Assembly: GCF_017876755.1 (NCBI RefSeq)
Contig: NZ_JAGIOO010000001.1
Span: forward strand, 186,001-250,000
Source: Crossiella equi
Lineage (GTDB): Bacteria; Actinomycetota; Actinomycetes; Mycobacteriales; Pseudonocardiaceae
Reading direction: 5' to 3'
Length of the DNA: 64,000 bases
Below are positions 1 to 64,000 of this stretch, one piece after another. Under the pieces are notes generated by a model. The model saw only the letters and a program-made list of their open reading frames with translations, was not told the DNA's origin and ran no database searches. The position numbers and the translations under genes are program-made. Within the stretch, counting starts at the first letter, position 1. Each line of letters begins with the position of its first letter.

Positions 1-2
1 GG

Positions 3-677
3 GGGCCGGGTCCGGACTCCGACCTCTTCCGCCACGTGACCGGGCTCGCCGACGTCGAGGCCGCGCTGGCCCGGGGTGAGGCCGTGGTGCTGCCCAACCC
101 GCACCCGCTGACCTCGGTCGTCGCGGCCACCACCGCCGGGGTGGTCAACACCGCCAAGGGCCGTCCCAGTGACCAGGCGGTGGCGTTGTGGCTGGCCGAG
201 GACGGTCCGTGGCAGGAGCTGGCCGCCGTGCTGGACCTCGGTGAGCAGGGCGTGGCCTGCGCCCGGCACCTGCTGGTCGAGGAGCGGATCACCGCGCTGC
301 TCCCCGTCACCGCCGCCGCCCCGGCCTGGGTCCGGGAGGCCGCGCGGGACGGGTTCGTGCTGGTCTTCGGCTCGTGCTGGGAGCCCCTGCGGCCCCTGCT
401 GTCCCGGCCGCTGCGGGTCAGCAGCGCCAACCGCACCGGCCAGGTCCCGGTGGCCAACGCGGCCGCCGCCCGGGCGGTGTTCCCGCCGGAGGTGCACGTG
501 CTGGCCGACGGTGACGGCCTGCCCGCCACCGGCAGGCACGCCACCACCACCCTGCGGATCACCCGGGCCGGGCTGACCCACATCCGGCCGGGCGCGCAGT
601 GCCACGCCCACGGCGGTGCGGAGGCCTACCTCGCGCACCTGGCTCAGACCCGTGCCGGGGTCCGCGCCCTGAGCTGA
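3..677 (+). CDS. Sua5/YciO/YrdC-type domain protein, 5' end cut by window edge
   Basis: The frame is open to the left edge, so the true start may lie outside; GTG at 36 is an internal candidate giving 213 residues. Counting from that GTG, residues 41-47 (KGRPSDQ) match the K-x-R RNA/nucleotide-binding motif of YrdC-like domains, and residues 129-135 (SSANRTG) match the S-x-N motif. A C-terminal stretch ending in a threonine-rich strand and IRPGA is also typical. The family includes the L-threonylcarbamoyladenylate synthases of tRNA t6A formation, but this copy is divergent from the housekeeping enzyme and its substrate is open. It runs convergently into the EamA exporter gene, overlapping it by 34 bases. 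Family assignment is good; function is not established. Confidence 0.7.
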   Translation, partial: GPGPDSDLFRHVTGLADVEAALARGEAVVLPNPHPLTSVVAATTAGVVNTAKGRPSDQAVALWLAEDGPWQELAAVLDLGEQGVACARHLLVEERITALLPVTAAAPAWVREAARDGFVLVFGSCWEPLRPLLSRPLRVSSANRTGQVPVANAAAARAVFPPEVHVLADGDGLPATGRHATTTLRITRAGLTHIRPGAQCHAHGGAEAYLAHLAQTRAGVRALS

Positions 678-1513
678 GTGCTCAGCACCGCGCCGAGCAC
701 CACCGCCCCGCCCAGCAGCTGCACGGCAGTCAGGTCCTGGCCGAGCACCAGCCAGCCGAGCAGCGTGGCCACCAGCGGGCTGAGCAGGCTGAGGAAGGTC
801 ACCTCGGTCGGGGACAGCGCGCGGATGCCCCGGAACCACAGCGCGTACGCCACCGCCGCGCCGATGATCGACAGGTAGGCGTAGCCGAGCACGTTCGCGC
901 CGGTCAGCGAGGCGGGTGGCGGGCCTTCAACCAGCAGGGTGAGGGGCAACAGGAGCACACCGCCCGCCACCAGCTGCCAGCCGGTCACCGCCAGCAGCGG
1001 GGCGTCGGTGCTCCACCGCTTGGCCAGCACCACGCCCAGGGCCATCACCACCGCGCCGCCGAGGGCGGCCAGCACGCCGATCGTGTCCAGCCGGGCGTCC
1101 GGGCGCAGCACCAGCAGCGCGACCCCGGCCACGCCCGCCAGCGCGGCCAGCACCGAGCGGGTGGTCAGGCGCTGGTCGAGCAGCCCGGCGGCGAAACCCG
1201 CGACCAGCAGCGGCTGCACCGCGCCGACCGTGGCCGCCACACCGCCGGGCAGCCGGTAGGCGGCCACGAACAGCAGCGCGAAGAACACCCCGATGTTCAG
1301 CGCACCGAGCACGAACGAGCGCCACCACCAGTCCCCGCGTGGTAATCGCCTGGTCAGCGCGACGAGCAGCAGCCCTGCGGGCAGGGCGCGCAGCACCGCG
1401 GCCAGCAGCGGGCGGCCGGGCGGCAGGAGCTCGGTGGTCACCAGGTAGGTGGAGCCCCAGACGGCGGGGGCCAGCGCGGTCAGCAGGACAACACCCAATC
1501 GATTGCTTAGCAC
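644..1513 (-). CDS. EamA/DMT-family drug/metabolite exporter
   Basis: About 289 residues, almost entirely hydrophobic, with roughly ten predicted membrane helices in two EamA repeats. The first helix carries APAVWGSTY and the second repeat ends GYAYLSIIGAAVAYALW, both classical for the EamA (DUF6) fold. The reading frame continues far upstream without a stop, but hydrophobic coding begins near GTG 1513. A TACATT -10 box at 1525-1520 lies 6 bases before that codon, which supports a leaderless start there; GTG 1531 and TTG 1498 are alternatives. It is divergent from a MarR gene, with a palindrome over the start point, so it is probably the efflux target of that regulator. The substrate is unknown. 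Confidence 0.88.
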   Translation of the reverse strand: MLSNRLGVVLLTALAPAVWGSTYLVTTELLPPGRPLLAAVLRALPAGLLLVALTRRLPRGDWWWRSFVLGALNIGVFFALLFVAAYRLPGGVAATVGAVQPLLVAGFAAGLLDQRLTTRSVLAALAGVAGVALLVLRPDARLDTIGVLAALGGAVVMALGVVLAKRWSTDAPLLAVTGWQLVAGGVLLLPLTLLVEGPPPASLTGANVLGYAYLSIIGAAVAYALWFRGIRALSPTEVTFLSLLSPLVATLLGWLVLGQDLTAVQLLGGAVVLGAVLSTQLRARTPARV

Positions 1514-1517
1514 TAAG
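1506..1517. promoter_or_regulatory. Palindromic operator candidate between EamA exporter and marR
   Basis: CTTAG-CA-CTAAG is a perfect inverted repeat lying over the EamA start codon and about 40 bases before the marR start. A second CTAAG half-site occurs at 1534-1538. Position between a transporter and a divergent MarR gene is the usual arrangement for a MarR operator; binding itself is inferred. Confidence 0.55.
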
Positions 1518-1555
1518 GCAATGTATCTCACCGCTAAGACATCTAGGATGGGTGC

Positions 1556-2053
1556 GTGACAGATCACGTGGACCGAGTGCTCGCCCAGTGGGCCCGCGAA
1601 CGCCCCGACCTGGACGTCTCCCCGATGGGCATCATGGGCAGGCTCTCCCGGGCACACCGGGCCATCAGCACCGAGCTCGGCCGCACCTTCGCCCGGCACG
1701 ACCTGGACCACGCCTCCTTCGACGTGCTGGCCACCCTGCGCCGCTCCGGGCCCCCGCACCAGCTCACCCCGGCCGAGCTGATGCGCTCGGCCATGGTCAC
1801 CTCCGGCGCGATCACCCAGCGCCTGGACCGCCTGCAGTCCCGAGGTCTGGTCACCCGCACCCCCAGCCTGACCGACGGGCGGGTGGTGCACGTGCGCCTG
1901 ACCGAGGCGGGCCGGGACCTGATCGACACCGCGCTGCCCGACCACGTGGCCACCGAGGACCGCCTGCTCGCCGGACTGTCCACCGAGGACCGCGCCGAGC
2001 TGGCCGCGATACTGCGGCGACTGATGCTCTCTCTCGGCGATAACGTCGGCTGA
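1556..2053 (+). CDS. MarR-family transcriptional regulator
   Basis: 165 residues with the MarR winged-helix layout. An N-terminal dimerisation helix is followed by a recognition helix region (LTPAELMRSAMVTSGAITQR, about residues 69-88) and a wing with the typical D-G-R turn (SLTDGRVVHVRLT, about 103-115). TAGGAT at 1544-1549 is a -10 box 6 bases before the GTG, so the mRNA is probably leaderless. The stop TGA directly abuts the GTG of the glycosyltransferase, giving a two-gene operon. It probably represses itself and the divergent EamA exporter through the palindrome at 1506-1517. The ligand is not predictable from sequence. Confidence 0.9.
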   Translation: MTDHVDRVLAQWARERPDLDVSPMGIMGRLSRAHRAISTELGRTFARHDLDHASFDVLATLRRSGPPHQLTPAELMRSAMVTSGAITQRLDRLQSRGLVTRTPSLTDGRVVHVRLTEAGRDLIDTALPDHVATEDRLLAGLSTEDRAELAAILRRLMLSLGDNVG

Positions 2054-3163
2054 GTGCGCATCCTGTTCACCTTCATTGGCGGCAACGGCCACTTCCAGCC
2101 CCTCGTTCCGCTGGCCCGCGCGGCCCGGGCGGCGGGCCACACCGTCGCGGTCGCCGGGGGTGCCGGGATGCGGGCGACCGTCGAGGCGGCCGGGTTCACC
2201 GCCTTCCCCATCGGCACCGCCCGCGCCCCCGGCCAGGGCATGCTCGGCCCACTGGTACCGCTCGACCCGGCCAAGGAGGACCGCGACCTCCGCGAGGGCT
2301 TCGCCCGGACCGGGGCCGCCGAGCACGCCGCCGCTCTGCTCACCCTCGGCCGGGACTGGAAACCGGACCTGCTGGTGCGCGACGAGGTCGACTTCGGCGC
2401 CGCGGTCGCGGCCGAGGTGCTCGGTGTGCGCTGTGTGTCGGTGGTCGACATCATCGCGGGCGGTTTCCTGCGCCCCGCGGTCATCGCCGAACCGCTGCAC
2501 GAGCTGCGGGCGGCACACGGCCTGCCCGCCGACCCCGGCCTGGCCATGCTGCACCGGGGCGGGGTGCTGTCGCCGGTGCCCGCGCGCTACCGCGACCCGG
2601 CCGACCCGCTGCCCGAACACACCGGCTACTTCCGCCCGTGCACGGCCCGCCGCGAGCCCCCGCGCGAGCGGCCGGGGATCTACTTCACCCTGGGCACGAT
2701 CTTCAACCGCGAGTCCGGGGACCTGTTCACCCGTGTGCTGACCGGCCTGCGCGAGCTGCCCGCCGACATCGTGGTCACCGTCGGCCGCCACCTCGACCCC
2801 GCCGACCTCGGCCCACAGCCCGCGCACGTGCGGATCGAGCGGTACCTGCCGCAGGAGGAGGTGTTGCCCGGCTGCGACCTGGTCGTCTCGCACGGCGGTT
2901 CCGGCAGCGTGACCGGCGCCCTGGCCCACGGCCTGCCGCTGCTCGTGCTGCCGTTGGGCGCCGACCAGCCCGGCAACGCCCGCCGTTGCACCGCCCTGGG
3001 CGTGGGCCACACCCTCGACCCGGTCACCACGACCCCCGACCAGGTGCACACCGCCGCGGCGACGCTGCTGGCCGACCCGGAACCCGCCCGGCTGGCCCGC
3101 GAGCTGGCCGTGGAGATCGCCGCCCTGCCCGATCCGGCGGACGTGCTCGCCACGCTCGGCTGA
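2054..3163 (+). CDS. GT-B glycosyltransferase, MGT/UGT (GT1) type
   Basis: 369 residues. The N-terminal Rossmann half opens with ILFTFIGGNGHFQPLVPLA, the acceptor-side motif of macrolide-type glycosyltransferases. The C-terminal half carries SHGGSGSVTGALAHGLP and then PLGADQPGNARR, which is the nucleotide-sugar binding signature of GT1 enzymes. Such enzymes transfer an activated sugar to a small hydrophobic acceptor, often an antibiotic or other xenobiotic. The zero-base gap after marR and the neighbouring exporter suggest an inducible detoxification module (glycosylate and export). No sugar-biosynthesis or polyketide genes are nearby, so a role inside a biosynthetic cluster is unlikely. Confidence 0.88.
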   Translation: MRILFTFIGGNGHFQPLVPLARAARAAGHTVAVAGGAGMRATVEAAGFTAFPIGTARAPGQGMLGPLVPLDPAKEDRDLREGFARTGAAEHAAALLTLGRDWKPDLLVRDEVDFGAAVAAEVLGVRCVSVVDIIAGGFLRPAVIAEPLHELRAAHGLPADPGLAMLHRGGVLSPVPARYRDPADPLPEHTGYFRPCTARREPPRERPGIYFTLGTIFNRESGDLFTRVLTGLRELPADIVVTVGRHLDPADLGPQPAHVRIERYLPQEEVLPGCDLVVSHGGSGSVTGALAHGLPLLVLPLGADQPGNARRCTALGVGHTLDPVTTTPDQVHTAAATLLADPEPARLARELAVEIAALPDPADVLATLG

Positions 3164-3236
3164 TTCAGCCCGCGTCCGGTGTCGATTTCGGGCAGGCTCC
3201 TTCGTCGGTGGTCCGAGTGCCGAGGAAAGGGAAGCC

Positions 3237-3731
3237 ATGACGATCGAACCGAGCATCACCACCCGCCCCGCCCAGCCCTACCTCGGGCTGACCAAGACCA
3301 TCACCATGACCACCTTCCACCTGGTCGCGGACCGGATCGGGGAGATCATCGGGGTGCTGGGCGAGCAGGGGCAGGCACCGGCGGGTGGGCCGTTCTTCCG
3401 GTACCACGTGATCGACATGGCCAACGAGCTGGTGGTCGAGGTCGGGGTGCCCACGGCCGAGCCGCCGCGTGCCGAGGGTGGGTTCGTCCCGGCGGAGCTG
3501 CCCGCCGGGCGGTACGTGACGGTGCTGCACCACGGCCACCCCGACCAGCTGCACAACACGATCGCCGGGCTGTTGGCCTGGGCGCGGGGCCAGGGCCTGG
3601 AGTTCGACATGCACACCTCGCCGAAGGGCGAGCACTGGGCCAGCCGCGTCGAGACCTACCTGACCGACCCCCGGGTCGAGCCGGACATGGCCAACTGGAC
3701 GACCGAGCTGGCGTTCAAGCTCGCGGACTGA
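3237..3731 (+). CDS. GyrI-like small-molecule-binding (SRPBCC-fold) protein
   Basis: 164 residues and a good ribosome site (GAGGAAAGGG) 5 bases before the ATG. The chain resembles the stand-alone GyrI/AraC effector-binding (SHV) fold: an early FHLVADRIGEIIGVLGE helix, a central FVPAELPAGRYVTVLHHG strand pair with the conserved P-A-G-R-Y turn, and a C-terminal strand. No DNA-binding domain is attached. Members of the fold bind small organic cations or act as gyrase modulators or hydrolases. It lies downstream of the glycosyltransferase with a 73-base gap and points away from the nitroreductase. Function beyond ligand binding is not predictable. Confidence 0.75.
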   Translation: MTIEPSITTRPAQPYLGLTKTITMTTFHLVADRIGEIIGVLGEQGQAPAGGPFFRYHVIDMANELVVEVGVPTAEPPRAEGGFVPAELPAGRYVTVLHHGHPDQLHNTIAGLLAWARGQGLEFDMHTSPKGEHWASRVETYLTDPRVEPDMANWTTELAFKLAD

Positions 3732-3766
3732 GAAGCCCGTGCCGACCTGGATCCCGGTGCGCCGGG

Positions 3767-4429
3767 CTACCCGAGGAACGTGACCGTCTCGCCCAGCGGC
3801 GCCCGGCCCGTGCGGGGCTGGCGCTGGGCCACGTCCTCGTAGCCGATCGACATGCCGCAGAACAGCATCAGCTCCGCCGGTGGCGTGACGATCTCGGCGA
3901 CGCTCCGGTGGTACTTGGCCCAGGCCATCTGCGGGCAGCTGTGCAGGCCCTCGGCGCGCAGCAGCAGCATGACCGTCTGCAGGAACATCCCCGCGTCCGC
4001 CCACTGCGGCGAGCCCATGCCCCGGTCGAGGTAGCAGAACAGGGCGGCCGGGGCGCCGAAGCAGTCCCAGTTGGCGACCGCCGCGCGCTGGCGGGCCACC
4101 CAGTCCTCGCGGGTGATGCCCAATGCGCCGTAGCGCTGCGCGCCGAAGGCCGAGCGGCGTTCGCGGTAGGGCGAGGCCAGCTCGGGCGGGTACTGCTGGT
4201 ATTCCGGCTCGTCCCAGGCGTCCTCGGCGGCGATGCGCTCGTGCACGCGCTTCTTCAGCTCGGCCAGGGGGCCGCCGGTGAGCACGTAGGCGTGCCAGGG
4301 CTGGATGTTCGACCCCGACGGCGCCCAGGCCGCGCCCGCGAGCACCCGTTCCAGGACCTCGTGCGGTACCGGCTCGCTGGTGAACCCGCGTACCGCCTGG
4401 CGGCTCCGGACCGCCTCGTAGACCTCCAC
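3767..4429 (-). CDS. Nitroreductase-family FMN oxidoreductase
   Basis: 220 residues. The N-terminal SRQAVRGFTSEPVP and APSGSNIQPWHAYVL segments are the FMN phosphate and isoalloxazine contacts of the nitroreductase fold. The C-terminal GYEDVAQRQPRTGRAPLGE contains the usual conserved C-terminal Arg loop. The family reduces nitroaromatics, quinones or flavin-like compounds with NAD(P)H. A perfect 24-base palindrome lies 34 bases before the start and a marR gene follows upstream on the same strand, so induction by an electrophile sensed by that regulator is plausible. Confidence 0.88.
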   Translation of the reverse strand: MEVYEAVRSRQAVRGFTSEPVPHEVLERVLAGAAWAPSGSNIQPWHAYVLTGGPLAELKKRVHERIAAEDAWDEPEYQQYPPELASPYRERRSAFGAQRYGALGITREDWVARQRAAVANWDCFGAPAALFCYLDRGMGSPQWADAGMFLQTVMLLLRAEGLHSCPQMAWAKYHRSVAEIVTPPAELMLFCGMSIGYEDVAQRQPRTGRAPLGETVTFLG

Positions 4430-4463
4430 GACGCCTCCCCGATCCCCGAATAGCTCTCACTTG

Positions 4464-4487
4464 AGATGGTATCGATCGATACCATCT
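4464..4487. promoter_or_regulatory. Perfect 24-bp palindrome, operator candidate for the nitroreductase gene
   Basis: The central 20 bases read ATGGTATCGATCGATACCAT, and one further G/C and one A/T pair extend the symmetry on each side. It sits between the nitroreductase start (4429) and the stop of the same-strand marR gene (4527). Symmetry without any mismatch and no T-tract favour a protein-binding site over a terminator. The cognate regulator may be the adjacent MarR, but a distant one is equally possible. Confidence 0.6.
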
Positions 4488-4526
4488 GGCGACAGGGTTC
4501 GCCCGGGTGAGCGTGGCCACCGCGGC

Positions 4527-4982
4527 CTACTCCCCGGCGGGGTGGGCGAACCGGGTCAGCAGCGCCGTCAGCTGCGCGTGCTCTTCCGGCGTCAGGTCCG
4601 CGGCCAGGCGGGCGGCCAGCGGAGGGGCGGCCTCGTGCGCGGCGTCGAAGAGCGCAAGCCCGGCGGTCGTGATCTCCACCGCCCGCGCCCGCCGGTCACC
4701 CGGCACCGGCCTGCGCACGGCCAGGCCCTTGCGCTCCAGGTCGTCGACCACACGCATGATCCCGGCCTTGTCCGACCCGGTGGCCGCCACCAGGTCCTTC
4801 TGCGTGGTCGGTCCGTGGTTGACCAGCTCCAGCAGCACCGCGAAGTGCCGCATCTCCACGCCCAGCGGGCGTAGCGCCTCGCCCATCACCGCCGCCGCGT
4901 GCCAGTGCGCCTTGCGCAGCAACAGACCCAGGGCGAACGGCGAGGTGTCGCCGGGGCGGTCGGTGGCGCGGGGGACGGCCAT
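4527..4982 (-). CDS. MarR-family transcriptional regulator
   Basis: 151 residues with the MarR winged helix. The recognition region is TTQKDLVAATGSDKAGIMRV (about residues 59-78), followed by a wing with PGDRRARAVEIT (about 95-106). It is transcribed away from the ABC exporter genes (start 5063), leaving an 80-base divergent promoter region, and towards the nitroreductase. Either neighbour could be its target. The sequence alone does not reveal the ligand. Confidence 0.9.
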   Translation of the reverse strand: MAVPRATDRPGDTSPFALGLLLRKAHWHAAAVMGEALRPLGVEMRHFAVLLELVNHGPTTQKDLVAATGSDKAGIMRVVDDLERKGLAVRRPVPGDRRARAVEITTAGLALFDAAHEAAPPLAARLAADLTPEEHAQLTALLTRFAHPAGE

Positions 4983-5062
4983 GCCGCCAGCTTACGGTCG
5001 ACGGTCCCAATCGAGACCAACCCGACGCGCGGCCCGCACCTGCCAGGTGGATCATTCCGCGC

Positions 5063-5971
5063 ATGCACGACGTCGCGATCGACATCGACGCCCTCACCAA
5101 GGACTACGGCAGGCGGCGCGCCCTGGACGCGCTGACGCTGCGCATCCGCACCGGTGAGGTGTTCGGCTTCCTGGGCCCCAACGGGGCGGGCAAGACCACC
5201 ACCATCCGCATCCTGCTGGACCTGCTGCGCCCGACCTCGGGCAGCGCGCGGATCCTGGGCCTGGACGTGCGGCGGCAGGCCATGGCCGTGCACTCGCGCC
5301 TGGCCTACGTGCCCGGCGACGTGGCGCTGTGGCCGCAGCTGACCGGCGGGCAGGCCGTCGACGCGCTGCTGGCCCTGCACGGCCACCGCGCCGACCCGGC
5401 CGTGCGTGCCGAGCTGCTGGACCGGTTCCAGCTGGACCCGACCCAGCGCTGCCGCACCTACTCCAAGGGCAACCGGCAGAAGGTCGCCCTGGTCGCCGCG
5501 TTCGCCGCCCAGTCCGAGCTGCTCATCCTGGACGAGCCGACCTCCGGCCTGGACCCGCTGATGGGCGAGACCTTCCGCGACTGCGTCCGCGAGGCCCGCG
5601 CGCAGGGCCGCACGCTGTTCCTGTCCTCGCACATCCTCGGCGAGGTCGAGTCCATCTGCGACCGCGTGGGCGTGCTGCGCGCGGGCAAGCTCGTCGACCA
5701 CGGCACCCTCGACGAGCTGCGCCACCTCTCCGCCTACACCGTGCGGGCCGAGCTCGCCCGGCCCGTCGAGCTGGCCGGTCTGCCCGGGGTCAGCGACGCC
5801 GAGCTGACCGACCTGGGCGAGGGCAGGCACCGGCTGACCTGCCGCGCCCAGCCCGGCCGGATGGACGAGCTGCTCACCGCCCTGGCCGGGGCCGGGGTGC
5901 ACACCCTGACCTCGCGCCCGCCGACCCTGGAGGAGCTGTTCCTCGGCTACTACACCGAGGAGCGCGCGTGA
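5063..5971 (+). CDS. ABC exporter ATP-binding protein
   Basis: 302 residues. Walker A is GPNGAGKTTT near residues 38-47, the signature loop is the variant YSKGNRQK, Walker B is LLILDEPTSGLDP, and the switch histidine lies in LFLSSH. The C-terminal 90 residues form the extra domain seen in DrrA/TnrB2-type antibiotic exporters. The stop overlaps the start of the permease gene by 4 bases (GTGA), so the two are co-translated. A marR gene is divergent, suggesting regulated efflux. Confidence 0.93.
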   Translation: MHDVAIDIDALTKDYGRRRALDALTLRIRTGEVFGFLGPNGAGKTTTIRILLDLLRPTSGSARILGLDVRRQAMAVHSRLAYVPGDVALWPQLTGGQAVDALLALHGHRADPAVRAELLDRFQLDPTQRCRTYSKGNRQKVALVAAFAAQSELLILDEPTSGLDPLMGETFRDCVREARAQGRTLFLSSHILGEVESICDRVGVLRAGKLVDHGTLDELRHLSAYTVRAELARPVELAGLPGVSDAELTDLGEGRHRLTCRAQPGRMDELLTALAGAGVHTLTSRPPTLEELFLGYYTEERA

Positions 5972-7548
5972 CCGGCCTGCTGCTGCGCCTGACCCTGCGC
6001 CGCGTGTGGCTGCGCACGCTGGGCTGGGGCGCGGCCATCGCGGTGCTCATGGTGGTCGGCATCGCCGCCTACCAGGAGGCCTTCCCCGACCCCGCCCAGC
6101 GCGAGGCCGCCATCGCCGCGCTGGCCAGCCAGCCCGCCCTGCACGCCACGCTCGGCCCGCCCGGGGACATCGGCAGCCTCGGCGGGTTCGTCACCTGGCG
6201 CATGGGCCAGTTCGAGTGCACGGTCATCTCCCTGTTCGCCCTGCTCACGCTCGCACTGCTGACCAGGGGTGATGAGGAGGTCGGCCTGCGCGAGGCGGTG
6301 TGGGCGGGCTCGGTGCGCCGCACCACGCCCCTGCTGGCCGCACTGGTCGTGGTCGGGCTCGGCGTGCTGCTGCTCGGTGGGGTGATCACCGCGGTGATGC
6401 TCGTGGAAGGCACCCCCGCCCGGGGTGCGGTGCTGCTGGGCGCGGCCTGCGCCGGGGCCGGGCTGGCCCACCTCGGCGCGGCCGCGGTGATCGCCCAGCT
6501 GGCCACCACCCGGCGTGCGGTCTCCGGCCTGACCGGCGCGGTGATCGCGGTCGGCTTCGTGCTGCGCTCCCTGGCCGATGCCAGCGCGGACGTGGACTGG
6601 CTGCGCTGGCTCAGCCCGCTCGGCTGGGCCCAGCACGTGGACGCCTACACCGCGGACCGGGTGTGGCCGCTGACGCTGCTGCTGGGCGTCTTCCTGGTCA
6701 CCGCCGGGGCCGGGCTGTGGCTGGAGTCCCGCCGCGACCTCGGCGCCGGGCTGCTGCACGCCCGTCCCGGGCCTGCCGGTTCCCGTTCCCTGCGCACGAT
6801 CGAGCTGCTCACCCTGCGTCTGCACACCGGTCTCGTCCTCGGCTGGACGGTCGGCCTGGCGGTGCTCGGCGGGTCGATCGGCGCGCTGGTCGACGGCATC
6901 TCCTCGGTGCTGGGGGACAACCCGCGGCTGTCGGCGATGCTGGCCGCGGCCGCCGGGGGCGAACCCCGGTTCGCCGAGGGCTTCCTGGCCACGATCTTCC
7001 AGATCATCACCCTGCTGGTCACCGTGGTCGCGGTGCAGGGCGTGGTCAGCGCCCGCGAGCAGGAGCGCGACGGGGTGGCCGAGGTGCTGCTGGCCCGCCG
7101 CCTGCCCCGCGCCCGCTGGCTCGGCGCGCACCTGCTCACCGGACTGCTGGCCGCGACGCTGGTGGCGGTGGTGACCGGGGCGGTGACCGCCCTGTCCTGG
7201 TGGGCGGTTGGCGGCCACGGCACCGGCGTCCTCATCGGCACCAGCCTGAACGCGCTGCCCGCGGTCGCGGTCTTCGCCGCGCTGGCGGTGCTGCTGCTGG
7301 CGGTCGCGCCGCGCCTGGCCGTCCCGGTGGGCACCATGCTGCCGCTGGCCGGGTTCGCACTCTCGCTGTTCGGGCCCATGGCCGGGCTGCCGGACTGGCT
7401 GGTGTCGGTCTCCCCGTTCCGGCACCTGGCCCCGATGCCCGCCGAGCCCTTCGACGCCCCGGCCGCACTGGGCCTGCTGGCGGTCGCGGCGGTGCTGACC
7501 GCGGCCGGGCTGGTCCTGATCGGCAGGCGCGATCTGCGGATCGGCTGA
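5968..7548 (+). CDS. ABC-2 type exporter permease (TnrB3-like)
   Basis: 526 residues with about twelve hydrophobic helices in two similar halves, the length and layout of COG3559 polyketide-antibiotic exporters. The two halves each contain a REQERDGVAEVLLARRLPR-like or DEEVGLREAVWAG-like cytoplasmic loop followed by paired helices, suggesting an internal duplication. The start GTG overlaps the stop of the ATP-binding gene. The pair should form a membrane exporter; such pairs often give tolerance to polyether or macrolide compounds. No biosynthetic genes accompany it. Confidence 0.9.
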   Translation: MTGLLLRLTLRRVWLRTLGWGAAIAVLMVVGIAAYQEAFPDPAQREAAIAALASQPALHATLGPPGDIGSLGGFVTWRMGQFECTVISLFALLTLALLTRGDEEVGLREAVWAGSVRRTTPLLAALVVVGLGVLLLGGVITAVMLVEGTPARGAVLLGAACAGAGLAHLGAAAVIAQLATTRRAVSGLTGAVIAVGFVLRSLADASADVDWLRWLSPLGWAQHVDAYTADRVWPLTLLLGVFLVTAGAGLWLESRRDLGAGLLHARPGPAGSRSLRTIELLTLRLHTGLVLGWTVGLAVLGGSIGALVDGISSVLGDNPRLSAMLAAAAGGEPRFAEGFLATIFQIITLLVTVVAVQGVVSAREQERDGVAEVLLARRLPRARWLGAHLLTGLLAATLVAVVTGAVTALSWWAVGGHGTGVLIGTSLNALPAVAVFAALAVLLLAVAPRLAVPVGTMLPLAGFALSLFGPMAGLPDWLVSVSPFRHLAPMPAEPFDAPAALGLLAVAAVLTAAGLVLIGRRDLRIG

Positions 7549-7578
7549 CATCCCGTTGAGTACCGGCGGACCGGCCGG

Positions 7579-7788
7579 TCAGCGCAGGTCGCGGAAACCC
7601 GCGTGGTCCTCGACCTCCATCAGGTTGACCACCTTGCGCACGCTCGCCGTCCAGAGGTCCACGAACGCCGGGCGCTGGCCACCGGCCTCGCGCAGCTGCC
7701 ACTGGGTACCGCTGTTGTTGATCATCTGATCAAAGCCAGCCGAGTGGCGGGTGGGCACGGCGAGGCCAGTTGCGTGACTCTTGATCAT
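7579..7788 (-). CDS. Small hypothetical protein (69 residues)
   Basis: ATG at 7788 has GGAG 7 bases upstream; a GTG at 7806 in the same frame is less well placed. The protein is charged and soluble, with the C-terminal segment FVDLWTASVRKVVNLMEVED and a terminal FRDLR. Third-position GC is high in the C-terminal half but lower near the start. I do not recognise the family. It lies alone between the ABC permease and the jelly-roll gene, and the opposite strand offers only a weak overlapping frame. Confidence 0.45.
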   Translation of the reverse strand: MIKSHATGLAVPTRHSAGFDQMINNSGTQWQLREAGGQRPAFVDLWTASVRKVVNLMEVEDHAGFRDLR

Positions 7789-7863
7789 CGGCCATCTCCG
7801 GTTCACCTCGCAGTCGTCTCATCCCTGCACAATCCCGCGCGTTCCCGACCCAGGAGGCAAGCG

Positions 7864-8406
7864 GTGACCACACCGGTCAACCTCATCACCAACGGCGACG
7901 CGGAATCCGGCTCCGGTGGCGGTGGCGAACCCACCCCGACCGTGCCGGGCTGGCACACCGTCGAGGGCGCACCCGCCCTCATCCGCTACAGCACCGGCGG
8001 CGGCTACCCCACCGCGACCAGCCCCGGACCCGCCGACCGGGGCGCGCAGTTCTTCGGGGGCGGCACCAGCCCCCGCACCCGCCTCGTGCAGACCGTCCGG
8101 CTGCCCCAAGGCAGCCGCTTCACGCTGCGCGGCTGGCTCGGCGGCTACGCCCTCCAGCAGGACGGCGCCCGCCTGTCGGTGGAGTTCCTCAACGCCTCCG
8201 GCTACCCGCTCGGTGTCGCCGTGCTCGGCCCGGTCACCGCGCAGGAGCGGAGCTCGGGCACCGGCCTGGTCGAACGCTCCGCCACCGGCCCGGTCCCGCC
8301 GGGCAGCACCCACGCCCGCGTCACGCTGCTGCTCACCCGCTCCGGCGGCGGCAGCTCCAACGACGGGTACGCCGACAACCTCAGCCTGACCGTGGGAGAC
8401 CGCTGA
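7864..8406 (+). CDS. Jelly-roll (carbohydrate-binding-like) protein coupled to PhoD
   Basis: 180 residues from GTG with AGGAGG 7 bases upstream. It opens with NLITNGDAESG, the start signature of the galactose-binding-like beta-sandwich seen in DUF642 and choice-of-anchor domains, and ends with a typical DGYADNLSLTV final strand. Unlike most relatives it has no visible signal peptide. The stop codon overlaps the ATG of the phosphatase gene (TGATG), so the two are translated together. It may be a binding partner of PhoD. Carbohydrate binding is only a fold-level guess. Confidence 0.7.
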   Translation: MTTPVNLITNGDAESGSGGGGEPTPTVPGWHTVEGAPALIRYSTGGGYPTATSPGPADRGAQFFGGGTSPRTRLVQTVRLPQGSRFTLRGWLGGYALQQDGARLSVEFLNASGYPLGVAVLGPVTAQERSSGTGLVERSATGPVPPGSTHARVTLLLTRSGGGSSNDGYADNLSLTVGDR

Positions 8407-9950
8407 TGCTCAACCGACGGACCCTCCTGCGCAGCGCCGCCGCCGCTGGTGCGCTCGGCGCGGTCTGGCCGCTCAGCAGCACCCTGTCCCCGGCCCAGGC
8501 CTACGCGGCCGCCGCCGACCTCGGTGTCACCTGGGATCCCAAGCCGTTCACCCTGGGCGTGGCCTCCGGTGACCCGCTGCCCACCAGCGTCGTGCTGTGG
8601 ACGCGCCTGGCCCCGGACCCGCTCAACCCGGTGCAGCCGCTGCCGGACGTGGTCGAGGTCCGCTGGACCGTGGCCGAGGACGCCCGGCTCACCCGCAAGG
8701 TCGCCTCCGGCACCACCGCCGCGACCTCGCTGCTCGGGCACGCGGTGCACGTCCCGGTCCAGGGCCTGCGCCCGGGCCGCCGCTACTACTACGCCTTCGA
8801 CGCGCTCGGCGTGCGCAGCCGGATCGGCCGCACCCGCACCGCGCCGGTGGGCCCGGTCTCGAAGGTCCGCTTCGCCTCGGCCAACTGCCAGGCCTTCCAC
8901 GACGGCCTCTACGCCGCCCACCGGGGCATCGCGCGCGAGGACCTGGACTTCGTCGTGCACCTGGGCGACTACATCTACGAGCACGGCCAGGTCGGCGGCA
9001 GCCACATCCGCGACCACGAGGGCCCGGCGGTGTTCACCCTGGGCGACTACCGCCGCCGCCACGCCCTGTACAAGGGCGACGCCTCCCTGCGCGAGGCCCA
9101 CGCGGCCCACCCCTGGTTCTTCACCTGGGACGACCACGAGGTGGCCAACGACTACACCGGGACCGAGGGCTCGGCCCCGTTCGTGCAGCGCCGCGCCGCG
9201 GCCTACCAGGCCTGGTACGAGCACATCCCGCACCGCGTGGACGGCGACGGCCCGCCCGACATCCAGCTCTACCGCCAGCGCAAGTGGGGCGACCTGCTGG
9301 ACCTGACCGTGCTGGACTTGCGCCAGTACCGCACCGACCAGAACCTGGCCGACGGCTCCATCCTGGGCGCCACCCAGCGGGCCTGGCTCGGGCAGCGGAT
9401 CGATCGGGCGGGGGATGCCTGGCACTGCTGGGTGAACTCGATCATGCTCAGCCAGCTGGCCCGCCAGGGCGGCGGCTACTACTTCACCGACCAGTGGGAC
9501 GGCTTCCGCACCGAGCGCAACTCCGTGCTGGGCCAGGTGCACTCCTCCGGGCTGGAGGACCTGGTGGTCATCACCGGCGACTGGCACTCCGCCTTCGTCG
9601 ACGACCTCCGCCCGGACTTCGACAACCCGGACTCCCCGGTCATCGGCACCGAGTTCACCGCCCACTCGGTCACCTCCAGCGCCTACTCCGCGGACTGGAA
9701 CGCCACCAACGGCCCGGTGATGGGCAAGGCCAACCCGCACCTGAAGTACTTCGAGGGCAACCGCTACGGCTACGACGTCTACGAGGTCACGCCGCGGCGG
9801 TGGAGCACGCACATGCGGGTCATCGCCGACCGCAAGGTCGCCGACTCCCCGGTGACCACGCTGACCACCTTCCACGTCGACCGGGGCAAGGCGGGCAGCT
9901 ACGAGGACCCGGCCACGGCGGGCTCGCCCGCGCAGTGGCGCAGGCCCTGA
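8406..9950 (+). CDS. phoD: Tat-exported alkaline phosphatase PhoD
   Basis: 514 residues. Residues 3-10 (NRRTLLRS) plus a following hydrophobic AAAAGALGAVWPL stretch form a twin-arginine signal. The mature part has the PhoD N-terminal beta domain (TLGVASGDPLPTSVVLWTRL) and the metallophosphatase core: HLGDYIYEHG, FTWDDHEVANDY, and the late TGDWHSAF histidine motif. PhoD enzymes use Fe3+ and Ca2+ to hydrolyse phosphomono- and diesters such as teichoic acids outside the cell. It is co-translated with the preceding jelly-roll gene. No Pho box was recognised. Confidence 0.93.
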   Translation: MLNRRTLLRSAAAAGALGAVWPLSSTLSPAQAYAAAADLGVTWDPKPFTLGVASGDPLPTSVVLWTRLAPDPLNPVQPLPDVVEVRWTVAEDARLTRKVASGTTAATSLLGHAVHVPVQGLRPGRRYYYAFDALGVRSRIGRTRTAPVGPVSKVRFASANCQAFHDGLYAAHRGIAREDLDFVVHLGDYIYEHGQVGGSHIRDHEGPAVFTLGDYRRRHALYKGDASLREAHAAHPWFFTWDDHEVANDYTGTEGSAPFVQRRAAAYQAWYEHIPHRVDGDGPPDIQLYRQRKWGDLLDLTVLDLRQYRTDQNLADGSILGATQRAWLGQRIDRAGDAWHCWVNSIMLSQLARQGGGYYFTDQWDGFRTERNSVLGQVHSSGLEDLVVITGDWHSAFVDDLRPDFDNPDSPVIGTEFTAHSVTSSAYSADWNATNGPVMGKANPHLKYFEGNRYGYDVYEVTPRRWSTHMRVIADRKVADSPVTTLTTFHVDRGKAGSYEDPATAGSPAQWRRP

Positions 9951-9952
9951 CC

Positions 9953-10570
9953 TCAGGCTGAGGCGCGGATCGCCATGGTCACCCCGAGGGCGACCATGGT
10001 GACCGCGATCAGGCTGTCCAGCACCCGCCAGGCCACCGGCCGCGCGAACAGCCCCGACAGCGACCGGGCCCCGAAGCCCAGCGCGCCGAACCACAGCAGC
10101 GAGCCGAGCACCGCGCCCACCGCGAAGGTCCAGCGCCCGTCGCCGTAGCCGTTGCCGACCGAGCCCAGCAGCAGCACGGTGTCCAGGTAGACGTGCGGGT
10201 TGAGCCAGGTCAGGGCCAGGCAGGTCAGCACCGCCACCTTCAGCGAGGGCTGGGTGCCGCCCGCCGCGGCCATCGCCTCCGGGCGCAGCGCACGTCGGGC
10301 GGCCAGCAGGCCGTAGCCGCACAGGAACACCGCGCCCGCCCAGCCCACGACCACCAGCGCCCCCGGCCACAGCGCCAGCAGGCCGCCGATGCCGGTGATG
10401 CCCGCGAGGATGAGCACCGCGTCGGAGAGCCCGCAGATGGCCACCACCGGCAGCACGTGCTCGCGGCGCAGGCCCTGGCGCAGCACAAACGCGTTCTGGG
10501 AGCCGATGGCGACGATGAGGGACAGGCCGGTGCCCAGGCCTGCGGCCAGCGGCGTCAAGAATCCGTACAC
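9953..10570 (-). CDS. lysE: LysE/ArgO-type basic amino acid exporter
   Basis: About 205 residues and six hydrophobic helices. The first helix carries GLGTGLSLIVAIGSQNAFVL, the LysE family hallmark, and a later LTWLNPHVYLDT is the second conserved motif. I chose GTG 10570, which starts just before the first helix; an upstream TTG-free frame reaches ATG 10615 and would add 15 polar residues. It is divergent from an ArgP/LysG regulator, the standard arrangement in actinobacteria, where high lysine or arginine induces export. The 3' end converges on phoD with a 2-base gap. Confidence 0.92.
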   Translation of the reverse strand: MYGFLTPLAAGLGTGLSLIVAIGSQNAFVLRQGLRREHVLPVVAICGLSDAVLILAGITGIGGLLALWPGALVVVGWAGAVFLCGYGLLAARRALRPEAMAAAGGTQPSLKVAVLTCLALTWLNPHVYLDTVLLLGSVGNGYGDGRWTFAVGAVLGSLLWFGALGFGARSLSGLFARPVAWRVLDSLIAVTMVALGVTMAIRASA

Positions 10571-10636
10571 CTTCTTGACGCTAAGGAGTGAAGATCCGCG
10601 ACTCCAGCTAAACATACTTCACTATCATTAGCGTTC

Positions 10637-11536
10637 GTGATGGACGACCTGCCGCTCGACCAGGTCCGCACGCTGCTCGCCGCGGTCGACGAGGGCACGT
10701 TCGAGGCCGCCGCCCGCGTCCTGCACGTCACCCCGTCCGCGGTCAGCCAGCGCATCAAGGCCCTGGAGCAGCGGGTGGGCCGGGTGCTGCTGCAACGCGC
10801 CAAGCCGGTGCGGCTCACCGAGTCCGGCATGGTCCTGGCCCGCTACGGCCGCCAGCTCGCGCTGCTGGCCCAGGACGCGCGTGCCGAGCTCGGCCTGCCC
10901 GAGGACGGGCGGCCCACCTCGCTGCCGGTCGCGGTCAACGCCGACTCGCTGGCCACCTGGTTCCTCACCGCGCTCACCCGGGTGCCCGAGCACCTCCAGG
11001 TCTGCTTCACGCTGCTGCGCGAGGACCAGGACCACACCACCGACCTGCTGCGCGAGGGCCTGGTGCTGGCCGCGGTCACCTCCAGCCCGGAGCCGGTGCA
11101 GGGCTGCTCGGTGCGGCCGCTGGGCACCATGCGCTACCGGGCGATGGCCAACCCCGCCTTCGCCGCGCGCTGGCTGGCCGGGGACGTGCGCGAGCTGCTG
11201 CCGGAGGCCCCGGTGGTCGTCTTCGACAGCAAGGACGACCTGCAGCACCGCTTCGCCCGCGAGCTCACCGGCCGCGCCCCGTCGGTGCGGCAGCACTTCG
11301 TACCCGCCTCCGACGTCTTCCTGGCCACCGTGGTGCGCGGCCTGGGCTGGGGCATGATCCCCGACGTCCAGGCCCGCGAGCACGAGGCCGAGGGCACGCT
11401 GGTGGAGATCGCCTCCGGCCACCCGGTGCTCGTCCCGCTGCACTGGCAGCAGTGGAAGCTGGACTCCCCGCCCCTGGCCGCGCTGGCCGAGGCCGTGGTG
11501 CGCACCGCCGCCGAACACCTCACGCCGATGCGCTGA
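10637..11536 (+). CDS. argP: LysR-family regulator ArgP/LysG
   Basis: 299 residues. The N-terminal helix-turn-helix (LAAVDEGTFEAAARVLHVTP then SAVSQRIKALEQRVG) and a periplasmic-binding-like effector domain follow the ArgP/IciA/LysG pattern, including the conserved DSLATWFL and RGLGWGMIPD segments. TATCAT at 10623-10628 is a -10 box 8 bases before GTG 10637, and ATG 10640 follows at once, so the mRNA is probably leaderless. It should activate the divergent exporter when lysine or arginine accumulates. The stop codon lies inside a short repeat shared with the tetR end at about 49.98 kb. Confidence 0.92.
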   Translation: MMDDLPLDQVRTLLAAVDEGTFEAAARVLHVTPSAVSQRIKALEQRVGRVLLQRAKPVRLTESGMVLARYGRQLALLAQDARAELGLPEDGRPTSLPVAVNADSLATWFLTALTRVPEHLQVCFTLLREDQDHTTDLLREGLVLAAVTSSPEPVQGCSVRPLGTMRYRAMANPAFAARWLAGDVRELLPEAPVVVFDSKDDLQHRFARELTGRAPSVRQHFVPASDVFLATVVRGLGWGMIPDVQAREHEAEGTLVEIASGHPVLVPLHWQQWKLDSPPLAALAEAVVRTAAEHLTPMR

Positions 11537-11573
11537 CCAGCGTCAACGAGCGGCTTCCACCCCAGCTGTGGTG
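11531..11573. repeat. Copy A of a two-copy gene-end repeat
   Basis: An 18-base block (11531-11548) that includes the argP stop TGA is followed after 9 bases by CACCCCAGCTGTGGTG (11558-11573). The same two blocks, one base different and 5 bases apart, recur in reverse orientation at 49942-49980, again spanning the stop of a regulator gene. In this copy the second block is also coding for the last residues of the DinB gene. CCACC/GGTGG can form a short hairpin here. Confidence 0.6.
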
Positions 11574-12088
11574 GCGTGCAGGTGGCGCAGCAGACCGATC
11601 TCGGCGACGTTCTTGGTCAACTCGACCACCACCCATCCCGCCACATCCGCCATGGTCAGCCCCGGTCCCCAGGGCAGCGTGGCGGTGCGCTCGGTGGAGT
11701 CCAGCTCGGCCTCCGACAGGCTCCGCAGCCCGGCGCTCCAGCGCGCCCGCAGGTCGGCCAGCCAGGCCAGCGCCCGCTCGGTCGTGCCCGGCCAGTGGAT
11801 GTCCTCGCGCTCCGGGGCGCCGCCCTCGAAGCAGTGGCCGAGCGTGGTGGTCCACCAGAAGCCGATGTGCCAGCTCACCCAGGCGATCGTGGTCAGCGGC
11901 ACGGGCTCGGGTTCGGGCACCTGCCAGTCGGCGTGCCAGCGGCCCGCCTCGTCCGGGCGCACCGTCCACACGACCGGCCCCGGCTCCCACAGCGCGATGC
12001 CGTCGTCCAGGCCGGTCTGGTGGTGCTCGAACAGGGCCCAGGCGATGTCGAGCTGGCGCAGCACCAGGTCCACGCGGGGGGAGGTCAT
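11543..12088 (-). CDS. DinB-superfamily protein
   Basis: 181 residues from ATG 12088. The four-helix DinB fold is indicated by an early LRQLDIAWALFEHHQTGLDD helix, a metal-site style WVSWHIGFWWTTTLGH segment with a conserved His, and a C-terminal LTKNVAEIGLLRHL helix with a further His. Family members are often thiol-dependent S-transferases (mycothiol or bacillithiol users) or uncharacterised metalloproteins; actinobacteria contain many paralogues. The 3' end is convergent with argP with a 6-base gap. Confidence 0.82.
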   Translation of the reverse strand: MTSPRVDLVLRQLDIAWALFEHHQTGLDDGIALWEPGPVVWTVRPDEAGRWHADWQVPEPEPVPLTTIAWVSWHIGFWWTTTLGHCFEGGAPEREDIHWPGTTERALAWLADLRARWSAGLRSLSEAELDSTERTATLPWGPGLTMADVAGWVVVELTKNVAEIGLLRHLHATTAGVEAAR

Positions 12089-12170
12089 CCGCGCACCCTG
12101 GCAGCGGCCCCCGGTCCCGGCAACCGAAAATCGGGGGCGAAGATCACCCGTTCTGCCTAGGCTCAGGCCC

Positions 12171-13160
12171 ATGCGCGACCTGGGGGCACTGCCCAAGACA
12201 CACCTGCACGTGCACCTGGAGAGCACCCTGCGGCCGGGCACCCTCCACGAGCTGGCCGCCGCGCACGGCATCACCCTGCCGCCGTCGCTGACCGGCGAGG
12301 CCAGCTTCCAGGGCTTCCGCGCCTTCGCCGACGCCAACTCCCACATCCGCGACTGCCTGCGCGCCCCCTCCGACTTCCGCCGCCTGGCCCTGGAGTACTG
12401 CGCCGACGAGGCCGCCCAGGGCACCCGCTACGCCGAGATCCGGTTCACCGCGGCCGCGCACGGCGAGCGCCTGGACGACCTGGCCATGCCGTTGACCGCG
12501 GTGCTGGAGGGCCTGGCCGAGGGACAGGCCGCGCACGACATCGAGGTCAAGGTCATCCTGGACCACTCCCGCCGCCGCTCGGTCGAGCGCGCCCGCCGCA
12601 CCGTGGCGCTGGCCCGCCGATTCCCGGAGCAGGTGATCGGCCTGGATTTCGCGGGGGAGGAGAGCTACCCGATCGCGCCGTTCGCCGAGGTCGTCGCGGA
12701 GGCCAGGGAGGCGGGCCTGCACCAGGTGCACCACGCGGGGGAGAGCTGCGGCCCGGAGAGCATCCGCGAGGCGCTCACGATCGGGCGAACCGAACGGCTG
12801 GGCCACGGTTTCCGCGTGCTGGAGGACCCGGAGCTGGCCGCCGAGGTCGCCGACCGGGGCATCCCGCTGGAGGTCTGCCCCTCCTCCAACGTCACCCTCG
12901 GCCTGGTGCCGGACCTGCCCAGCCACCCGCTGCCCCAGCTGCTGGCCGCGGGCCTGGTGGTCACGGTCAACACCGACATCCCCAACTTCACCGGCGTGGA
13001 CCTGACCGGCGAATACCTGCTGCTGCGCGAGCAGTTCGGGCTGTCCGACCACCAGATCGCCGACCTCGCCCGCGATGCCGTGGACGCCTCCTTCGCCCCG
13101 GAGGCCACCAAGGCCCGGCTGCATGCCGGGATCACCGCCTGGACGGGCGCCGCGCCCTGA
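12171..13160 (+). CDS. Adenosine/adenine deaminase family hydrolase
   Basis: 329 residues from ATG 12171. TAGGCT at 12158-12163 is a -10 box 7 bases upstream, suggesting a leaderless mRNA. Zinc ligands H13 and H15 lie in HVHLES; HHAGES (about residues 186-191) holds the third His and the general-acid Glu; PSSN is the substrate-side motif. The metal-binding D269 is present in NTDIPNF, but the next residue, normally Asp in adenosine deaminases, is Ile270. The family removes the amino group from adenosine, adenine or aminodeoxyfutalosine. The Ile substitution makes plain adenosine an uncertain substrate. Confidence 0.85.
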   Translation: MRDLGALPKTHLHVHLESTLRPGTLHELAAAHGITLPPSLTGEASFQGFRAFADANSHIRDCLRAPSDFRRLALEYCADEAAQGTRYAEIRFTAAAHGERLDDLAMPLTAVLEGLAEGQAAHDIEVKVILDHSRRRSVERARRTVALARRFPEQVIGLDFAGEESYPIAPFAEVVAEAREAGLHQVHHAGESCGPESIREALTIGRTERLGHGFRVLEDPELAAEVADRGIPLEVCPSSNVTLGLVPDLPSHPLPQLLAAGLVVTVNTDIPNFTGVDLTGEYLLLREQFGLSDHQIADLARDAVDASFAPEATKARLHAGITAWTGAAP

Positions 13161-13185
13161 CCGGCGATGCGATAGACATCTCCGC

Positions 13186-14814
13186 GTGCCCACGCTTGTG
13201 CTCGGTCCGCTGCTCCGCCACGTCGACACCACCTCCGCCACCGTCTGGGTGGAGACCAGCGCGCCTGCCACCGTGCGCGTGCTGGACGCCCAGACCCCCA
13301 CCTTCCAGGTCGGCGGCCACCACTACGCGCTGGTCGTGCTCACCGGCCTGGCCCCGGACAGCGAGCACGAGTACCAGGTGCACCTTGACGGCGAGCAGGT
13401 CTGGCCGCTGCCCGGTTCGGCGTGGCCGCCCAGCGTGATCCGCACCCTGCCCGACTCGCCGGAGCACCCGGTACGGGTGGCCTTCGGCTCCTGCCGCTTC
13501 GCCCAGCCCGAGGACGCGCAGCGCCGCGCCGAGGTCGGCTTCTGCGCGCTGTCCGCGCTGGCCAACCGGCTGCGCGAGAAGCCGGTGCGCGAACGCCCGG
13601 AGGCCCTGCTGCTGCTGGGCGACCAGATCTACGCTGACGAGACCACCGACCGCACCCAGGCCTGGCTGCGCCAGCGCCGAGACCTGAGCCAGCCGCCGGG
13701 TGTCGAGGTGGCCGACTACGAGGAGTACACCCACCTCTACCAGGACAGCTGGTCCGAGCCGGAGGTGCGGTGGCTGTTCTCCACCGTGCCCACCTCGATG
13801 ATCTTCGACGACCACGACGTGCGCGACGACTGGAACACCTCCGAGACCTGGCGGCAGGAGATGGCCACCAAACCGTGGTGGGACCAGCGGGTGCGCGGCG
13901 CCCTGGCCTCCTACTGGGTCTACCAGCACCTGGGCAACCTCGGCCCGGAGGCGCTGGCCAAGGACGAGGTGTACCGGCAGGTCCTGGCACTGCGGGGCGC
14001 GGATGCCCGGGAGCTGCTGGAACAGCACGCGAAGGTCTGGGACACCGAGGTCGGCGAGCGCAAGCACGCCCGGTGGAGCTTCTGCCGCGACTTCGGCCCG
14101 GTGCGCCTGCTCGTGGTGGACACCCGGGCCGGGCGCATCCTCAGCGGCGGGCAGCGCAAGATGGTCGACGAGGAGGAGTTCGCCTGGATCGCCGCGCAGG
14201 CACAAGGCGCGGGCACCGAGTACCGGCACCTGCTGGTGGGCAGCTCGCTGCCGTGGCTGATGCCGCCGGTGGTGCACAACTTCCACTCGCGCAACGAGTT
14301 CTCCTGCCGCCGCCCGGGCTGGCGGGGCCGCCTGGCCGAGCGCATCCGCCAGCTCGGCGACTTCGACCACTGGTCGGCCTTCCGCGAGTCCTTCGAGCGG
14401 CTGTCCGCGGTGCTGCACCAGGCGGCCGCGCGCACCCCGGGCACGGTGGCGGTGCTGTCCGGGGACGTGCACCACAGCTATGTCGCCCGCACCACCAACA
14501 CGGGCGTGGTGCCGGTGCACCAGCTGGTGTGCTCGCCGTTCCGCAACGCCGAGCCGAAGACGTTCAAGCCCGCGCTGATCGCCTCCTGGTGGCGCCCGCT
14601 GGTGTGGCTGAGCACGCTGCTGGCCCGCTCGGGCGGGGTGCCGCCGCTGCCGGTGCACTGGCAGCGCACGGTCGGCCCGTACTTCGGCAACTTGGTGGCC
14701 ACCCTGGACCTGGGCGCGGAGTCGGTGACGGTGGTCTTCGAGCACGCCACCGCCACCAGCCTGGAGGAGGTCGCCCAGGTTTCGCTGCCTACTCGGGCAG
14801 GTGCAGCACGGTAG
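13186..14814 (+). CDS. Cytoplasmic PhoD-like metallophosphatase
   Basis: 542 residues from GTG 13186, chosen because conserved sequence begins at VPTLVLGPLLRHVD; the frame upstream runs over the end of the deaminase gene. Motifs include VAFGSCRFAQ, LLLGDQIYADETTDR, MIFDDHDVRDDWN and LSGDVHHSY, which form the PhoD-type metal site. There is no signal peptide or Tat motif. Its 3' end overlaps the thiamine-diphosphate enzyme gene by 26 bases in convergent orientation. It resembles bacterial PhoD-like and plant purple-acid-like phosphoesterases of unknown substrate. Confidence 0.85.
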   Translation: MPTLVLGPLLRHVDTTSATVWVETSAPATVRVLDAQTPTFQVGGHHYALVVLTGLAPDSEHEYQVHLDGEQVWPLPGSAWPPSVIRTLPDSPEHPVRVAFGSCRFAQPEDAQRRAEVGFCALSALANRLREKPVRERPEALLLLGDQIYADETTDRTQAWLRQRRDLSQPPGVEVADYEEYTHLYQDSWSEPEVRWLFSTVPTSMIFDDHDVRDDWNTSETWRQEMATKPWWDQRVRGALASYWVYQHLGNLGPEALAKDEVYRQVLALRGADARELLEQHAKVWDTEVGERKHARWSFCRDFGPVRLLVVDTRAGRILSGGQRKMVDEEEFAWIAAQAQGAGTEYRHLLVGSSLPWLMPPVVHNFHSRNEFSCRRPGWRGRLAERIRQLGDFDHWSAFRESFERLSAVLHQAAARTPGTVAVLSGDVHHSYVARTTNTGVVPVHQLVCSPFRNAEPKTFKPALIASWWRPLVWLSTLLARSGGVPPLPVHWQRTVGPYFGNLVATLDLGAESVTVVFEHATATSLEEVAQVSLPTRAGAAR

Positions 14815-16366
14815 GCCGGTCCGCGGCGAAGGCCTCCCGCAACGCCGCCCGCAGGCTCTCTGCGTCCCCGTGCGCGATGCGCTCGCCGTGGCAGCCCAGG
14901 GCCCGGGCGAGCGCGACGAAGTCGGGTCCGGGCAGGTCCACGGCCTGCACCGGGTCCCCGCGCTGCGCCATCTCCGCGCGGATCTCCCCGTAACCGCCGT
15001 TGTCCACCACCAGCACCGGCAGCGGCAGCCCGAGCTGGGCGGCGGTGGCGAGCTCGGCGACGGTGAACATGACCCCGCCGTCCCCGAGCAGCGCGGCCAC
15101 CCGGGTCCCGGGCAGGGCGAGTGCGGCCCCGATGGCGGCGGGCAGCCCGAAGCCGAGCGTGCCGAACCCGGTCGGGTAGAGGAACCCGCCCGGCCGCCGC
15201 ACGACCAGGTTGGCCAGCGCGCCGTAGTAGCAGGTCATGGCACTGTCCGCGCCGAGCACGCCGTCCCCGAGCTCCTGCCCGAGCACCTCCAGCAGCCACA
15301 GCCACCGGGCACCCTCGGCCCGCGCGTCCTGCCGCAGCCGCTCCCGCCACCGCGCGACCCAGGCGATGTCGGTGCCGCGTTCGGCCAGCAGCGGCAGCAG
15401 CCCGCCCAGCACCTCGCCGACGTCCCCGGCCACCGCGAGGTCGGGCTCGGCGTTGACCCGCAGCTGCCCGGCGTCCAAGTCGACCCGCACCAGGATCCGG
15501 GGCGCGGGCATCGGCCCGCCCCAGAAGTCACTGGGTGCCAGCTCACTGCCGAGCACCACAAGCACCTCGCACTCCCGCACGAGCTCCCCGACCGCCCCCA
15601 GGTGCACCCCGGCCCCAAGACTGAGCGGGTGCTCCTCGTCGAGCACACCCTTGCCGTTGGCGGTGGCCAGCACGGGCGCCCCGAGCCGTTCGGCCAGCTC
15701 CCGCACCTGCGCCGAGGCCGCCTTGGCCCCACCTCCGACCAGCACCGCGACCCGCTCGGCGGCGGCGAGCACCCGGGCCACCCGCGCGAGCACCCCGGCC
15801 TCCGGGACGAGCCGCGCCACGGGCAACGGCCGCCCGACCACCACCTCCGCCGTCTCCTCCAGCACGTCCACCGGCACCTCCAGGTGCACCGGCCGCGGCC
15901 GCCCGCTCCGGAAGGAGGCGAACGCCTCCGCCACGGCCAACGGCACTTCGGCCACGCTGGTGACCCGCCTGCTGTACCCGGCCACGGACCCGAGCGTGCC
16001 GGACTGGTCGCGCATCTCGTGCAGGAACCCGTTCCCCCGCCCAGGATGCCGCAGCGGCAGCCCGGGGGAGATGACCAGCAGCGGCACCGAGTCGGAGTAG
16101 GCCTGCCCGATGGCCGCGGCGGCGTTGAGCACTGCGGGCCCGGAGGTCACCACACAGACCCCAGGCCGCCCACTCGACCGGGCGTACCCGTCGGCGGCAT
16201 ATCCGGCGCCCTGCTCGTGCCGCACGGCCACCGCGCGTATCCCCGCGAGCGCCAGGTGCCGGTAGACCTCCAGGTTGTGCGTGCCGGGGATCCCGAACAC
16301 GGTGTCCACCCCGTGCACGCGAAGGGCCGACACTAGCGCCCGCCCCCCGGTGAGCTGTTCCTTCAC
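14789..16366 (-). CDS. Thiamine-diphosphate-dependent enzyme, acetolactate-synthase-like
   Basis: 525 residues with the three-domain layout of ThDP decarboxylases. The N-terminal Pyr domain has TVFGIPGTHNLEVYRHL and the catalytic Glu in VRHEQGAGYAADGYAR. A central FAD/NAD-fold domain follows, then the C-terminal PP domain with GDGGVMFTVAELATAAQ and VVDNGGYGEI (Mg/ThDP motif). The N-terminal pattern is closer to AruI-type 2-ketoarginine decarboxylases than to anabolic IlvB. It overlaps the upstream ATP-grasp gene by 4 bases, so the two are co-translated. Substrate is probably a 2-oxo acid, not determined. Confidence 0.85.
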   Translation of the reverse strand: MKEQLTGGRALVSALRVHGVDTVFGIPGTHNLEVYRHLALAGIRAVAVRHEQGAGYAADGYARSSGRPGVCVVTSGPAVLNAAAAIGQAYSDSVPLLVISPGLPLRHPGRGNGFLHEMRDQSGTLGSVAGYSRRVTSVAEVPLAVAEAFASFRSGRPRPVHLEVPVDVLEETAEVVVGRPLPVARLVPEAGVLARVARVLAAAERVAVLVGGGAKAASAQVRELAERLGAPVLATANGKGVLDEEHPLSLGAGVHLGAVGELVRECEVLVVLGSELAPSDFWGGPMPAPRILVRVDLDAGQLRVNAEPDLAVAGDVGEVLGGLLPLLAERGTDIAWVARWRERLRQDARAEGARWLWLLEVLGQELGDGVLGADSAMTCYYGALANLVVRRPGGFLYPTGFGTLGFGLPAAIGAALALPGTRVAALLGDGGVMFTVAELATAAQLGLPLPVLVVDNGGYGEIRAEMAQRGDPVQAVDLPGPDFVALARALGCHGERIAHGDAESLRAALREAFAADRPTVLHLPE

Positions 16367-17073
16367 CGCACCACCAATGCGTCCACGGCCAACACCCCGT
16401 CGGGCCCCACCCGCAGCGGGTTGACCTCAACCTCCGCCAGGTCGGGCCGCGCGACCGCGAGCCGCGACAAGGCGACCACCACCCGGGCCACCGCCCGGAC
16501 ATCCATCGGCGCCCGCCCCCGCCACCCGTCCAGCAGGGGCCACCCGCGCAACCCCCGCAACATGCCCAAGGCCAGCTCCTCGTCCACGGGCGCGAGCTCC
16601 ACGGCGGTATCCCGGTACACCTCGGCCAGGGTGCCACCCATCCCCACCAGAACGACGCCCCCGAACCCGGGATCACGCCGAAACCCCACGATCAGCTCGA
16701 CCACCCCGTCCCGCCGATCCATCTCCTCGAGCACGAACCCCCGCTCCCCAAGCCGCCCGGCAAGCTCGTCATAAGCGGCCCCCACGGCCTCAGCCCCGGA
16801 CAGCCCGAGCACCACCCCACCGACGTCCGTCCGATGCGCGATCCAGTCGGCCTTCAACACCAACGGCCCGGCCAGCTCTCCAGACACCCGCACCGCCTCC
16901 GCCCGCGCTTGCACCAAACGGGCGACGGGATACGGCACCCCAATGCCAGCAAGCAACCCCCGTGCACTCCAATAGGTGGCGAGCAAAGCCGTGTCATCAC
17001 TCCACTCCGGGGTGAGCGGGATCCCGTCCCGAACCTGACGCACAACCGCCTCCAGAAACGTGTGACTGATCAA
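16363..17073 (-). CDS. ATP-grasp domain protein (acyl-CoA synthetase beta-subunit-like)
   Basis: About 236 residues of the ATP-grasp_5 type found in ADP-forming acyl-CoA synthetases. Visible features are VLKADWIAHRTDVGGVVLGL (nucleotide-binding loop), FVLEEMD, VELIVGFRRDPGFGGVVLVGMGG (the glycine-rich stretch containing the usual D-P-x-F-G-P-like motif), and VEVNPLRV. The CoA-binding domains normally fused or adjacent are absent. The start is TTG 17073 as drawn, but this codon lies inside an operator-like palindrome, so the GTG within EAVVRQ at about residue 11 may be the true start. It is co-translated with the ThDP enzyme. Confidence 0.78.
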   Translation of the reverse strand: MISHTFLEAVVRQVRDGIPLTPEWSDDTALLATYWSARGLLAGIGVPYPVARLVQARAEAVRVSGELAGPLVLKADWIAHRTDVGGVVLGLSGAEAVGAAYDELAGRLGERGFVLEEMDRRDGVVELIVGFRRDPGFGGVVLVGMGGTLAEVYRDTAVELAPVDEELALGMLRGLRGWPLLDGWRGRAPMDVRAVARVVVALSRLAVARPDLAEVEVNPLRVGPDGVLAVDALVVR

Positions 17074-17080
17074 TCAGTCA
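17063..17080. promoter_or_regulatory. TetR-type operator candidate
   Basis: TGACTGAT-CA-ATCAGTCA has perfect 8-base arms. It lies in the short divergent gap between the ATP-grasp gene and the VOC-methyltransferase gene, covering the TTG proposed as ATP-grasp start. The shape is typical of TetR-family operators for acyl-CoA related genes. The nearest TetR gene is at 19.1-19.7 kb, but that link is a guess. Confidence 0.55.
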
Positions 17081-17129
17081 GTTGCAATCTGGTATGGCTG
17101 TCTCAGGTTGTCAAGAGAATCGAAGACCC

Positions 17130-18470
17130 GTGCTCGACCACCTCGTGCTGGCGACACCGGACCTGCCCGGCGCCGTTGACCTGGTACACCTCCTCTCCGG
17201 CGTGCGCCCGGTGCCGGGTGGACGCCACCCGGACTTCGGGACGGCGAACCGTCTACTCGGCCTGGGTGAGCAGGCCTGCTTGGAGATCATCGGACCGGAC
17301 CCCGGCCGCACGGTCGAGCCAACGGTGTTCAAGCTCGACCGGCTGACGGAACCCAGCCTGGTGACCTGGGGCGTGCACACCTCCGACATAGAGGCGGGCA
17401 TGGAGCGGGCCCGCGCCCGTGGATACGACCCGGGCGAACCACAGGCGATGTCGCGGACCACCGCCGACGGCAGACACCTCTCCTGGCGGCTGACCCCGCC
17501 AGGGGATGGCATCGTGCCGTTCCTGATCGACTGGGGCGACACCACTCACCCCAGTCGGGAACTGCCGGAGGTGCCCCTCAGATCGCTGCGAGTCCTGTCC
17601 TCCGATGTGGAGACGGCTCGTGCGAGAGCGGCGGCCTTGGACGTGGCTGTGCCGATCCGTCCAGCCAATCGCGATGGCCTGGTGGCACTCTTGCACGGCA
17701 GGTGCGGCGAGTTCCACCTCGTCACCGGCCGAGTCGCCCGATCGTGGGTCGTCCGTTCGCCAGGGGCGAAACTGGCGTTTCGCTTGTCCCGGAGGGTGTT
17801 AGGTCGAGGTATGCGGGCACGCTACGACGCCATCGCCGACTGGTACGAGCAGGACTTCCTTACCGCCCAACGGGTTTCCGACCCGCTGGACTTCGGTGGT
17901 CTGCTCACCGGTCTGCTCGGGGAGGGTTCGGGCCCGTGCCTGGAGATCGGTTGCGGCACCGGTGAACACGCGGCGCGGGTGAGCGCGCTGGGCTGGACAC
18001 CACTCGGCCTCGACCTCTCCGCAGGCATGCTGCGCCACGTCCGCGCCCGCCTGCCGGTGGCGCGCGCGGACGCCGAACACCTGCCGCTGCGGGACAGCTC
18101 GGTGGCGGCAGCGCTGACGGTCATGACGCACACCGACATGCCCGGCTACCCGGCGGTGCTCCGCGAGGTGGCGCGCGTCCTGAGCCCGGGCGGGGTGTTC
18201 GTGCACCTGGGCGTGCACCCCTGCTTCTGCGGCGGTTTCGCCGACCGCACCGACCCCGAGGCCGTGGTGGTCCGCCCCGGCTACCGGCAGCCACACTGGA
18301 CCACGGCCTCCTGGACCACCTCCGGCCTGCGGGACAAGGTCGGCGCCACGCACTGGCCATTACCCGAGCTGCTCAACGAGCTCGTGGCGGCAGGCCTGAC
18401 CCTGGACCGCTTCGCCGAGGGCGGCACGCCGATCCCGACGGTGCTGGGGATCCGTGCCCATGCCCGCTGA
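17130..18470 (+). CDS. VOC/glyoxalase-like domain fused to SAM methyltransferase
   Basis: 446 residues from GTG 17130, where the glyoxalase_3-type VOC domain normally begins (VLDHLVLATPDLPGAVDLV); ATG 17094 and TTG 17082 in frame are alternatives. Residues up to about 205 form the VOC half (GRHPDFGTANRLLGLGE, EIIGPDP, FLIDWGDTTHPS). After a basic linker, RYDAIADWYEQDF starts a class I methyltransferase with LEIGCGTGEHAARVSALGW, LDLSAGML and LREVARVLSPGGVF. Each half is normally a separate protein. The junction codons contain an out-of-frame TAG at about 17798. It may modify a small molecule bound by the VOC half. Confidence 0.8.
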   Translation: MLDHLVLATPDLPGAVDLVHLLSGVRPVPGGRHPDFGTANRLLGLGEQACLEIIGPDPGRTVEPTVFKLDRLTEPSLVTWGVHTSDIEAGMERARARGYDPGEPQAMSRTTADGRHLSWRLTPPGDGIVPFLIDWGDTTHPSRELPEVPLRSLRVLSSDVETARARAAALDVAVPIRPANRDGLVALLHGRCGEFHLVTGRVARSWVVRSPGAKLAFRLSRRVLGRGMRARYDAIADWYEQDFLTAQRVSDPLDFGGLLTGLLGEGSGPCLEIGCGTGEHAARVSALGWTPLGLDLSAGMLRHVRARLPVARADAEHLPLRDSSVAAALTVMTHTDMPGYPAVLREVARVLSPGGVFVHLGVHPCFCGGFADRTDPEAVVVRPGYRQPHWTTASWTTSGLRDKVGATHWPLPELLNELVAAGLTLDRFAEGGTPIPTVLGIRAHAR

Positions 18471-19005
18471 TCGCGGCATCTCGGACGGGGCCATCCGTGT
18501 CCGCCACGCCAAACCCGCGGACGCGGCAGGCATGGCCCAGGTCCACGTAGCGGCGTGGCGGACGGCCTACGTGGACCTGCTCGCCGCCGAGGTTCTCGAC
18601 GGCTTGGACGTCTCCCGCTCCCGGGAGCGGTGGGCGACGATCTTGTTCGCGCCACCGGAAGGCTCCCGCCGCCTCGTCGCGGTGACCGAGGATGACACGG
18701 TGTGCGGCATGTCCGCGCTCGGTGCCCCCAGGTCCAGCGAGCCCGAGGGCACCGGCGAGCTGTGGATGCTCAACGTGTCCCCGGACTGGTGGGGCCAGGG
18801 GGTGGGCGCAGCCTTGCTGCGAGCCGCCGAGCGGGAGCTGACCACCCTCGGCTACTGGCGGGCAGTGCTGTGGGTACTGACGGGCAACACCCGCGCCCGG
18901 CGGTTCTACCAGCGCGAAGGCTGGACCGACTCAGGCGCGCGGCGCCAGGACCCCGGCCTGGCCGGGACACCGGACGAGGTCCAGTACGCACGAGAGCTGG
19001 GGTGA
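18460..19005 (+). CDS. GNAT-family N-acetyltransferase
   Basis: 181 residues from ATG 18460, overlapping the methyltransferase gene by 11 bases (GTG 18454 is an alternative start). The GNAT core is clear: AQVHVAAWRTAYVDLL at the N-terminus, LWMLNVSPDWWGQGVGAALLRAAERE (beta4 and the acetyl-CoA pyrophosphate loop GQGVGAAL), and NTRARRFYQREGWTDSG in beta5-alpha4. The acceptor is unknown. The overlap makes it part of the same transcript as the VOC-methyltransferase. Confidence 0.88.
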   Translation: MPADRGISDGAIRVRHAKPADAAGMAQVHVAAWRTAYVDLLAAEVLDGLDVSRSRERWATILFAPPEGSRRLVAVTEDDTVCGMSALGAPRSSEPEGTGELWMLNVSPDWWGQGVGAALLRAAERELTTLGYWRAVLWVLTGNTRARRFYQREGWTDSGARRQDPGLAGTPDEVQYARELG

Positions 19006-19075
19006 CGGTTCGGGAAGAGCTGCCCGAGGCGACAGAGGGAGCCCCAGACGGAAGTTTCCGCTTTCAAGGCGGGAG

Positions 19076-19681
19076 CTAGGAGGTGGTGAACAGGCGGTCG
19101 AGGTAGTCCAGGACCACGCGTTGGGCGGATTCGCCGTCGCGTTGGCCCGCCACCACGCTCACGGCCAGGCCGCCGGTGAGGGCGACCAGGGTTGTGGCAG
19201 TGAGGGACGGGTCGTGGTCTGCCGGGATCTCGCCGTTGTCCTGGGCGAGTTTGATCTGGCTCGCGAGGTAGGACTCCAGCAGGTTCGGGCCGGTGCCGAA
19301 GTGCTTTGTGGCCAGGGTCGGGTCGGAGATCATCAGGCCCTGGAAGGCCACGTAGGTCAGCTGGATGCGGTACATCTCCTCGTCGGTGGGGATCATGCCG
19401 GGCAGGGCCGCGTACAGGACGCTGCGGGGTGTCGGCGGCAGGCCCGCCGCTCGGATCCGTTCACGCAGGCGGGCGTCCATGCGGGTGGTCAGGTGGGCCA
19501 TCGAGCCGACCATCAGCTCTTCCTTGGTGTGGAAGTAGTACTGCACCAAGCGCAGCGACACCCCGGCCTCGGCGGCGACCTCGCGCATGCTCGCCGCGTG
19601 GATGCCCCGTGTGCTGGCGATCCGCAGCACCGCCTCGGCGATCTCGGCGCGGCGTTGTTCGTGGTCCACCCGTTTTGGCAC
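19076..19681 (-). CDS. TetR-family transcriptional regulator
   Basis: About 201 residues. The helix-turn-helix is SMREVAAEAGVSLRLVQYYF with the following HTKEELMVGSM helix, close to BetI/AcrR-type regulators. A TAGGGT -10 box at 19694-19689 overlaps an upstream GTG (19690) and sits 7 bases before GTG 19681, so a leaderless start at 19681 is preferred. The gene stands between the GNAT and the oxidase operon with no overlapping partner. The operator at 17063 or the choline-island promoters are possible targets; neither is shown. Confidence 0.88.
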   Translation of the reverse strand: MPKRVDHEQRRAEIAEAVLRIASTRGIHAASMREVAAEAGVSLRLVQYYFHTKEELMVGSMAHLTTRMDARLRERIRAAGLPPTPRSVLYAALPGMIPTDEEMYRIQLTYVAFQGLMISDPTLATKHFGTGPNLLESYLASQIKLAQDNGEIPADHDPSLTATTLVALTGGLAVSVVAGQRDGESAQRVVLDYLDRLFTTS

Positions 19682-19777
19682 GGCGCTCACCCTAGATCAG
19701 CTCACCCACAAGGCAGGCTGAGCCGGTTCACCGGTGAGGCCGGGCGGCGGTGCCCCGGGTCCACGGCGACGGCACCG

Positions 19778-19996
19778 GTGACGGGCCGCCGTTGCTGCTG
19801 GGCGCGGGTCGCGGCGCTGACGTCGTTCGATCCCGTGGGGTTCGCGCCCCGACCGGTGCGACGCTGGGCGGCGTTGCCCGTGGACTGCCGGGTGGTCGTG
19901 GTGGACCAGGCCGGACACGTGGTGTGTGGCGACACGCCGGAGCGCTGCTCGGACCTCGTGCTCGGCCTGGTCACAGCCCAGGAGCCGGTGGGTTAG
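19778..19996 (+). CDS. Possible small protein (72 residues), doubtful
   Basis: A GTG frame whose C-terminal half (VDCRVVVVDQAGHVVCGDTPE, then LVLGLVTAQEPVG) looks protein-like, in the 300-base gap between the tetR start and the end of the oxidase gene. No convincing ribosome site precedes it and it overlaps the oxidase 3' end by 4 bases. A second frame on the same strand is also open, as expected for this base composition. If it is not a gene, this gap contains nothing else that I recognise. Confidence 0.25.
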   Translation: MTGRRCCWARVAALTSFDPVGFAPRPVRRWAALPVDCRVVVVDQAGHVVCGDTPERCSDLVLGLVTAQEPVG

Positions 19997-22446
19997 GCGC
20001 GGATGCGTTCGCCCTTCGGGTCGTAGAGCGGGTCGCGTTCCACCACGCCCGGCACCCACTGGCCGAAGATCTCCACTTCGGCCGGGGTGCCGGGGCGGGA
20101 GAGCTCAGTGGGCAGGTAGACGTAGGCGATCGGGCGGCCGACCGTGTAGCCGAAGCCGCCGGTGGTGACCCGGCCCAGGACCTGGCCGTCGATGCGGACC
20201 GGTTCGCTGCCCAGAGGCCAGGTGTGGGGGTCGTCCAGGGTGAGGCAGCGCAGGCGGTGGGTGAAGCCCTCGGCCTTGCGGGCCAGCAGGGCCTCGCGGC
20301 CGTGGAAGCCGCCCGGCTTGTCCGGCTTCACGCAGAAGCCCAGGCCCGCCTCGTACGGGGTGCGTTCCGGGGTCAGGTCCGAGCCCCAGAGGCGGTAGCC
20401 CTTCTCCAGGCGCAGGCTGTCGATGGCCCGGTATCCGCCCGCGACCAAGCCGTGCTCCTGACCGGCCTCCCACAGCGTGCGCCACAGGGTCGCGCCGTAC
20501 TCGCTGGAGCAGTACAGTTCCCAGCCCAGCTCACCGGCGAAGGTCACGCGCAGCGCCCGCACCGGGACGTCGCCGACCGTGGTCTCCTGCGCGGTCAGGT
20601 ACGGGAAAGCGTCGTTGTCCAGGCGGCTGGGGGTCAGCCCGGTGAGGATGTCGCGGGCGCGTGGGCCCCACAGGGCGAAGCAGGACCAGGCGCCGGTGAC
20701 GTCGGCGATGCGGACTGAGCCGTCGGCCGGGGCGTGCCTGCGCAGCCAGGCCAGGTCGTGGGAGCCGAACGCGGTGCCGGTGACGACCTGGAACTCCTGC
20801 TCAGCCCACCGGGTGACGGTGAAGTCGCACTCGATGCCGCCGCGGGTGTTGAGCGCCTGGGTGTAGGTGACCGCGCCGACCGGGCCCGCGACCTCGTTCG
20901 CGCACACCCAGTCCAGCAGGCGGGCCGCGCCCGGGCCGGTGACCTCGAGCTTGGCGAAGGAGGACTCGTCGAACAGGCCCGCGCGCTCCCGGGTGGCCAG
21001 GTGCTCGGCACCGATCGCGGGTGACCAGTTGCGGCCCGACCAGCCCCGGGGGCGCCAGGCCTCCTGGCCCGCGGCGGCGTTGGTCTCGTAGTGGTTGACC
21101 CGCTCCCAGCCGGACTTCTCCCCGAAGCTCGCGCCGTGCTTGCGGTGCCAGGGGTAGGCCGAGGACACGCGCAGCGGGCGACCCGCGCTGCGTTCGCGGA
21201 AGGGGAACGGGATGTCGTAGTAGGTCTCGTAGTTCTCCACGGTGCGCTTGCGGGTGTAGCCGGGGGAGCGGTAGGCGCGGCCGAAGCGGCGGATGTCCAT
21301 GTGCGAGACGTCGAACTCCGGCTCCCCGGCCACGATCCACTCGGCCATGACCTTGCCGATGCCACCCGCCCCGGCGATGCCGTGCGCGCAGAACCCGGCG
21401 GCCACGAAGAACCCGGCGACTTCGGTCTCGCCCAGGCAGAACTCGTTGTCCGGGGTGAAGGCCTCCGGGCCGTTGATCATCTTGCGGATGCCGGTGGTGG
21501 CCATCGCGGGCACGCGCATCGCGGCGGCCTCGGCGATCTCGGTGAACCGGTCCCAGTCCTCGGGCAGCAGGCGGCCGTTGAAGTCGGCGGGCACGGCCTC
21601 GAAGTCCGCGCCCTGCTGGGCCCACGGTGCGGAGGTGCGCTCGTAGCCGCCCATGAGCAGGCCGTCGACCTCCTCGCGGAAGTAGACGAGGTTGTCCGGG
21701 TCGCGCAGGGTGGGCAGGTGGCCGCCGTCGCGGGGCCGCATGGGCTCGGTGATCAGGTACTGGTGCGACATGGGCACGATCGGGATGCGCACCCCGGCCA
21801 GGCGACCGATCTCGGCGGCGAACATGCCACCGCAGTTGACCACGATCTCGGCCTCGACCACGCCGCGGTCGGTGCGCACGCCGTGCACGCGTCCGTCCCG
21901 GACGTCGATGTCGAGCACGCGGGTGTGGGTGAAGAACCGCACGCCGCCCGCGCGGGCCCCCGCGGCCAGGGAGTAGGTGAGCTGGGCGGGGTCGACGTAG
22001 CCGTCGGTGGCCAGGTAGGTGCCGCCGAGCACGCCCGCGGTGTCCAGCGGCGGGAACAGGTCCTTGGCCTCGCCGGGACCGATCTCCTGGAGGGGCAGGT
22101 CGACGGTGCGCGCCCAGCCGATCTGGCGGGCGGCCTCCTGCATGCGCTCGGGCGTGCAGGCCAGCCGGATGCCGCCGCAGGGCACGAACCCGACCGGGTT
22201 GTCCCCGGCCTCGAGCTCGGCGTAGAGCTGGGCGGAGTAGACGTTCATGCGGGTGAGGGTCACGTCGGCGCGCAGCTGGCCGACCAGACCGGCGGAGTGG
22301 AAGGTGGAACCGCTGGTCAGCTCATCGCGGTCGAGCACGATGACGTCGCGTTCGCCGAGCTGGGCGAGGTGGTAGGCGATGCTGGTGCCGCCGACGCCAC
22401 CGCCGATGACGACGATGCGGGCGCGGTCTGGGAGCGTTCGGTCCAC
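19993..22446 (-). CDS. Dimethylglycine/sarcosine-type FAD oxidase with GcvT-like domain
   Basis: 817 residues from GTG 22446, which has AGGAAGG 7 bases upstream; GTG 22452 is too close to it. The N-terminal half is a DAO-type FAD domain (VVIGGGVGGTSIAYHLAQ, then LDRDELTSGSTFHSAGLVG, whose His is the usual covalent FAD site). The C-terminal half, from about residue 420, is a folate-binding GcvT/aminomethyltransferase module (FDESSFAKLEVTGPGAARLL, LRVTFAGELGWELY, GYRAIDSLRLEKGYRLWGSD). Such enzymes oxidatively N-demethylate dimethylglycine or sarcosine and pass formaldehyde to tetrahydrofolate. It is divergent from a choline-kinase-like gene and next to an ethanolamine operon. Confidence 0.9.
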   Translation of the reverse strand: MDRTLPDRARIVVIGGGVGGTSIAYHLAQLGERDVIVLDRDELTSGSTFHSAGLVGQLRADVTLTRMNVYSAQLYAELEAGDNPVGFVPCGGIRLACTPERMQEAARQIGWARTVDLPLQEIGPGEAKDLFPPLDTAGVLGGTYLATDGYVDPAQLTYSLAAGARAGGVRFFTHTRVLDIDVRDGRVHGVRTDRGVVEAEIVVNCGGMFAAEIGRLAGVRIPIVPMSHQYLITEPMRPRDGGHLPTLRDPDNLVYFREEVDGLLMGGYERTSAPWAQQGADFEAVPADFNGRLLPEDWDRFTEIAEAAAMRVPAMATTGIRKMINGPEAFTPDNEFCLGETEVAGFFVAAGFCAHGIAGAGGIGKVMAEWIVAGEPEFDVSHMDIRRFGRAYRSPGYTRKRTVENYETYYDIPFPFRERSAGRPLRVSSAYPWHRKHGASFGEKSGWERVNHYETNAAAGQEAWRPRGWSGRNWSPAIGAEHLATRERAGLFDESSFAKLEVTGPGAARLLDWVCANEVAGPVGAVTYTQALNTRGGIECDFTVTRWAEQEFQVVTGTAFGSHDLAWLRRHAPADGSVRIADVTGAWSCFALWGPRARDILTGLTPSRLDNDAFPYLTAQETTVGDVPVRALRVTFAGELGWELYCSSEYGATLWRTLWEAGQEHGLVAGGYRAIDSLRLEKGYRLWGSDLTPERTPYEAGLGFCVKPDKPGGFHGREALLARKAEGFTHRLRCLTLDDPHTWPLGSEPVRIDGQVLGRVTTGGFGYTVGRPIAYVYLPTELSRPGTPAEVEIFGQWVPGVVERDPLYDPKGERIRA

Positions 22447-22542
22447 GGACACGCCTTCCTGGATAGCGCAGATGGGCCGGTCGGGGGAACAGCGCGGTCG
22501 GATCTCTTGACCGCCGATTGTGATCGCCAACACACTTGATCA

Positions 22543-23460
22543 ATGGCCGCGACACTCCAAGACGCGATCGACGGCATCCCGGCCTGGACCGGGTCGCACG
22601 TGGAGCTGCTGCCGATGACTGGCGGGCTCAGCCACCAGGTCGCCCACCTGCGGGTGGACGGCGTGGAGCTGGTGCTGCGCGTGCTGGACCCGGCGGTGGC
22701 CGAGGCGGGCCTGGGGGTACCGCTGGACCAGGAGATCGCCAACACCGTGGTGGCGGCGGAGTCCGGCGCGGGACCGAGGGTGCTGCACGTGGCCGAGTCG
22801 GTGCCCGCGATCGCCCTGGAGTACCTGCACGGCCAGACGCTGTGCTTCGCCGACACCCGCGAGCCCACGACCATCCCGGAGCTGGCCGCCGCGGTCGGCC
22901 GCCTGCACGCCGCGCCCCGGCCATTCGTCAACACCTTCGACATCTTCGCCAAACAACGCCAGCTGCTGGAGGTCTGCGACCGTCACGAGCTGCGCCTGTT
23001 CCCGGACTACCTGGACCACCTGCCCCTGGCCCACGAGCTGGCGGGCACCCTCACCGCCGCGCCGCCGCCGAGCGTGCCCTGCCACAACGACCTGCTGGCG
23101 GAGAACTTCATCCGCACCGCCGAGGGCGTGCGCATCGTGGACTACCAGCTCTCCGGCATGGGCGACCCGGGCTTCGAGCTGGGCAACATCGCCGCGGAGG
23201 GCCAGTTCGACCCCGGCCGGGTGGCGCTGCTGACCCGCTCCTACCTCGGCGCCGACGATGCCCGGACCACCGCGCGGGTGCGGCTGTTCCAGGCGATGTC
23301 GGACTTCACCTGGACGCTGTGGTTCTGCATCCACCACGGGCTGTTGTCGCAGCCGGGGAGCACGTTCGACTACTGGGGCGAGGCGGCGGGCAAGTGGGAG
23401 CGGGCCAAGGCCGCGCTGACCGGTCCGGGCTTCGGCGCCCTGGTCGATCGGGCCCGCTGA
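22543..23460 (+). CDS. Choline/ethanolamine-kinase-like phosphotransferase
   Basis: 305 residues of the aminoglycoside-phosphotransferase fold. The catalytic loop is PCHNDLLAENFIR and the metal-binding segment is IVDYQLSGMGDPGFELGN, which has the F-E-L-G-N ending typical of choline kinases. The N-terminal GGLSHQVAHLRVDG is the nucleotide loop. ATG 22543 directly follows a TTGATCAA palindrome, with no ribosome site, so translation may be leaderless. Shared promoter space with the dimethylglycine-type oxidase and the following ethanolamine permease support a choline or ethanolamine substrate; aminoglycoside resistance is the less likely reading. Confidence 0.8.
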   Translation: MAATLQDAIDGIPAWTGSHVELLPMTGGLSHQVAHLRVDGVELVLRVLDPAVAEAGLGVPLDQEIANTVVAAESGAGPRVLHVAESVPAIALEYLHGQTLCFADTREPTTIPELAAAVGRLHAAPRPFVNTFDIFAKQRQLLEVCDRHELRLFPDYLDHLPLAHELAGTLTAAPPPSVPCHNDLLAENFIRTAEGVRIVDYQLSGMGDPGFELGNIAAEGQFDPGRVALLTRSYLGADDARTTARVRLFQAMSDFTWTLWFCIHHGLLSQPGSTFDYWGEAAGKWERAKAALTGPGFGALVDRAR

Positions 23461-23503
23461 GGGCTTCCCGGGGCTTGACAGCCTTTGTAGCCTCGCTCAC
23501 ACA

Positions 23504-23526
23504 GGTCAATGGTCTGACCGTTGACC
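23504..23526. promoter_or_regulatory. Double GGTC-N8-GACC operator upstream of ethanolamine permease
   Basis: The site is a 23-base palindrome with only one mismatched pair. It contains two overlapping copies of GGTC-N8-GACC (23504-23519 and 23511-23526). A TTGACA hexamer lies at 23475-23480. The same motif occurs once before the glutamine-synthetase-like operon at 25845-25860. The GntR gene co-transcribed with the permease is the natural candidate for the binding protein. Confidence 0.65.
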
Positions 23527-23561
23527 ATTAGCCGCTGGCCGACCGACTGGTGGAGGCGCGT

Positions 23562-25016
23562 GTGAGCACCCAACAGCCCCCGGGCGGGGGAGTCGACTAC
23601 ACCCACGTCGGGGCCAACTACCTGGAGCAACGGCAGCTCAAGAAGGGTGCCGCCGGGTGGGTGCTGCTCGCCGGGCTCGGGGTCTCCTACGTCATCTCCG
23701 GGGACTTCTCCGGGTGGAACTCCGGGCTGGCGCAGGGTGGGTTCGGCGGGCTGCTCATCGCCACCGTCCTGATGGCGGTCATGTACACGTGCATGGTCTT
23801 CGGGCTGGCCGAGATGGCCTCCGCCATGCCCGTGGCCGGTGCCGGGTACGGGTTCGCGCGGCGGGCGCTCGGGCCGTTGGGCGGGTTCGCCACCGGGACG
23901 GCGATCCTCATCGAGTACACCATCGCGCCCGCGGCGATCTCGGTGTTCATCGGCGGGTACGTCGAGGCGCTGGGGCTGTTCGGGCTCACCAACGGGTGGC
24001 CGGTGTACCTGGTCTGCTACGTGGTCTTCGTGGGCGTGCACCTGTACGGGGTGGGTGAGGCGCTGCGGCTGATGTTCGTCATCACCGCGGTCGCGGTGGT
24101 CGGGCTGCTGGTGTTCGTCATCGGGATGCTGCCGATGATCGACCTGTCCCGCCTGACCGACATCCCGCCCACCGACGCCTTCGGCGCCAGCCCGTTCCTG
24201 CCCTTCGGCTACGCGGGCATCCTGGCCGCCTTCGTCTACGGCATCTGGTTCTTCCTGGCCGTGGAGGGCGTGCCGCTGGCCGCCGAGGAGGCCCGCGATC
24301 CGCGCAGGGACATGCCCAAGGGCATCGTCGCCGCGATGCTGGTGCTGCTGGTCTTCGCCGCGTTCATCCTGGTCGCCGCGCCCGGCGGGGCGGGCAGCAA
24401 CGCGCTCAAGGCCTCCGACAACCCGCTGCCCGCCGCCCTGCGCGCGGTGTACGGGGAGAACGCGGTCATCGCCGGGATCGTCAACTACGTGGGCCTGGCC
24501 GGGCTGGTGGCCAGCTTCTTCTCCATCATCTACGGCTACTCCCGGCAGCTGTTCGCCCTCTCCCGGGCGGGCTACCTGCCCCGCAAGCTGTCGGTGACCG
24601 GCAAGCGCAAGACCCCCTACCTGGCGCTGCTGGTGCCGGGCGGCATCGGGTTCGCCCTGGCCGCGATCACGCAGAACGGCGCCAAGCTGATCAACATCGC
24701 GGTGTTCGGGGCCGCGCTGTCCTACGTGCTGATGATGGTCGCCCACATCGTGCTGCGCCGCCGCGAACCCGACCTGCCCCGGCCCTACCGCACGCCGGGC
24801 GGGGTGGTGACCACGAGCATCGCGCTGGTGCTGGCGGCCGCCGCGGTGGTGGCCACCTTCCTGGTCGACATCCTGGCCGCCGGGGTCACCGCCGGGATCT
24901 TCGTGCTGGCCCTGGGCTACTTCTGGTTCTACAGCCGCCACCACCTGGTCGCGCAGGCCCCGGAGGAGGAGTTCGAGGCGGTGCGGCGGGCCGAGGCCGA
25001 ACTGGGCGGCACATGA
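23562..25016 (+). CDS. eat: APC-family permease, ethanolamine permease type
   Basis: 484 residues from GTG 23562, with GGAGG 5 bases upstream. About twelve membrane helices. The first (GLGVSYVISGDFSGWNSGLA) matches the ethanolamine permease subgroup of the APC superfamily, and the second begins GGLLIATVLMAVMYTCMVF. The central GIWFFLAVEGVPLAAEEARD is the helix-6 APC motif. It ends in ATGA overlap with the gntR gene. The downstream glutamylation pathway genes fit uptake of ethanolamine or a related amine. Confidence 0.88.
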   Translation: MSTQQPPGGGVDYTHVGANYLEQRQLKKGAAGWVLLAGLGVSYVISGDFSGWNSGLAQGGFGGLLIATVLMAVMYTCMVFGLAEMASAMPVAGAGYGFARRALGPLGGFATGTAILIEYTIAPAAISVFIGGYVEALGLFGLTNGWPVYLVCYVVFVGVHLYGVGEALRLMFVITAVAVVGLLVFVIGMLPMIDLSRLTDIPPTDAFGASPFLPFGYAGILAAFVYGIWFFLAVEGVPLAAEEARDPRRDMPKGIVAAMLVLLVFAAFILVAAPGGAGSNALKASDNPLPAALRAVYGENAVIAGIVNYVGLAGLVASFFSIIYGYSRQLFALSRAGYLPRKLSVTGKRKTPYLALLVPGGIGFALAAITQNGAKLINIAVFGAALSYVLMMVAHIVLRRREPDLPRPYRTPGGVVTTSIALVLAAAAVVATFLVDILAAGVTAGIFVLALGYFWFYSRHHLVAQAPEEEFEAVRRAEAELGGT

Positions 25017-25789
25017 GCGAGGTGCCGCTTACCGTGGAGGGCATGAGCCTGACACCGCCCCCCACCCCGCTGGCCGAGGCGGCGGTGTTCCGTCCGGTGC
25101 GCAGTGGCAACGCCTTCGAGGAGGCGGTGGAGCGGATCCTGCAGGCCATCAAGCTCGGCGTGGTCGGCCACGGTGAGCGGCTGCCCCCCGAACGGGAGCT
25201 GGCCGCACGGCTGGGTGTGTCCCGGATGACGCTGCGGGAGGCGATCCGGGCGTTGCAGCAGTCGGGGTACGTGGAGTCCCGGCGGGGGCGCTTCGGCGGC
25301 ACGTTCGTGCTGCACCGCGCGGAACCGAGTTCACCCAACCCGGCGAAGCTGCGCAAGCTCGTCACCGGGCTGGGTGATACCGGGCTGGATGACGTGCTGG
25401 TCTTCCGCGAGGTGCTGGAGACCGGCGCGGCGCACGCGGCGGCCACCCGGGCCCTGCCCGCGGCCGAGCGCGCGCTGCTGGTGGCGGTGCACGAGGAGGT
25501 CCGGGGCGCCACCCCGCAGACCTACCGGGCGCTGGACTCGCGCTTCCACCTGGCCATCGCACAGGTCACCGGGTCCCCGGCGCTGGCCTCGGCGGTGGCC
25601 GACAACCGGATGCGCCTCAACGAGCTGCTGGACGCGATCCCGCTGCTGGACCACAACATCGAGCACTCGCACGTCCAGCACGAGCAGATCATGGCCGCGG
25701 TGCTGGCCGGGGACGGCCCGGCGGCACGCGCGGCGATGGCCGAGCACCTGGCGGGCACGGCCGCGCTGTTGCGGGGCTTCCTCACCTGA
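25013..25789 (+). CDS. GntR/FadR-type transcriptional regulator
   Basis: 258 residues. The winged helix is recognisable as ERLPPERELAARLGVSRMTL and then REAIRALQQSGYVESRRGRFGG. The FCD-type C-terminal ligand domain has metal-site residues in DSRFHLAIAQVTGSPAL and HVQHEQIMAAVLAGD. The start ATG overlaps the permease stop (ATGA); ATG 25043 is an alternative. It is most likely the regulator of both the permease and the catabolic operon through the GGTC-N8-GACC sites, with ethanolamine or a glutamylated intermediate as ligand (inferred). Confidence 0.9.
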   Translation: MSEVPLTVEGMSLTPPPTPLAEAAVFRPVRSGNAFEEAVERILQAIKLGVVGHGERLPPERELAARLGVSRMTLREAIRALQQSGYVESRRGRFGGTFVLHRAEPSSPNPAKLRKLVTGLGDTGLDDVLVFREVLETGAAHAAATRALPAAERALLVAVHEEVRGATPQTYRALDSRFHLAIAQVTGSPALASAVADNRMRLNELLDAIPLLDHNIEHSHVQHEQIMAAVLAGDGPAARAAMAEHLAGTAALLRGFLT

Positions 25790-25810
25790 GGACGGCACCG
25801 CGGTTCCGCC

Positions 25811-25863
25811 TTGACACATCCGTTACCCAGCTCCATCCTTCAAAGGTCCATTCGCAGACCTTT
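25811..25863 (+). promoter_or_regulatory. Promoter and operator of the gamma-glutamylation operon
   Basis: TTGACA at 25811-25816 is a -35 box; 17 bases later CATCCT (25834-25839) is a possible -10 box. Immediately downstream, AAAGGTC (25842-25848) and GACCTTT (25857-25863) form a perfect 7-base-arm inverted repeat containing GGTC-N8-GACC. A repressor bound here would cover the transcription start. The ribosome site GGAGG and GTG 25876 follow. Confidence 0.65.
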
Positions 25864-25875
25864 ACGGAGGCGGTC

Positions 25876-27249
25876 GTGTCGCAGCAGTCAGCAACGGCCC
25901 CGCTCTCTCTCGTGCGCCTGCGCGAGATGGTGGACCGGGGCGAGATCGACACCGTGCTGCTGGCCATGACCGACATGCAGGGCCGCCTGCAGGGCAAGCG
26001 CCTGGCCGCCCGGCACTTCCTGGACGAGGTCGTCCCGCACGCCGCCGAGGCCTGCAACTACCTGCTGGCCGTGGACGTGGAGATGAACACCGTCGCGGGC
26101 TACCAGATGTCCTCCTGGGAACGCGGCTACGGCGACTTCACCCTGCGCCCTGACCTGGACACCCTGCGCCTGACCCCCTGGCACCCGGCCACCGCGCTGG
26201 TCATCGCCGACGTGCAGTGGGCCGACGGCAGCCCGGTCACCGCCTCCCCGCGCCAGATCCTGCGCCGCCAGCTCGACCGCCTGGCCGAACGCGACCTGGT
26301 CGCCCAGGTCGGCACCGAGCTGGAGTTCATCGTCTTCGACGACAGCTACGAGAAGGCCTGGAACACCGGCTACCGCGACCTGACCCCCAGCAACCAGTAC
26401 AACGTGGACTACTCCCTGCTGGGCACCTCGCGCATCGAGCCGCTGCTGCGCCGCATCCGCAACGAGCTGACCACCGCCGGGCTGCGCGTGGAGTCGGCCA
26501 AGGGCGAGTGCAACCCCGGCCAGCACGAGATCGCCTTCCGCTACGCCGACGCGCTGACCACCTGCGACAACCACTCGGTGTACAAGACCGCCGCGAAGGA
26601 GATCGCCGCCCAGGAGGGCAAGAGCCTGACCTTCATGGCCAAGTACAACCAGCGCGAGGGCAACTCCTGCCACATCCACATCTCCCTGCGCGGCACCAAC
26701 GGCGAGCTGGTCTTCGCCGGGGACCGACAGCACGGCATGTCCGCCATGGCCGAGCACTTCCTGGCCGGGCAGCTGGCCTACCTGCGCGAGCTGACCCTGC
26801 TCTTCGCCCCGAACATCAACTCCTACAAGCGCTTCGTACCCGGCAGCTTCGCCCCGACCGCGGTCGCCTGGGGCCCGGACAACCGCACCTGCGCGCTGCG
26901 CCTGGTCGGCCACGGCGGCGCCAGCCTGCGCGTGGAGAACCGCGTCCCGGGCGGGGACGTCAACCCCTACCTGGCCACCGCCGCGCTCATCGCCGCCGGG
27001 CTGGACGGCATCGACAACGAGCTGCCCCTGGGCGAGGCGCTGGCGGGCAACGCCTACGACAGCGACGCCGAGCACGTGCCCACCACCCTGCCCGAGGCCG
27101 TGGAGCTGTTCGCCGCCTCCGACCTCGCGCAGGCCGCCTTCGGTGAGGACGTGGTGCAGCACTACCTCAACGCCGCCCGCATCGAGATCGCCGCCTTCCA
27201 GGCCGCCGTCACAGACTGGGAGCTCTTCCGTGGCTTCGAACGCCTCTGA
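25876..27249 (+). CDS. Glutamine-synthetase-like gamma-glutamylethanolamide/polyamine ligase
   Basis: 457 residues with the type I glutamine synthetase fold. Visible motifs are TELEFIVFD (metal/ATP), ESAKGECNPGQHEIAF, NSCHIHISLRG, PNINSYKRFVPGSFAPT and the RVENRVPGGDVNPYLA substrate loop. The sequence departs from housekeeping GlnA in the ammonium-site region, as in GlnA3/GlnA4/PuuA enzymes that join glutamate to an amine. Permease type and the downstream gamma-glutamyl hydrolase, aldehyde dehydrogenase and SDR fit the GlnA4 ethanolamine pathway described in Streptomyces. A polyamine substrate is the main alternative. Confidence 0.87.
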   Translation: MSQQSATAPLSLVRLREMVDRGEIDTVLLAMTDMQGRLQGKRLAARHFLDEVVPHAAEACNYLLAVDVEMNTVAGYQMSSWERGYGDFTLRPDLDTLRLTPWHPATALVIADVQWADGSPVTASPRQILRRQLDRLAERDLVAQVGTELEFIVFDDSYEKAWNTGYRDLTPSNQYNVDYSLLGTSRIEPLLRRIRNELTTAGLRVESAKGECNPGQHEIAFRYADALTTCDNHSVYKTAAKEIAAQEGKSLTFMAKYNQREGNSCHIHISLRGTNGELVFAGDRQHGMSAMAEHFLAGQLAYLRELTLLFAPNINSYKRFVPGSFAPTAVAWGPDNRTCALRLVGHGGASLRVENRVPGGDVNPYLATAALIAAGLDGIDNELPLGEALAGNAYDSDAEHVPTTLPEAVELFAASDLAQAAFGEDVVQHYLNAARIEIAAFQAAVTDWELFRGFERL

Positions 27250-27964
27250 CGCACCCGTCATCGGCATCTCCTGCTACGCCGAGACCGCCGCCTGGGGCGT
27301 GTGGGAACGACCCGCCGCGCTGCTGCCCCGCACCTACGTCGACGCGGTCACCACGGCCGGTGGCGTCCCGGTGCTGCTGCCCCCGGGCACCAACGCCACC
27401 CGCGTGGCCGCCCGCCTGGACGGGCTCATCCTGGCCGGGGGCGCCGACATCGACCCTGGACGGTACGGCCAGGACCAGCACGAACACACCACCGGCCTGC
27501 GCCCCGACCGCGACACCACCGAGCTCGCCCTGCTCTACCACGCCCTGGACCGGCGGCTGCCGCTGCTGGCCGTCTGCCGGGGCGCGCAGCTGCTCAACGT
27601 CGGCCTGGGCGGCACGCTGCACCAGCACCTGCCGGACGTGCTCGGCCACCGCGACCACCAGCCAGCCCCGGGACAGTTCGGCCGCACCACCGTGCGCCTG
27701 GACCCCGGCTGCGCGCCGGGCAGCCTGATGGGGGAGAAGATCGAGGTCTCCTGCTACCACCACCAGGCCATCGCCGAGCTCGCCCCCGGACTGGAAGCCG
27801 TCGGCCACGCCCCGGACGGCACCATCGAGGCGGTCCGCCAGCCCAGCCACCCCTTCGCCGTGGGTGTGCAGTGGCACCCCGAAGAGGACACCGCCGACCC
27901 CGTCCACCCCAGCGCGCCCCTGTTCGCCGCGCTGGTCAGCGCCGCCGAGAGGACCACCGCGTGA
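27230..27964 (+). CDS. Gamma-glutamyl hydrolase, class I amidotransferase fold (PuuD-like)
   Basis: 244 residues from GTG 27230, overlapping the synthetase gene by 20 bases. The nucleophile is Cys116 in LAVCRGAQLLNVGLGGTLHQ. The His and Glu of the triad are in VGVQWHPEED, and LAGGADIDPGRYGQ is the oxyanion-side loop. The family (peptidase C26) cleaves gamma-glutamyl amides. In the proposed pathway it would split gamma-glutamylglycine into glutamate and glycine; for polyamines it would release GABA-like products. Confidence 0.9.
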   Translation: MASNASDAPVIGISCYAETAAWGVWERPAALLPRTYVDAVTTAGGVPVLLPPGTNATRVAARLDGLILAGGADIDPGRYGQDQHEHTTGLRPDRDTTELALLYHALDRRLPLLAVCRGAQLLNVGLGGTLHQHLPDVLGHRDHQPAPGQFGRTTVRLDPGCAPGSLMGEKIEVSCYHHQAIAELAPGLEAVGHAPDGTIEAVRQPSHPFAVGVQWHPEEDTADPVHPSAPLFAALVSAAERTTA

Positions 27965-29325
27965 GCACGCACGACCTGATCAACCCGGCCACCGGGGCGG
28001 TCTTCGACACCATCATGCTCGCCGACCAGGCCGCCACCGACGCCGCCATCGAACGCGCCGCCAAGGCCTTCCCGGCCTGGCGCGCGGTCAGCCCCGGCGA
28101 CCGGGCCCGCCTGCTGCACCGCTTCGCCGAGGCCGTCGAGGCCGACCTGGACAACCTCGCCCAGCTGGAGATTCGCAACTCCGGGCACACCCTGGGCAAC
28201 GCCCGCTGGGAGGCGGGCAACGCCCGCGACGTCATCCGCTACTACGCCGGTGCCCCCGAACGGCACTTCGGCCGTCAGATCCCCGTGCCCGGCGGCCTGG
28301 ACGTCACCTTCCACGAGCCCCTCGGCGTCATCGGCGTGATCGTGCCGTGGAACTTCCCCATGCCGATCGCCGCCTGGGGCTTCGCCCCCGCCCTGGCCGC
28401 GGGCAACACCGTCGTGCTCAAGCCCGCCGAGCTGACCCCGCTCACCGCGCTGCGCCTGGCCGAGCTCGCCCACCAGGCCGGCATCCCCGAGGACGTCTTC
28501 CAGGTCCTGCCCGGCGCCGGGCAGGTCGTCGGCCAGCGCTTCGTCACCCACCCCGACGTGCGCAAGGTCGTCTTCACCGGCTCCACCGCGGTCGGCAAGC
28601 AGATCATGGCCGGGTGCGCCGACCAGGTGAAACGCCTGACCCTGGAACTCGGCGGCAAGAGCGCCAACATCGTCTTCGCCGACGCCGACCTCGAACGCGC
28701 CGCGGCGACCGCCCCCTACGGCGTCTTCGACAACGCCGGGCAGGACTGCTGCGCCCGCTCCCGCATCCTCGTCCAGCGCGAGGTCTACGAGAAGTTCCTC
28801 GAACTGCTCGAACCCGCCGTGCGCGGCGTCGTCGTCGGCGACCCCACCCAGGAGAGCACCGAGATGGGCCCGCTCATCTCCGCCGCCCACCGCGACCGCG
28901 TCGCCTCCTACGTCGAGGAGACCACCGTCGCCTACCGCGGCGACGCCCCGACCGGCGACGGCTTCTGGTACCCGGCCACCGTGCTGCTGCCGAAGGACGA
29001 GACCGACCGCGCCTGGCGCGAGGAGATCTTCGGCCCGGTCGTCTCGGTGCTGCCCTTCACCGACGAGGCCGACGCCCTGCGCCTGGCCAACGACACCGAG
29101 TACGGCCTGTCCGGCTCCATCTGGACCCGCGACGTCGGCCGCGCCCTGCGCGTGGCCAGGGGAGTGGAGGCCGGGAACCTCTCGGTCAACTCCCACTCCT
29201 CGGTCCGCTACTGGACGCCCTTCGGCGGCTTCAAGCAGTCCGGCCTCGGCCGCGAGCTCGGTCCCGACGCCCTCGACGGGTTCACCGAGGTCAAGAACGT
29301 GTTCGTCAGCACGGAGGAGAACTGA
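27961..29325 (+). CDS. Aldehyde dehydrogenase
   Basis: 454 residues from GTG 27961, sharing GTGA with the hydrolase stop. Class I/II aldehyde dehydrogenase motifs are complete: VPWNFPMPIAAWGFAPALAA and NTVVLKPAELTPLTAL (NAD site), FTGSTAVGKQIM, LELGGKSANIVFADAD with the catalytic Glu, and NAGQDCCARSR with the nucleophilic Cys263. In context it should oxidise gamma-glutamylacetaldehyde (or a gamma-glutamyl aminoaldehyde) to the acid. Confidence 0.93.
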   Translation: MSTHDLINPATGAVFDTIMLADQAATDAAIERAAKAFPAWRAVSPGDRARLLHRFAEAVEADLDNLAQLEIRNSGHTLGNARWEAGNARDVIRYYAGAPERHFGRQIPVPGGLDVTFHEPLGVIGVIVPWNFPMPIAAWGFAPALAAGNTVVLKPAELTPLTALRLAELAHQAGIPEDVFQVLPGAGQVVGQRFVTHPDVRKVVFTGSTAVGKQIMAGCADQVKRLTLELGGKSANIVFADADLERAAATAPYGVFDNAGQDCCARSRILVQREVYEKFLELLEPAVRGVVVGDPTQESTEMGPLISAAHRDRVASYVEETTVAYRGDAPTGDGFWYPATVLLPKDETDRAWREEIFGPVVSVLPFTDEADALRLANDTEYGLSGSIWTRDVGRALRVARGVEAGNLSVNSHSSVRYWTPFGGFKQSGLGRELGPDALDGFTEVKNVFVSTEEN

Positions 29326-30089
29326 TGGGACGGCTCACCGACCGCGTCGCGGTCATCACCGGCGCGGCCAGCGGCATCGGCCTGGCCACCACCCGCCGCC
29401 TGGCCGAGGAAGGCGCCAAGGTCGTGGTCGTCGACATCGACGAGCAGACCGGCAAGCAGGTCGCCGACGAGGTCGGAGGCCTGTTCGTCCGCGCCGACGT
29501 CACCAGCCCCGAGGACGTCGAAGCCCTCTACGCGACGGTGTTCGACAAGTACGGGCGCATCGACATCGCCTTCAACAACGCGGGCATCTCCCCGCCCGAG
29601 GACGACTCGATCCTCACCACCGGCCTGGACGCCTGGCGCAAGGTCCAGGAGGTCAACCTCACCTCGGTCTACCTGTGCTGCAAGCACGTGCTGCCCTACA
29701 TGCAGCGCGCGGGCAAGGGCTCCATCATCAACACCGCCTCCTTCGTGGCGGTCATGGGCGCGGCCACCAGCCAGATCTCCTACACCGCCTCCAAGGGCGG
29801 CGTCCTGGCCATGTCCCGCGAGCTCGGCGTGCAGTTCGCCCGCGAGGGCATCCGCGTCAACGCCCTGTGCCCCGGCCCGGTGAACACCCCGCTGCTCCAG
29901 GAGCTGTTCGCCAAGGACCCCGAACGCGCCGCGCGCCGCATGGTGCACATCCCGATGGGCCGCTTCGCCGAACCGACCGAGATCGCCGGCGCCGTGGCCT
30001 TCCTGGCCAGCGACGACTCCAGCTTCATCACCGCCTCGCAGTTCCTCGTCGACGGCGGCATCTCCGGCGCCTACGTCACCCCGCTGTAA
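29325..30089 (+). CDS. Short-chain dehydrogenase/reductase
   Basis: 254 residues from ATG 29325 (TGATG overlap with the aldehyde dehydrogenase stop, GGAGGA ribosome site). The NAD site is TGAASGIGLATTRRL, acidic VDIDEQ after strand 2 indicates NAD preference, NNAG is present, and the catalytic residues are Ser and Y-x-x-x-K in SYTASKGG. The late CPGPVNTPLL loop is standard. In the ethanolamine scheme an alcohol dehydrogenase is needed to oxidise gamma-glutamylethanolamide to the aldehyde, and this SDR, the last gene before the terminator, is the obvious candidate. Confidence 0.92.
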   Translation: MGRLTDRVAVITGAASGIGLATTRRLAEEGAKVVVVDIDEQTGKQVADEVGGLFVRADVTSPEDVEALYATVFDKYGRIDIAFNNAGISPPEDDSILTTGLDAWRKVQEVNLTSVYLCCKHVLPYMQRAGKGSIINTASFVAVMGAATSQISYTASKGGVLAMSRELGVQFAREGIRVNALCPGPVNTPLLQELFAKDPERAARRMVHIPMGRFAEPTEIAGAVAFLASDDSSFITASQFLVDGGISGAYVTPL

Positions 30090-30102
30090 GGCCGGGACGA
30101 GC

Positions 30103-30137
30103 GTTCGCCTCCCACTCCGCCCGGGTGGGAGGCGAAC
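30103..30137 (+). terminator. Hairpin terminator of the ethanolamine operon
   Basis: Perfect 13-base arms GTTCGCCTCCCAC (30103-30115) and GTGGGAGGCGAAC (30125-30137) enclose a 9-base loop, 14 bases after the SDR stop. There is no clear T-tract, which is common for high-GC actinomycete terminators. Confidence 0.8.
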
Positions 30138-30212
30138 CCCTCAGCGTCATTCCCCCACACGAGTTGTGATCGCCCGGCTACACTCCGGAGCACATCGCGT
30201 TCGGGGGTACGT

Positions 30213-32984
30213 GTGGTCGATCCGCGCAGGGAAGCCGTGCTGATCCGCGAGCCGGGAGCGGGACCGTTCATCGACAAGACGCGGGAAGTCGCCGAGTACG
30301 CGATGAACACCGCGAGCGGACGAGTCCACATCACCTTCCACGACGGCCGCAGCTACCCGTACGGCAGCCAGCGAGTCCGAGTCCTGCGCCCCTGGGCCTC
30401 GACCTCGCTCGCCGCAGGCACCGCAGTCGAAGTCGACGGAGCCATCTGGGAGAACGCGACAGAGGTCGTGACCTTCGTCGACCAGTCCGGTACGGACAAC
30501 TGGGCGCGGATCTTCAAGGGCGAGTCCTACCACACCGTTCGCGCCGAGCAGGCCCGCTTGCTGACCTCGGCGACCCAGGGGACCACCTCAGCCAAAGTCC
30601 TGCGCTACTGGCGCGGCATCGTGCGCCAGCTCCCGTCTGACGACCCCCTGCGATTCGCCTACGACAAGCTCGACTTCGTCCACCCCGAGAGTGCCCTCGG
30701 CGCGTTCCTCACCGGCAAGCCGATCGAGTCACGCGACCTGCCCGGCGCCCCGATCTTTCCGTTCCGCTGCAACCTCAGCCAGCGGCAAGCGGTCGAGCTC
30801 GCCCTCACCCGGTCCGTCTCGGTCATCGAGGGACCTCCGGGCACCGGCAAGACCGAGACCATCCTGAACCTCATCGCCAACCTCGTCCTGGAGACGGGCA
30901 CGACTGTCGGAGTTGTCTCCTTCGGCAACACCGCCGTGGACAACGTCCGGGACAAGCTCCACGAACTCGGCTTCGGCTACGTGATCGCCAACCTCGGGCG
31001 CCGGGAAAAGCGTGCCGAGTTCTTCGCCACGCAGCAGGTACGTGCCGAGCAGGTCAACGCACTGGTGCGCCAACCGACACCGGAGCCCGACCTCGATCGG
31101 CTGGCCAAGGTGGACCAGCGACTGCGCCACCTCCAGGCCGCCGAACGCACCCGCGCCGAACGGCGCCGGTCCCTCGAAGCGCACCAGCTTGAGTTGCGAC
31201 ACTTCCAGCTGCACACCGACCTGCGGAATCTGCCCGAGCTGAGCGACCTGCCGCTGCTGCGCCGCTCCGCCAACCGGGTCCTCGACTACCTCGCCGAGAG
31301 CGAGCTGGAGCACGCCGGCGCCCGGCCAGGGCTGCTGCGCCGGATCGTGAAGTACTTCAAGTACGGCTTCCTGCGCGGGCTGGACCCCAGCGACACCGGG
31401 GTCGTGCTCCGGTTGCAGCAGGCCTACTACGACCGGCGGATCGCCGAGCTGACAGCCGAGGTCGGACAAATCGAGGACAAGCTGAGGCATGCTGACTTCG
31501 ACGGCTTGGTGCGGGAACACCAGACACTGTCCGCACAAGCCCTGCGGGCCCAGCTCGGCCGCCGCTACCGGGGTCTGAAGCGCACGATCTACCAGGAGAA
31601 GACCTTTCGGCAGAGCCGGGAGTTCGCCGAGGACTACCCGGTGCTGCTGAGCACCTGCCACTCCCTGCGGGCCAGCACCGGTGGGGGAGCCCTGCTCGAC
31701 TACCTCGTCATCGACGAGGCATCCCAGGTCAACCTGCTGGTCGCCGCTCTGGCCATGTCCATGTGCCGCAACCTCGTGGTGGTCGGCGACGAGAAGCAGC
31801 TGTCACCCATCCCGATCGAGGTCAAGGACGAGCTCGTCCCGCCCGCCCGAAGCTATGAAGCCCAGCGGCACAGCCTGATCTCCGCGATGAAACAGCTGCA
31901 CGGAGAAGCCCTGCCACGCACGCTGCTCCGCGAGCACTACCGGTGCGACCCCGCCATCATCGAGTTCTGCAACAAGAAGTTCTACCGCGGGGAACTGATC
32001 CCCTACACCACCAGCGGTGCCGACCGGTCGATGGTCGTGCTGCCCACCTCCGAGGGCAACCACATGCGCCAGCACCGCGGTGGCGGCCGATCCAACCAGC
32101 GCGAGGTCGACGTGATCGCCGAGGAGGCGATGCACAAGCACGGGCTCGGAGTGCCCAACGCCGACTTCGCCGTCACCACCCCGTACCGGCTCCAAGCCAA
32201 CAAGGCGGCCGCCGCCCTGCCCGGTAGCGAAGCCGACACGGTGCACAAGTTCCAGGGGCGCCAGAAGCCGGTCATCGTCATGAGCACCGTTCTGGACGAG
32301 ACCTGGCGCGGCCGGACCGGACTGAAGTTCGTGGACGACCCCCAGATGATCAACGTGGCGGTGTCACGGGCGATCCGGCGGTTCATCCTGGTGACCAACC
32401 ACGACATGCTGCCCACCAGCCGCCACGTGCGCGACCTCGTCGGCTACATCCGCTACCAGGCACCCGACGAAGAAACCGACACCAGCACCGTGGTCTCGGT
32501 GTTCGACCTGCTCTACCGTGCCTACTCACCCCGGCTGCGCGCATTGGCCGCCCGTAGGCGTCACGAGCTGAAGTACGACTCCGAGGACATCATCTGGACC
32601 GTGCTGCACGACCTGCTCGCCGAACAGCACTACGCACACCTGACCGTGGTAACCCAGGTCCTTCTCAGCAGCCTGATCCCCAGTCGCATTACCCTCACGC
32701 CGGAGCAAGCTGCCTACGTCCGCCACCGAGCCTCGGTCGACTTCGTCGTCTACAACCGGGTGACCAACCGCCCGCTGCTGGCCATCGAGGTGGACGGCTT
32801 CACCTACCACGAGAACAACCCCGTGCAGCTGAAGCGGGACGAGCTCAAGAACGCGATCCTGCACACCTACCGGATGCCACTGCTCCGGCTACCCACCACA
32901 GGCAGCGGAGAGGAAGACAAGATCCGGCAGGCACTGGACGAGGCGGAAGCCCACTGGGCCCGAATCTCGGGCGAACCCGGCTAA
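30213..32984 (+). CDS. SF1 (Upf1-like) helicase with C-terminal nuclease-like domain
   Basis: 923 residues. Walker A is GPPGTGKT at 207-214, motif II is IDEAS at about 500-504, followed by [17 protein letters not shown] (motif III), LREHYRCDP (IV) and late motifs [10 protein letters not shown] and [11 protein letters not shown] roughly 280-residue charged, probably helical insert lies between motifs Ia and II. The C-terminus (about 835-905) has SVDFVVYN (D843) and [13 protein letters not shown] (E859, D861) then [12 protein letters not shown], a DUF2726/Vsr-like PD-(D/E)xK pattern. N-terminal 170 residues are unassigned. Lower GC than neighbours and a stand-alone position suggest acquired DNA; a role in phage defence or repair is inferred. 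Confidence 0.85.
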
Positions 32985-33814
32985 CGACGGCGCCGCGACG
33001 CTCCCGCCTTCTCCCCGACCCGCCAGTGCGACGGCCGGTCCAACCCCGACGGCAGCCGCGTGGCCGCGTCCCCCCGGGCGGCGTTGACCTGGAACTGGTT
33101 GAGGAACAACACCCGCGACAGGTCCGCCCCCCGCACATCCGCACCCCGCAGGTCCGCCCCGATCAGATCGGCCAGCGCGAGGTCCACCCCGCGCAGATCC
33201 GCCCCGATCAGATAAGCCCCCCGCAGGTTCGCGCCCCGAAGCCGCTGCCGACGCAAGTCCGCACCGATCAGCTGCGCACCCCGCCGCTCCGGACCCGGCG
33301 CACCCGCCCGCACCAGCTCGCTCGCCCGTTTCAGCAGCGGGTCCGCGGCCCGCCACCGGCCCGCGACCTCCAGGGTCAGGACCTCCTCCGGCGGTAGCGC
33401 CACCCAGCCGGTCAGCTCCTCGCGCAGCGCCGCCAGCGCGGCGTGCACGGGGACGGCCTCCGGCCAGGACAGCGGCTGGGTGACGTGCCACAGCAGCTCG
33501 TGCAGCTCCCGCACCACCGGGTAGACCGCGAACATCCGCCGCGCCAGCTCCGGCGAGGACCGCCAGTCCCGGCCACCGAAGCCCACCTGGACCACCTGCT
33601 GGCCCGCGCCGAAGCAGTCGTAGACCGTGCAGCCCGGGAAACCCCGGTCCCGCAGCTGGGTGTGGATCCCGCAGCGGAAGTCCTCCAGCAGGTTCAGGCA
33701 CGGCCGACCGGCGGGCTTGGTCACCGCGAAGTCGGCTGAGGCGGCGAACGCGGGAACCACGCAGCACAACCCGGCACACCGCGCACAGTCCGCCCGCAAC
33801 TCCACCTCAGCCAC
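32981..33814 (-). CDS. Pentapeptide-repeat protein with N-terminal cysteine cluster
   Basis: 277 residues. The N-terminus contains CARCAGLCC, a Cys-x2-Cys-x3-Cys-Cys cluster like YkgJ-type metal-chelating proteins, and further cysteines occur in FRCGIH and GCTVYDCFG. From about residue 180, A(D/N)LRG-type pentapeptide repeats run for some 65 residues ([21 protein letters not shown]). Such repeats form a right-handed beta-helix; some relatives mimic DNA and protect gyrase, but most are uncharacterised. Its stop overlaps the helicase stop by 4 bases in convergent orientation. Confidence 0.85.
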
Positions 33815-33823
33815 CCCCCGACC

Positions 33824-34966
33824 CTAGCCCGCGACCACCCGGCGGGCGCCCAGGCCCACCCCGAGCGCCACCAGCACCAGCCCCGCGCTCACCCACAGCG
33901 GCGCCCGGTAGCCGAACCCGGCCGCCAAGGCCAGCCCACCGACCCACGGACCCAGCGCCGCACCGACGTTGAACGCCGCCGTCGCACTCGCCCCCGCCAG
34001 CCTCGGCGCCCCCGAGCCCGCGTACAGCGCCTGCGAGATCAACGTCGACCCCACCCCGAAGGACAGCGTGCCCAGCACCAACACCAGGCCCAGCGCCACC
34101 CAGGCGTACCCGGCCGTCACCGCGAACACAGCCCAGCCACCGGCCAGCACCAAACCGCCCACGGTGAGCACCGGCAGCGGCCGCGAGTCCGCCACCCGCC
34201 CGGCCAGGCCCACCCCGAGGAAGGAACCCAGACCGAACAGCGCCAGCACCACCGGCACCCAGCCAGCACCGAGCCCGGCCACCTCGGTCGCCACCGGCGC
34301 CAGGTAGGTGAAGGAGCAGAACGTCGCCCCGTTGACCAGCGCACCCAGCACCAGCACCACCACCAGTTGGGGCCTGCCCAACGCGGCCAGCTCACCACGC
34401 ACGCTCGGCACCACCCCGCCACCACCGGCGGGCACCGCACGCAGCACCGCCAGCAACGCCGGCACCGAGGCGAGCGCCACCGCCCAGAACGCCGCCCGCC
34501 AGCCCCACAGCTGCCCCAACAGCGCACCAGCCGGAACCCCCGCCACGCAGGCCAGCGTCACCCCGCCCAGCAGCACCGCCGTCGCCCGGCCCTTCCGGTC
34601 CGGCGCCACCAAGGCGGTCGCGGTCGCCAACGCCACCGCCAGGAACCCGGCATTGGCCAGCGCCGCCACCACCCGCGTCCCGAACAACACCCCATAACTG
34701 CCGGTCAGCGCACCCACCACGTGCACCAACAGGAACACCGCCAGGAACGCCGACAACGCCACCCGGCGCGGCCAGCGCAGGCTCACCAACGCCACCACCG
34801 GCGCACCCACGACCATCCCGACCGCGTACGCCGAGGTCAGCGCCCCCGCCGCCGGAACCGACACCCCCAGCTCAACCGCGATCCCCGGCACCAAGCCGGA
34901 CAACATGAACTCCGAGGTCCCTTGCGCGAACACGGCAAGGCCCAACAAGTACAACACCCAAGGCAC
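33824..34966 (-). CDS. MFS efflux transporter, Cmx/CmrA (chloramphenicol exporter) type
   Basis: 380 residues from GTG 34966, with GGAG 7 bases upstream; a TTG at 34996 in frame would add ten residues that the family lacks. The first helix, YLLGLAVFAQGTSEFMLSGL, is the hallmark of the Cmx/CmrA subfamily, and twelve helices follow. Known members export chloramphenicol or arabinose-like compounds; specificity here is unproven. A hairpin capable of attenuation lies in the leader about 80-100 bases upstream. It is followed at 9 bases by the pentapeptide-repeat gene start, same strand. Confidence 0.87.
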   Translation of the reverse strand: MPWVLYLLGLAVFAQGTSEFMLSGLVPGIAVELGVSVPAAGALTSAYAVGMVVGAPVVALVSLRWPRRVALSAFLAVFLLVHVVGALTGSYGVLFGTRVVAALANAGFLAVALATATALVAPDRKGRATAVLLGGVTLACVAGVPAGALLGQLWGWRAAFWAVALASVPALLAVLRAVPAGGGGVVPSVRGELAALGRPQLVVVLVLGALVNGATFCSFTYLAPVATEVAGLGAGWVPVVLALFGLGSFLGVGLAGRVADSRPLPVLTVGGLVLAGGWAVFAVTAGYAWVALGLVLVLGTLSFGVGSTLISQALYAGSGAPRLAGASATAAFNVGAALGPWVGGLALAAGFGYRAPLWVSAGLVLVALGVGLGARRVVAG

Positions 34967-35043
34967 AGCAGGACTCCGCAACCACGAGACGAACAACGAC
35001 GTCGGCTGCGATCCGGCCGGTGGCCGTGCGAGAAGACGAACAC

Positions 35044-35063
35044 GCCACCGGGGGACCGGTGGC
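35044..35063 (-). promoter_or_regulatory. Leader hairpin upstream of the Cmx-type exporter
   Basis: GCCACCGG and CCGGTGGC arms around a 4-base loop form a strong hairpin in the exporter mRNA leader. A nearby GGCCACCGGCC segment downstream could compete for pairing. Chloramphenicol exporters in actinomycetes are often controlled by leader attenuation; the sequence here is compatible with that but does not prove it. Confidence 0.35.
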
Positions 35064-35159
35064 TAGCGTCTGGAAGCCTCGGGACTGCTCACGGCGCGCA
35101 CGCTACAACCACCGCTGAAACCCGGTCCACGCGATTTCCACCCCCGCTAGGGTTCGATC

Positions 35160-35588
35160 ATGCTCACCGGAGCCCTCACCCTCCCCGACGGCGCCGTCAT
35201 CCGCGGCCGCGGCCTGCGCCACCCCCGCCCCGACGGCACCCTGCCCGAGTACGGCCTCTACCTCGGCAGCCCCCGCCTGCGCGCCAAGCACGACCACACC
35301 CTCACCTGGGCCCACGACTGGCTGGACTGGCCCGACTTCCGCCTGCCCCGCGACCACGCCGACGCCATCACCCGCATCCGCGCCCTGCACACCGCCGCCC
35401 ACGACGGCCGCCTCGTCGAGGTCGCCTGCGACGGGGGAGTGGGCCGCACCGGCACCGTCATCGCCTGCCTGGCCATCCTCTCCGGCATCCCCGCCACCGA
35501 CGCCGTCGCCTGGGCCCGCACCCACCACCACCCCCGCGCCGTGGAAACCCCCTGGCAGAAGCGCTGGGTCAGGCAGTTCCCGGGCTGA
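35160..35588 (+). CDS. Protein-tyrosine/dual-specificity phosphatase-like protein
   Basis: 142 residues. The P-loop CDGGVGRTG matches the C-x5-R-(S/T) signature of cysteine-based phosphatases. The early GRGLRHPRPDGTLPEYGLYL and the Asp in DWPDF are consistent with the substrate side and general acid. TAGGGT at 35148-35153 is a -10 box 6 bases before ATG 35160, so the mRNA is probably leaderless. The family is short and actinobacterial. Targets are unknown. The 3' end overlaps the SDR gene by 20 bases convergently. Confidence 0.82.
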   Translation: MLTGALTLPDGAVIRGRGLRHPRPDGTLPEYGLYLGSPRLRAKHDHTLTWAHDWLDWPDFRLPRDHADAITRIRALHTAAHDGRLVEVACDGGVGRTGTVIACLAILSGIPATDAVAWARTHHHPRAVETPWQKRWVRQFPG

Positions 35589-36276
35589 GCGCGGGCCGCA
35601 GCACCAGCTCGCTCACCACCGACTCCCTCGGTGCGGCCAGCAACCCCCGGACCGCCTCGGCCACCGTCGCGGGGGAGAGGTAGCGCTCCGGCTGGTACCG
35701 CAGCCCCTCCACCGCGCACACATCCCGCTGCATGTCCGTGGCCACCCGCCCCAGGAAGATCGTCGTCACCCGCAACGCGGGCTCCTCGGCCCGCAACGCG
35801 TCCGCGAACGCCCGCAACGCGTACTTGCTCGCCGAGTACACCGCCCGCGCCGGGTTCGCCTGCAACCCCGCCGTGGAGTTCACCAGCACCACGTGCCCGC
35901 CCGCCGCGCGCAACGCGGGCAACAACAACCGCGTCAGCTCCACCACGGCGAACAAGTTCACCTCGAAGGTCCGCCGCCACAACCCGCCGTCGCACTCCTC
36001 GATCCGCCCCGTCGCCAGCACCCCGGCGTTGTGGATCAACGCGTCCAACCGCTCCACCCCCGGCGGCACGTGCAACGCCCCCGGATCCGCCAGGTTCACC
36101 GGCCACGCCCGCGCCCGCGGCAACCGCCCCGCCAACCGCGCCAGCTCCGGCGAACCCCGCCCGCCCAGCACCAGCTGGTGACTCGGCGCCAACGCGGCCG
36201 CGATCCGCGCCCCGATACCCCGCGACGCCCCCGTCACCACCGCCGTCGGCCAGTCCCCGGCACCCGCGCGGGACAC
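35569..36276 (-). CDS. Short-chain dehydrogenase/reductase
   Basis: 235 residues from GTG 36276, chosen because GAGGGAGAGGG lies 7 bases before it. The cofactor loop is VTGASRGIGARIA, HNAG follows strand 4, and the catalytic residues are in VNSTAG and YSASKYALR. There is an Arg after strand 2 (GGRGS), suggesting NADP. The C-terminal IFLGRVATDMQ replaces the usual P-G-x-V-x-T loop. It is divergent from the GH92 gene. Substrate unknown. Confidence 0.88.
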   Translation of the reverse strand: MSRAGAGDWPTAVVTGASRGIGARIAAALAPSHQLVLGGRGSPELARLAGRLPRARAWPVNLADPGALHVPPGVERLDALIHNAGVLATGRIEECDGGLWRRTFEVNLFAVVELTRLLLPALRAAGGHVVLVNSTAGLQANPARAVYSASKYALRAFADALRAEEPALRVTTIFLGRVATDMQRDVCAVEGLRYQPERYLSPATVAEAVRGLLAAPRESVVSELVLRPALSPGTA

Positions 36277-36424
36277 CGGCGAACCCTCTCCCTCGATGAG
36301 CACGGGCAAGTCTCTGATCGTCACCCGGCCAGGCGGAAGACTCCCGATGGGTGGTGCGGAATGCACCCGATCGACGGTTGTCCCCAGCCCGCACCACCCG
36401 CGACGCTCGACCCAGCCCCATGTC

Positions 36425-36436
36425 GACAACGTTGTC
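36425..36436. promoter_or_regulatory. LacI-family operator candidate of the mannosidase gene
   Basis: GACAACGTTGTC is a perfect palindrome with the central CG that LacI-family regulators intercalate. It lies 20 bases before the GTG start of the GH92 gene, a position fit for repression. No LacI gene is in the window. Confidence 0.6.
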
Positions 36437-36456
36437 AGGGCAGTCGAGGAGGACGC

Positions 36457-38748
36457 GTGAAAGGCCCACGCCACGCCGTCATCGGCGCACTCGCCGCCAT
36501 CACCCTGCTGGCCACCGCGATACCCGCCGTCGCCGCACCCGACGACCAGCTCATCACTGACCCCACCCGCCTGGTCGACCCCATGATCGGCACCGGCAAG
36601 GGCGGCCCCGTGGTCGGCGAGATCAACACCTTCCCCGGCCCCACCGCGCCCTTCGGCATGATCCAGTGGAGCCCCGACAACGGCAACTACGCCGGCTACA
36701 ACTACCACGCGGGCCCCATCCGCGGCTTCAGCCTCACCCACGCCTCCGTCGGCTGCAGCGCCTTCGGCGACATCCCCATCCTCCCCGTCGCCGGAGCCCT
36801 CGGCACCACCCCCTGGAACCGCACCGAGAAGTTCTCCCACAGCACCGAAACCGCCGAGGTCGGCCACTACGGCGTCACCCTCGCCGACTCCGGCATCCGC
36901 GCCGAGCTCACCGCCACCACCCGCGCCGGACTCGGCACCTTCACCTACCCCAGCGGCACCCCCGCCCACGTCCTGGTCAAAACCGGCGCCAGCCTCGCGG
37001 GCAACAGCGCCGCCACCGTCACCCTGACCGCCCCCGACGAGATCACCGGCTCCGCCACCAGCGGCCGCTTCTGCGGCGAAGGCGGCAACTCCTACACCGT
37101 CCACTTCGCCCTCAAGTTCGACCGCCCCTACACCGCCCACGGCACCTGGGACAGCACCACGCTCACCCCCGGCGGCACCAGCGCCAACCACCCCAAGTCC
37201 GGTGCCTACCTCACCTTCGACACCACCGCCGACCGCACCCTGCGCGCCAAGGTCGCCCTCTCCTACGTCAGCACCGACGGCGCCCGCGCCAACCTCAGCG
37301 AAATCCCCGGCTGGAACCCCACCCCCGTGCGCACCGCCACCCGTGAACAGTGGCGCCAGGCCCTGCGCCGCATCCGCGTCGGCGGCGGCACCGACGCCCA
37401 CCGCCGCACCTTCTACACCGCCCTCTACCACTCACTCATCCACCCCAACACCTTCAACGACGTCGACGGCCGCTACATCGGCTTCGACGGCAAGATCCAC
37501 CAGGTGGAACAGGGGAGGACCCACTACGCCAACTTCTCCGACTGGGACACCTACCGCTGCCTCGCCCCCCTGCACGGCTGGCTCTACCCCGACCGCGCCG
37601 CCGACATGGCCCAAAGCCTCGTCCTGGCCGCAGAACAGGGCGGCTGGCTCCCGCGCTGGCCCATGGCCAACGGCTACACCAGCGTCATGAACGGCGACAA
37701 CAGCGTCCCGCTCCTGGTCAACCTGCACGCCTACGGCGCCACCGCCTTCGACACCCGCACCGCCCTGCGGTACATGCTCAAGGGCGCCACCAAGGCCGAA
37801 CCCGTCCAGTGGGGCTACGTCGAACGCCAAGGCATCGAGGACTACCAGAAACTCGGCTACGTCCCCAACGACCGCGCCCTCGTCGGCCACGTCCGCAAGG
37901 GCGCCTCCCAAACCCTCGAGTACGCCGTCGACGACTTCACCATCTCCCGCTTCGCCCGCACCCTCGGCGACACCACCACCGCGGCGGCCTTCGCCAAACG
38001 AGGGGAGTACTGGCGCAACCTCTTCGACCCGAACACCGGCTACCTCCGCCCCAAGGACAGCTTGGGCAAGTTCCCCGAAGGCCCCGGCTTCGTCCCACCC
38101 CCGCCCGGCCAGTTCGGCCAGGACGGCTTCGAGGAGGGCAACGCCGCCCAGTACCGCTGGTTCGTCCCGCACAACATCGCCGGACTCGTCCGCGAGCTCG
38201 GCGGCAACACCGCCGCCCAACCCCTCATGGACGAGTTCTTCAAAAAGGTCAACGTCGGCCCCAACGAGCCCCACCAGTGGTCCGGCAACGAGGTCGACTT
38301 CTCCACCCCTTGGCTCTACAACTACGTCGGCCAGCCCTGGAAGACCCAGGCCGTCATCCGCCGCATCCAGAACGAGCTCTTCGCCCCCCACCCCGACGGC
38401 CTGCCCGGCAACGACGACCTCGGCGCCCAGTCCTCCTGGTACGTCTGGTCCGCCCTCGGCCTCTACCCGGTCACCCCCGGCACCAGCGACCTGTCCGTGC
38501 ACACCCCGCTGTTCCCCAGGATCGACATCACACCCCCCAACGGCAGGGGAGTGCGCATCACCGCCCCCGGCGCGGGCAACACCAAGCCCTACCTCGACAG
38601 CCTCCGCCTCAACGGCGCCCCCTGGCCCAAGACCTGGCTGCCGCAGAACCTCGTCCACACCGGCGGCACCCTCGACTTCACCGTCCGCGCCACCCCGAAC
38701 ACCACCTGGGCGACCACCCCCGACGCGGCCCCGCCCTCATACCCATAA
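36457..38748 (+). CDS. Secreted GH92 alpha-mannosidase
   Basis: 763 residues from GTG 36457 behind a GAGGAGGA ribosome site. The N-terminus (KGPRHAVIGALAAITLLA, then TAIPAVAAP) is a Sec signal peptide. The N-terminal beta-sandwich has DPMIGTGKGG and FPGPTAPFGMIQWSPDN. The (alpha/alpha)6 barrel carries GGWLPRWPMANGYTSVMNGD, NEPHQWSGNEVDFSTPWLYN with the catalytic-region acids, and LPGNDDLGAQSSWYVWSALG near the end. GH92 enzymes are Ca-dependent exo-alpha-mannosidases, usually alpha-1,2, acting on fungal or plant glycans. Expression is probably controlled by a LacI protein through the palindrome just upstream. Confidence 0.94.
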   Translation: MKGPRHAVIGALAAITLLATAIPAVAAPDDQLITDPTRLVDPMIGTGKGGPVVGEINTFPGPTAPFGMIQWSPDNGNYAGYNYHAGPIRGFSLTHASVGCSAFGDIPILPVAGALGTTPWNRTEKFSHSTETAEVGHYGVTLADSGIRAELTATTRAGLGTFTYPSGTPAHVLVKTGASLAGNSAATVTLTAPDEITGSATSGRFCGEGGNSYTVHFALKFDRPYTAHGTWDSTTLTPGGTSANHPKSGAYLTFDTTADRTLRAKVALSYVSTDGARANLSEIPGWNPTPVRTATREQWRQALRRIRVGGGTDAHRRTFYTALYHSLIHPNTFNDVDGRYIGFDGKIHQVEQGRTHYANFSDWDTYRCLAPLHGWLYPDRAADMAQSLVLAAEQGGWLPRWPMANGYTSVMNGDNSVPLLVNLHAYGATAFDTRTALRYMLKGATKAEPVQWGYVERQGIEDYQKLGYVPNDRALVGHVRKGASQTLEYAVDDFTISRFARTLGDTTTAAAFAKRGEYWRNLFDPNTGYLRPKDSLGKFPEGPGFVPPPPGQFGQDGFEEGNAAQYRWFVPHNIAGLVRELGGNTAAQPLMDEFFKKVNVGPNEPHQWSGNEVDFSTPWLYNYVGQPWKTQAVIRRIQNELFAPHPDGLPGNDDLGAQSSWYVWSALGLYPVTPGTSDLSVHTPLFPRIDITPPNGRGVRITAPGAGNTKPYLDSLRLNGAPWPKTWLPQNLVHTGGTLDFTVRATPNTTWATTPDAAPPSYP

Positions 38749-38770
38749 CCACTGACCCACAACGGAAAAC

Positions 38771-38802
38771 GGGCGCGGTGAACACACGAGTTCACCGCGC
38801 CC
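38771..38802. terminator. Bidirectional hairpin terminator
   Basis: GGGCGCGGTGAAC (38771-38783) and GTTCACCGCGCCC (38790-38802) are perfect 13-base arms around a 6-base loop. It stands 22 bases after the mannosidase stop and overlaps the last codons of the convergent zinc-ribbon gene, so it may serve both. Confidence 0.8.
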
Positions 38803-39166
38803 GACGCTGCTCCGGCACCTCCGCGCCAGCACACCGCGCACACGTCACCGCACCGGCCAACAACCACCCGGCCGCGCACAACCACGACACCACCGGCACG
38901 GGCAAATCCGGACCCGCGGACACCACCAACGGACCATCCGCACACCAATGGCATTCCACATTCAGCACCGGACCCACTGGCGCACAACCCACGCAGAAAC
39001 GCCGCACCCGCACCACGGCCGCCGCGTCCACCACCAGCCACACCACCGACAGGTCAGCCCGCAGCTGCTCCCTGTCCATCCGATGCGAAACAGACCGGCC
39101 ACATTCCGGACACGACCGGAGAACCGACGTCGAACCCTGCGTCGTGCCGTGCCCTGGGCTGGTCAC
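38792..39166 (-). CDS. Cysteine-rich zinc-ribbon-like small protein
   Basis: 124 residues from GTG 39166, preceded by TTGGAGG at 6 bases spacing; the frame extends upstream to 39289 without that support. Four Cys pairs are visible: SCPECGR, FCVGCAP, VECHWCADG and VTCARCAG, enough for two zinc ribbons. A hydrophobic SWLCAAGWLLAGAV segment near the C-terminus could be a single membrane helix or a buried strand. I do not recognise the family. It is downstream of the tyrosine recombinase on the same strand, with a 141-base gap. Confidence 0.65.
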   Translation of the reverse strand: MTSPGHGTTQGSTSVLRSCPECGRSVSHRMDREQLRADLSVVWLVVDAAAVVRVRRFCVGCAPVGPVLNVECHWCADGPLVVSAGPDLPVPVVSWLCAAGWLLAGAVTCARCAGAEVPEQRRAR

Positions 39167-39180
39167 GGCGCACCTCCAAG

Positions 39181-39220
39181 GTGAACGGGGGAGCGTCACA
39201 ACGGTGGTTGCACCGTTCAC
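39181..39220. promoter_or_regulatory. Inverted repeat upstream of the zinc-ribbon gene
   Basis: GTGAACGG (39181-39188) and CCGTTCAC (39213-39220) are perfect 8-base arms separated by 24 bases. They lie in the gap between the recombinase and the zinc-ribbon gene, just above its ribosome site. They may be two operator half-sites or a leader hairpin. Confidence 0.35.
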
Positions 39221-39307
39221 GATAAGTGACGACCGCCCCATTCCCAAGCATCTTTTCCGCAACCACCGTGAACAACACCCGTAATCCACGCCAATTCCGG
39301 ATGAAAC

Positions 39308-40351
39308 TCACTCCGCCACGGCGCTCTCGCCACCCACCCCGGCCGCCTCCGCCAACGCGCGATACGTGCGATTGCCCACCGCCGCCGCCCGCTGTTCCCG
39401 CCCCGTCGCCTCGATGTAGTTCTGGCTCGTATTCAGGTTCGCATGCCCCAACAACGCCATGATCTCAGCCGCATTCGCCCCGTCCTCGGCCAACCGCGTC
39501 GCGAACGTGTGCCGCAACGCGTGCAGGTTCGCCCCCGTCGGCACCCGGTCGTGAATTCCCGCCGCCCGATAACAACAGCTCACCAGATACTGCAACGCCC
39601 CCCGCCCGATCGGCTCACCCCGCAGGTCCAGCACCAACGCCGACTCCCGCCCGAACCGCAGGTGCGGGAACCGCGACCGGCACGAGGCCAGGTACCGCGC
39701 CAGCACCGCCTCCATCGGCCCCGAGATCGGGATCGACCGCTCCCGGCTGCCCTTGCCCCGCACGTGCAACCGCTGCTCACCCGGCCGCCCCACCACGCTC
39801 GAGACCAGCAACGCCCGCATCTCCGCCGACCGCAGCCCCGTGACCAGCCCCAAACCCACCACGAGGAGGTCCCGCTCCGGCCACGGGTCCCGCGACTTCC
39901 GCTCACCCGAGGCCACCGCCGACAACAGCTGCTCCGGCGTGTCCTCACCCCGCAACGGCTTCGGCATCGCGGGCGCCGGACGAGGCCGCGCCACCGCCCC
40001 CATCGGGTTGCCCGCCACCAGCCCGTCCGCCACGCAGAAGTTCATGAACTGGTTCCACGTCGACCAAGCCCGCGACACCGACATCTTGGCATGCGTCTCC
40101 GCGAACGCCCCGAACGCCTCCCGCAACGCCCCGGCGCCCACCCGCGCCAACGGCAGCTCCGGGGGAGCGCAGCCCAGTCCCTGGGCCAGCAACGCCGAAA
40201 TCCCGGCCAGATCCCGCCGGTACGCCGCCGTGGTGTGCGGCGAGTCCTTCCGCGACCGCCGAGCGAGGAAGAAGGACTCCTGGGCCTCAAGCAACAACAC
40301 ACCCAGAGGAATACCGCACCCCACCGACAAAGATCGACACGGCCGGTGCAC
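39308..40351 (-). CDS. XerC/D-like tyrosine recombinase
   Basis: 347 residues as drawn from GTG 40351; no good ribosome site is present and GTG 40324 or 40300 may be the real start. A core-binding SAM-like domain (EAQESFFLARRSRKDSPHTT) precedes the catalytic domain. Catalytic residues are visible: Arg in TGLRSAEM, Lys in VRGKGSRERSIPI, HALRHTFATRL (His and Arg), LGHANLNTSQNY with the second His and the Tyr nucleophile. No excisionase, phage or transfer genes accompany it. It lies about 2 kb from the dif-like site, which makes a link to that site or a degraded element possible. Confidence 0.88.
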   Translation of the reverse strand: MHRPCRSLSVGCGIPLGVLLLEAQESFFLARRSRKDSPHTTAAYRRDLAGISALLAQGLGCAPPELPLARVGAGALREAFGAFAETHAKMSVSRAWSTWNQFMNFCVADGLVAGNPMGAVARPRPAPAMPKPLRGEDTPEQLLSAVASGERKSRDPWPERDLLVVGLGLVTGLRSAEMRALLVSSVVGRPGEQRLHVRGKGSRERSIPISGPMEAVLARYLASCRSRFPHLRFGRESALVLDLRGEPIGRGALQYLVSCCYRAAGIHDRVPTGANLHALRHTFATRLAEDGANAAEIMALLGHANLNTSQNYIEATGREQRAAAVGNRTYRALAEAAGVGGESAVAE

Positions 40352-40372
40352 ACACGCTCACCGGCCGCACGA

Positions 40373-41200
40373 TCAGAGCTCCGAGGCGCCCCACTCCAGC
40401 ACGTCCAGCTCGTCGCCCACCGAGATCTTGCCGCCCCGCAGCACCGCGTACTTCGACCCGAACGCCACCCCGCCCAGCGCCGCCCGCCGGTACTTCGCCA
40501 GCGACCGCAGCGGCTCCGGACCCCGCTTCACGCCCAGGACCTGGTCCACCGTGGTCACCGCGCACCGGATGGCCAGCTTCGCATAGCCCAGCTCCACGTC
40601 ACCGACCCGCAGGCGCCGCACCTCGTCCTCCACGTGCGGGGCGTCCCAGCCGTCCACCACCAGGTTCGCCCGGAACCGCGACACCGGCAGGGCCTCGGCA
40701 CCCGCGTCCACGATCCGCTCGTTCAGCCCGGCCAGCGAGGACAGCGACAGCAGGTGCACCGCGTTGCTGTCGGCGAAGCCCGAGGTGCCCGGCGTCAGGC
40801 CGTCCGTCACCCGGCCGTGCTCCGGCGGCACCCGCACCAGGCGGCTCTGCTCGCCCAGCACCTCGGACAGCCAGGCCGCGGCCTCGGAACCCTGGTCGAT
40901 CGCGGAGTAGGGGTTGTTGAACATCAGGACCTCGGCCCGGGGCCCGGTCACGTCCACCGCGACCTCCACCGACCCGAAGCCCTCGGCGCGGAGCACCAGC
41001 TGCTCGCCGTCGGCCCGTAGCTCCGGGTGCACCAGCGCCAGCCGGGGGTCCCGCCGCTGGGACCGGAACACGCCGGTCTCGTCGGTCACCATGAAACTGC
41101 GGTCGCCCGCCAGCCCGGCCGGTCCCACCAGCGCGTCCGCCACGGACGCACCGGCACAGCCCTTCACCGGGAAACAGGTCAGCTCCACCACTTTCGCCAC
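40373..41200 (-). CDS. MOSC-domain protein
   Basis: 275 residues. The N-terminal beta-barrel (VVELTCFPVKGCAGASV, LAGDRSFMVTDETG, SQRRDPRLALV) and the C-terminal MOSC core (RFRANLVVDGWDAPHVEDE, LAIRCAVTTVDQ with the conserved Cys, LRGGKISVGDEL) match YcbX and mARC-like proteins. These bind molybdenum cofactor and reduce N-hydroxylated compounds or carry sulfur. The gene stands alone, 21 bases upstream of the recombinase start on the same strand. Confidence 0.9.
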   Translation of the reverse strand: MAKVVELTCFPVKGCAGASVADALVGPAGLAGDRSFMVTDETGVFRSQRRDPRLALVHPELRADGEQLVLRAEGFGSVEVAVDVTGPRAEVLMFNNPYSAIDQGSEAAAWLSEVLGEQSRLVRVPPEHGRVTDGLTPGTSGFADSNAVHLLSLSSLAGLNERIVDAGAEALPVSRFRANLVVDGWDAPHVEDEVRRLRVGDVELGYAKLAIRCAVTTVDQVLGVKRGPEPLRSLAKYRRAALGGVAFGSKYAVLRGGKISVGDELDVLEWGASEL

Positions 41201-41304
41201 GGTTCGACGCTACCGGCCCGCCCACGCCCGCCGGCTCGGATATCGCAACCTTCACGCCAGGGGAGCGGCCACACTGAACCGCGCTGCACACACCGGGAGG
41301 ACAC

Positions 41305-41745
41305 ATGACCACCACGCTCGCCGCGTTCGCCGAGGCCAGCACCGCGATCCTGACCGGGCTGTTCTTCACCTTCTCGGTGGTGGTGATGCCCGCGCTGGCC
41401 CGGCGGCCGCCGGGGGAGGCGGCGGCGGTGATGATCCAGATCAACCGGACGATCCAGAACCCGCTGTTCCTGTCGGTCTTCCTGGGCGCGCCGATCGCCG
41501 CGGTGGTGCTGGCGGTGCTGCGGGACCTCGCGGTGCCGTCGACGGTCGCGGCCGGGGCAGTGGTGGTGGGGAGCCTGGCACTGACGATGGGGGTGAACGT
41601 GCCGATGAACAACGCGCTGGACGCCTCGGACCCGGCGACGGAGGAGGGACGCGTGCTGTGGGCGGGGTATCTGCGGCGGTGGACGGGGTGGAACCACGTG
41701 CGCGCGGTGGCCTGCCTGACGGCGAGCGTTCTGTATGCCGTCTGA
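41305..41745 (+). CDS. DUF1772 (anthrone-oxygenase-like) membrane protein
   Basis: 146 residues, GGGAGGAC ribosome site, about four membrane helices. The FFTFSVVVMPALARRPPGEA segment and later VNVPMNNALD plus WTGWNHVRAVACL are the DUF1772 signatures, shared with anthrone oxygenases and Streptomyces noncatalytic relatives. Function in actinobacteria is unknown. It is the first gene right of the composition change and the last before the gene-poor dif region. Confidence 0.85.
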   Translation: MTTTLAAFAEASTAILTGLFFTFSVVVMPALARRPPGEAAAVMIQINRTIQNPLFLSVFLGAPIAAVVLAVLRDLAVPSTVAAGAVVVGSLALTMGVNVPMNNALDASDPATEEGRVLWAGYLRRWTGWNHVRAVACLTASVLYAV

Positions 41746-41766
41746 CTCCCCCGTGATTCTTGTGGA

Positions 41767-41794
41767 TTCGTGCATAATGGCGGTTATGCACGAA
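41767..41794. repeat. Perfect 11-6-11 palindrome in gene-poor region
   Basis: Arms TTCGTGCATAA (41767-41777) and TTATGCACGAA (41784-41794) flank a 6-base spacer. The geometry equals that of Xer recombination sites, and GCATAA/TTATG resemble their inner arm bases, but the perfect symmetry also fits a dimeric repressor. No gene starts nearby on either strand that it would obviously control. Confidence 0.6.
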
Positions 41795-42261
41795 ACACCC
41801 GTCTGAACTGGGCAAACTAGTGTCACCGTGACGTAAGAACCCGTGTTGCTCCGGACCTCTGGCCCCAATGGCGCAGCCGTACGACAGCCGTTTGATCGTG
41901 TTCGGCGCGGCCGGGAGCCTCCGAGCCCAGGGGTCGCCAGCGGCGATGGAGGCCAGGGCGACCCGGGGCACCGATGCGGCCATTCGGGGCACCAGCTCAT
42001 GCCATCAGGGGAATTCTGGGGCCGTAGAGCCGAGTTCGAGCCGCCAGTCGTCCCACGGTCCGCCTGGTGCACGCCGCCTGGCCGGCTCGCCCGCGTTCTG
42101 ACGCCGACTCAGCGGCGAACTGAGGCCGCCGCCGTCGCACCGACGGCGGCAACGCTGGCAGAACGGCGCACAGCGAAGCGCTGGTCGACACGAGCCGGAT
42201 GCCAGTGTCACGAACCGGCGGGTTGACGCACCTGACAGCCCCTCTCGGCCCAGCTGCGTAT
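41795..42261. other. Gene-poor intergenic stretch before dif
   Basis: Several frames are open on both strands but none has a ribosome site, family resemblance or consistent codon pattern. A short palindrome GTCAC-C-GTGAC lies at 41823-41833. The stretch may hold gene remnants or polar sequences for chromosome segregation; I cannot support a gene. Confidence 0.5.
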
Positions 42262-42289
42262 CTGTCCGATAATCTACATTATGTTAAGT
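42262..42289. other. dif: Putative dif chromosome-dimer resolution site
   Basis: Left (XerC) arm CTGTCCGATAA at 42262-42272, centre TCTACA at 42273-42278, right (XerD) arm TTATGTTAAGT at 42279-42289. The right arm differs from the E. coli dif arm TTATGTTAAAT at one base and the inner ATAA/TTAT core is intact, with the standard 6-base centre. It lies in a gene-poor gap, where plus-strand composition changes, as expected for a terminus. XerC/XerD would resolve chromosome dimers here with FtsK. Confidence 0.8.
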
Positions 42290-42398
42290 AGTGGGTTCGG
42301 AGCCCTCCCGGACCCACTCTCCCGGTCGCCCGGGTCGAACCGCGGCAGCCTCGTTCGTCGGTGTGCTGACAGCACGTACCGAGTGGAAGGAGGCAGCC

Positions 42399-42911
42399 GT
42401 GGCGGACATCATCACCGGCGCCCGGGTCGAGGTGGAGCTGACCGTGCCCGCAGCACCGGCGGAGTTCTGGCGGGTGGTCAGCGACGTGACACGGATCGGC
42501 GAGTTCAGCCCGGAGTGCGTCGGCGCGTCCTGGCTGGGCTCCGGCACCCCGGCCCCGGGCGCACGGTTCACCGGCCGCAACGACTTCGGGGACGGCGTCG
42601 GCGAGGCGGTGTGCGAGGTGACCGAGTCCGTGCCGGGCGAGGTGTTCGCGTGGGTGGTCCTGGACCAGCACGACGACCCACGCTCCCCCGGCTCGCTCTG
42701 GCGGTACGAGCTGGCGCCCGCGCCCGGTGGCGGGACGCGGGTGCGGCACACCTTCGAGCACGGTCCGGGCGACTCGGGTGTTCGGCACTTCCTACCCGAG
42801 GACCCACAGGAGGCGACGGAGTTCGTGCAGGGCCGGTGGGTGCAGCTGCGTGAGCACATGACGCAGACGATCGAGGCCATGGCGCGGCGGGAACCTGACG
42901 GCGTCAGCTGA
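42399..42911 (+). CDS. SRPBCC-family (polyketide cyclase-like) protein
   Basis: 170 residues from GTG 42399 with GGAAGGAGG 6 bases upstream; the longer frame lacks support. The START-like fold is shown by the early strand VEVELTVPAAPAEFWRVVSD, SPECVGASWLGSGTP, then FTGRNDFGDG and a long C-terminal helix ending MTQTIEAMARR. Such proteins bind lipids or polyketides or act as stress-induced proteins in actinobacteria. It is the first gene after dif and has 28-40 bases to the lipoprotein gene. Confidence 0.82.
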   Translation: MADIITGARVEVELTVPAAPAEFWRVVSDVTRIGEFSPECVGASWLGSGTPAPGARFTGRNDFGDGVGEAVCEVTESVPGEVFAWVVLDQHDDPRSPGSLWRYELAPAPGGGTRVRHTFEHGPGDSGVRHFLPEDPQEATEFVQGRWVQLREHMTQTIEAMARREPDGVS

Positions 42912-42951
42912 ACGACAGCGTTCCTTCAGGATGGCGGGCTACGGTCCCGCC

Positions 42952-43269
42952 ATGATCAAGTGGGGGCCGTGGGGACTGGTCTGCCTGGGGGTGTTGGTGG
43001 CGGGCTGTGCCCAGCGGCCTGCCGCTCCCCCGGCGCCGGAGCAGGCCACGCGGGTGTTCGAGCTGGACCGGCTGGAGTTCGGCGTGCGCGCGGCGCTGGT
43101 CGACCGGTACCAGCTGAAGGGGCTGGAGCTGGTGCGCTGCCCGCCGGGTCAGCCGGTGGTGGCGCAGCGGCGGTTCTCCTGCGAGGCGACGGTGTCCGGG
43201 CATCGGAGGCAGGTCGAGGTGACCGTGCGGGACGCCGGTGGCGGGCTGGACGTGGGGGCACCGCGGTAA
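42952..43269 (+). CDS. DUF4333 lipoprotein
   Basis: 105 residues from ATG 42952. A signal of about 18 residues ends in the lipobox LVAGC, so the mature protein is lipid-anchored outside the membrane. The remaining DUF4333 domain contains a conserved Cys pair (LVRCPPGQPV and FSCEATVSG), likely a disulfide. The family is common in mycobacteria and relatives, function unknown. Confidence 0.85.
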   Translation: MIKWGPWGLVCLGVLVAGCAQRPAAPPAPEQATRVFELDRLEFGVRAALVDRYQLKGLELVRCPPGQPVVAQRRFSCEATVSGHRRQVEVTVRDAGGGLDVGAPR

Positions 43270-43297
43270 TCCGGTCGCGGCCGCCGGGCCGGGTTGT

Positions 43298-43303
43298 TAG
43301 GGT
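43298..43303 (+). promoter_or_regulatory. -10 box of the leader-ORF/GNAT transcript
   Basis: TAGGGT lies about 40 bases before the leader ORF start, after the DUF4333 stop. No clear -35 hexamer is seen 16-18 bases upstream. Confidence 0.4.
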
Positions 43304-43343
43304 CCGGGCGCGCTCTTCGGAGATGGACAAGGAGGTGAGAGCC

Positions 43344-43406
43344 GTGATCGTTCGTGCCATGTTGATCAGGTGCTCCCCCTTCGTGTCGAGGGCGTCGAAG
43401 TTCTGA
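43344..43406 (+). CDS. 20-residue leader peptide upstream of GNAT gene
   Basis: GTG 43344 is preceded at 5 bases by AAGGAGGTGA, essentially the full complement of the 16S rRNA tail, so strong initiation is expected. The peptide is VIVRAMLIRCSPFVSRASKF, rich in Arg and Ser with one Cys. Its stop TGA (43404-43406) lies in the left arm of a hairpin whose right arm holds the GNAT ribosome site. It is probably a regulatory upstream ORF, not a functional protein. No enzyme similarity is visible. Confidence 0.65.
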   Translation: MIVRAMLIRCSPFVSRASKF

Positions 43407-43437
43407 CGGGGAGCCCTGGGCTTTTCGAGAGGACTTC
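43397..43437 (+). promoter_or_regulatory. Hairpin masking the GNAT ribosome site
   Basis: GAAGTTCT (43397-43404) pairs with AGGACTTC (43430-43437), eight pairs with one G-U, around a 25-base loop. The right arm contains most of the AGAGGA ribosome site of the GNAT gene (ATG 43441), and the left arm overlaps the leader ORF stop. A ribosome ending or stalling on the leader would open the stem. Confidence 0.5.
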
Positions 43438-43440
43438 CTG

Positions 43441-44343
43441 ATGACCGATCTGGTCATTCGTTCGATCGTGGCTGGCGAGGAACCGCTGGTCGCCGCGCTG
43501 CCGGACCCCGCTGTGGTGGGCCGGGCGCGTTTTGGGCAGGACTACCTGGGCGCGGCGCTGGCTGGTGACTACCGGCCGGAGTGGACGTGGGTCGCCGAGC
43601 GCGGTGGTGTCGTCGTCGCACGGGCGGTGTGGTGGGGCGGCGCGGAGGATGCGGAGCCCCGGCTCCTGGACTGGTTCGACTTCACCGACGCGGAGGCCGC
43701 GGTGGAGTTGTTGCGAACCGCTCCCCTGCGTGGCGAGTTCGAGCTGCGCCTGCCGCCGGGCTGGCGGCAGGACCCGGTGGCGCGGGCGGCGGGTGAGGCT
43801 CGGATCGCGGTGGCGGAGCGGGCTGGCATGCGGGTGCTGGTGGAGCGGTTCCGGTATCGGTGGACACCCGCGTGCGGGCTGCCGGAGCGGCCGGGCCGTT
43901 TGGTGTTCCGGCCGACGCCGGACGAGGACGCGGTGTTGGCCGCTTTCCGGTTGATCCACCAGGGCAGCCTGGACGCGCACGCGCGGTTGCGGATCGAGGA
44001 GGACGGTCTGGAGGCAGCGGCGCTGGAGGAGCTGGAGTACCTGAAGTGGCTGCCGAGCTCGCGGGAGCGGTGGCTGCTGGCCTACACGCCCGGGGGTGAG
44101 CTGGTGGGGCTGACGGTGCCGGGGCACACGCCGTCGGACCCGGTGATCGGCTACATCGGGGTGGTGCCCGCGCAGCGTGGGCATGGCTATGCCTACGACC
44201 TGCTGGCCGAGGCCACGCACGTGCACGCCGAGGACGGCGTGGACCGGGTTGTGGCGGCCACGGACCAGACGAACACGCCCATGGCGGCCACGTTCGCGCG
44301 GGCGGGGTACCCGGTGGAGATGGAGCGGGTGGACCTGGTGTGA
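43441..44343 (+). CDS. GNAT-family N-acetyltransferase
   Basis: 300 residues. The C-terminal half has the GNAT core: VIGYIGVVPAQRGHGYAYDLL (beta4 and the acetyl-CoA loop Q/R-x-x-G-x-G/A) and ATDQTNTPMAATFARAGYPV. The N-terminal half is a degenerate second GNAT fold, as in tandem mycothiol-synthase-like enzymes. Translation seems controlled by an upstream leader ORF and a hairpin over the ribosome site. This layout is typical of inducible antibiotic-resistance or stress genes; the acceptor is unknown. Confidence 0.87.
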   Translation: MTDLVIRSIVAGEEPLVAALPDPAVVGRARFGQDYLGAALAGDYRPEWTWVAERGGVVVARAVWWGGAEDAEPRLLDWFDFTDAEAAVELLRTAPLRGEFELRLPPGWRQDPVARAAGEARIAVAERAGMRVLVERFRYRWTPACGLPERPGRLVFRPTPDEDAVLAAFRLIHQGSLDAHARLRIEEDGLEAAALEELEYLKWLPSSRERWLLAYTPGGELVGLTVPGHTPSDPVIGYIGVVPAQRGHGYAYDLLAEATHVHAEDGVDRVVAATDQTNTPMAATFARAGYPVEMERVDLV

Positions 44344-44395
44344 GGTGGTAGGGGCGGCTCCGGTCGCCCCTCCCCTGTCCGGGCAGACTGCCGGG

Positions 44396-45214
44396 GTGCG
44401 TTTCGCGATCTACGTGCCCTGTTACGGGTCCTATGGCGACCCGGCGCTGCTGGGTGAGCTGGCGGTGCTGGCCGAGGAGTCGGGCTGGGACGGGTTTTTC
44501 GTCTGGGACCACCTGGTGGCGACTCCCCCGGTGGCTGATCCGTGGGTGACGCTGGGTGCGGTCGCGGTGCGGACGAGCCGGTTGGTGTTCGGGCCGATGA
44601 TCGTGCCGTTGCCGCGTCGGCGGCCGTGGAAGCTGGCGACCGAGGCGGCGACGGTGCAGCGGTTGTCGGGTGGGCGGTTGCGGTTGGGGCTGGGCATGGG
44701 GGTGCCCCGGGACTACGCGTTGTTCGGCGAGGAGGAGTCGGCTTCGGCGCGGGCGGCGCGCTTCCGGGAGGGTGTGGAGCTGCTGGGCCGGTTCTTCGCC
44801 GGGGAGGAGGTGCGGCACGAGGGTGCGCACTTCCGGGTGGACGGGGTGCGGTTCGGGGCGGTCGAGGTGCCGTTGTGGACGAGTGGGTTGTGGCCGCGGC
44901 GGGTGCCGTTCCTGGCGGCGGAGCGGGTGGACGGGTTGTTCCCGATCATCCGGGACGAGGCGCGGGGTGGGTTCGCGTTGCCGTCGCCGGAGCAGGCGGC
45001 GGAGATCAAGGCCTCGTTCGTGGCCTCGGGTGGCCGGGCGGATGCGGATCTGGCGGTGTGGGGCAGTGACCGGGTGCCGTCGGCGGGTGCGGTGTCGGAG
45101 TACGCCGAGGCCGGGGTGACGTGGTTGCTGTGGGACGGGTGGCGGCTGTCGGTGGCGGAGCTACGGGCGGTGGTGGCGGCCGGTCCCCCGCGTGGTTCCG
45201 ACACCTCCAGGTGA
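44396..45214 (+). CDS. LLM-class (F420-dependent type) oxidoreductase
   Basis: 272 residues from GTG 44396. The luciferase-like TIM barrel is evident: ELAVLAEESGWDGFFVWDHL, PWVTLGAVAVRTSRLVFGPM, PWKLATEAATVQRLSGGRL followed by LGLGMG and the conserved REGVELLGRFFAGEEV loop. In actinobacteria such proteins mostly use F420; FMN is possible. It starts 52 bases after the GNAT stop and may share its transcript. Confidence 0.88.
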   Translation: MRFAIYVPCYGSYGDPALLGELAVLAEESGWDGFFVWDHLVATPPVADPWVTLGAVAVRTSRLVFGPMIVPLPRRRPWKLATEAATVQRLSGGRLRLGLGMGVPRDYALFGEEESASARAARFREGVELLGRFFAGEEVRHEGAHFRVDGVRFGAVEVPLWTSGLWPRRVPFLAAERVDGLFPIIRDEARGGFALPSPEQAAEIKASFVASGGRADADLAVWGSDRVPSAGAVSEYAEAGVTWLLWDGWRLSVAELRAVVAAGPPRGSDTSR

Positions 45215-45242
45215 ATCCGGCACCGTTTATATAATCCCCGTG

Positions 45243-45248
45243 GTATGT
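45243..45248 (+). promoter_or_regulatory. -10 box of the arsR-AHSA1 operon
   Basis: TATGTT ends 7 bases before the arsR GTG (45256), suggesting a leaderless transcript. The AT-rich TTTATATAAT stretch just upstream (about 45226-45235) is unusual for this genome and may hold the repressor site. Confidence 0.5.
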
Positions 45249-45255
45249 TGTCCTC

Positions 45256-45579
45256 GTGCCCGCGACCTTCGAAGTACTCGCCGAACCGACCCGCCGTCGC
45301 ATCCTCGACCTGCTGCTGGAGCGGCCGCGCCTGGTCGGGGAGCTCACCGAGCACCTCGGCCTCACCCAGCCCGGCACGTCCAAGCACCTGCGGGTGCTGC
45401 GGGAGGCGGGTCTGGTGCACGTGCGGCCGGACGCGCAGCGGCGCTGGTACGAGCTGCGCCCGGAGCCGCTGGCCGAGATCGACGAGTGGATCGCCCCCTA
45501 CCGCAAGCTGTGGCAGCAGCGCCTGAACGCGTTGGAGAGCCACCTCGACACGATGCCCGAGGAGCAGGACACCCCATGA
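45256..45579 (+). CDS. ArsR-family transcriptional regulator
   Basis: 107 residues. The winged helix is EVLAEPTRRRILDLLLE, VGELTEHLGLTQPGTSKHLR (recognition), VLREAGLVHVRPDAQRRWYELR (wing). Cysteines for metal sensing are absent, as in the subgroup paired with AHSA1 proteins. The stop overlaps the next gene by ATGA. It probably represses its own operon. Confidence 0.92.
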   Translation: MPATFEVLAEPTRRRILDLLLERPRLVGELTEHLGLTQPGTSKHLRVLREAGLVHVRPDAQRRWYELRPEPLAEIDEWIAPYRKLWQQRLNALESHLDTMPEEQDTP

Positions 45580-45986
45580 GCGCCGACACCACCGAACTGC
45601 CCGACGGCCGGGTGGCCCTGCGGGTCGAACGCGAGCTGCGGCACCCCGTGGCCAAGGTCTGGCGGGCGCTGACCACGCCGGAACACCTCAGTGCCTGGTA
45701 CCCGTTCACCGTGGTCGAGTTCGACCTGCGACCCGGTGGGGTGATCCGGTTCGACGACGGCGAGGGCACCTTCTACGACGGTGAGGTGCTGGAGGTCGAG
45801 CCGCCGCACGTGTTCGCCTTCCGCGAGGTCGACGACGTGCTGCACCTGGCCCTGTCCCCCACACTGGAGGGCTCGCGCCTGGTGCTCACCCACACGTTCA
45901 GCAAATCCGCGCAGTACGGCAACTACGCCTCGGGCTGGCAGCGCTGCCTGGACGAGCTGACCGCGGTGCTGGACAAGGACGACTGA
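45576..45986 (+). CDS. AHSA1/SRPBCC-domain protein
   Basis: 136 residues. The fold is given by LRVERELRHPVAKVWRALTT, PEHLSAWYPF, the central GEVLEVEPPHVFAFRE and a C-terminal helix ending WQRCLDELTAVLD. It is co-translated with the arsR gene, a very common actinobacterial pair, often in solvent or stress response. Direct ligand unknown. Confidence 0.9.
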   Translation: MSADTTELPDGRVALRVERELRHPVAKVWRALTTPEHLSAWYPFTVVEFDLRPGGVIRFDDGEGTFYDGEVLEVEPPHVFAFREVDDVLHLALSPTLEGSRLVLTHTFSKSAQYGNYASGWQRCLDELTAVLDKDD

Positions 45987-46120
45987 ACCGGCCCGGCTCC
46001 CAGAGTCGCTCTCCCCGTGCCGGGCATCTCACCGGATCCCCGCCGATCGGCGCTCGACCGGCGCAACCCGGCCACGCCACGCTCCCCTCCCACCCGTACC
46101 CCGAAACCCTGGAGTCCCCC

Positions 46121-46900
46121 GTGCAGTTGCTCCGCCTCGACCGGGAGCCGTCCGGCCTGGCCGTGCTCACCATCGACGCGCCGCCCCTGAACCTCTACAC
46201 CCGGCAGTTGCAGGAGAAGCTCCTGGCGGCGGTCGCCGAGCTGGAGGCCACCCCGGCACGGGCGTTGCTGATGCGGGCGGAGGGCAAGCTGGTCAGCGGT
46301 GGTGTGGACGTGCGCCTGTTCGACGAGCAGGCTGACAGCGCGGCGGCCAAGCAGCTCTTCGACGAGATGCTCGACCTGCCCGACCGCCTGGCCGCGCTCC
46401 CCTTCCCCACGGTCTTCGCCGCGCACGGCCTCTGCCTCACCTGGGCCTTCGAGCTGGCGGTGGCGTGTGACCTGCTGCTGGCCAGTGAGAAGGCTTCCTT
46501 CGGCCTGGTGGAGAACGTGATCGGCCTGACTCCGACCATGGGCGGCACCCAGCGCCTGGCCGCGCGGGCGGGGGTGGCGCGGGCCAAGGAGTTCGTCTAC
46601 ACCGGCGACCGCTACCCGGCAGCGGTCCTGCACACCTGGGGCGTGGTCAACCAGGTCCTCCCCGCGGAGGGCTTCGCCGAAGCGGCCCACACGTTCGCCA
46701 CCCGGCTGGCCGCGGGTCCGACCAAGGCCCACGCGGCCACCAAACAGGTCCTGGCCCACTACGAACGGGGCGGCGTCGCCGAGGCCAACGCCCACGTCAC
46801 CACGATCGCCGCGGGCCTGTTCGACACCGAGGACCTGCGGGGTGCCGTCCGCTCCTTCCTCACCGAGGGCCCGGGCAAGGCAACGTTCAGCGGCAAGTAG
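46121..46900 (+). CDS. Enoyl-CoA hydratase/isomerase-family protein
   Basis: 259 residues from GTG 46121. The crotonase fold shows in LAVLTIDAPPLNLYT, RALLMRAEGKLVSGGVDVRL (oxyanion loop), FPTVFAAHGLCLTWAFELAV and ASFGLVENVIGLTPTMGGTQ. The Glu usual for hydratase activity is present in the second motif region (VENVIGL) but the first is replaced (GLCLTWAFE), so the exact reaction is uncertain. It stands alone, 134 bases after the AHSA1 gene; that gap holds only a weak GC-rich inverted repeat. Confidence 0.86.
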   Translation: MQLLRLDREPSGLAVLTIDAPPLNLYTRQLQEKLLAAVAELEATPARALLMRAEGKLVSGGVDVRLFDEQADSAAAKQLFDEMLDLPDRLAALPFPTVFAAHGLCLTWAFELAVACDLLLASEKASFGLVENVIGLTPTMGGTQRLAARAGVARAKEFVYTGDRYPAAVLHTWGVVNQVLPAEGFAEAAHTFATRLAAGPTKAHAATKQVLAHYERGGVAEANAHVTTIAAGLFDTEDLRGAVRSFLTEGPGKATFSGK

Positions 46901-47050
46901 CCAGGTCCCGGGGCACCACCACCGGCAGGCGCACCCCACTGACGGGTCTCGTCTGGTCCGTGTCCCGGAAGTCGTCAGAGCATCCCCGTGGTCCAGCGCC
47001 GTTCACCCGGTTGCCGGCGAGTGCTCAGGCGCGCACCCGGGGGCGCTCGT

Positions 47051-47626
47051 TCAGGGGCGGTCGGCCCAGCAGTTCACGGCCAGGCGGCCGGTGTTGCCCA
47101 GGTCGATGCCGCCTCGGACGGGCACGATCTGGGCCGGTTGTCCGGCGGCGGGGGCGACCTCCAGGGAGTGGCCGTTGGTCGGGGACACCGTCGAGTCGGT
47201 CACGGTGTTGCGCCACAGCACCCGGGCGGTCGTGCGGTCGCCAGGGCGCAGTCGCACCGGGCGGGGTGGGGCGTCGTAGACGTCCGGGGCGCTGACCGGT
47301 GCGGAGCCGTTGCTGACGGTGATGGTCAGCGGCTTGCGGTTCTCGTCCAGGACCCGGATCCTCGGAAAGCCGTTCGCGGTGTAGTCCCGGGTGCCGCAGT
47401 TGGTGAGGACGATGCCGAGGGCGCGCAGGCCCAGTGCGCCCTCCACCTCCTCCGCGGTGATCAGGACGCCCTCCGCCGGGCAGACCGGTGCCGCGGTGGT
47501 CGTGCTCGGCGGGGTGGGCAGGGACGGGAGCGGCGGCAGCGGGGCCGAGGCCGGTGTGGGGCGGCCGCAGGCGGTGAGCAGGGCGGTCGCGCAGAACAGG
47601 GCGGCGAGGCGAGTTGTTGCGGGCAA
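47051..47626 (-). CDS. DUF4232 lipoprotein
   Basis: 191 residues from TTG 47626, which has GGAG 10 bases upstream and places a signal peptide directly at the N-terminus; the frame extends further without support. The lipobox is LLTAC, followed by a Pro/Ser/Thr-rich linker. The DUF4232 domain contains ALGLRALGIVLTNCGTRDYT, NGFPRIRVLDE and LEVAPAAGQPAQIVP. Extracellular, lipid-anchored, function unknown. The gap from 46901 to 47050 shows nothing definite. Confidence 0.85.
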   Translation of the reverse strand: MPATTRLAALFCATALLTACGRPTPASAPLPPLPSLPTPPSTTTAAPVCPAEGVLITAEEVEGALGLRALGIVLTNCGTRDYTANGFPRIRVLDENRKPLTITVSNGSAPVSAPDVYDAPPRPVRLRPGDRTTARVLWRNTVTDSTVSPTNGHSLEVAPAAGQPAQIVPVRGGIDLGNTGRLAVNCWADRP

Positions 47627-47717
47627 GGCTCGTCCGCTCCGGTGTTCGGGGTGGTGGGGTAACCGCGGGCCCGGTCGCGTGGGTGCCGTGACCGGGCCCG
47701 CGGTCAGCATTACTTGA

Positions 47718-48860
47718 TCACACTTCGAGCTGTGAGTGGAAGAATTTCCGCACATCCGCCACCAACAGGTCAGGCTCCTCCATGGCCGCGAAGTGGCCGC
47801 CGCGGTCGAACTCGACCCAGTGCACGAGGGTGGGGTTGGCGCGTTCGGCCAGGCGGCGCACCGGGGCGGCGATGTCGTGTGGGAAGACCGCGACGCCGAA
47901 GGGTCGGGTCAGGGGTTCGACCTTGCCCCAGTTGCGCACCGACTCGTAGTACAGCCGCGCGGAGGAGCCCGCGGTGGCGGTGAGCCAGTAGAGCATCACG
48001 TTGGTCAGCATGCGGTCGCGGTCCACCGCGTCCTCGGGCACGGAGGTGGAGTCGGTCCACTCGCGGAACTTCTCCACGATCCAGGCGAGCTGGCCCACCG
48101 GCGAGTCGGTGAGGCCGTAGGCCAGGGTCTGCGGGCGGGTGGACTGGATCTTCATGTAGCCGGAGAGCTCGTCCTGGTAGTGCTGGAGCCCGGCCAGGCG
48201 GGTGCGCTCCTCGTCGGTGAGGTCGGTGACCTCGGGGTCGGGGCGGCTGAGGAGCATGTTCACGTGCACGGCGTGCACGTGCTCGGGGTCCTGGACGCCG
48301 AGCTGGTAGGAGATCGTGGAGCCCCAGTCGCCGCCCTGGGCGCCGTAGCGGTCGTAGCCGAGGCGGCGCATGAGCTCGGCGAAGGCGTCGGCGATGCGGC
48401 GGACGGTCCAGCCGGTGCTGGTGGTGGGGCCGGAGAAGCCGTAGCCGGGGATGGACGGGATCACCAGGTGGAAGGCGGGGCTGGTGGTGTCGCCGTGGGC
48501 GCGGGGATCGGTGAGCGGGCCGATGACGTCGAGGAACTCCACGACCGAGCCGGGCCAGCCGTGGGTCATGATCAGGGGGAAGGCGTCCGGCTCGGGTGAG
48601 CGCACGTGCAGGAAGTGCACGTTCTGGCCGTCGATCTCGGTGGTGAACTGCGGGTGGGAGTTCAGCCGTTCCTCCTGGGCGCGCCAGTCGTACTGGTGGC
48701 GCCAGTACTCGGCGAGCTCGCGCACGTAGCCCAGCGGGATGCCGTAGTCCCAGCCGACTCCGGGGAGCTCCTCGGGCCAGCGGGTCAGGTCGAGACGGGT
48801 GTTGAGGTCGTCGAGCTGGGACTGCGGGATGTCGATGCGGAACGGCTTGATCTCGCTCAT
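47718..48860 (-). CDS. Epoxide hydrolase (alpha/beta hydrolase, EHN domain)
   Basis: 380 residues from ATG 48860. The N-terminal EHN domain has [11 protein letters not shown] and [20 protein letters not shown]. The hydrolase core shows the oxyanion motif HGWPGS, the nucleophile Asp in [12 protein letters not shown], a substrate Tyr region ([18 protein letters not shown]), and the late His in [13 protein letters not shown]. Members convert epoxides to diols, like juvenile-hormone-type and microsomal-type hydrolases. It runs in the same direction as the glycosylase gene, 73 bases downstream of it. Confidence 0.93.
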
Positions 48861-48933
48861 GCCGCCACGGTAGGCCGCAAGGAGGACAGCTTCGGTCCTC
48901 GTTGTGGCCTCCTCCGTGGTTGTCCGGCAACCG

Positions 48934-49506
48934 TCAGGATTTGGCGGCGGCCTTGGCGGCCTTCTTGAACTCCCGCACCTCGACCAGGGTGGTGGAGTCC
49001 ACCACGTCGGCCACACTGCGCCGGGAGCCGTCCTCGCCGTAGGCGCCCGCGGCGCTCTGCCAGCCGGTCGGGGTGATGCCGCGCTGCTTGCCGAGCAGGG
49101 CCAGGAAGATGCGGGCCTTCTGGTCGCCGAAGCCAGGCAGGGCCTTGAGGCGCTTGAGCACCTCCTTGCCGTCCGGGTCGCCGTCGGTCCACAGGCGGCT
49201 GACCTCGCCGTCGTAGTGCTTGACGAGGTAGGCGGCCAGGTCCTGCAGGCGCTTGCCCATGGAGCCCGGGAAGCGGTGCACGGCGGGCACCTGGGACATG
49301 ACGGCGGTGAAGGCCTCGGGGTCCATCTCGGCGATGCGCCGCACGTCCAGGTCGCCGAGCCGGTCGGCCAGGACGCGGGGTCCCTTGAACGCCTTCTCCA
49401 TGGGGATCTGCTGGTCCAGCAGCATGCCGAAGAGCAGGGCCAGGTGGCTCTCGGTGAGCAGGGCGTCCGCGGCCGGGTCCTGGGCCAGGCACAACGTGCG
49501 AGTCAT
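48934..49506 (-). CDS. HhH-GPD base-excision DNA glycosylase-like protein
   Basis: 190 residues from ATG 49506. The helical glycosylase fold has [20 protein letters not shown] and a helix-hairpin-helix in [20 protein letters not shown]. The catalytic Asp loop of larger enzymes is not obvious (GITPTGWQ replaces it), as in the short actinobacterial subgroup of this family. It probably recognises or excises damaged bases; specificity is unknown. It is divergent from a VOC gene with 21 bases between starts. Confidence 0.86.
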
Positions 49507-49527
49507 GCCGGTAAGGATGGCAGTACC

Positions 49528-49926
49528 GTGCCGGAGGTGACTGCCTTGGGTGCGCTCCAGTGTGTCGTCCTGGACTGTCCGGCTCCCCGGGAGCTGGCCG
49601 GGTTCTACCGGGGGCTGCTCGGTGGTGAGGTCGACCGGCCGGACCGGCGGTGGAGCCTGGACGCGGAGTGGTCGACGCTGCACCTGCCCGGCGGGGTGGT
49701 GCTGGCCTTCCAGTACGTGCGCGACCACCGGCCGCCGGTGTGGGGTGATCCGGCGCGGCCGCAGCAGTCGCACCTGGACGTGGACGTCACCGATCTGGCC
49801 GCGGCGCGGGAGTACGTGCTGGCCCACGGCGGGCGGGTGTTGCCCGGGCCGCCCGACCGGGGCTGGACGGTGTGCTCGGACCCGGCCGGGCACACCTTCT
49901 GCTTGCTGCACCCGCGTGTGTCCTGA
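49528..49926 (+). CDS. VOC-family (glyoxalase/bleomycin-resistance) protein
   Basis: 132 residues from GTG 49528 (GTG 49537 is an alternative). A TAAGGA -10 box at 49511-49516 lies 11 bases upstream. Paired beta-alpha-beta3 units show in LGALQCVVLDCPAPRELAGF and QSHLDVDVTDLAAAREYVLA, with the end GWTVCSDPAGHTFCLLHP. Typical of small actinobacterial VOC proteins that bind or modify xenobiotics. Convergent with the tetR gene, with a hairpin between. Confidence 0.86.
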   Translation: MPEVTALGALQCVVLDCPAPRELAGFYRGLLGGEVDRPDRRWSLDAEWSTLHLPGGVVLAFQYVRDHRPPVWGDPARPQQSHLDVDVTDLAAAREYVLAHGGRVLPGPPDRGWTVCSDPAGHTFCLLHPRVS

Positions 49927-49929
49927 CCG

Positions 49930-49955
49930 CCCCACCTGTGGCACCACAGCTGGGG
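49930..49955. terminator. Hairpin between convergent VOC and tetR genes
   Basis: CCCCA-C-CTGTG and CACAG-C-TGGGG arms (49930-49940 and 49945-49955) form a stem with one C-C mismatch and a small loop. It sits 4 bases after the VOC stop and 20 bases past the tetR stop, so it can end both transcripts. It overlaps repeat copy B. Confidence 0.6.
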
Positions 49956-49980
49956 TGTCGGGCGTTGGCGCTGGTCAGCG
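49942..49980. repeat. Copy B of a two-copy gene-end repeat
   Basis: Read on the minus strand, the 18-base block at 49980-49963 (containing the tetR stop TGA) matches 11531-11548 with one difference, and the 16-base block at 49957-49942 matches 11558-11573 exactly. The gap is 5 bases here and 9 in copy A. Both copies end a transcription-factor gene. Confidence 0.6.
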
Positions 49981-50601
49981 CTCCAGGCCGCGGATGATGA
50001 GGTCGAGTCCGGCGGTGTAGCGGCGGTCGAAGTCGGTGAACAGCTCGGGTCCGGCCTGGATGCTGAGCGGGGTGCGTTCGCCGTCCATGCGTGCGGTGCG
50101 GGCGGCCAGGTCGTAGCTGGGGTCGCGCTCCCCCGGCATGGGCTGCACGGCCTGTTCCTCGATCACGAAGCCGATGGTGAAGTGGTAGACGGTGCTGAAG
50201 GCGGTCGCCGCCTCGGCCAGGGTGAAGCCCGCCTCGGTGAACACGGTGAGCGCGCGTTCCATCGCGGTGTACATGCCGGTGTCGGTCAGGTGTGTGCCCG
50301 CGACCATGCGTGCCCCGTCCCGGTGGGCCAGCAGCGCCTGGCGCAGGCCGTGGCCGAGGCGGCGGGCGACTTCCCGCCAGTCCAGCCCGGACCAGTCGGC
50401 GTCCGGGCCGTCGGTGGCCGCGACGAGGACCCGGGTGGCCATCTCGTCGACGAGCTCCTGCTTGTTCTTGAAGTGCCAGTACAGGGCTGGGGCCTGGACG
50501 TCGAGCCTGGTGGCGATGCGGCGCAGGGTGAGCGCCTCGAGCCCGACCTCGTTGAGCACCTCGAGTGCGGTGCGCACCACAGTCATGCGATCCAGAGCCA
50601 T
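49975..50601 (-). CDS. TetR-family transcriptional regulator (TetR_C type)
   Basis: 208 residues from ATG 50601 (an in-frame ATG at 50625 lies in the operator region and is less likely). The helix-turn-helix is LTLRRIATRLDVQAPALYWHF followed by KNKQELVDEMA, as in tetracycline-repressor-type proteins. The C-terminal domain has FSTVYHFTIGFVIEEQA. It is divergent from an FAD monooxygenase with a 30-base palindrome between, the classical TetR/resistance-gene layout. Confidence 0.92.
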   Translation of the reverse strand: MALDRMTVVRTALEVLNEVGLEALTLRRIATRLDVQAPALYWHFKNKQELVDEMATRVLVAATDGPDADWSGLDWREVARRLGHGLRQALLAHRDGARMVAGTHLTDTGMYTAMERALTVFTEAGFTLAEAATAFSTVYHFTIGFVIEEQAVQPMPGERDPSYDLAARTARMDGERTPLSIQAGPELFTDFDRRYTAGLDLIIRGLER

Positions 50602-50610
50602 GGTTGACAG

Positions 50611-50660
50611 CTTAACGCCGTTCAAGCAAGCTTAACGCCATTAAATTTAACCGCGTTAAG
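50611..50660. promoter_or_regulatory. TetR operator region
   Basis: CTTAACGCCATTAAA (50631-50645) and TTTAACCGCGTTAAG (50646-50660) form a 30-base palindrome with two mismatched pairs. A further half-site CTTAACGCCGTT lies at 50611-50622, 20 bases earlier in the same orientation. The right end merges with the AAGGAG ribosome site of the monooxygenase gene, so repressor binding and translation signals overlap. Confidence 0.7.
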
Positions 50661-50669
50661 GAGCGTGGC

Positions 50670-52130
50670 ATGACCTCCGTTCTCATCGTCGGGGCCGGCC
50701 CCACCGGTCTCACCCTCGCCCTCGACCTGGCCCGCCGCGGCGTGCTCTTCCGCCTCGTCGACGCCGCCCCGTCGGCCTTCACCGGCTCGCGCGGCAAGGG
50801 CCTGCAACCGCGCAGCCTGGAAGTCTTCGAGGACTTGGGTGTGCTCGACGCACTGCTGGTCCACGGCGGCCCCTACCCGAGCATGCGCACCTACCAGGAC
50901 AACGGCGTGGTCTCCGACCGCGCCCTGGGCGAGCACATCGAACCGACCCCCGCGGTCCCCCACCCGAACCCGCTGATGGTGCCGCAGTGGCGCACCGAGA
51001 CCCTGCTGCGCGAACACCTGGCCGACCTGGGCGGCACCGTGGAGTTCGGCACCCGCCTGACCGGCTTCACCCAGGACGCCGACGGCGTGACCGCGACCCT
51101 GGCAAGCCCGTACGGCAACGAGACCGTGCGGGCGGACTACCTCGTCGGCGCGGACGGCGGCCGCAGCACCGTGCGCAAGACCTTGGACGTCTCCTTCCTC
51201 GGCGAGACCTACGACACCCAGCGCATGCTGGTCGGCGACGTGCGCCTGACCGGCCTGGACCGCGACTTCTGGCACATGTGGCCCGCCCCCGGCATGCTGG
51301 GCGGACTGGCCCTGTGCCCGCTGGCGGGCACGGACACCTTCCAGCTCATCACCCCGCCCCTGTCCGAGGGCACCGACCTGCCGTCACTGGCCGAGCTGCA
51401 AGACCTGCTCACCTCCGTCACCGCCCGCCCGGAGATCGTGCTCACCGAGCTGCTCTGGCTCTCGCTGTACCGCGCCAACGTGCGCATGGTCGACCGCTAC
51501 CGCGTCGGCCGGGTCTTCCTGGCCGGGGACGCCGCCCACGTGCACCCGCCCTCAGGCGGCCAGGGCCTCAACACCGGCGTGCAGGACGCCTACAACCTCG
51601 GCTGGAAGCTGGCCGCGGTCCTGGACGGCGCACCCGAGACCCTGCTGGACACCTACGAGCAGGAACGCCTGCCCGTAGCCGCCCACGTGCTGGGGCTGAG
51701 CACCCACCTGCTCGCCCGCGACGCCGCCGAGGGCATCCGCCGCGATGAGGAGACCCGTCAGCTGGGACTGGGCTACCGAGGCGGCCCGCTGGCAGGCGAC
51801 CCCCGCGAGACCACGACCGGCCTGGCCGCGGGCGACCGCGCACCCGACGCGCTGCTTCCCGGCGGACGCAGGCTCTTCGACCTCTGCCGCGGCCCGCACG
51901 CCACCGCCCTGGTGTTCGGTTCGGACGCCCGCGTCCGGGAGCTGGACGTGACCGCCGTGCTGACCCACGGCGGGCTGACGGGTGTGCCGGTGCGGGTGGT
52001 CGCGGTGCCCGAGGAGTCGGCACGTGCCTCCTACGGAGTGCCGGAGGGCGCGGTGGTGCTGGTGCGGCCGGACGGGTACCTGGCCTCAGTGGACGCCGCG
52101 CCTGCCGTGCTTCACGGCGCGGGCTGGTAG
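50670..52130 (+). CDS. FAD-dependent aromatic monooxygenase (class A)
   Basis: 486 residues. The FAD dinucleotide fold is VLIVGAGPTGLTLALDLARR, the D-G motif is VGADGGRSTVRK, and the G-D motif is FLAGDAAHVHPPSGGQGLNT followed by GVQDAYNLGWKLAA. A C-terminal thioredoxin-like domain (about residues 385-486) is present, as in PgaE and rifampicin-type hydroxylases, but without catalytic cysteines. It probably hydroxylates an aromatic antibiotic or metabolite, induced through the divergent TetR. Confidence 0.92.
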   Translation: MTSVLIVGAGPTGLTLALDLARRGVLFRLVDAAPSAFTGSRGKGLQPRSLEVFEDLGVLDALLVHGGPYPSMRTYQDNGVVSDRALGEHIEPTPAVPHPNPLMVPQWRTETLLREHLADLGGTVEFGTRLTGFTQDADGVTATLASPYGNETVRADYLVGADGGRSTVRKTLDVSFLGETYDTQRMLVGDVRLTGLDRDFWHMWPAPGMLGGLALCPLAGTDTFQLITPPLSEGTDLPSLAELQDLLTSVTARPEIVLTELLWLSLYRANVRMVDRYRVGRVFLAGDAAHVHPPSGGQGLNTGVQDAYNLGWKLAAVLDGAPETLLDTYEQERLPVAAHVLGLSTHLLARDAAEGIRRDEETRQLGLGYRGGPLAGDPRETTTGLAAGDRAPDALLPGGRRLFDLCRGPHATALVFGSDARVRELDVTAVLTHGGLTGVPVRVVAVPEESARASYGVPEGAVVLVRPDGYLASVDAAPAVLHGAGW

Positions 52131-52501
52131 GTGCCGAAGCACCACACGTTCCCCTCCGGGTCGGTCGCGGCGTACTCCCGCGAACCGTAGGGCTGGTCGA
52201 CCAGCCCCATGACCACCGTCGCACCACCGGCCACCGTCCGGTCGTGGTGGGCGTCCACGTCGGGCGCCACCAGGTAGAGCACGGCGCGCCCGGTGTCGAA
52301 GGGCCCCGGCTCGGGACCGCGCTGGCCGAGCATGACCAGCCCGTTGCCCCAGGACAGCTCCGCGTGCCCGACCGTTCCGTCCTCGTGGCGGGACACGCTC
52401 TTGGCCCGCAGGCCGAACACCGAGGTGAGGAAGTCGATCGCCGCGTCGGCGTCGGTGTAGCGCAGGGTCGGGTAGATCGAGGGCAGGTGTGCGTTCGTCA
52501 T
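52112..52501 (-). CDS. VOC-family (glyoxalase/bleomycin-resistance) protein
   Basis: 129 residues from ATG 52501. It contains IYPTLRYTDADAAIDFLTSV and FGLRAKSVSRHEDG, AELSWGNGLVMLG, LYLVAPDVDAHHDRTVAGGA and the final YAATDPEGNVWCFGTYQP, a compact two-module VOC fold of the PhnB/YhdR type. Substrate unknown. Its 3' end overlaps the monooxygenase gene by 19 bases convergently. The 195 bases upstream (52502-52696) are AT-richer and hold only a terminator. Confidence 0.86.
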   Translation of the reverse strand: MTNAHLPSIYPTLRYTDADAAIDFLTSVFGLRAKSVSRHEDGTVGHAELSWGNGLVMLGQRGPEPGPFDTGRAVLYLVAPDVDAHHDRTVAGGATVVMGLVDQPYGSREYAATDPEGNVWCFGTYQPAP

Positions 52502-52656
52502 GTGCCCGACCCTAGGAGCGGGTGCCATTCCGGGCTTGTGCGAATGGCGGCACCCCTCCCCTGATGGAGTGGGAAATTCGCTACTTTCCGTCATTTTCGC
52601 CAGGATCTAAAACCGTTTGCGCAGTTCACGACCCTGCCGAAAAAGTTCTGAGTTTT

Positions 52657-52689
52657 CGCGGCCCGGAAGCGCTTTGCCTCCGGGCCGCG
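52657..52689 (-). terminator. Terminator of the PHP-UvrD gene
   Basis: Perfect 11-base arms CGCGGCCCGGA (52657-52667) and TCCGGGCCGCG (52679-52689) around an 11-base loop, 8 bases past the end of the minus-strand helicase gene. On that strand it is followed by A-rich and then a CTTTTTC stretch, making a near-canonical intrinsic terminator. Confidence 0.8.
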
Positions 52690-52696
52690 TCGCTCG

Positions 52697-55600
52697 CTAG
52701 AACAGAGTCGTCTGCCGCGGCTTGCGCTTGCGAGGCACCGCATCCCCGTGGCGTTCGATGAGCCCACCGTCCACCGCGGACAGGAAAGGAGAGACCGGCA
52801 TTGCCCGTTCGGCGCCGTGGCGGTGCCTGCGGGAGGCGTGACTGAGGTACAGGCGCTGCTGGGCGCGGGTCATGCCGACGAAGAACAACCTGCGTTCCTC
52901 GCGGACGTGTTCCTCGTCGACGTCCTCCGCCCCCTGCCAGCGCAGCGGCAACAGCCCGTCCTCGTTGCCGACGAGGAAGACGACGGGGAACTCCAGGCCC
53001 TTGGCCGCGTGCAGGGTGAGCAGCCAGACGCGGTCGGCCCGGGGGTCCATGCTGTCGACCTCGGCACCCAGGGCGAGCTCGGTCCGGAACGCGTCCAGGT
53101 CGTGCTCGTGCCGCAGCGCGAGCGTGGTCAGCAGGTCGACGGCGGTGTGGAAGTCGGCCGCACGCTCTTGGCGTTCCGCGGCCGGGACGCGGGTGAGCGC
53201 GGTCTCGGCGGCGGCGCGTACCCGGGCGAGCACACCCGGCCCCACCGCGGGTGCGGCACCGGCCGCCACGTAGGTCAGCTCACGCAGGATCTCGGCCACC
53301 CCCGGCCGGTTCACCAACCGGTCGTGGGAACGCTTCTGGAACGGCACCCCGGCGCGGGTCAGCGCGTCGACCACCGCGCGGGCCTGGCTGTCGGTGCGGT
53401 ACAGCACGGCGAAGTCGCTGAAGGACAGGCCGCCGTGGCCGTCGTCGACCACCCGGCCGCTGTCCAACGAGTGGAAGGAGGACCCTCCGAGCAGCTGGTC
53501 GATGGTGCGGGCGACGAACGCCCCCTCCGCCGCCTCGTCGGCGGCGGTGTGCAGACCGATGAGCGCGTGCTCCTCGAAGCTGCCGCAGGGGTGCAGTTCG
53601 CGGCCCGGCACCAGGGTGGTGGGCGCGATCGCCTGCCGGGCCCCGGCCACGATGTGCTTGCCCGAGCGGTAGTTGCGGGTGAGCTGCACGGTGGCCGCGC
53701 CCGGGAAGTCCTGCCGGAAGCGCAGGAAGAAGCCGACGTCGGCACCGCGGAAGCGGTAGATGGCCTGGTCCGGGTCGCCGATGGCGGTCAGGTTGGCCCG
53801 CTCCCCCGCCAGCAGGCGCAGCAGGCGGTACTGGAGCTCGTCCACGTCCTGGTACTCGTCGACCGAGATCCACTGGTAGCGGTCCCGGTACTGCGCGGCC
53901 AGCTCCGGGTCCTCCTCGAGCAGGCGCACCGGCTGCACGATGAGATCGTCGAAATCGACCAGGTCACGGGCGCGCAGGGTCTTGGTGTATCGCTCGCGGA
54001 CCGTCTCGTCCCACTCGACCTTGCCGTCGAGCAGCTCGCGGGCGGCCTTCTCCCCACCGGCGACCTCGGTGAGGATGCCGAGCCTCTCCTCGGTGCCCGC
54101 GATGCCGAACCCGCCGGTGAGGCCGACCCGTCCGTGCTGCTCCCGAAGGATGTGCACACCCAGGGCGTGGAAGGTCGAGACGGTGATCCGCTCGGCGTGC
54201 CCGGGCGCCAGCGCGGCCAGCCGCTCACGCATCTCCTCGGCGGCCCGCCGGGTGAAGGTGATGGCCAGGCACGAGGCCGGATCCACCCCGTGCGCGGTGA
54301 CCAGGTGCGCGAGCCGGTGGGTCAGGGTGCGGGTCTTGCCCGTGCCCGGCCCGGCGATGATCAGCAACGGTCCGCCCAGGCGCTCGGCGGCCACCCGCTG
54401 GTCGGGATCCAGGCCGTCCAGCAGCGACGGGCCTGGTGCCGGGGTGGGCTCGGGGGCAGCTGCCGCGGCCAGGCCGGAGCCGACGGTGCTCCCGGCGATG
54501 GTCAGCGGCCCGGGCTCGACGGCGGCCACGAGCGTGGGCCCGGCATCGGTCTTCAGCTCGGGCCCGGGCGCCGGGCGGGGCCGGAGCTCAGGCTCGGTGT
54601 TCGGCTCCGAGGTGGGCTCAGACCCGGAAGCGGGATCGACCAGCGGGGCCGGTTCGGGGGCTGGGCCTGGCTCGATGGCCGGTTCGGGGGCCGCCGGACT
54701 CGGTCCGCCAGCAGCTGGGGCCGGGCTGGTGGTGGGCTCCGCCGGAGCCGGGGTGGGGGCCAGGCTGAAGAGGTCGTCCTCGAACAGGGCCGGGGCGTGG
54801 GTTTCGGCTCGGCGGCGGAGCTCACCCGGCTCGAAGAGGCGGATGACGCCGTACTCGCCGTCGTAGCCCGAGTCGCGGATGACCTGGCCCCGGCGGAGGC
54901 GGGTGATGGCCTCGCCCAGGAGTTCGTGCTGGTCGGCGATCAGGTCGATCGGGAGCTCGTCCAGGATGGCCAGCTCCGGGCCCAGGGCCGTGGTCAGGCG
55001 GTCCAGTTCGGTCATGACCTTTTTGGACTTCGGGCCCACGCCCAGGATCTCGCTCATGATCTCCGGGAGGGGGACCAGGCTGCGGAAGGGGGCCGCGTTT
55101 TCCGGGCGGTGGCCCAAGGGGCGGTCGGCCAGGTCGTTGACCCGGCTCAGGACGCCTACCGTCAGGGGCTTCTCGCAGACCGGGCAGCGGCTGTCGTGGG
55201 CGCGGGTCTCGGCCGGGTTGAAGCGGATGTCGCACTTGCGGTGGCCATCCAGGTGGTACTTGCCCTCTTCCGGGAAGAACTCGGCCGTGCCCGCGAAGCC
55301 CTCGCCCGTTCGCAGGGCGTGGCGGAGGCGGTAGTAGTCGAGCTCGGTGTCGAAGACCGTGGCCTCGCGGCCCAGCATCGGCGGGGAGTGGGCGTCGCTG
55401 TTGGAGACCAATCGGTATTTGTCCAGGCCTGAGACCTGCCAGTTCATCTCCGGGTCGCTGGACAGGCCCGTCTCCACCGCGAAGATGTGGTCGGCCAGGT
55501 CCAGGTAGCAGTCCTCGATCGCGTCGAAGCCCGACTTCGAGCCCAGGACCGCGAACCATGGGGTCCAGACGTGGGCCGGGACGAGGTAGGCGTCCGGGCT

Positions 55601-56065
55601 GCTCTCCAGGGCGATCTCCAGGAGGTCGCGGGAGTCCAGACCCAGGATCGGGCGGCCGTCCGAGCCGATGTTGCCGATCTTGGCCAGGCGGCGGTTGAAC
55701 TCGCCCGCGGCGGCCAGGTCCGGCATGTAGATGAGGTGGTGGACCTTGCGGGTCTTGTCACCGCGCTTGTAGATCGTGGAGATCTCCACCGACAGCATGA
55801 AGCGCACGTCGGTGTCGGCGCAGCTGGCCGGGAGCGTGCGGTTGATGTCGCGGTCCAGGTCCGGCTGCAGCCGGTACAGGCCCGGCTCGGCCTCGACCAG
55901 GGTCTCCCGCAGGTGTGCGTACCAGGCGGGGTGGGTGAAGTCCCCGGTGCCGACCAGGGCGATGCCCTTGCGGCGGGCCCACCAGGTCAGGTGTTCCAGG
56001 TCGCAGTCCCGGCTGCAGGCGCGGGAGTACTTGGAGTGGATGTGCAGGTCGGCGTAGAAGCGCAC
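52697..56065 (-). CDS. PHP phosphoesterase-UvrD/Rep helicase fusion
   Basis: 1122 residues from GTG 56065. Residues 6-14 (DLHIHSKYS), GTGDFTHP at 39-46 and NSDAH at 222-226 are PHP metal-site motifs. KCDIRF at 277-282 and CPVC at 294-297 form a zinc ribbon, as in the COG1379 PHP family. A helix-hairpin-like segment follows (LGVGPKSKKVMTELD). Residues 437-548 are a Pro/Ala/Glu linker. The SF1A helicase starts with AGPGTGKT (571-578), then AITFTRRAAEEMRERL, DEYQDVDELQ, GDPDQAIYRFRGAD, LTRNYRS and LLTLHAAKGLEF. It probably combines 3'-end or phosphoester cleavage with duplex unwinding in DNA repair. Confidence 0.9.
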   Translation of the reverse strand: MRFYADLHIHSKYSRACSRDCDLEHLTWWARRKGIALVGTGDFTHPAWYAHLRETLVEAEPGLYRLQPDLDRDINRTLPASCADTDVRFMLSVEISTIYKRGDKTRKVHHLIYMPDLAAAGEFNRRLAKIGNIGSDGRPILGLDSRDLLEIALESSPDAYLVPAHVWTPWFAVLGSKSGFDAIEDCYLDLADHIFAVETGLSSDPEMNWQVSGLDKYRLVSNSDAHSPPMLGREATVFDTELDYYRLRHALRTGEGFAGTAEFFPEEGKYHLDGHRKCDIRFNPAETRAHDSRCPVCEKPLTVGVLSRVNDLADRPLGHRPENAAPFRSLVPLPEIMSEILGVGPKSKKVMTELDRLTTALGPELAILDELPIDLIADQHELLGEAITRLRRGQVIRDSGYDGEYGVIRLFEPGELRRRAETHAPALFEDDLFSLAPTPAPAEPTTSPAPAAGGPSPAAPEPAIEPGPAPEPAPLVDPASGSEPTSEPNTEPELRPRPAPGPELKTDAGPTLVAAVEPGPLTIAGSTVGSGLAAAAAPEPTPAPGPSLLDGLDPDQRVAAERLGGPLLIIAGPGTGKTRTLTHRLAHLVTAHGVDPASCLAITFTRRAAEEMRERLAALAPGHAERITVSTFHALGVHILREQHGRVGLTGGFGIAGTEERLGILTEVAGGEKAARELLDGKVEWDETVRERYTKTLRARDLVDFDDLIVQPVRLLEEDPELAAQYRDRYQWISVDEYQDVDELQYRLLRLLAGERANLTAIGDPDQAIYRFRGADVGFFLRFRQDFPGAATVQLTRNYRSGKHIVAGARQAIAPTTLVPGRELHPCGSFEEHALIGLHTAADEAAEGAFVARTIDQLLGGSSFHSLDSGRVVDDGHGGLSFSDFAVLYRTDSQARAVVDALTRAGVPFQKRSHDRLVNRPGVAEILRELTYVAAGAAPAVGPGVLARVRAAAETALTRVPAAERQERAADFHTAVDLLTTLALRHEHDLDAFRTELALGAEVDSMDPRADRVWLLTLHAAKGLEFPVVFLVGNEDGLLPLRWQGAEDVDEEHVREERRLFFVGMTRAQQRLYLSHASRRHRHGAERAMPVSPFLSAVDGGLIERHGDAVPRKRKPRQTTLF

Positions 56066-56102
56066 ACGGCGATCTTGCCAGGCGCGCTCCGGCGCCTCGT
56101 CT

Positions 56103-56447
56103 TCAGACGTGCTGTCGCTGCAGGGTGATGACCGGGATCGTGCGGGCACCCGCTCGGACCTGGTACTCCGCCAGCACGGGGGCCTGGCGGACGGCGGTGG
56201 ACCAGATCCGGTAGCGCTCGATACCCGTGGTCACCGCGGCGATGGCGGGGAAGGTCTCGCCGTCGAGCTCGACGGTGACCGCGGGGTGGTCGAGCATCCA
56301 CTCGTACCAGGACGGGTGGTCCGGGGCGCCGTTGTAGGCGGCGAAGACCACGAGGTGGTCGCCGTCGGTGTGGTAGCCGAGGCGGGTGCTCTGCACGCCG
56401 GTGGTCAAGGTGAGTTCACCGTCGTGGGCGAGGACGGTAGTTGTCAT
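56103..56447 (-). CDS. Deazaflavin-dependent nitroreductase-family protein
   Basis: 114 residues from ATG 56447. It has the split beta-barrel of the F420-binding Ddn family: TLTTGVQSTRLGYHTDGDHL, VVFAAYNGAPDHPSWYEWM with the conserved P-x-W-Y, and LDHPAVTVELDGETF. Such proteins reduce quinones or nitro compounds with F420H2. It is 37 bases downstream of the PHP-UvrD start, same strand. Confidence 0.85.
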   Translation of the reverse strand: MTTTVLAHDGELTLTTGVQSTRLGYHTDGDHLVVFAAYNGAPDHPSWYEWMLDHPAVTVELDGETFPAIAAVTTGIERYRIWSTAVRQAPVLAEYQVRAGARTIPVITLQRQHV

Positions 56448-56535
56448 GGCGCAGACCCTAGGAGCGTGACCTGACGCTGGACTTAACACCGGCACAACGC
56501 GACGGTTAGCGCACCCGTCAGAGCATCAGCGCAGC

Positions 56536-57282
56536 TCAGAGGCCTCCCGCGACGCGGAGTACCGCGCCTGTGGTGAAGGAGGCCTCGTCGTTGAGCAGCC
56601 AGGCGACCGCGGAGGCGATCTCCTCGGGCTGTCCTGCCCGGCCCACCGGGATGCGTTCGGCCATGCGCGCGGGCCGGTCCGGGTCGCCCATCGCGGCGTG
56701 GATGTCAGTGTGGACCGTGCCCGGGGCGACGGCGTTGACGCGGATGCCCTCCGGGGCCAGCTCCTTGGCCAGGCCGACGGTCATCGAGTCCACCGCGCCC
56801 TTGGTGGCGGCGTAGTGCACGTACTCGTTCGGGCTGCCCAGGGTGGCCGCGGCCGAGGAGATGTTGACGATCGCGCCGCCGACCCCGCCGTGGGAGGTGC
56901 CCATCTGGCGGGCGGCGCGCTGGGCGCACAGCAGGTAGCCGACGACGTTGACCTCGACCACGCGGCGCAGCACGTCCCCGGACAGGTCGGTGAGGCGGCC
57001 GAGCGGGCCGGTGATGCCCGCGTTGTTGACCAGGCCGGTGACCGGGCCCGTCTGTTCGCCCGCGCGGTCGAACAGACGGTCCACGTCGGCTTGCACCGTG
57101 GTGTCGGCCTTGACCGTGACACACGTCCCACCGGTGTTGAGCAGCTCGCGGGCCAGCTCCTCGGCGGCGTCGGCGGCTTGCAGGTAGGCGATGGCGACGC
57201 GGTGGCCTTCCGCGGTGAGGCGGCGGGCGGTGGCCGCGCCGATGCCGCGGCTGCCGCCGGTGATCACCGTGACGGGTGGCAT
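56536..57282 (-). CDS. Short-chain dehydrogenase/reductase
   Basis: 248 residues from ATG 57282, with CGGAGGA before it; ATG 57300 in frame lacks a ribosome site. The cofactor loop is ITGGSRGIGAATARRL, NNAG follows, and the catalytic Ser, Tyr and Lys are in NISSAAATLG and HYAATKGA. A long VNAVAPGTVHTDIHA loop and C-terminal FTTGAVLRVAGGL fit the FabG-like group. Divergent from the hypothetical gene at 57344. Confidence 0.92.
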   Translation of the reverse strand: MPPVTVITGGSRGIGAATARRLTAEGHRVAIAYLQAADAAEELARELLNTGGTCVTVKADTTVQADVDRLFDRAGEQTGPVTGLVNNAGITGPLGRLTDLSGDVLRRVVEVNVVGYLLCAQRAARQMGTSHGGVGGAIVNISSAAATLGSPNEYVHYAATKGAVDSMTVGLAKELAPEGIRVNAVAPGTVHTDIHAAMGDPDRPARMAERIPVGRAGQPEEIASAVAWLLNDEASFTTGAVLRVAGGL

Positions 57283-57343
57283 GGGTCCTCCGTGCTCCAT
57301 GAGGCGTCAGTGACTTGTCGGCACCTGCTGGTGAGGTGGGGTC

Positions 57344-57796
57344 ATGGGCATTGTGTACGACTACTTCCGGGCCGCGGACGACCAGGACGCGCTGCGGGTC
57401 GTGGAGTACGACGCCGGCCCCCGGTTCGGCTCCCTCCCCGGCCTAACGCCCTTCGACGCGGTGGCCGCGCCCGGGGTGGACCCGGTGGTGGTGCTGGGTC
57501 AGCTGCTGGCGTTCGTGCTGGCCCAGCCCTGGCACGTGGACCTGGTGCCCGCCCGTTCGCTGTGGCCGGTGGCCGCGACCAGCCCGGAACCGCCGCTGGT
57601 GTTCGCGGTGGGCCGCCGCGCGCGGGACGTGCTGGCCACCGTGTGCGAGGAGGACCTGCCGGAGCTGGCCGGGAAGTGGGCGGGGATCGCGGAGCTGCCC
57701 GGGTGGCAGCCGCTGCCGGTGCTCACCGAGCTGGTCGCACTGGCCCAGCGCGCTGTCAAGGATGGAGACCGCTTGTTCTGCTGGTGCACGTTCTGA
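57344..57796 (+). CDS. Hypothetical protein
   Basis: 150 residues, acidic and without membrane helices. It begins MGIVYDYFRAADDQDALRVV and ends DRLFCWCTF, and the middle contains FDAVAAPGVDPVVVLGQLLA and LPELAGKWAGIAELPGW. Coding bias is good, so it is probably a real gene; I do not recognise its family. It may have a role in binding rather than catalysis as no catalytic motif is visible. Confidence 0.7.
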   Translation: MGIVYDYFRAADDQDALRVVEYDAGPRFGSLPGLTPFDAVAAPGVDPVVVLGQLLAFVLAQPWHVDLVPARSLWPVAATSPEPPLVFAVGRRARDVLATVCEEDLPELAGKWAGIAELPGWQPLPVLTELVALAQRAVKDGDRLFCWCTF

Positions 57797-57833
57797 TCGC
57801 CCCCCGGCGAGGACGCTCAGGCACACTCGTGCA

Positions 57834-58058
57834 ATGGAGCATGGGGGCCAGCAGCCCAGGCGACCGGGACGCCCGGCCCGTCTGAGCAAGCAGGCGATCG
57901 TGGCGGCCGCGGTGGCCATCGTGGCCGAGGAGGGCCTGGCCGGGGTGAGCATGCGCCGGGTGGCCGAACGCCTCGCCTGCTCCCCCATGGCCCTCTACCG
58001 GCACGTCCGGGACAAGGACGAGCTGGTGGCGCTCGTGCGGGAGCACCTGGGGCGTTAG
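57834..58058 (+). CDS. Truncated TetR-family protein (DNA-binding domain only)
   Basis: 74 residues from ATG 57834. The helix-turn-helix is intact: RLSKQAIVAAAVAIVAEEG, GVSMRRVAERLACSPMALYR, HVRDKDELVALVREHLGR. Then a stop (TAG) is reached, where a normal TetR would have about 120 more residues of ligand-binding domain; the next gene ends only 17 bases later on the other strand. It may be a remnant or a functional mini-regulator. Confidence 0.75.
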   Translation: MEHGGQQPRRPGRPARLSKQAIVAAAVAIVAEEGLAGVSMRRVAERLACSPMALYRHVRDKDELVALVREHLGR

Positions 58059-58074
58059 GTCGACACGACCTACC

Positions 58075-58710
58075 TCACTGGAGCCGGTGCAGCAGGCTCT
58101 CCTGCTGCACGCGTTCCACCATCGCCAGGCTGACCTCGGGCAGGCGCAGGTGGGCGTGCATGACCTCGGCCGGGCTGGGCTGCTTGCTGGGCGAGAGCCA
58201 GGTCTGGGGCTGCCAGGTCTTGGAGCGCACGAACGCCTTCGAGCAGTGCGTGAACACCTCCTCGGCGCGCACCACGATCGCGGTGAGCGGGGGCTTGCCG
58301 ACGGAGGTGAGCCCCGCCAGCACGTCCGGGCGGGTGGTGACGCGGGCCGCGCCGCTGATCCGCAGGGTCTGGCCGCGGCCGGGGATCAGGAACATCAGCC
58401 CGATCCGGCCGGTCTCGACCACGTTGTGCAGGGTGTCCACCCGCTTGTTGCCGGTGGCGTCCGGGATGACCAGGTGCGTCGGGTCGGCCACGCTGACGAA
58501 GCCGGGCGGGCCGCCGCGCGGGGTCACATCGCAGTTGCCCTTGGCGTCGAAGCTGGCCACGAACACCAGCGGCGAGCACGCGATGAAGCGCGCGGCCATC
58601 TCGTCGATCTCGCTGATCTGCTTGCGGGCGTCGAAGTAGGAGGGCTTCTCGTAGATCGCCTGCAGTTCCTCGTGGGATTCCACCGCACCGGAGAACAAGT
58701 CCCCACTCAT
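58075..58710 (-). CDS. PPOX-class (pyridoxamine-5'-phosphate-oxidase-fold) FMN protein
   Basis: 211 residues from ATG 58710. The split barrel is shown by RFIACSPLVFVASFDAKGNC, DVTPRGGPPGFVSVAD and NKRVDTLHNVVETGRIGLMF, then GRGQTLRISGAARVT. This is the MSMEG_1061-type subgroup with the FMN-binding K-R-x-D. Members reduce small compounds or bind cofactors. It converges with the truncated TetR. Confidence 0.87.
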   Translation of the reverse strand: MSGDLFSGAVESHEELQAIYEKPSYFDARKQISEIDEMAARFIACSPLVFVASFDAKGNCDVTPRGGPPGFVSVADPTHLVIPDATGNKRVDTLHNVVETGRIGLMFLIPGRGQTLRISGAARVTTRPDVLAGLTSVGKPPLTAIVVRAEEVFTHCSKAFVRSKTWQPQTWLSPSKQPSPAEVMHAHLRLPEVSLAMVERVQQESLLHRLQ

Positions 58711-58812
58711 GCCACCGAGGTTAGTCCTGATCTTCCGGGGCAGGTGCGGGCCCCTTCGGGTGATGGCGCACACTGGCATGGTGACCAGCAGCAACACTGT
58801 CACGGAACGCGC

Positions 58813-59652
58813 ATGAACGGCTGCGCTTCGTGGCTGGGCGAGCCCGTGGCGGCCACCGCACCGACCGCGGCCACCTGGCTGTGCCTGGAGCAGCCCGGCC
58901 CGTGGGGCCGCAAGGCGCTCCTGGAGAGCCGCCTGGACCCGGCACTGGGTGCGGAGCTGACCCGGCGCACCGACGGCACCGGGGTGAAGGTGCTGCTCAT
59001 CCGCGCGCCCGGCCGCAGCGACCCGAACCGGGCCCGCCGGGTGTTCGTGGCGCGCACCGGGCCGGGGGCCAGCAGCCTGCACGCGGCCACCCTGGAGGAC
59101 CCGCGCGAGCTGCTCGACCTGGACCTGGCCGATCCCCAGCTGGGCGAGCCGACGGATGAGGCGCTGCTGCTGGTGTGCACCAACGGGCGCCGCGACCGCT
59201 GCTGCACCGTGCTGGGCCGTCCGCTGGCCGAGGAGCTGGACAGCGGCTTCCGGCCGTCGGTGTGGGAGTGCAGCCACCTGGGCGGGCACCGCTTCGCCCC
59301 GACCGTGCTGGTGCTGCCCACCGGGTACAGCTACGGCCGCATCGACCTGCCCACCGCGCAGTCGGCGCTGCTGGCCGCCCGCAAGGGCCAGGTCGAGCTG
59401 GCCGGGCTGCGCGGCCGCAGCACCTGGCGCCGTCCGGGGCAGGCCGCCGAGCTGGCGGTGCGGGAGCTGGTCCAGGACGTGGAGGCCGACGCGCTGACCG
59501 TGCACGAGGAGCGGGACGAGCCGGTGCTGGTCACCCACGTCGACGGGCGCAGCTGGCGGGTGCGGGTCACCGAGCGCGCCCTGCCCCCGGCCCCGGCCAG
59601 CTGCGGCGAGGAGCCCGGACCGCGGTCGGCTTTCCTGGGCGAAGTGCTCTGA
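58813..59652 (+). CDS. Sucrase/ferredoxin-like (Suc_Fer) protein
   Basis: 279 residues from ATG 58813. The thioredoxin-like [2Fe-2S] motif pair is CTNGRRDRCC (about residues 120-129) and WECSHLGGHRFAPT, as in Suc_Fer-like and Apd1-type proteins where the Cys/His residues hold the cluster. The N-terminal WLCLEQPGPWGRKALLESRL is a further family segment. It is likely an electron carrier in stress response; partners unknown. Confidence 0.86.
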   Translation: MNGCASWLGEPVAATAPTAATWLCLEQPGPWGRKALLESRLDPALGAELTRRTDGTGVKVLLIRAPGRSDPNRARRVFVARTGPGASSLHAATLEDPRELLDLDLADPQLGEPTDEALLLVCTNGRRDRCCTVLGRPLAEELDSGFRPSVWECSHLGGHRFAPTVLVLPTGYSYGRIDLPTAQSALLAARKGQVELAGLRGRSTWRRPGQAAELAVRELVQDVEADALTVHEERDEPVLVTHVDGRSWRVRVTERALPPAPASCGEEPGPRSAFLGEVL

Positions 59653-59736
59653 CCTGCGGTTAGATGAGTTCCCGGCGTTCGCCCGGTCCTACCTGGTGAG
59701 TGCCGGGACACCCGGCGCCGGGACACGGGAGACGCC

Positions 59737-60729
59737 ATGGACACCCAGGCCGAGTTCACCGCACTGGTCGAGAGACACCGCCACGAGCTGCGCGTGCACT
59801 GCTACCGCATGGTCGGCAGCTTCGAGGAGTCCGAGGACCTGGTGCAGGAGACGTTCCTGCGCGCCTGGCGGGCCCGCGAGCAGTGCCAGAGCCCGGCGAC
59901 CGTGCGGGCCTGGCTGTACCGCATCGCCACCAACGCCAGCCTGGACGCCATCACCGCCCGCCCGCAGGACCGGCAGGTCGCCGTGACCGGGGACGGCGCG
60001 CGCACCTCCGAGGTGAGCTGGCTGCAGCCCTACCCCGACCACCTGCTCGACCTGGCCGCGCCCAGCGCCGAGGAGCCGGACGCGGTGGTGCTGGCGCGGG
60101 AGACCATCGAGCTGGCCTACCTGGTCGCCCTGCAGCACCTGCCCGCCCGGCAGCGGGCGGTGCTCGTGCTGCGCGACGTGGTCGGCCAGCCCGCCACCGA
60201 GGTGGCCAAGACCCTCGGCTCCACCACGGCCTCGGTGAACTCGGCCTTGCAGCGGGCGCGGGCCACGCTGCGCGAGTACCTGCCGGCCAAGCGCGGCGAG
60301 TGGAGCGCGGCCGGGCCGACCGCGGCGGAGAAGGAGGTGCTGGCGCGGTTCGTGGCGGCCACCGACAGCTCCGACCTGGCCGCCTTCGGCGAGCTGCTGC
60401 ACCTGGACGCGCTGCAGACCATGCCGCCCGAGCCGTTCTGGCAGCAGGGCCGCGAGGACCTGCTGGAGTCCTGGGGCAAGGTCATGTCCGGGCCGGAGTC
60501 CTGGGGCCAGTGGCGGGCGCTGCCGACTTTCGTCAACCGGCAGCCCGCGCTGGCCAACTACGTGCGCAAGCCCGGCGAGGACCACTTCCGCGTGGTGGCC
60601 CTGGACGTGCTGCGCGTGCACGAGGGGCAGGTGGCCGAGGTCAGCACCTTCGGCCCGGAGTGGGTGACCGCGTGCGGGCTGCCGGAGCAGCTCCCGACCT
60701 TCGTCGCCGATCGGGCAGACTTCGGATAA
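59737..60729 (+). CDS. ECF sigma factor with SnoaL-like C-terminal domain
   Basis: 330 residues. Region 2 contains VHCYRMVGSFEESEDLVQET and FLRAWRAREQ; region 4 is LPARQRAVLVLRDVVGQPAT and EVAKTLGSTTASVNSALQRA. From about residue 200 a SnoaL-like domain (AEKEVLARFVAATDSSDLAA) replaces an anti-sigma factor, as in the SigG/SigJ-type ECF groups where it controls activity. No anti-sigma gene is adjacent. A 10-base direct repeat (GCCGGGACAC) precedes the start. Confidence 0.9.
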   Translation: MDTQAEFTALVERHRHELRVHCYRMVGSFEESEDLVQETFLRAWRAREQCQSPATVRAWLYRIATNASLDAITARPQDRQVAVTGDGARTSEVSWLQPYPDHLLDLAAPSAEEPDAVVLARETIELAYLVALQHLPARQRAVLVLRDVVGQPATEVAKTLGSTTASVNSALQRARATLREYLPAKRGEWSAAGPTAAEKEVLARFVAATDSSDLAAFGELLHLDALQTMPPEPFWQQGREDLLESWGKVMSGPESWGQWRALPTFVNRQPALANYVRKPGEDHFRVVALDVLRVHEGQVAEVSTFGPEWVTACGLPEQLPTFVADRADFG

Positions 60730-60765
60730 CAGACAACGCCACCTGCGGATTCCTACCGTGGTGGC

Positions 60766-61479
60766 ATGTTCGAGGCAGAGAACGTCAGCAAGCGGTTCGG
60801 GCGCCGCGTGGTGTTGGACCAGGTGTCCTTCGCCGCGCAGCCCGGCCAGGTCACCGCGCTCGTGGGGCACAACGGCGCGGGCAAGACCACCCTCATGCGC
60901 AGTGCCCTGCGCCTGGCCCACCCGGAGTCCGGGCGGGTGCTCGTGCTCGGCAAGGACGTGCGGGACTACCCGTCGGTGGGCAGGCTCGTGGGCAGTTCCC
61001 TCGATGCCTCGGCACTGCCGCCCAACTGGACCGGACGGCTGGCCATGCGCGTGGTGGCCGATCTGCTCGGCCTGCCCGCCGGGGCGGCCGAGGAGATGCT
61101 GGAGCGGGTCGACCTGGCCCGTGCCAGCCGGGAGAAGATCCGCACCTACTCCCTGGGCATGCGCCAGCGCCTGGCGCTCGGGCAGGCCCTGCTCGGCGAC
61201 CGGCCGGTGCTGCTGCTGGACGAGCCGACCAACGGCCTGGACCCGGTCGCGCAGCGCCTGGTCCGCGACACGCTGACCGAGCGCGCCCAGGCCGGGGCCA
61301 CCGTGCTGGTCGCAAGCCACGACCTGCACGCCCTGGAGACCTTCGTCGACCGGGTGGTGCTCATCCGCGAGGGCCGCATCGTCCTGGACGACTCCCTCCG
61401 GGTGCTCAGCGCCGCGGGCGCGAGCCTGGAAGAGCTGTACCTGCGGGCCCACGACGCGGAACTGAGGAAAGCCGGATGA
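60766..61479 (+). CDS. ABC transporter ATP-binding protein
   Basis: 237 residues. Walker A is VGHNGAGKTTLMRS, the signature is YSLGMRQRLALG, Walker B is VLLLDEPTNGLDP, and the switch His lies in VLVASHDLHALE. Overlaps the permease gene by ATGA. A typical export pair; substrate unknown. Confidence 0.93.
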   Translation: MFEAENVSKRFGRRVVLDQVSFAAQPGQVTALVGHNGAGKTTLMRSALRLAHPESGRVLVLGKDVRDYPSVGRLVGSSLDASALPPNWTGRLAMRVVADLLGLPAGAAEEMLERVDLARASREKIRTYSLGMRQRLALGQALLGDRPVLLLDEPTNGLDPVAQRLVRDTLTERAQAGATVLVASHDLHALETFVDRVVLIREGRIVLDDSLRVLSAAGASLEELYLRAHDAELRKAG

Positions 61480-62246
61480 CCACCATGACCGCCCCCACCG
61501 CCACCGCCGCGCCGATCGGCCTGGGTGCGCTGCTGCGGGCCCACTTCGCCGCCTTCCGCGCCCACCGGGCCGGGCAGCTGGCCTTCCTGCTGCCCGCCGT
61601 GCTCGGCACCGCGCTGCTGACCGTCGTACTGGCCAACGTCTCCGTCGTGGACGGGGACGTGCAGTCGGCCGGTGTCGGCATGTACCTGTCCGGGCTGTCG
61701 CTGTTCGCCGGGATCGCCGGTGCCGTGCTCGCGGTGGACCCCTGGGCCCGGCGCGGGGTGACCGTGGTGCTCGGGGTCAGCTCCGACCGCGCCCGCTGGT
61801 TCGGCGCGCACCTGCTGGCCAGCCTGGTCAACGCGGTGCTCGCCCTGGCCCTGGCCGCCGGGCTCGGCCTGGCGGCGACCTGGGCAGTGGCCGCGGTCGG
61901 CGGGCAGGACCTGGCCTCGGTGACCACCGTGCTGCTGGCCGGGTACGGCGCGACGCTGCTGAACTTCGTCTTCGGCTTCGCGCTCGGCGCGGCCACCCGC
62001 AGCGTGCTGTTCGCGCTGCTGCTGGTGCTGGCCCTGCCGTTGGGCATCAGCGCCGCGGCGGCCTTCACCACCGGTTCGCAGCTGGCCCAGGACGTGCTGT
62101 CCTGGCTGAACGTGGACGCCGCGTTCACCCGCCTGTTCGAGGCCGGGCCGCTGCCGCTGTGGCAGGCGATCGTGATCACCGTGGTGGTCACCGCCGGTCC
62201 GCTGGCCCTCGCGCTGGCCCGCAACGCCCGCTCCGACCTGCGCTGA
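61476..62246 (+). CDS. ABC transporter permease
   Basis: 256 residues with about six hydrophobic segments (LAFLLPAVLGTALLTVVLA, LFAGIAGAVLAVDPWARRG, LVNAVLALALAAGLGLAAT and others), matching ABC-2 type exporter permeases. Co-translated with the ATP-binding gene. It is followed after 31 bases by a sensor kinase that could sense its substrate. Confidence 0.87.
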   Translation: MTTMTAPTATAAPIGLGALLRAHFAAFRAHRAGQLAFLLPAVLGTALLTVVLANVSVVDGDVQSAGVGMYLSGLSLFAGIAGAVLAVDPWARRGVTVVLGVSSDRARWFGAHLLASLVNAVLALALAAGLGLAATWAVAAVGGQDLASVTTVLLAGYGATLLNFVFGFALGAATRSVLFALLLVLALPLGISAAAAFTTGSQLAQDVLSWLNVDAAFTRLFEAGPLPLWQAIVITVVVTAGPLALALARNARSDLR

Positions 62247-62277
62247 CCGGAATGATCAAGCGACCTAGACTGGACTG

Positions 62278-63888
62278 GTGAGCGTGCCCGTCGAGCAGCC
62301 GTGGACCCAGCGCTACCTGGGACTGTCCGGCTGGCGGCAGTGGGCGCAGGAGGCTGTGCTCTACGTGAGCGTGCTGGCCTCGGCGATCCTGGTCCCCTCG
62401 ACGGGCAACGAGGCGCTGCTGGTCTTCGCCTTCCTGCTCACCCCGGTCACGCTGTTCCTGCGCCGCCGCTTCCCCGCCACCTCGCTCGTGCTGGGCGGGC
62501 TGGCGCTGGGCCTGGTCGTGGTCCCGCTGGCCTTCAACGCCGGACGCCGCATCGAGTCGCTGCCCAAGCTGCTCGGTGCGGCGTTCGCGTTCATCGCCAT
62601 CTCCAACATCACCTCCCCGCTGTACGGGGAGAGCACGATCGACAGCGCGCTGATGCTGGCCTTCTCCCTGGCCCTGCAACTGTGGCTGCTGATGCTGCCC
62701 GCCGTGCTCGGCCGCAGCAGCGCGCGGCGGGCCATGCTGGTCAACGCCCTGCACGACCGCGCGGTCTACCTGGAGCGGGAGCGCCGCTCGGTGATCGCCG
62801 AGGCCCGGATGCGCGAGCGCACCCGCATCGCGGTGGACATGCACGACAGTCTCGGCCACCACCTCACGCTCATCTCGCTGCAGGCCGGTGGGCTCAAGCT
62901 GGCGGGCACGGCCAACCCCGCGCAGGCCGAGGCGGCCGGGGTGCTGCACGACACCGCGCGCCGGGCCATGGAGGAGCTGCGGGAGATCATCGGTGTGCTC
63001 GGGCAGGAGAACGGGGACGATGCCCCGCTGCACGCCCGGCGCCTGGAGCAGCTGCCCGACCTGCTGGCCTCGGCGCGGCACAGCGGGGCCACGGTGTCCT
63101 GGCAGCTCACCGGGCAGGAGGTCGAGCTGCCCACGCCGATCGAGAACGCCGTCTACCGCGTCACCCAGGAGGGCCTGACCAACGCGTTGCGGCACGCCCC
63201 GGGCGGGGCGGTCACCGTGCGGCTGAACTACGAGTCCGACGCGGTGATCATCGAGGTGGTCAACGGCCCGGCCGCCCAGGCGCCGCGCACCGGTGAGGGC
63301 AGCGGGCAGGGCCTGACCGGCCTGCGCGAGCGCGTGCGCCTGACCGGCGGGGTGCTGCACGCCGCGGCCACCGGCGGGGGCGGGTTCCGGGTGGCGGCGG
63401 TGCTGCCGTACGAGAGCGAGCCCGGCGCGCAGGTGGAGGAAGATCGCGGCCCGGTGGCGCTGGCCTCCCCGCACCCGCTGGCCCGCACCGAGGCGACCAA
63501 GCTGGTGGCGACCATGCGGGACCGGCCGGTGCTCACCGGGCTGACCGTGTTCGGGCTCGTGCTGTGCAGCGTGCTGCTGTTCTTCAGCGCGGTCACCTGG
63601 GTGGTGGTGCGCAACGGGCACCTGCTGCCCGCGGACAACTTCGACCTGGTCACCGTGGGCGAACCGGAGACGGTGGTGCTGGCCACCCTGGGCGGGCTGC
63701 CCAGCGAGGGCGCGGAGAAGCGCATCGCCGCCCAGACCGGCGCCGCCCCCGAGGGCATGGCCTGTCGCTACTTCTACGTCGACGGGGCCGAGGACCCGGC
63801 CAACCGGACCACCACGGCCGTGCGGTTCTGCTTCCGGGACGGCAAGCTCGCGCGCAAAGATCGGTTTGTGGTCAAGCGCCCGTTCTGA
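62278..63888 (+). CDS. NarL-class sensor histidine kinase with extra C-terminal membrane domain
   Basis: 536 residues from GTG 62278; TAGACT at 62266-62271 is a -10 box 6 bases upstream. About five N-terminal helices are followed by a HisKA_3 domain with His189 in IAVDMHDSLGHHLTLISLQA and an HATPase domain (ENAVYRVTQEGLTNALRHA, GQGLTGLRERVRLTGG). Unusually a further helix (LTVFGLVLCSVLLFFSAVTW) starts at about residue 419, with an outside tail of roughly 90 residues that includes two cysteines. The response regulator gene follows. Confidence 0.9.
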   Translation: MSVPVEQPWTQRYLGLSGWRQWAQEAVLYVSVLASAILVPSTGNEALLVFAFLLTPVTLFLRRRFPATSLVLGGLALGLVVVPLAFNAGRRIESLPKLLGAAFAFIAISNITSPLYGESTIDSALMLAFSLALQLWLLMLPAVLGRSSARRAMLVNALHDRAVYLERERRSVIAEARMRERTRIAVDMHDSLGHHLTLISLQAGGLKLAGTANPAQAEAAGVLHDTARRAMEELREIIGVLGQENGDDAPLHARRLEQLPDLLASARHSGATVSWQLTGQEVELPTPIENAVYRVTQEGLTNALRHAPGGAVTVRLNYESDAVIIEVVNGPAAQAPRTGEGSGQGLTGLRERVRLTGGVLHAAATGGGGFRVAAVLPYESEPGAQVEEDRGPVALASPHPLARTEATKLVATMRDRPVLTGLTVFGLVLCSVLLFFSAVTWVVVRNGHLLPADNFDLVTVGEPETVVLATLGGLPSEGAEKRIAAQTGAAPEGMACRYFYVDGAEDPANRTTTAVRFCFRDGKLARKDRFVVKRPF

Positions 63889-63931
63889 TGTGGAAACATC
63901 AGCCCTCGACACAGCAGAGCGGGAGGCCACA

Positions 63932-64000
63932 GTGGTCCGGGTGATCATCGCCGATGACGAGCCGCTGGTGCGGGCAGGCATCAAGCTGGTGCTGTCCGCG
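63932..64000 (+). CDS. Response regulator, cut by window end
   Basis: GTG 63932, with GGGAGG 5 bases upstream, opens a frame that starts VVRVIIADDEPLVRAGIKL, a receiver domain N-terminus with the acidic pair D-D. Twenty-three codons are visible. As the kinase before it is of the NarL type, this is very likely a NarL/FixJ-type response regulator that forms a pair with it. Confidence 0.85.
   Translation, partial: MVRVIIADDEPLVRAGIKLVLSA

Follow-up and report, generated by a model that had tools for sequence, protein, structure and literature searches.

The dif site of the Crossiella equi chromosome is probably one member of a pair. Its partner is a second, symmetric site, termed site2, which would be served by a recombinase of its own, DLX, forming a single-recombinase Xer system beside XerCD/dif. 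The gene, for which the name dlx is coined here, encodes a third Xer-like tyrosine recombinase. Chromosome dimer resolution is usually treated as one site with one or two recombinases, and here a second site with what appears to be its own enzyme is kept no more than about 1 kb from dif across several filamentous actinomycete families. The DNA analysed, called the window, is a stretch of 64,000 nucleotides (bases 186001-250000 of one contig of 9,440,186 bp), and all feature positions below are those of the window.

The 28-mer at 42262-42289 on the plus strand is, to judge from its sequence, a genuine chromosomal XerCD target, dif, as the initial annotation had proposed. It has the 11-6-11 structure, with the XerC arm CTGTCCGATAA, the centre TCTACA and the XerD arm TTATGTTAAGT, and the latter is one base away from the E. 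coli XerD arm. The dif core CCGATAA-N6-TTATGTNAA has a single match in the 9,440,186-bp contig when up to two mismatches are allowed, so the genome-wide search found no equally good rival copy; the reversed core pattern, used as a control, has no match genome-wide. The site is also conserved in relatives, as the core was matched (up to two mismatches) in 96 of 100 genomes, namely the own genome and 99 relatives. The dif of Frankia alni, CACGCCGATAATGCACATTATGTCAAGT, given in the available part of PMC3025954, is close to it. An imperfect inverted repeat, AGTGGGTTCGGAGCCCTCCCGGACCCACT, lies immediately to the right of dif at 42290-42318. The dif site itself is ordinary and is not the new part. 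It had also been described as lying alone in a gap, which is wrong because a perfect 11-6-11 palindrome is found at 41767-41794 and a linked recombinase gene lies 1.9 kb off.

This palindrome, site2, reads TTCGTGCATAA-TGGCGG-TTATGCACGAA and is the proposed target of DLX. It is single-copy in its own genome at up to three mismatches. The inner ATAA...TTAT is the same as in dif, and the remaining arm bases differ from dif and are symmetric. Arm symmetry is kept as the sequence changes: in a set of 52 different arm pairs, symmetry holds at 480 of 572 positions, against a mean of 444 and a maximum of 468 in 5000 shuffles, in a test whose related sequences are not independent and from which L295 was left out. 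Such symmetric arms suit one recombinase. None of 83 site2 sequences has a palindromic centre (about 1.3 expected at random), and 83 non-palindromic centres of 83 suit directional exchange. Of the 62 dif loci read, 35 have a site2-like palindrome no more than 5 kb from dif, and 27 have none in that range. A different palindrome, GTCACCGTGAC, is located between site2 and dif at 41822-41832. Palindromes of this type, GTCACSGTGAC, were considered as a part of the module and rejected, since 15 of 62 loci have one less than 3 kb from dif and genomes without dlx have them too.

The dlx gene is located at 39308-40351 on the minus strand, 1.9 kb from dif, and is transcribed away from both site2 and dif; its start codon is uncertain. 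In the window, it is separated from site2 by 1.4 kb and two other genes, both outside the module: a MOSC-domain gene (40373-41200, minus strand; PF03476, PF03473) and an anthrone-oxygenase-like gene (41305-41745, plus strand; PF08592). DLX has the predicted catalytic set R174, K200, H277, R280, H303, and Y312, and all six residues are invariant in 21 homologues and in a set of 38. Its profile scores are 146.1 for XerC (cut-off 335.15) and 120.2 for XerD (cut-off 329.6). In a quickly built, unrooted tree with long XerC/XerD branches, dlx stands apart from XerC/XerD of its own genome and of E. coli, and the branches largely follow families. Below both equivalog cut-offs and on a separate branch of the tree, dlx is classed as neither canonical XerC nor canonical XerD. 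The genome encodes an XerD elsewhere (346 bits; cut-off 329.6) and a second Xer homologue with 282.6 bits on the XerC model, whose cut-off of 335.15 is reached by none of 14 genomes. In addition to dlx, the own genome and 13 of 15 relatives encode two homologues of the XerC/XerD type, so a lack of these does not explain the presence of DLX.

Judged by dlx, the closest named genus is Crossiella, with 92% to Crossiella sp. SN42, and the tree places the gene within Pseudonocardiaceae. The dN/dS ratio of 0.09-0.26 in 10 own-genus pairs indicates purifying selection. The nearest solved structures by sequence include XerD, XerA, and XerH. A structure model of DLX is of moderate quality (pLDDT 78.6, pTM 0.56) and becomes poor near the catalytic tyrosine, at residues 304-316. 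Among the 50 matches listed, a fold search with it found tyrosine recombinases, Cre structures among them, with modest TM-scores of 0.37-0.51 by query length. The contacts of XerD to FtsK, E183/E184 in the available part of PMC5052618, were tried as a test of dlx and rejected. Neither dlx nor the XerD of the host itself conserves them, which makes the comparison uninformative.

The gene and the site occur together. Of 100 genomes (the own genome and 99 relatives), 36 contain dlx at E <=1e-40. The exact core TGSATAA-N6-TTATSCA is found in 35 of these 36, and the last one (G015) has it with one mismatch; none of the 64 genomes without dlx has the exact core, where absence of dlx was judged on the top 21 first-look candidates per genome, and the control matches were also zero. 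A wider class sample of 394 genomes gave 33 with dlx, 36 with the site core, and 32 with both, with absence of dlx judged here on the top five first-look candidates per genome. Four of these genomes have the core without dlx (G134, G366, G390, and G423), and one alone has dlx without the exact site (G308), its site having a mismatch. One family (39 genomes of one genus) has no site2, no dlx, and one dif match. Among the 35 genomes with the exact site, 34 have a single copy. The remaining genome, G066, has three copies, a dlx homologue of 38-40% on a 199-kb contig, and no site copy within 5 kb of its dif. In the loci of this genome (L194-L196), two of three site2-type palindromes lie about 0.1 kb upstream of recombinase homologues.

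The arrangement of the three features was followed in 80 named loci, which are the best 80 of at least 493 encoded relatives and overlap in part with the 100 genomes. A dif lies within 13 kb of dlx in 62 of the 80. Site2, allowing up to 4 mismatches among 11 arm positions, is present in 59 of these 62 and was not found in L235, L264, and L281; the 80 loci, 1.53 Mb in total, contain 67 such 28-mers. All 59 have site2 on the stretch from dif to the start of dlx, three of these sites falling 16-28 bp beyond the aligned start, and its distance from dif has a median of 434 bp and a range of 256-1340 bp. In the other 18 loci, dif is absent from the 13 kb around dlx, and 15 of these lack site2 as well; the 15 include all five from Saccharopolyspora and Actinopolyspora and seven Acidimicrobiia-type MAGs. 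Relative to dlx, dif points one way in Pseudonocardiaceae (21 loci), Kribbella (3), and 11 of 12 Nocardiopsidaceae, and it is reversed in Micromonosporaceae (23). As dif was flipped between families and the order was kept, the closeness has outlived reorientation. With one locus taken from each of 23 genera, no other gene family lies within 9 kb of dif in more than eight. Because the loci were picked by dlx, the fair reading of this count is that dif linkage outlasts other synteny. In three Kribbella loci (L224, L227, and L229), dlx nests within Pseudonocardiaceae and lies 0.5-1.3 kb from dif, and the dif there has arms and a centre unlike those of Amycolatopsis. In Kribbella, a transferred dlx module may have come to lie beside the dif that the recipient already had.

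The position of site2 close to the gene, no more than 130 bp from the dlx start in 38 of the 59 loci, is also what would be seen if site2 were an operator for dlx transcription, bound by DLX or another dimeric regulator, with the closeness to dif being inherited gene order. A palindrome with a variable spacer fits a repressor site too, and the four plasmid relatives described below also have a palindrome upstream. However, in the other 21 loci site2 is 0.23-6.9 kb from dlx, and in the window it is 1.4 kb away with two genes between. The order dif-site2-dlx is also kept where families differ in the direction of dif with respect to dlx. In nine genomes of eight genera (G009, G016, G026, G028, G037, G038, G041, G049, and G055), contig positions put a distance of at least about 44 kb between dlx and dif. 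Site2 is still 0.34-0.61 kb from dif in each of them, the exact site exists in one copy per genome, and the 18-20 kb read around dlx contain none. Such a separation speaks against a plain operator, which we regard as an unlikely explanation. In eight of the nine, dlx is more diverged (50-55% identity), and in G026 it is 72%. G014 was considered as a further genome of this type and was not counted, as two of its contigs end near the features and may adjoin.

Relatives of dlx are found on plasmids. A tblastn search detected homologues on 60 plasmids (Mycobacterium 32, Rhodococcus 18, and others 10), all at less than 60% identity, and five weak matches in phages. In all four Rhodococcus plasmids read, a 28-bp 11-6-11 palindrome with 0-1 mismatch is located upstream of the recombinase gene at a distance of 0.1-0.9 kb; two of the plasmids have it ahead of an overlapping upstream gene. 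These findings suggest that the dlx/site2 module came from a plasmid multimer-resolution system. They could also be taken to mean that a mobile element once integrated near dif, like the elements that exploit XerCD, and that dlx and site2 are what is left of it or its attachment site. The homologues on Mycobacterium and Rhodococcus plasmids, the two other genes between dlx and site2 in the window, and the nesting of the Kribbella copies in Pseudonocardiaceae, which suggests transfer, agree with such an origin. It is nevertheless improbable, because the own genome has one dif, one site2, and no flanking duplicate and is not classed as IMEX-bearing, 34 of 35 genomes have a single exact site copy, the tree branches mostly track families, dlx is under purifying selection, and the same order is found across families.

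The initial annotation had also stated that the window spans the chromosome terminus, and this is supported by two observations: dif is roughly 105 kb away from the point opposite dnaA, and the polarity of the octamer CGGGGGAG reverses beside dif. The single dnaA copy is at 4,843,3xx of 9,440,186, which puts its antipode at about 123 kb if the chromosome is circular; dif, at 228 kb, is 1.1% off. Base skew gave no such signal. Among 64 sampled segments (20 kb each, one of 4 kb), the two arms do not differ in GC skew (Mann-Whitney p 0.49) or AT skew (p 0.92), and the local flip in the window, from minus to plus, is the reverse of the usual terminus sense. With no arm difference in GC skew, there is no shift point to set dif against, and the skew check that had been proposed is unusable here. 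Sequenced chromosomes of Pseudonocardiaceae are reported as circular in the accessible part of PMC4210621. The ends of the contig have no overlap or terminal inverted repeats beyond one 29-bp match. The octamers keep the same sense across the contig ends (23 plus and 1 minus in six 20-kb segments at 9.0-9.44 Mb; 26 and 0 in five segments at 1-186 kb), which fits a circular chromosome.

Despite the flat GC skew, CGGGGGAG is strongly strand-biased, with 132 leading and 16 lagging copies in the 64-segment sample. There are 78 plus and 11 minus copies before the switch and 6 and 53 after it, with the switch point sought across the whole sample of about 1.26 Mb and not fixed at dif beforehand. The switch lies between 227,411 and 227,746 of the contig, 0.5-0.9 kb from dif; in the window, the last plus-strand copy of this KOPS-like polar octamer before the genome-wide switch is at 41411-41418 and the first minus-strand copy after it is at 41746-41753. 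The octamer switch offers a precise terminus marker where GC skew is uninformative, as here. In all five own-genus genomes, a minus-strand octamer lies 21 bases to the left of site2. The form YGGGGGAG converges on dif in Pseudonocardiaceae with site2 (left 125 plus and 8 minus, right 1 and 104), five of the eight minus-strand copies on the left being one motif adjoining site2 in the five own-genus genomes. The same convergence is found in Pseudonocardiaceae without site2 (left 56 and 0, right 0 and 55), Nocardiopsidaceae (69 and 0, 3 and 76), Micromonosporaceae (64 and 1, 0 and 62), and Kribbella (12 and 1, 0 and 15). Between site2 and dif, no octamer is present in 31 Pseudonocardiaceae genomes (7.4 expected), and three are present in the other families (8.5 expected). 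The small number of octamers between the sites suits a common target zone. The E. coli KOPS, GGGNAGGG, was considered as the polar signal and rejected: the counts in family genomes with site2 are 42 plus and 51 minus on the left and 35 and 39 on the right, and those in family genomes without site2 are 25 and 12 and 16 and 29, respectively. CGGGGGAG has the strand polarity of KOPS, reversing at dif, and may be an FtsK-guiding signal.

From these data, we infer that DLX binds and recombines site2 and takes part in dimer resolution. Site2 would be bound by DLX at its two identical 11-bp arms and would pair with site2 on the sister chromosome. Strand exchange by DLX across the 6-bp centre would follow, in the manner of Cre at loxP and of XerS and XerH at their sites. 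FtsK-type pumping, guided by the CGGGGGAG octamers that point at the pair from both arms, would bring the sister termini to the septum, where DLX would resolve chromosome dimers or unlink the sister termini. A difficulty for this reading is that two resolving sites at a distance of 0.5 kb would, if unregulated, reverse each other's action. That DLX is a DNA-binding accessory at site2, which modulates XerCD/dif, condensation, or the FtsK machinery without recombining site2, would agree with the narrow distance range (256-1340 bp), the fixed order, and the octamer-free interval in 31 family genomes, but it is hardly probable given that all catalytic residues are invariant and that none of the 83 centres is palindromic, as directional exchange would need.

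One lineage has an altered dif. In four loci (L289-L292), the usual dif core was not found at up to one mismatch in the 6.5-9 kb read, and L291 has one match with two mismatches. All four have the palindrome ACCAGACAGAA-N6-TTCTGTCTGGT, or one near it, with an 11-6-11 structure and variable centres, 435-569 bp from site2, and octamer polarity converges on the segment containing the two palindromes. Seven genomes of this lineage (G151, G245, G308, G351, G399, G415, and G460) all have one XerC/XerD-type protein, each with a single hit above 200 bits on the XerC model (227-272 bits); seven other genomes tested on this model have two homologues above 200 bits each. G399 and G415 have one dif-core match somewhere in the genome. 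The idea that the lineage relies on site2 alone for want of dif was rejected, as the second 11-6-11 palindrome is near site2 in all four loci. The natural reading is that this palindrome is a symmetric dif for the sole remaining XerC/XerD-type protein. Together with the data above, it can be hypothesized, with slightly better than even confidence, that many actinomycetes have a double resolution locus, composed of dif and, 0.26-1.3 kb off, a symmetric site for a plasmid-related third recombinase within one FtsK convergence zone, and that in the lineage with one XerC/XerD-type protein, dif turned into a palindrome and site2 and dlx were kept.

Text searches of an open-licence library listed no description of a second Xer site with a third recombinase beside dif in actinomycetes, and the paired dlx/site2 module is undescribed as far as these searches show. 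For Kutzneria albida, one putative dif is given in the accessible part of PMC4210621. The module raises the questions of why there are two sites, what coordinates their opposing effects, and whether a second resolver is required for hyphal growth or sporulation. Because gene and site co-occur so sharply, the system lends itself to experiments in E. coli and in laboratory actinomycetes.

Several known systems resemble parts of this locus. Cre/loxP-type systems carry out plasmid multimer resolution, and they share with dlx/site2 the symmetric arms, one recombinase, and relatives on large plasmids. Unlike Cre, DLX has its sequence kinship with Xer, and the function of the plasmid copies is putative. 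The polar octamers KOPS/AIMS, in the available part of PMC5993296, are strand-biased and point at the terminus on both arms, as CGGGGGAG does. However, CGGGGGAG differs from GGGNAGGG, which has no clear polarity near dif in site2 genomes, and GGGGGAG was not found in the main text of PMC5993296. The XerCD/dif system of Actinobacteria, in the portion of PMC3025954 consulted, shares the 28-bp 11-6-11 site, one per chromosome, at the terminus, with CCGATAA-N6-TTATGT and two XerC/XerD-type homologues. It differs in that a second site is not mentioned in that portion, and its agreement with GC skew fails in this genome. XerL/dif of Legionellales, as given in the part of PMC9765430 available, also has a single recombinase at a terminus site and is plasmid-encoded in one lineage; unlike dlx/site2, it is the chromosome's own dimer resolution, and that part describes no XerCD/dif beside it. 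A further parallel is given by XerS/difSL, XerH/difH, and XerA/dif (available part of PMC5357621), in which a single Xer recombinase is genetically linked to the site it serves, although for XerA this holds in some species only. The dlx/site2 pair likewise has a full predicted catalytic set and a terminus site linked to the gene, a site that co-occurrence would assign to DLX. Site2 has 28 bp, an 11-6-11 structure, and often identical arms, and difSL, in the same source, has 31 bp and an 11-bp centre. According to this part of PMC5357621, those three systems replace XerCD, whereas dlx/site2 coexists with XerCD/dif.
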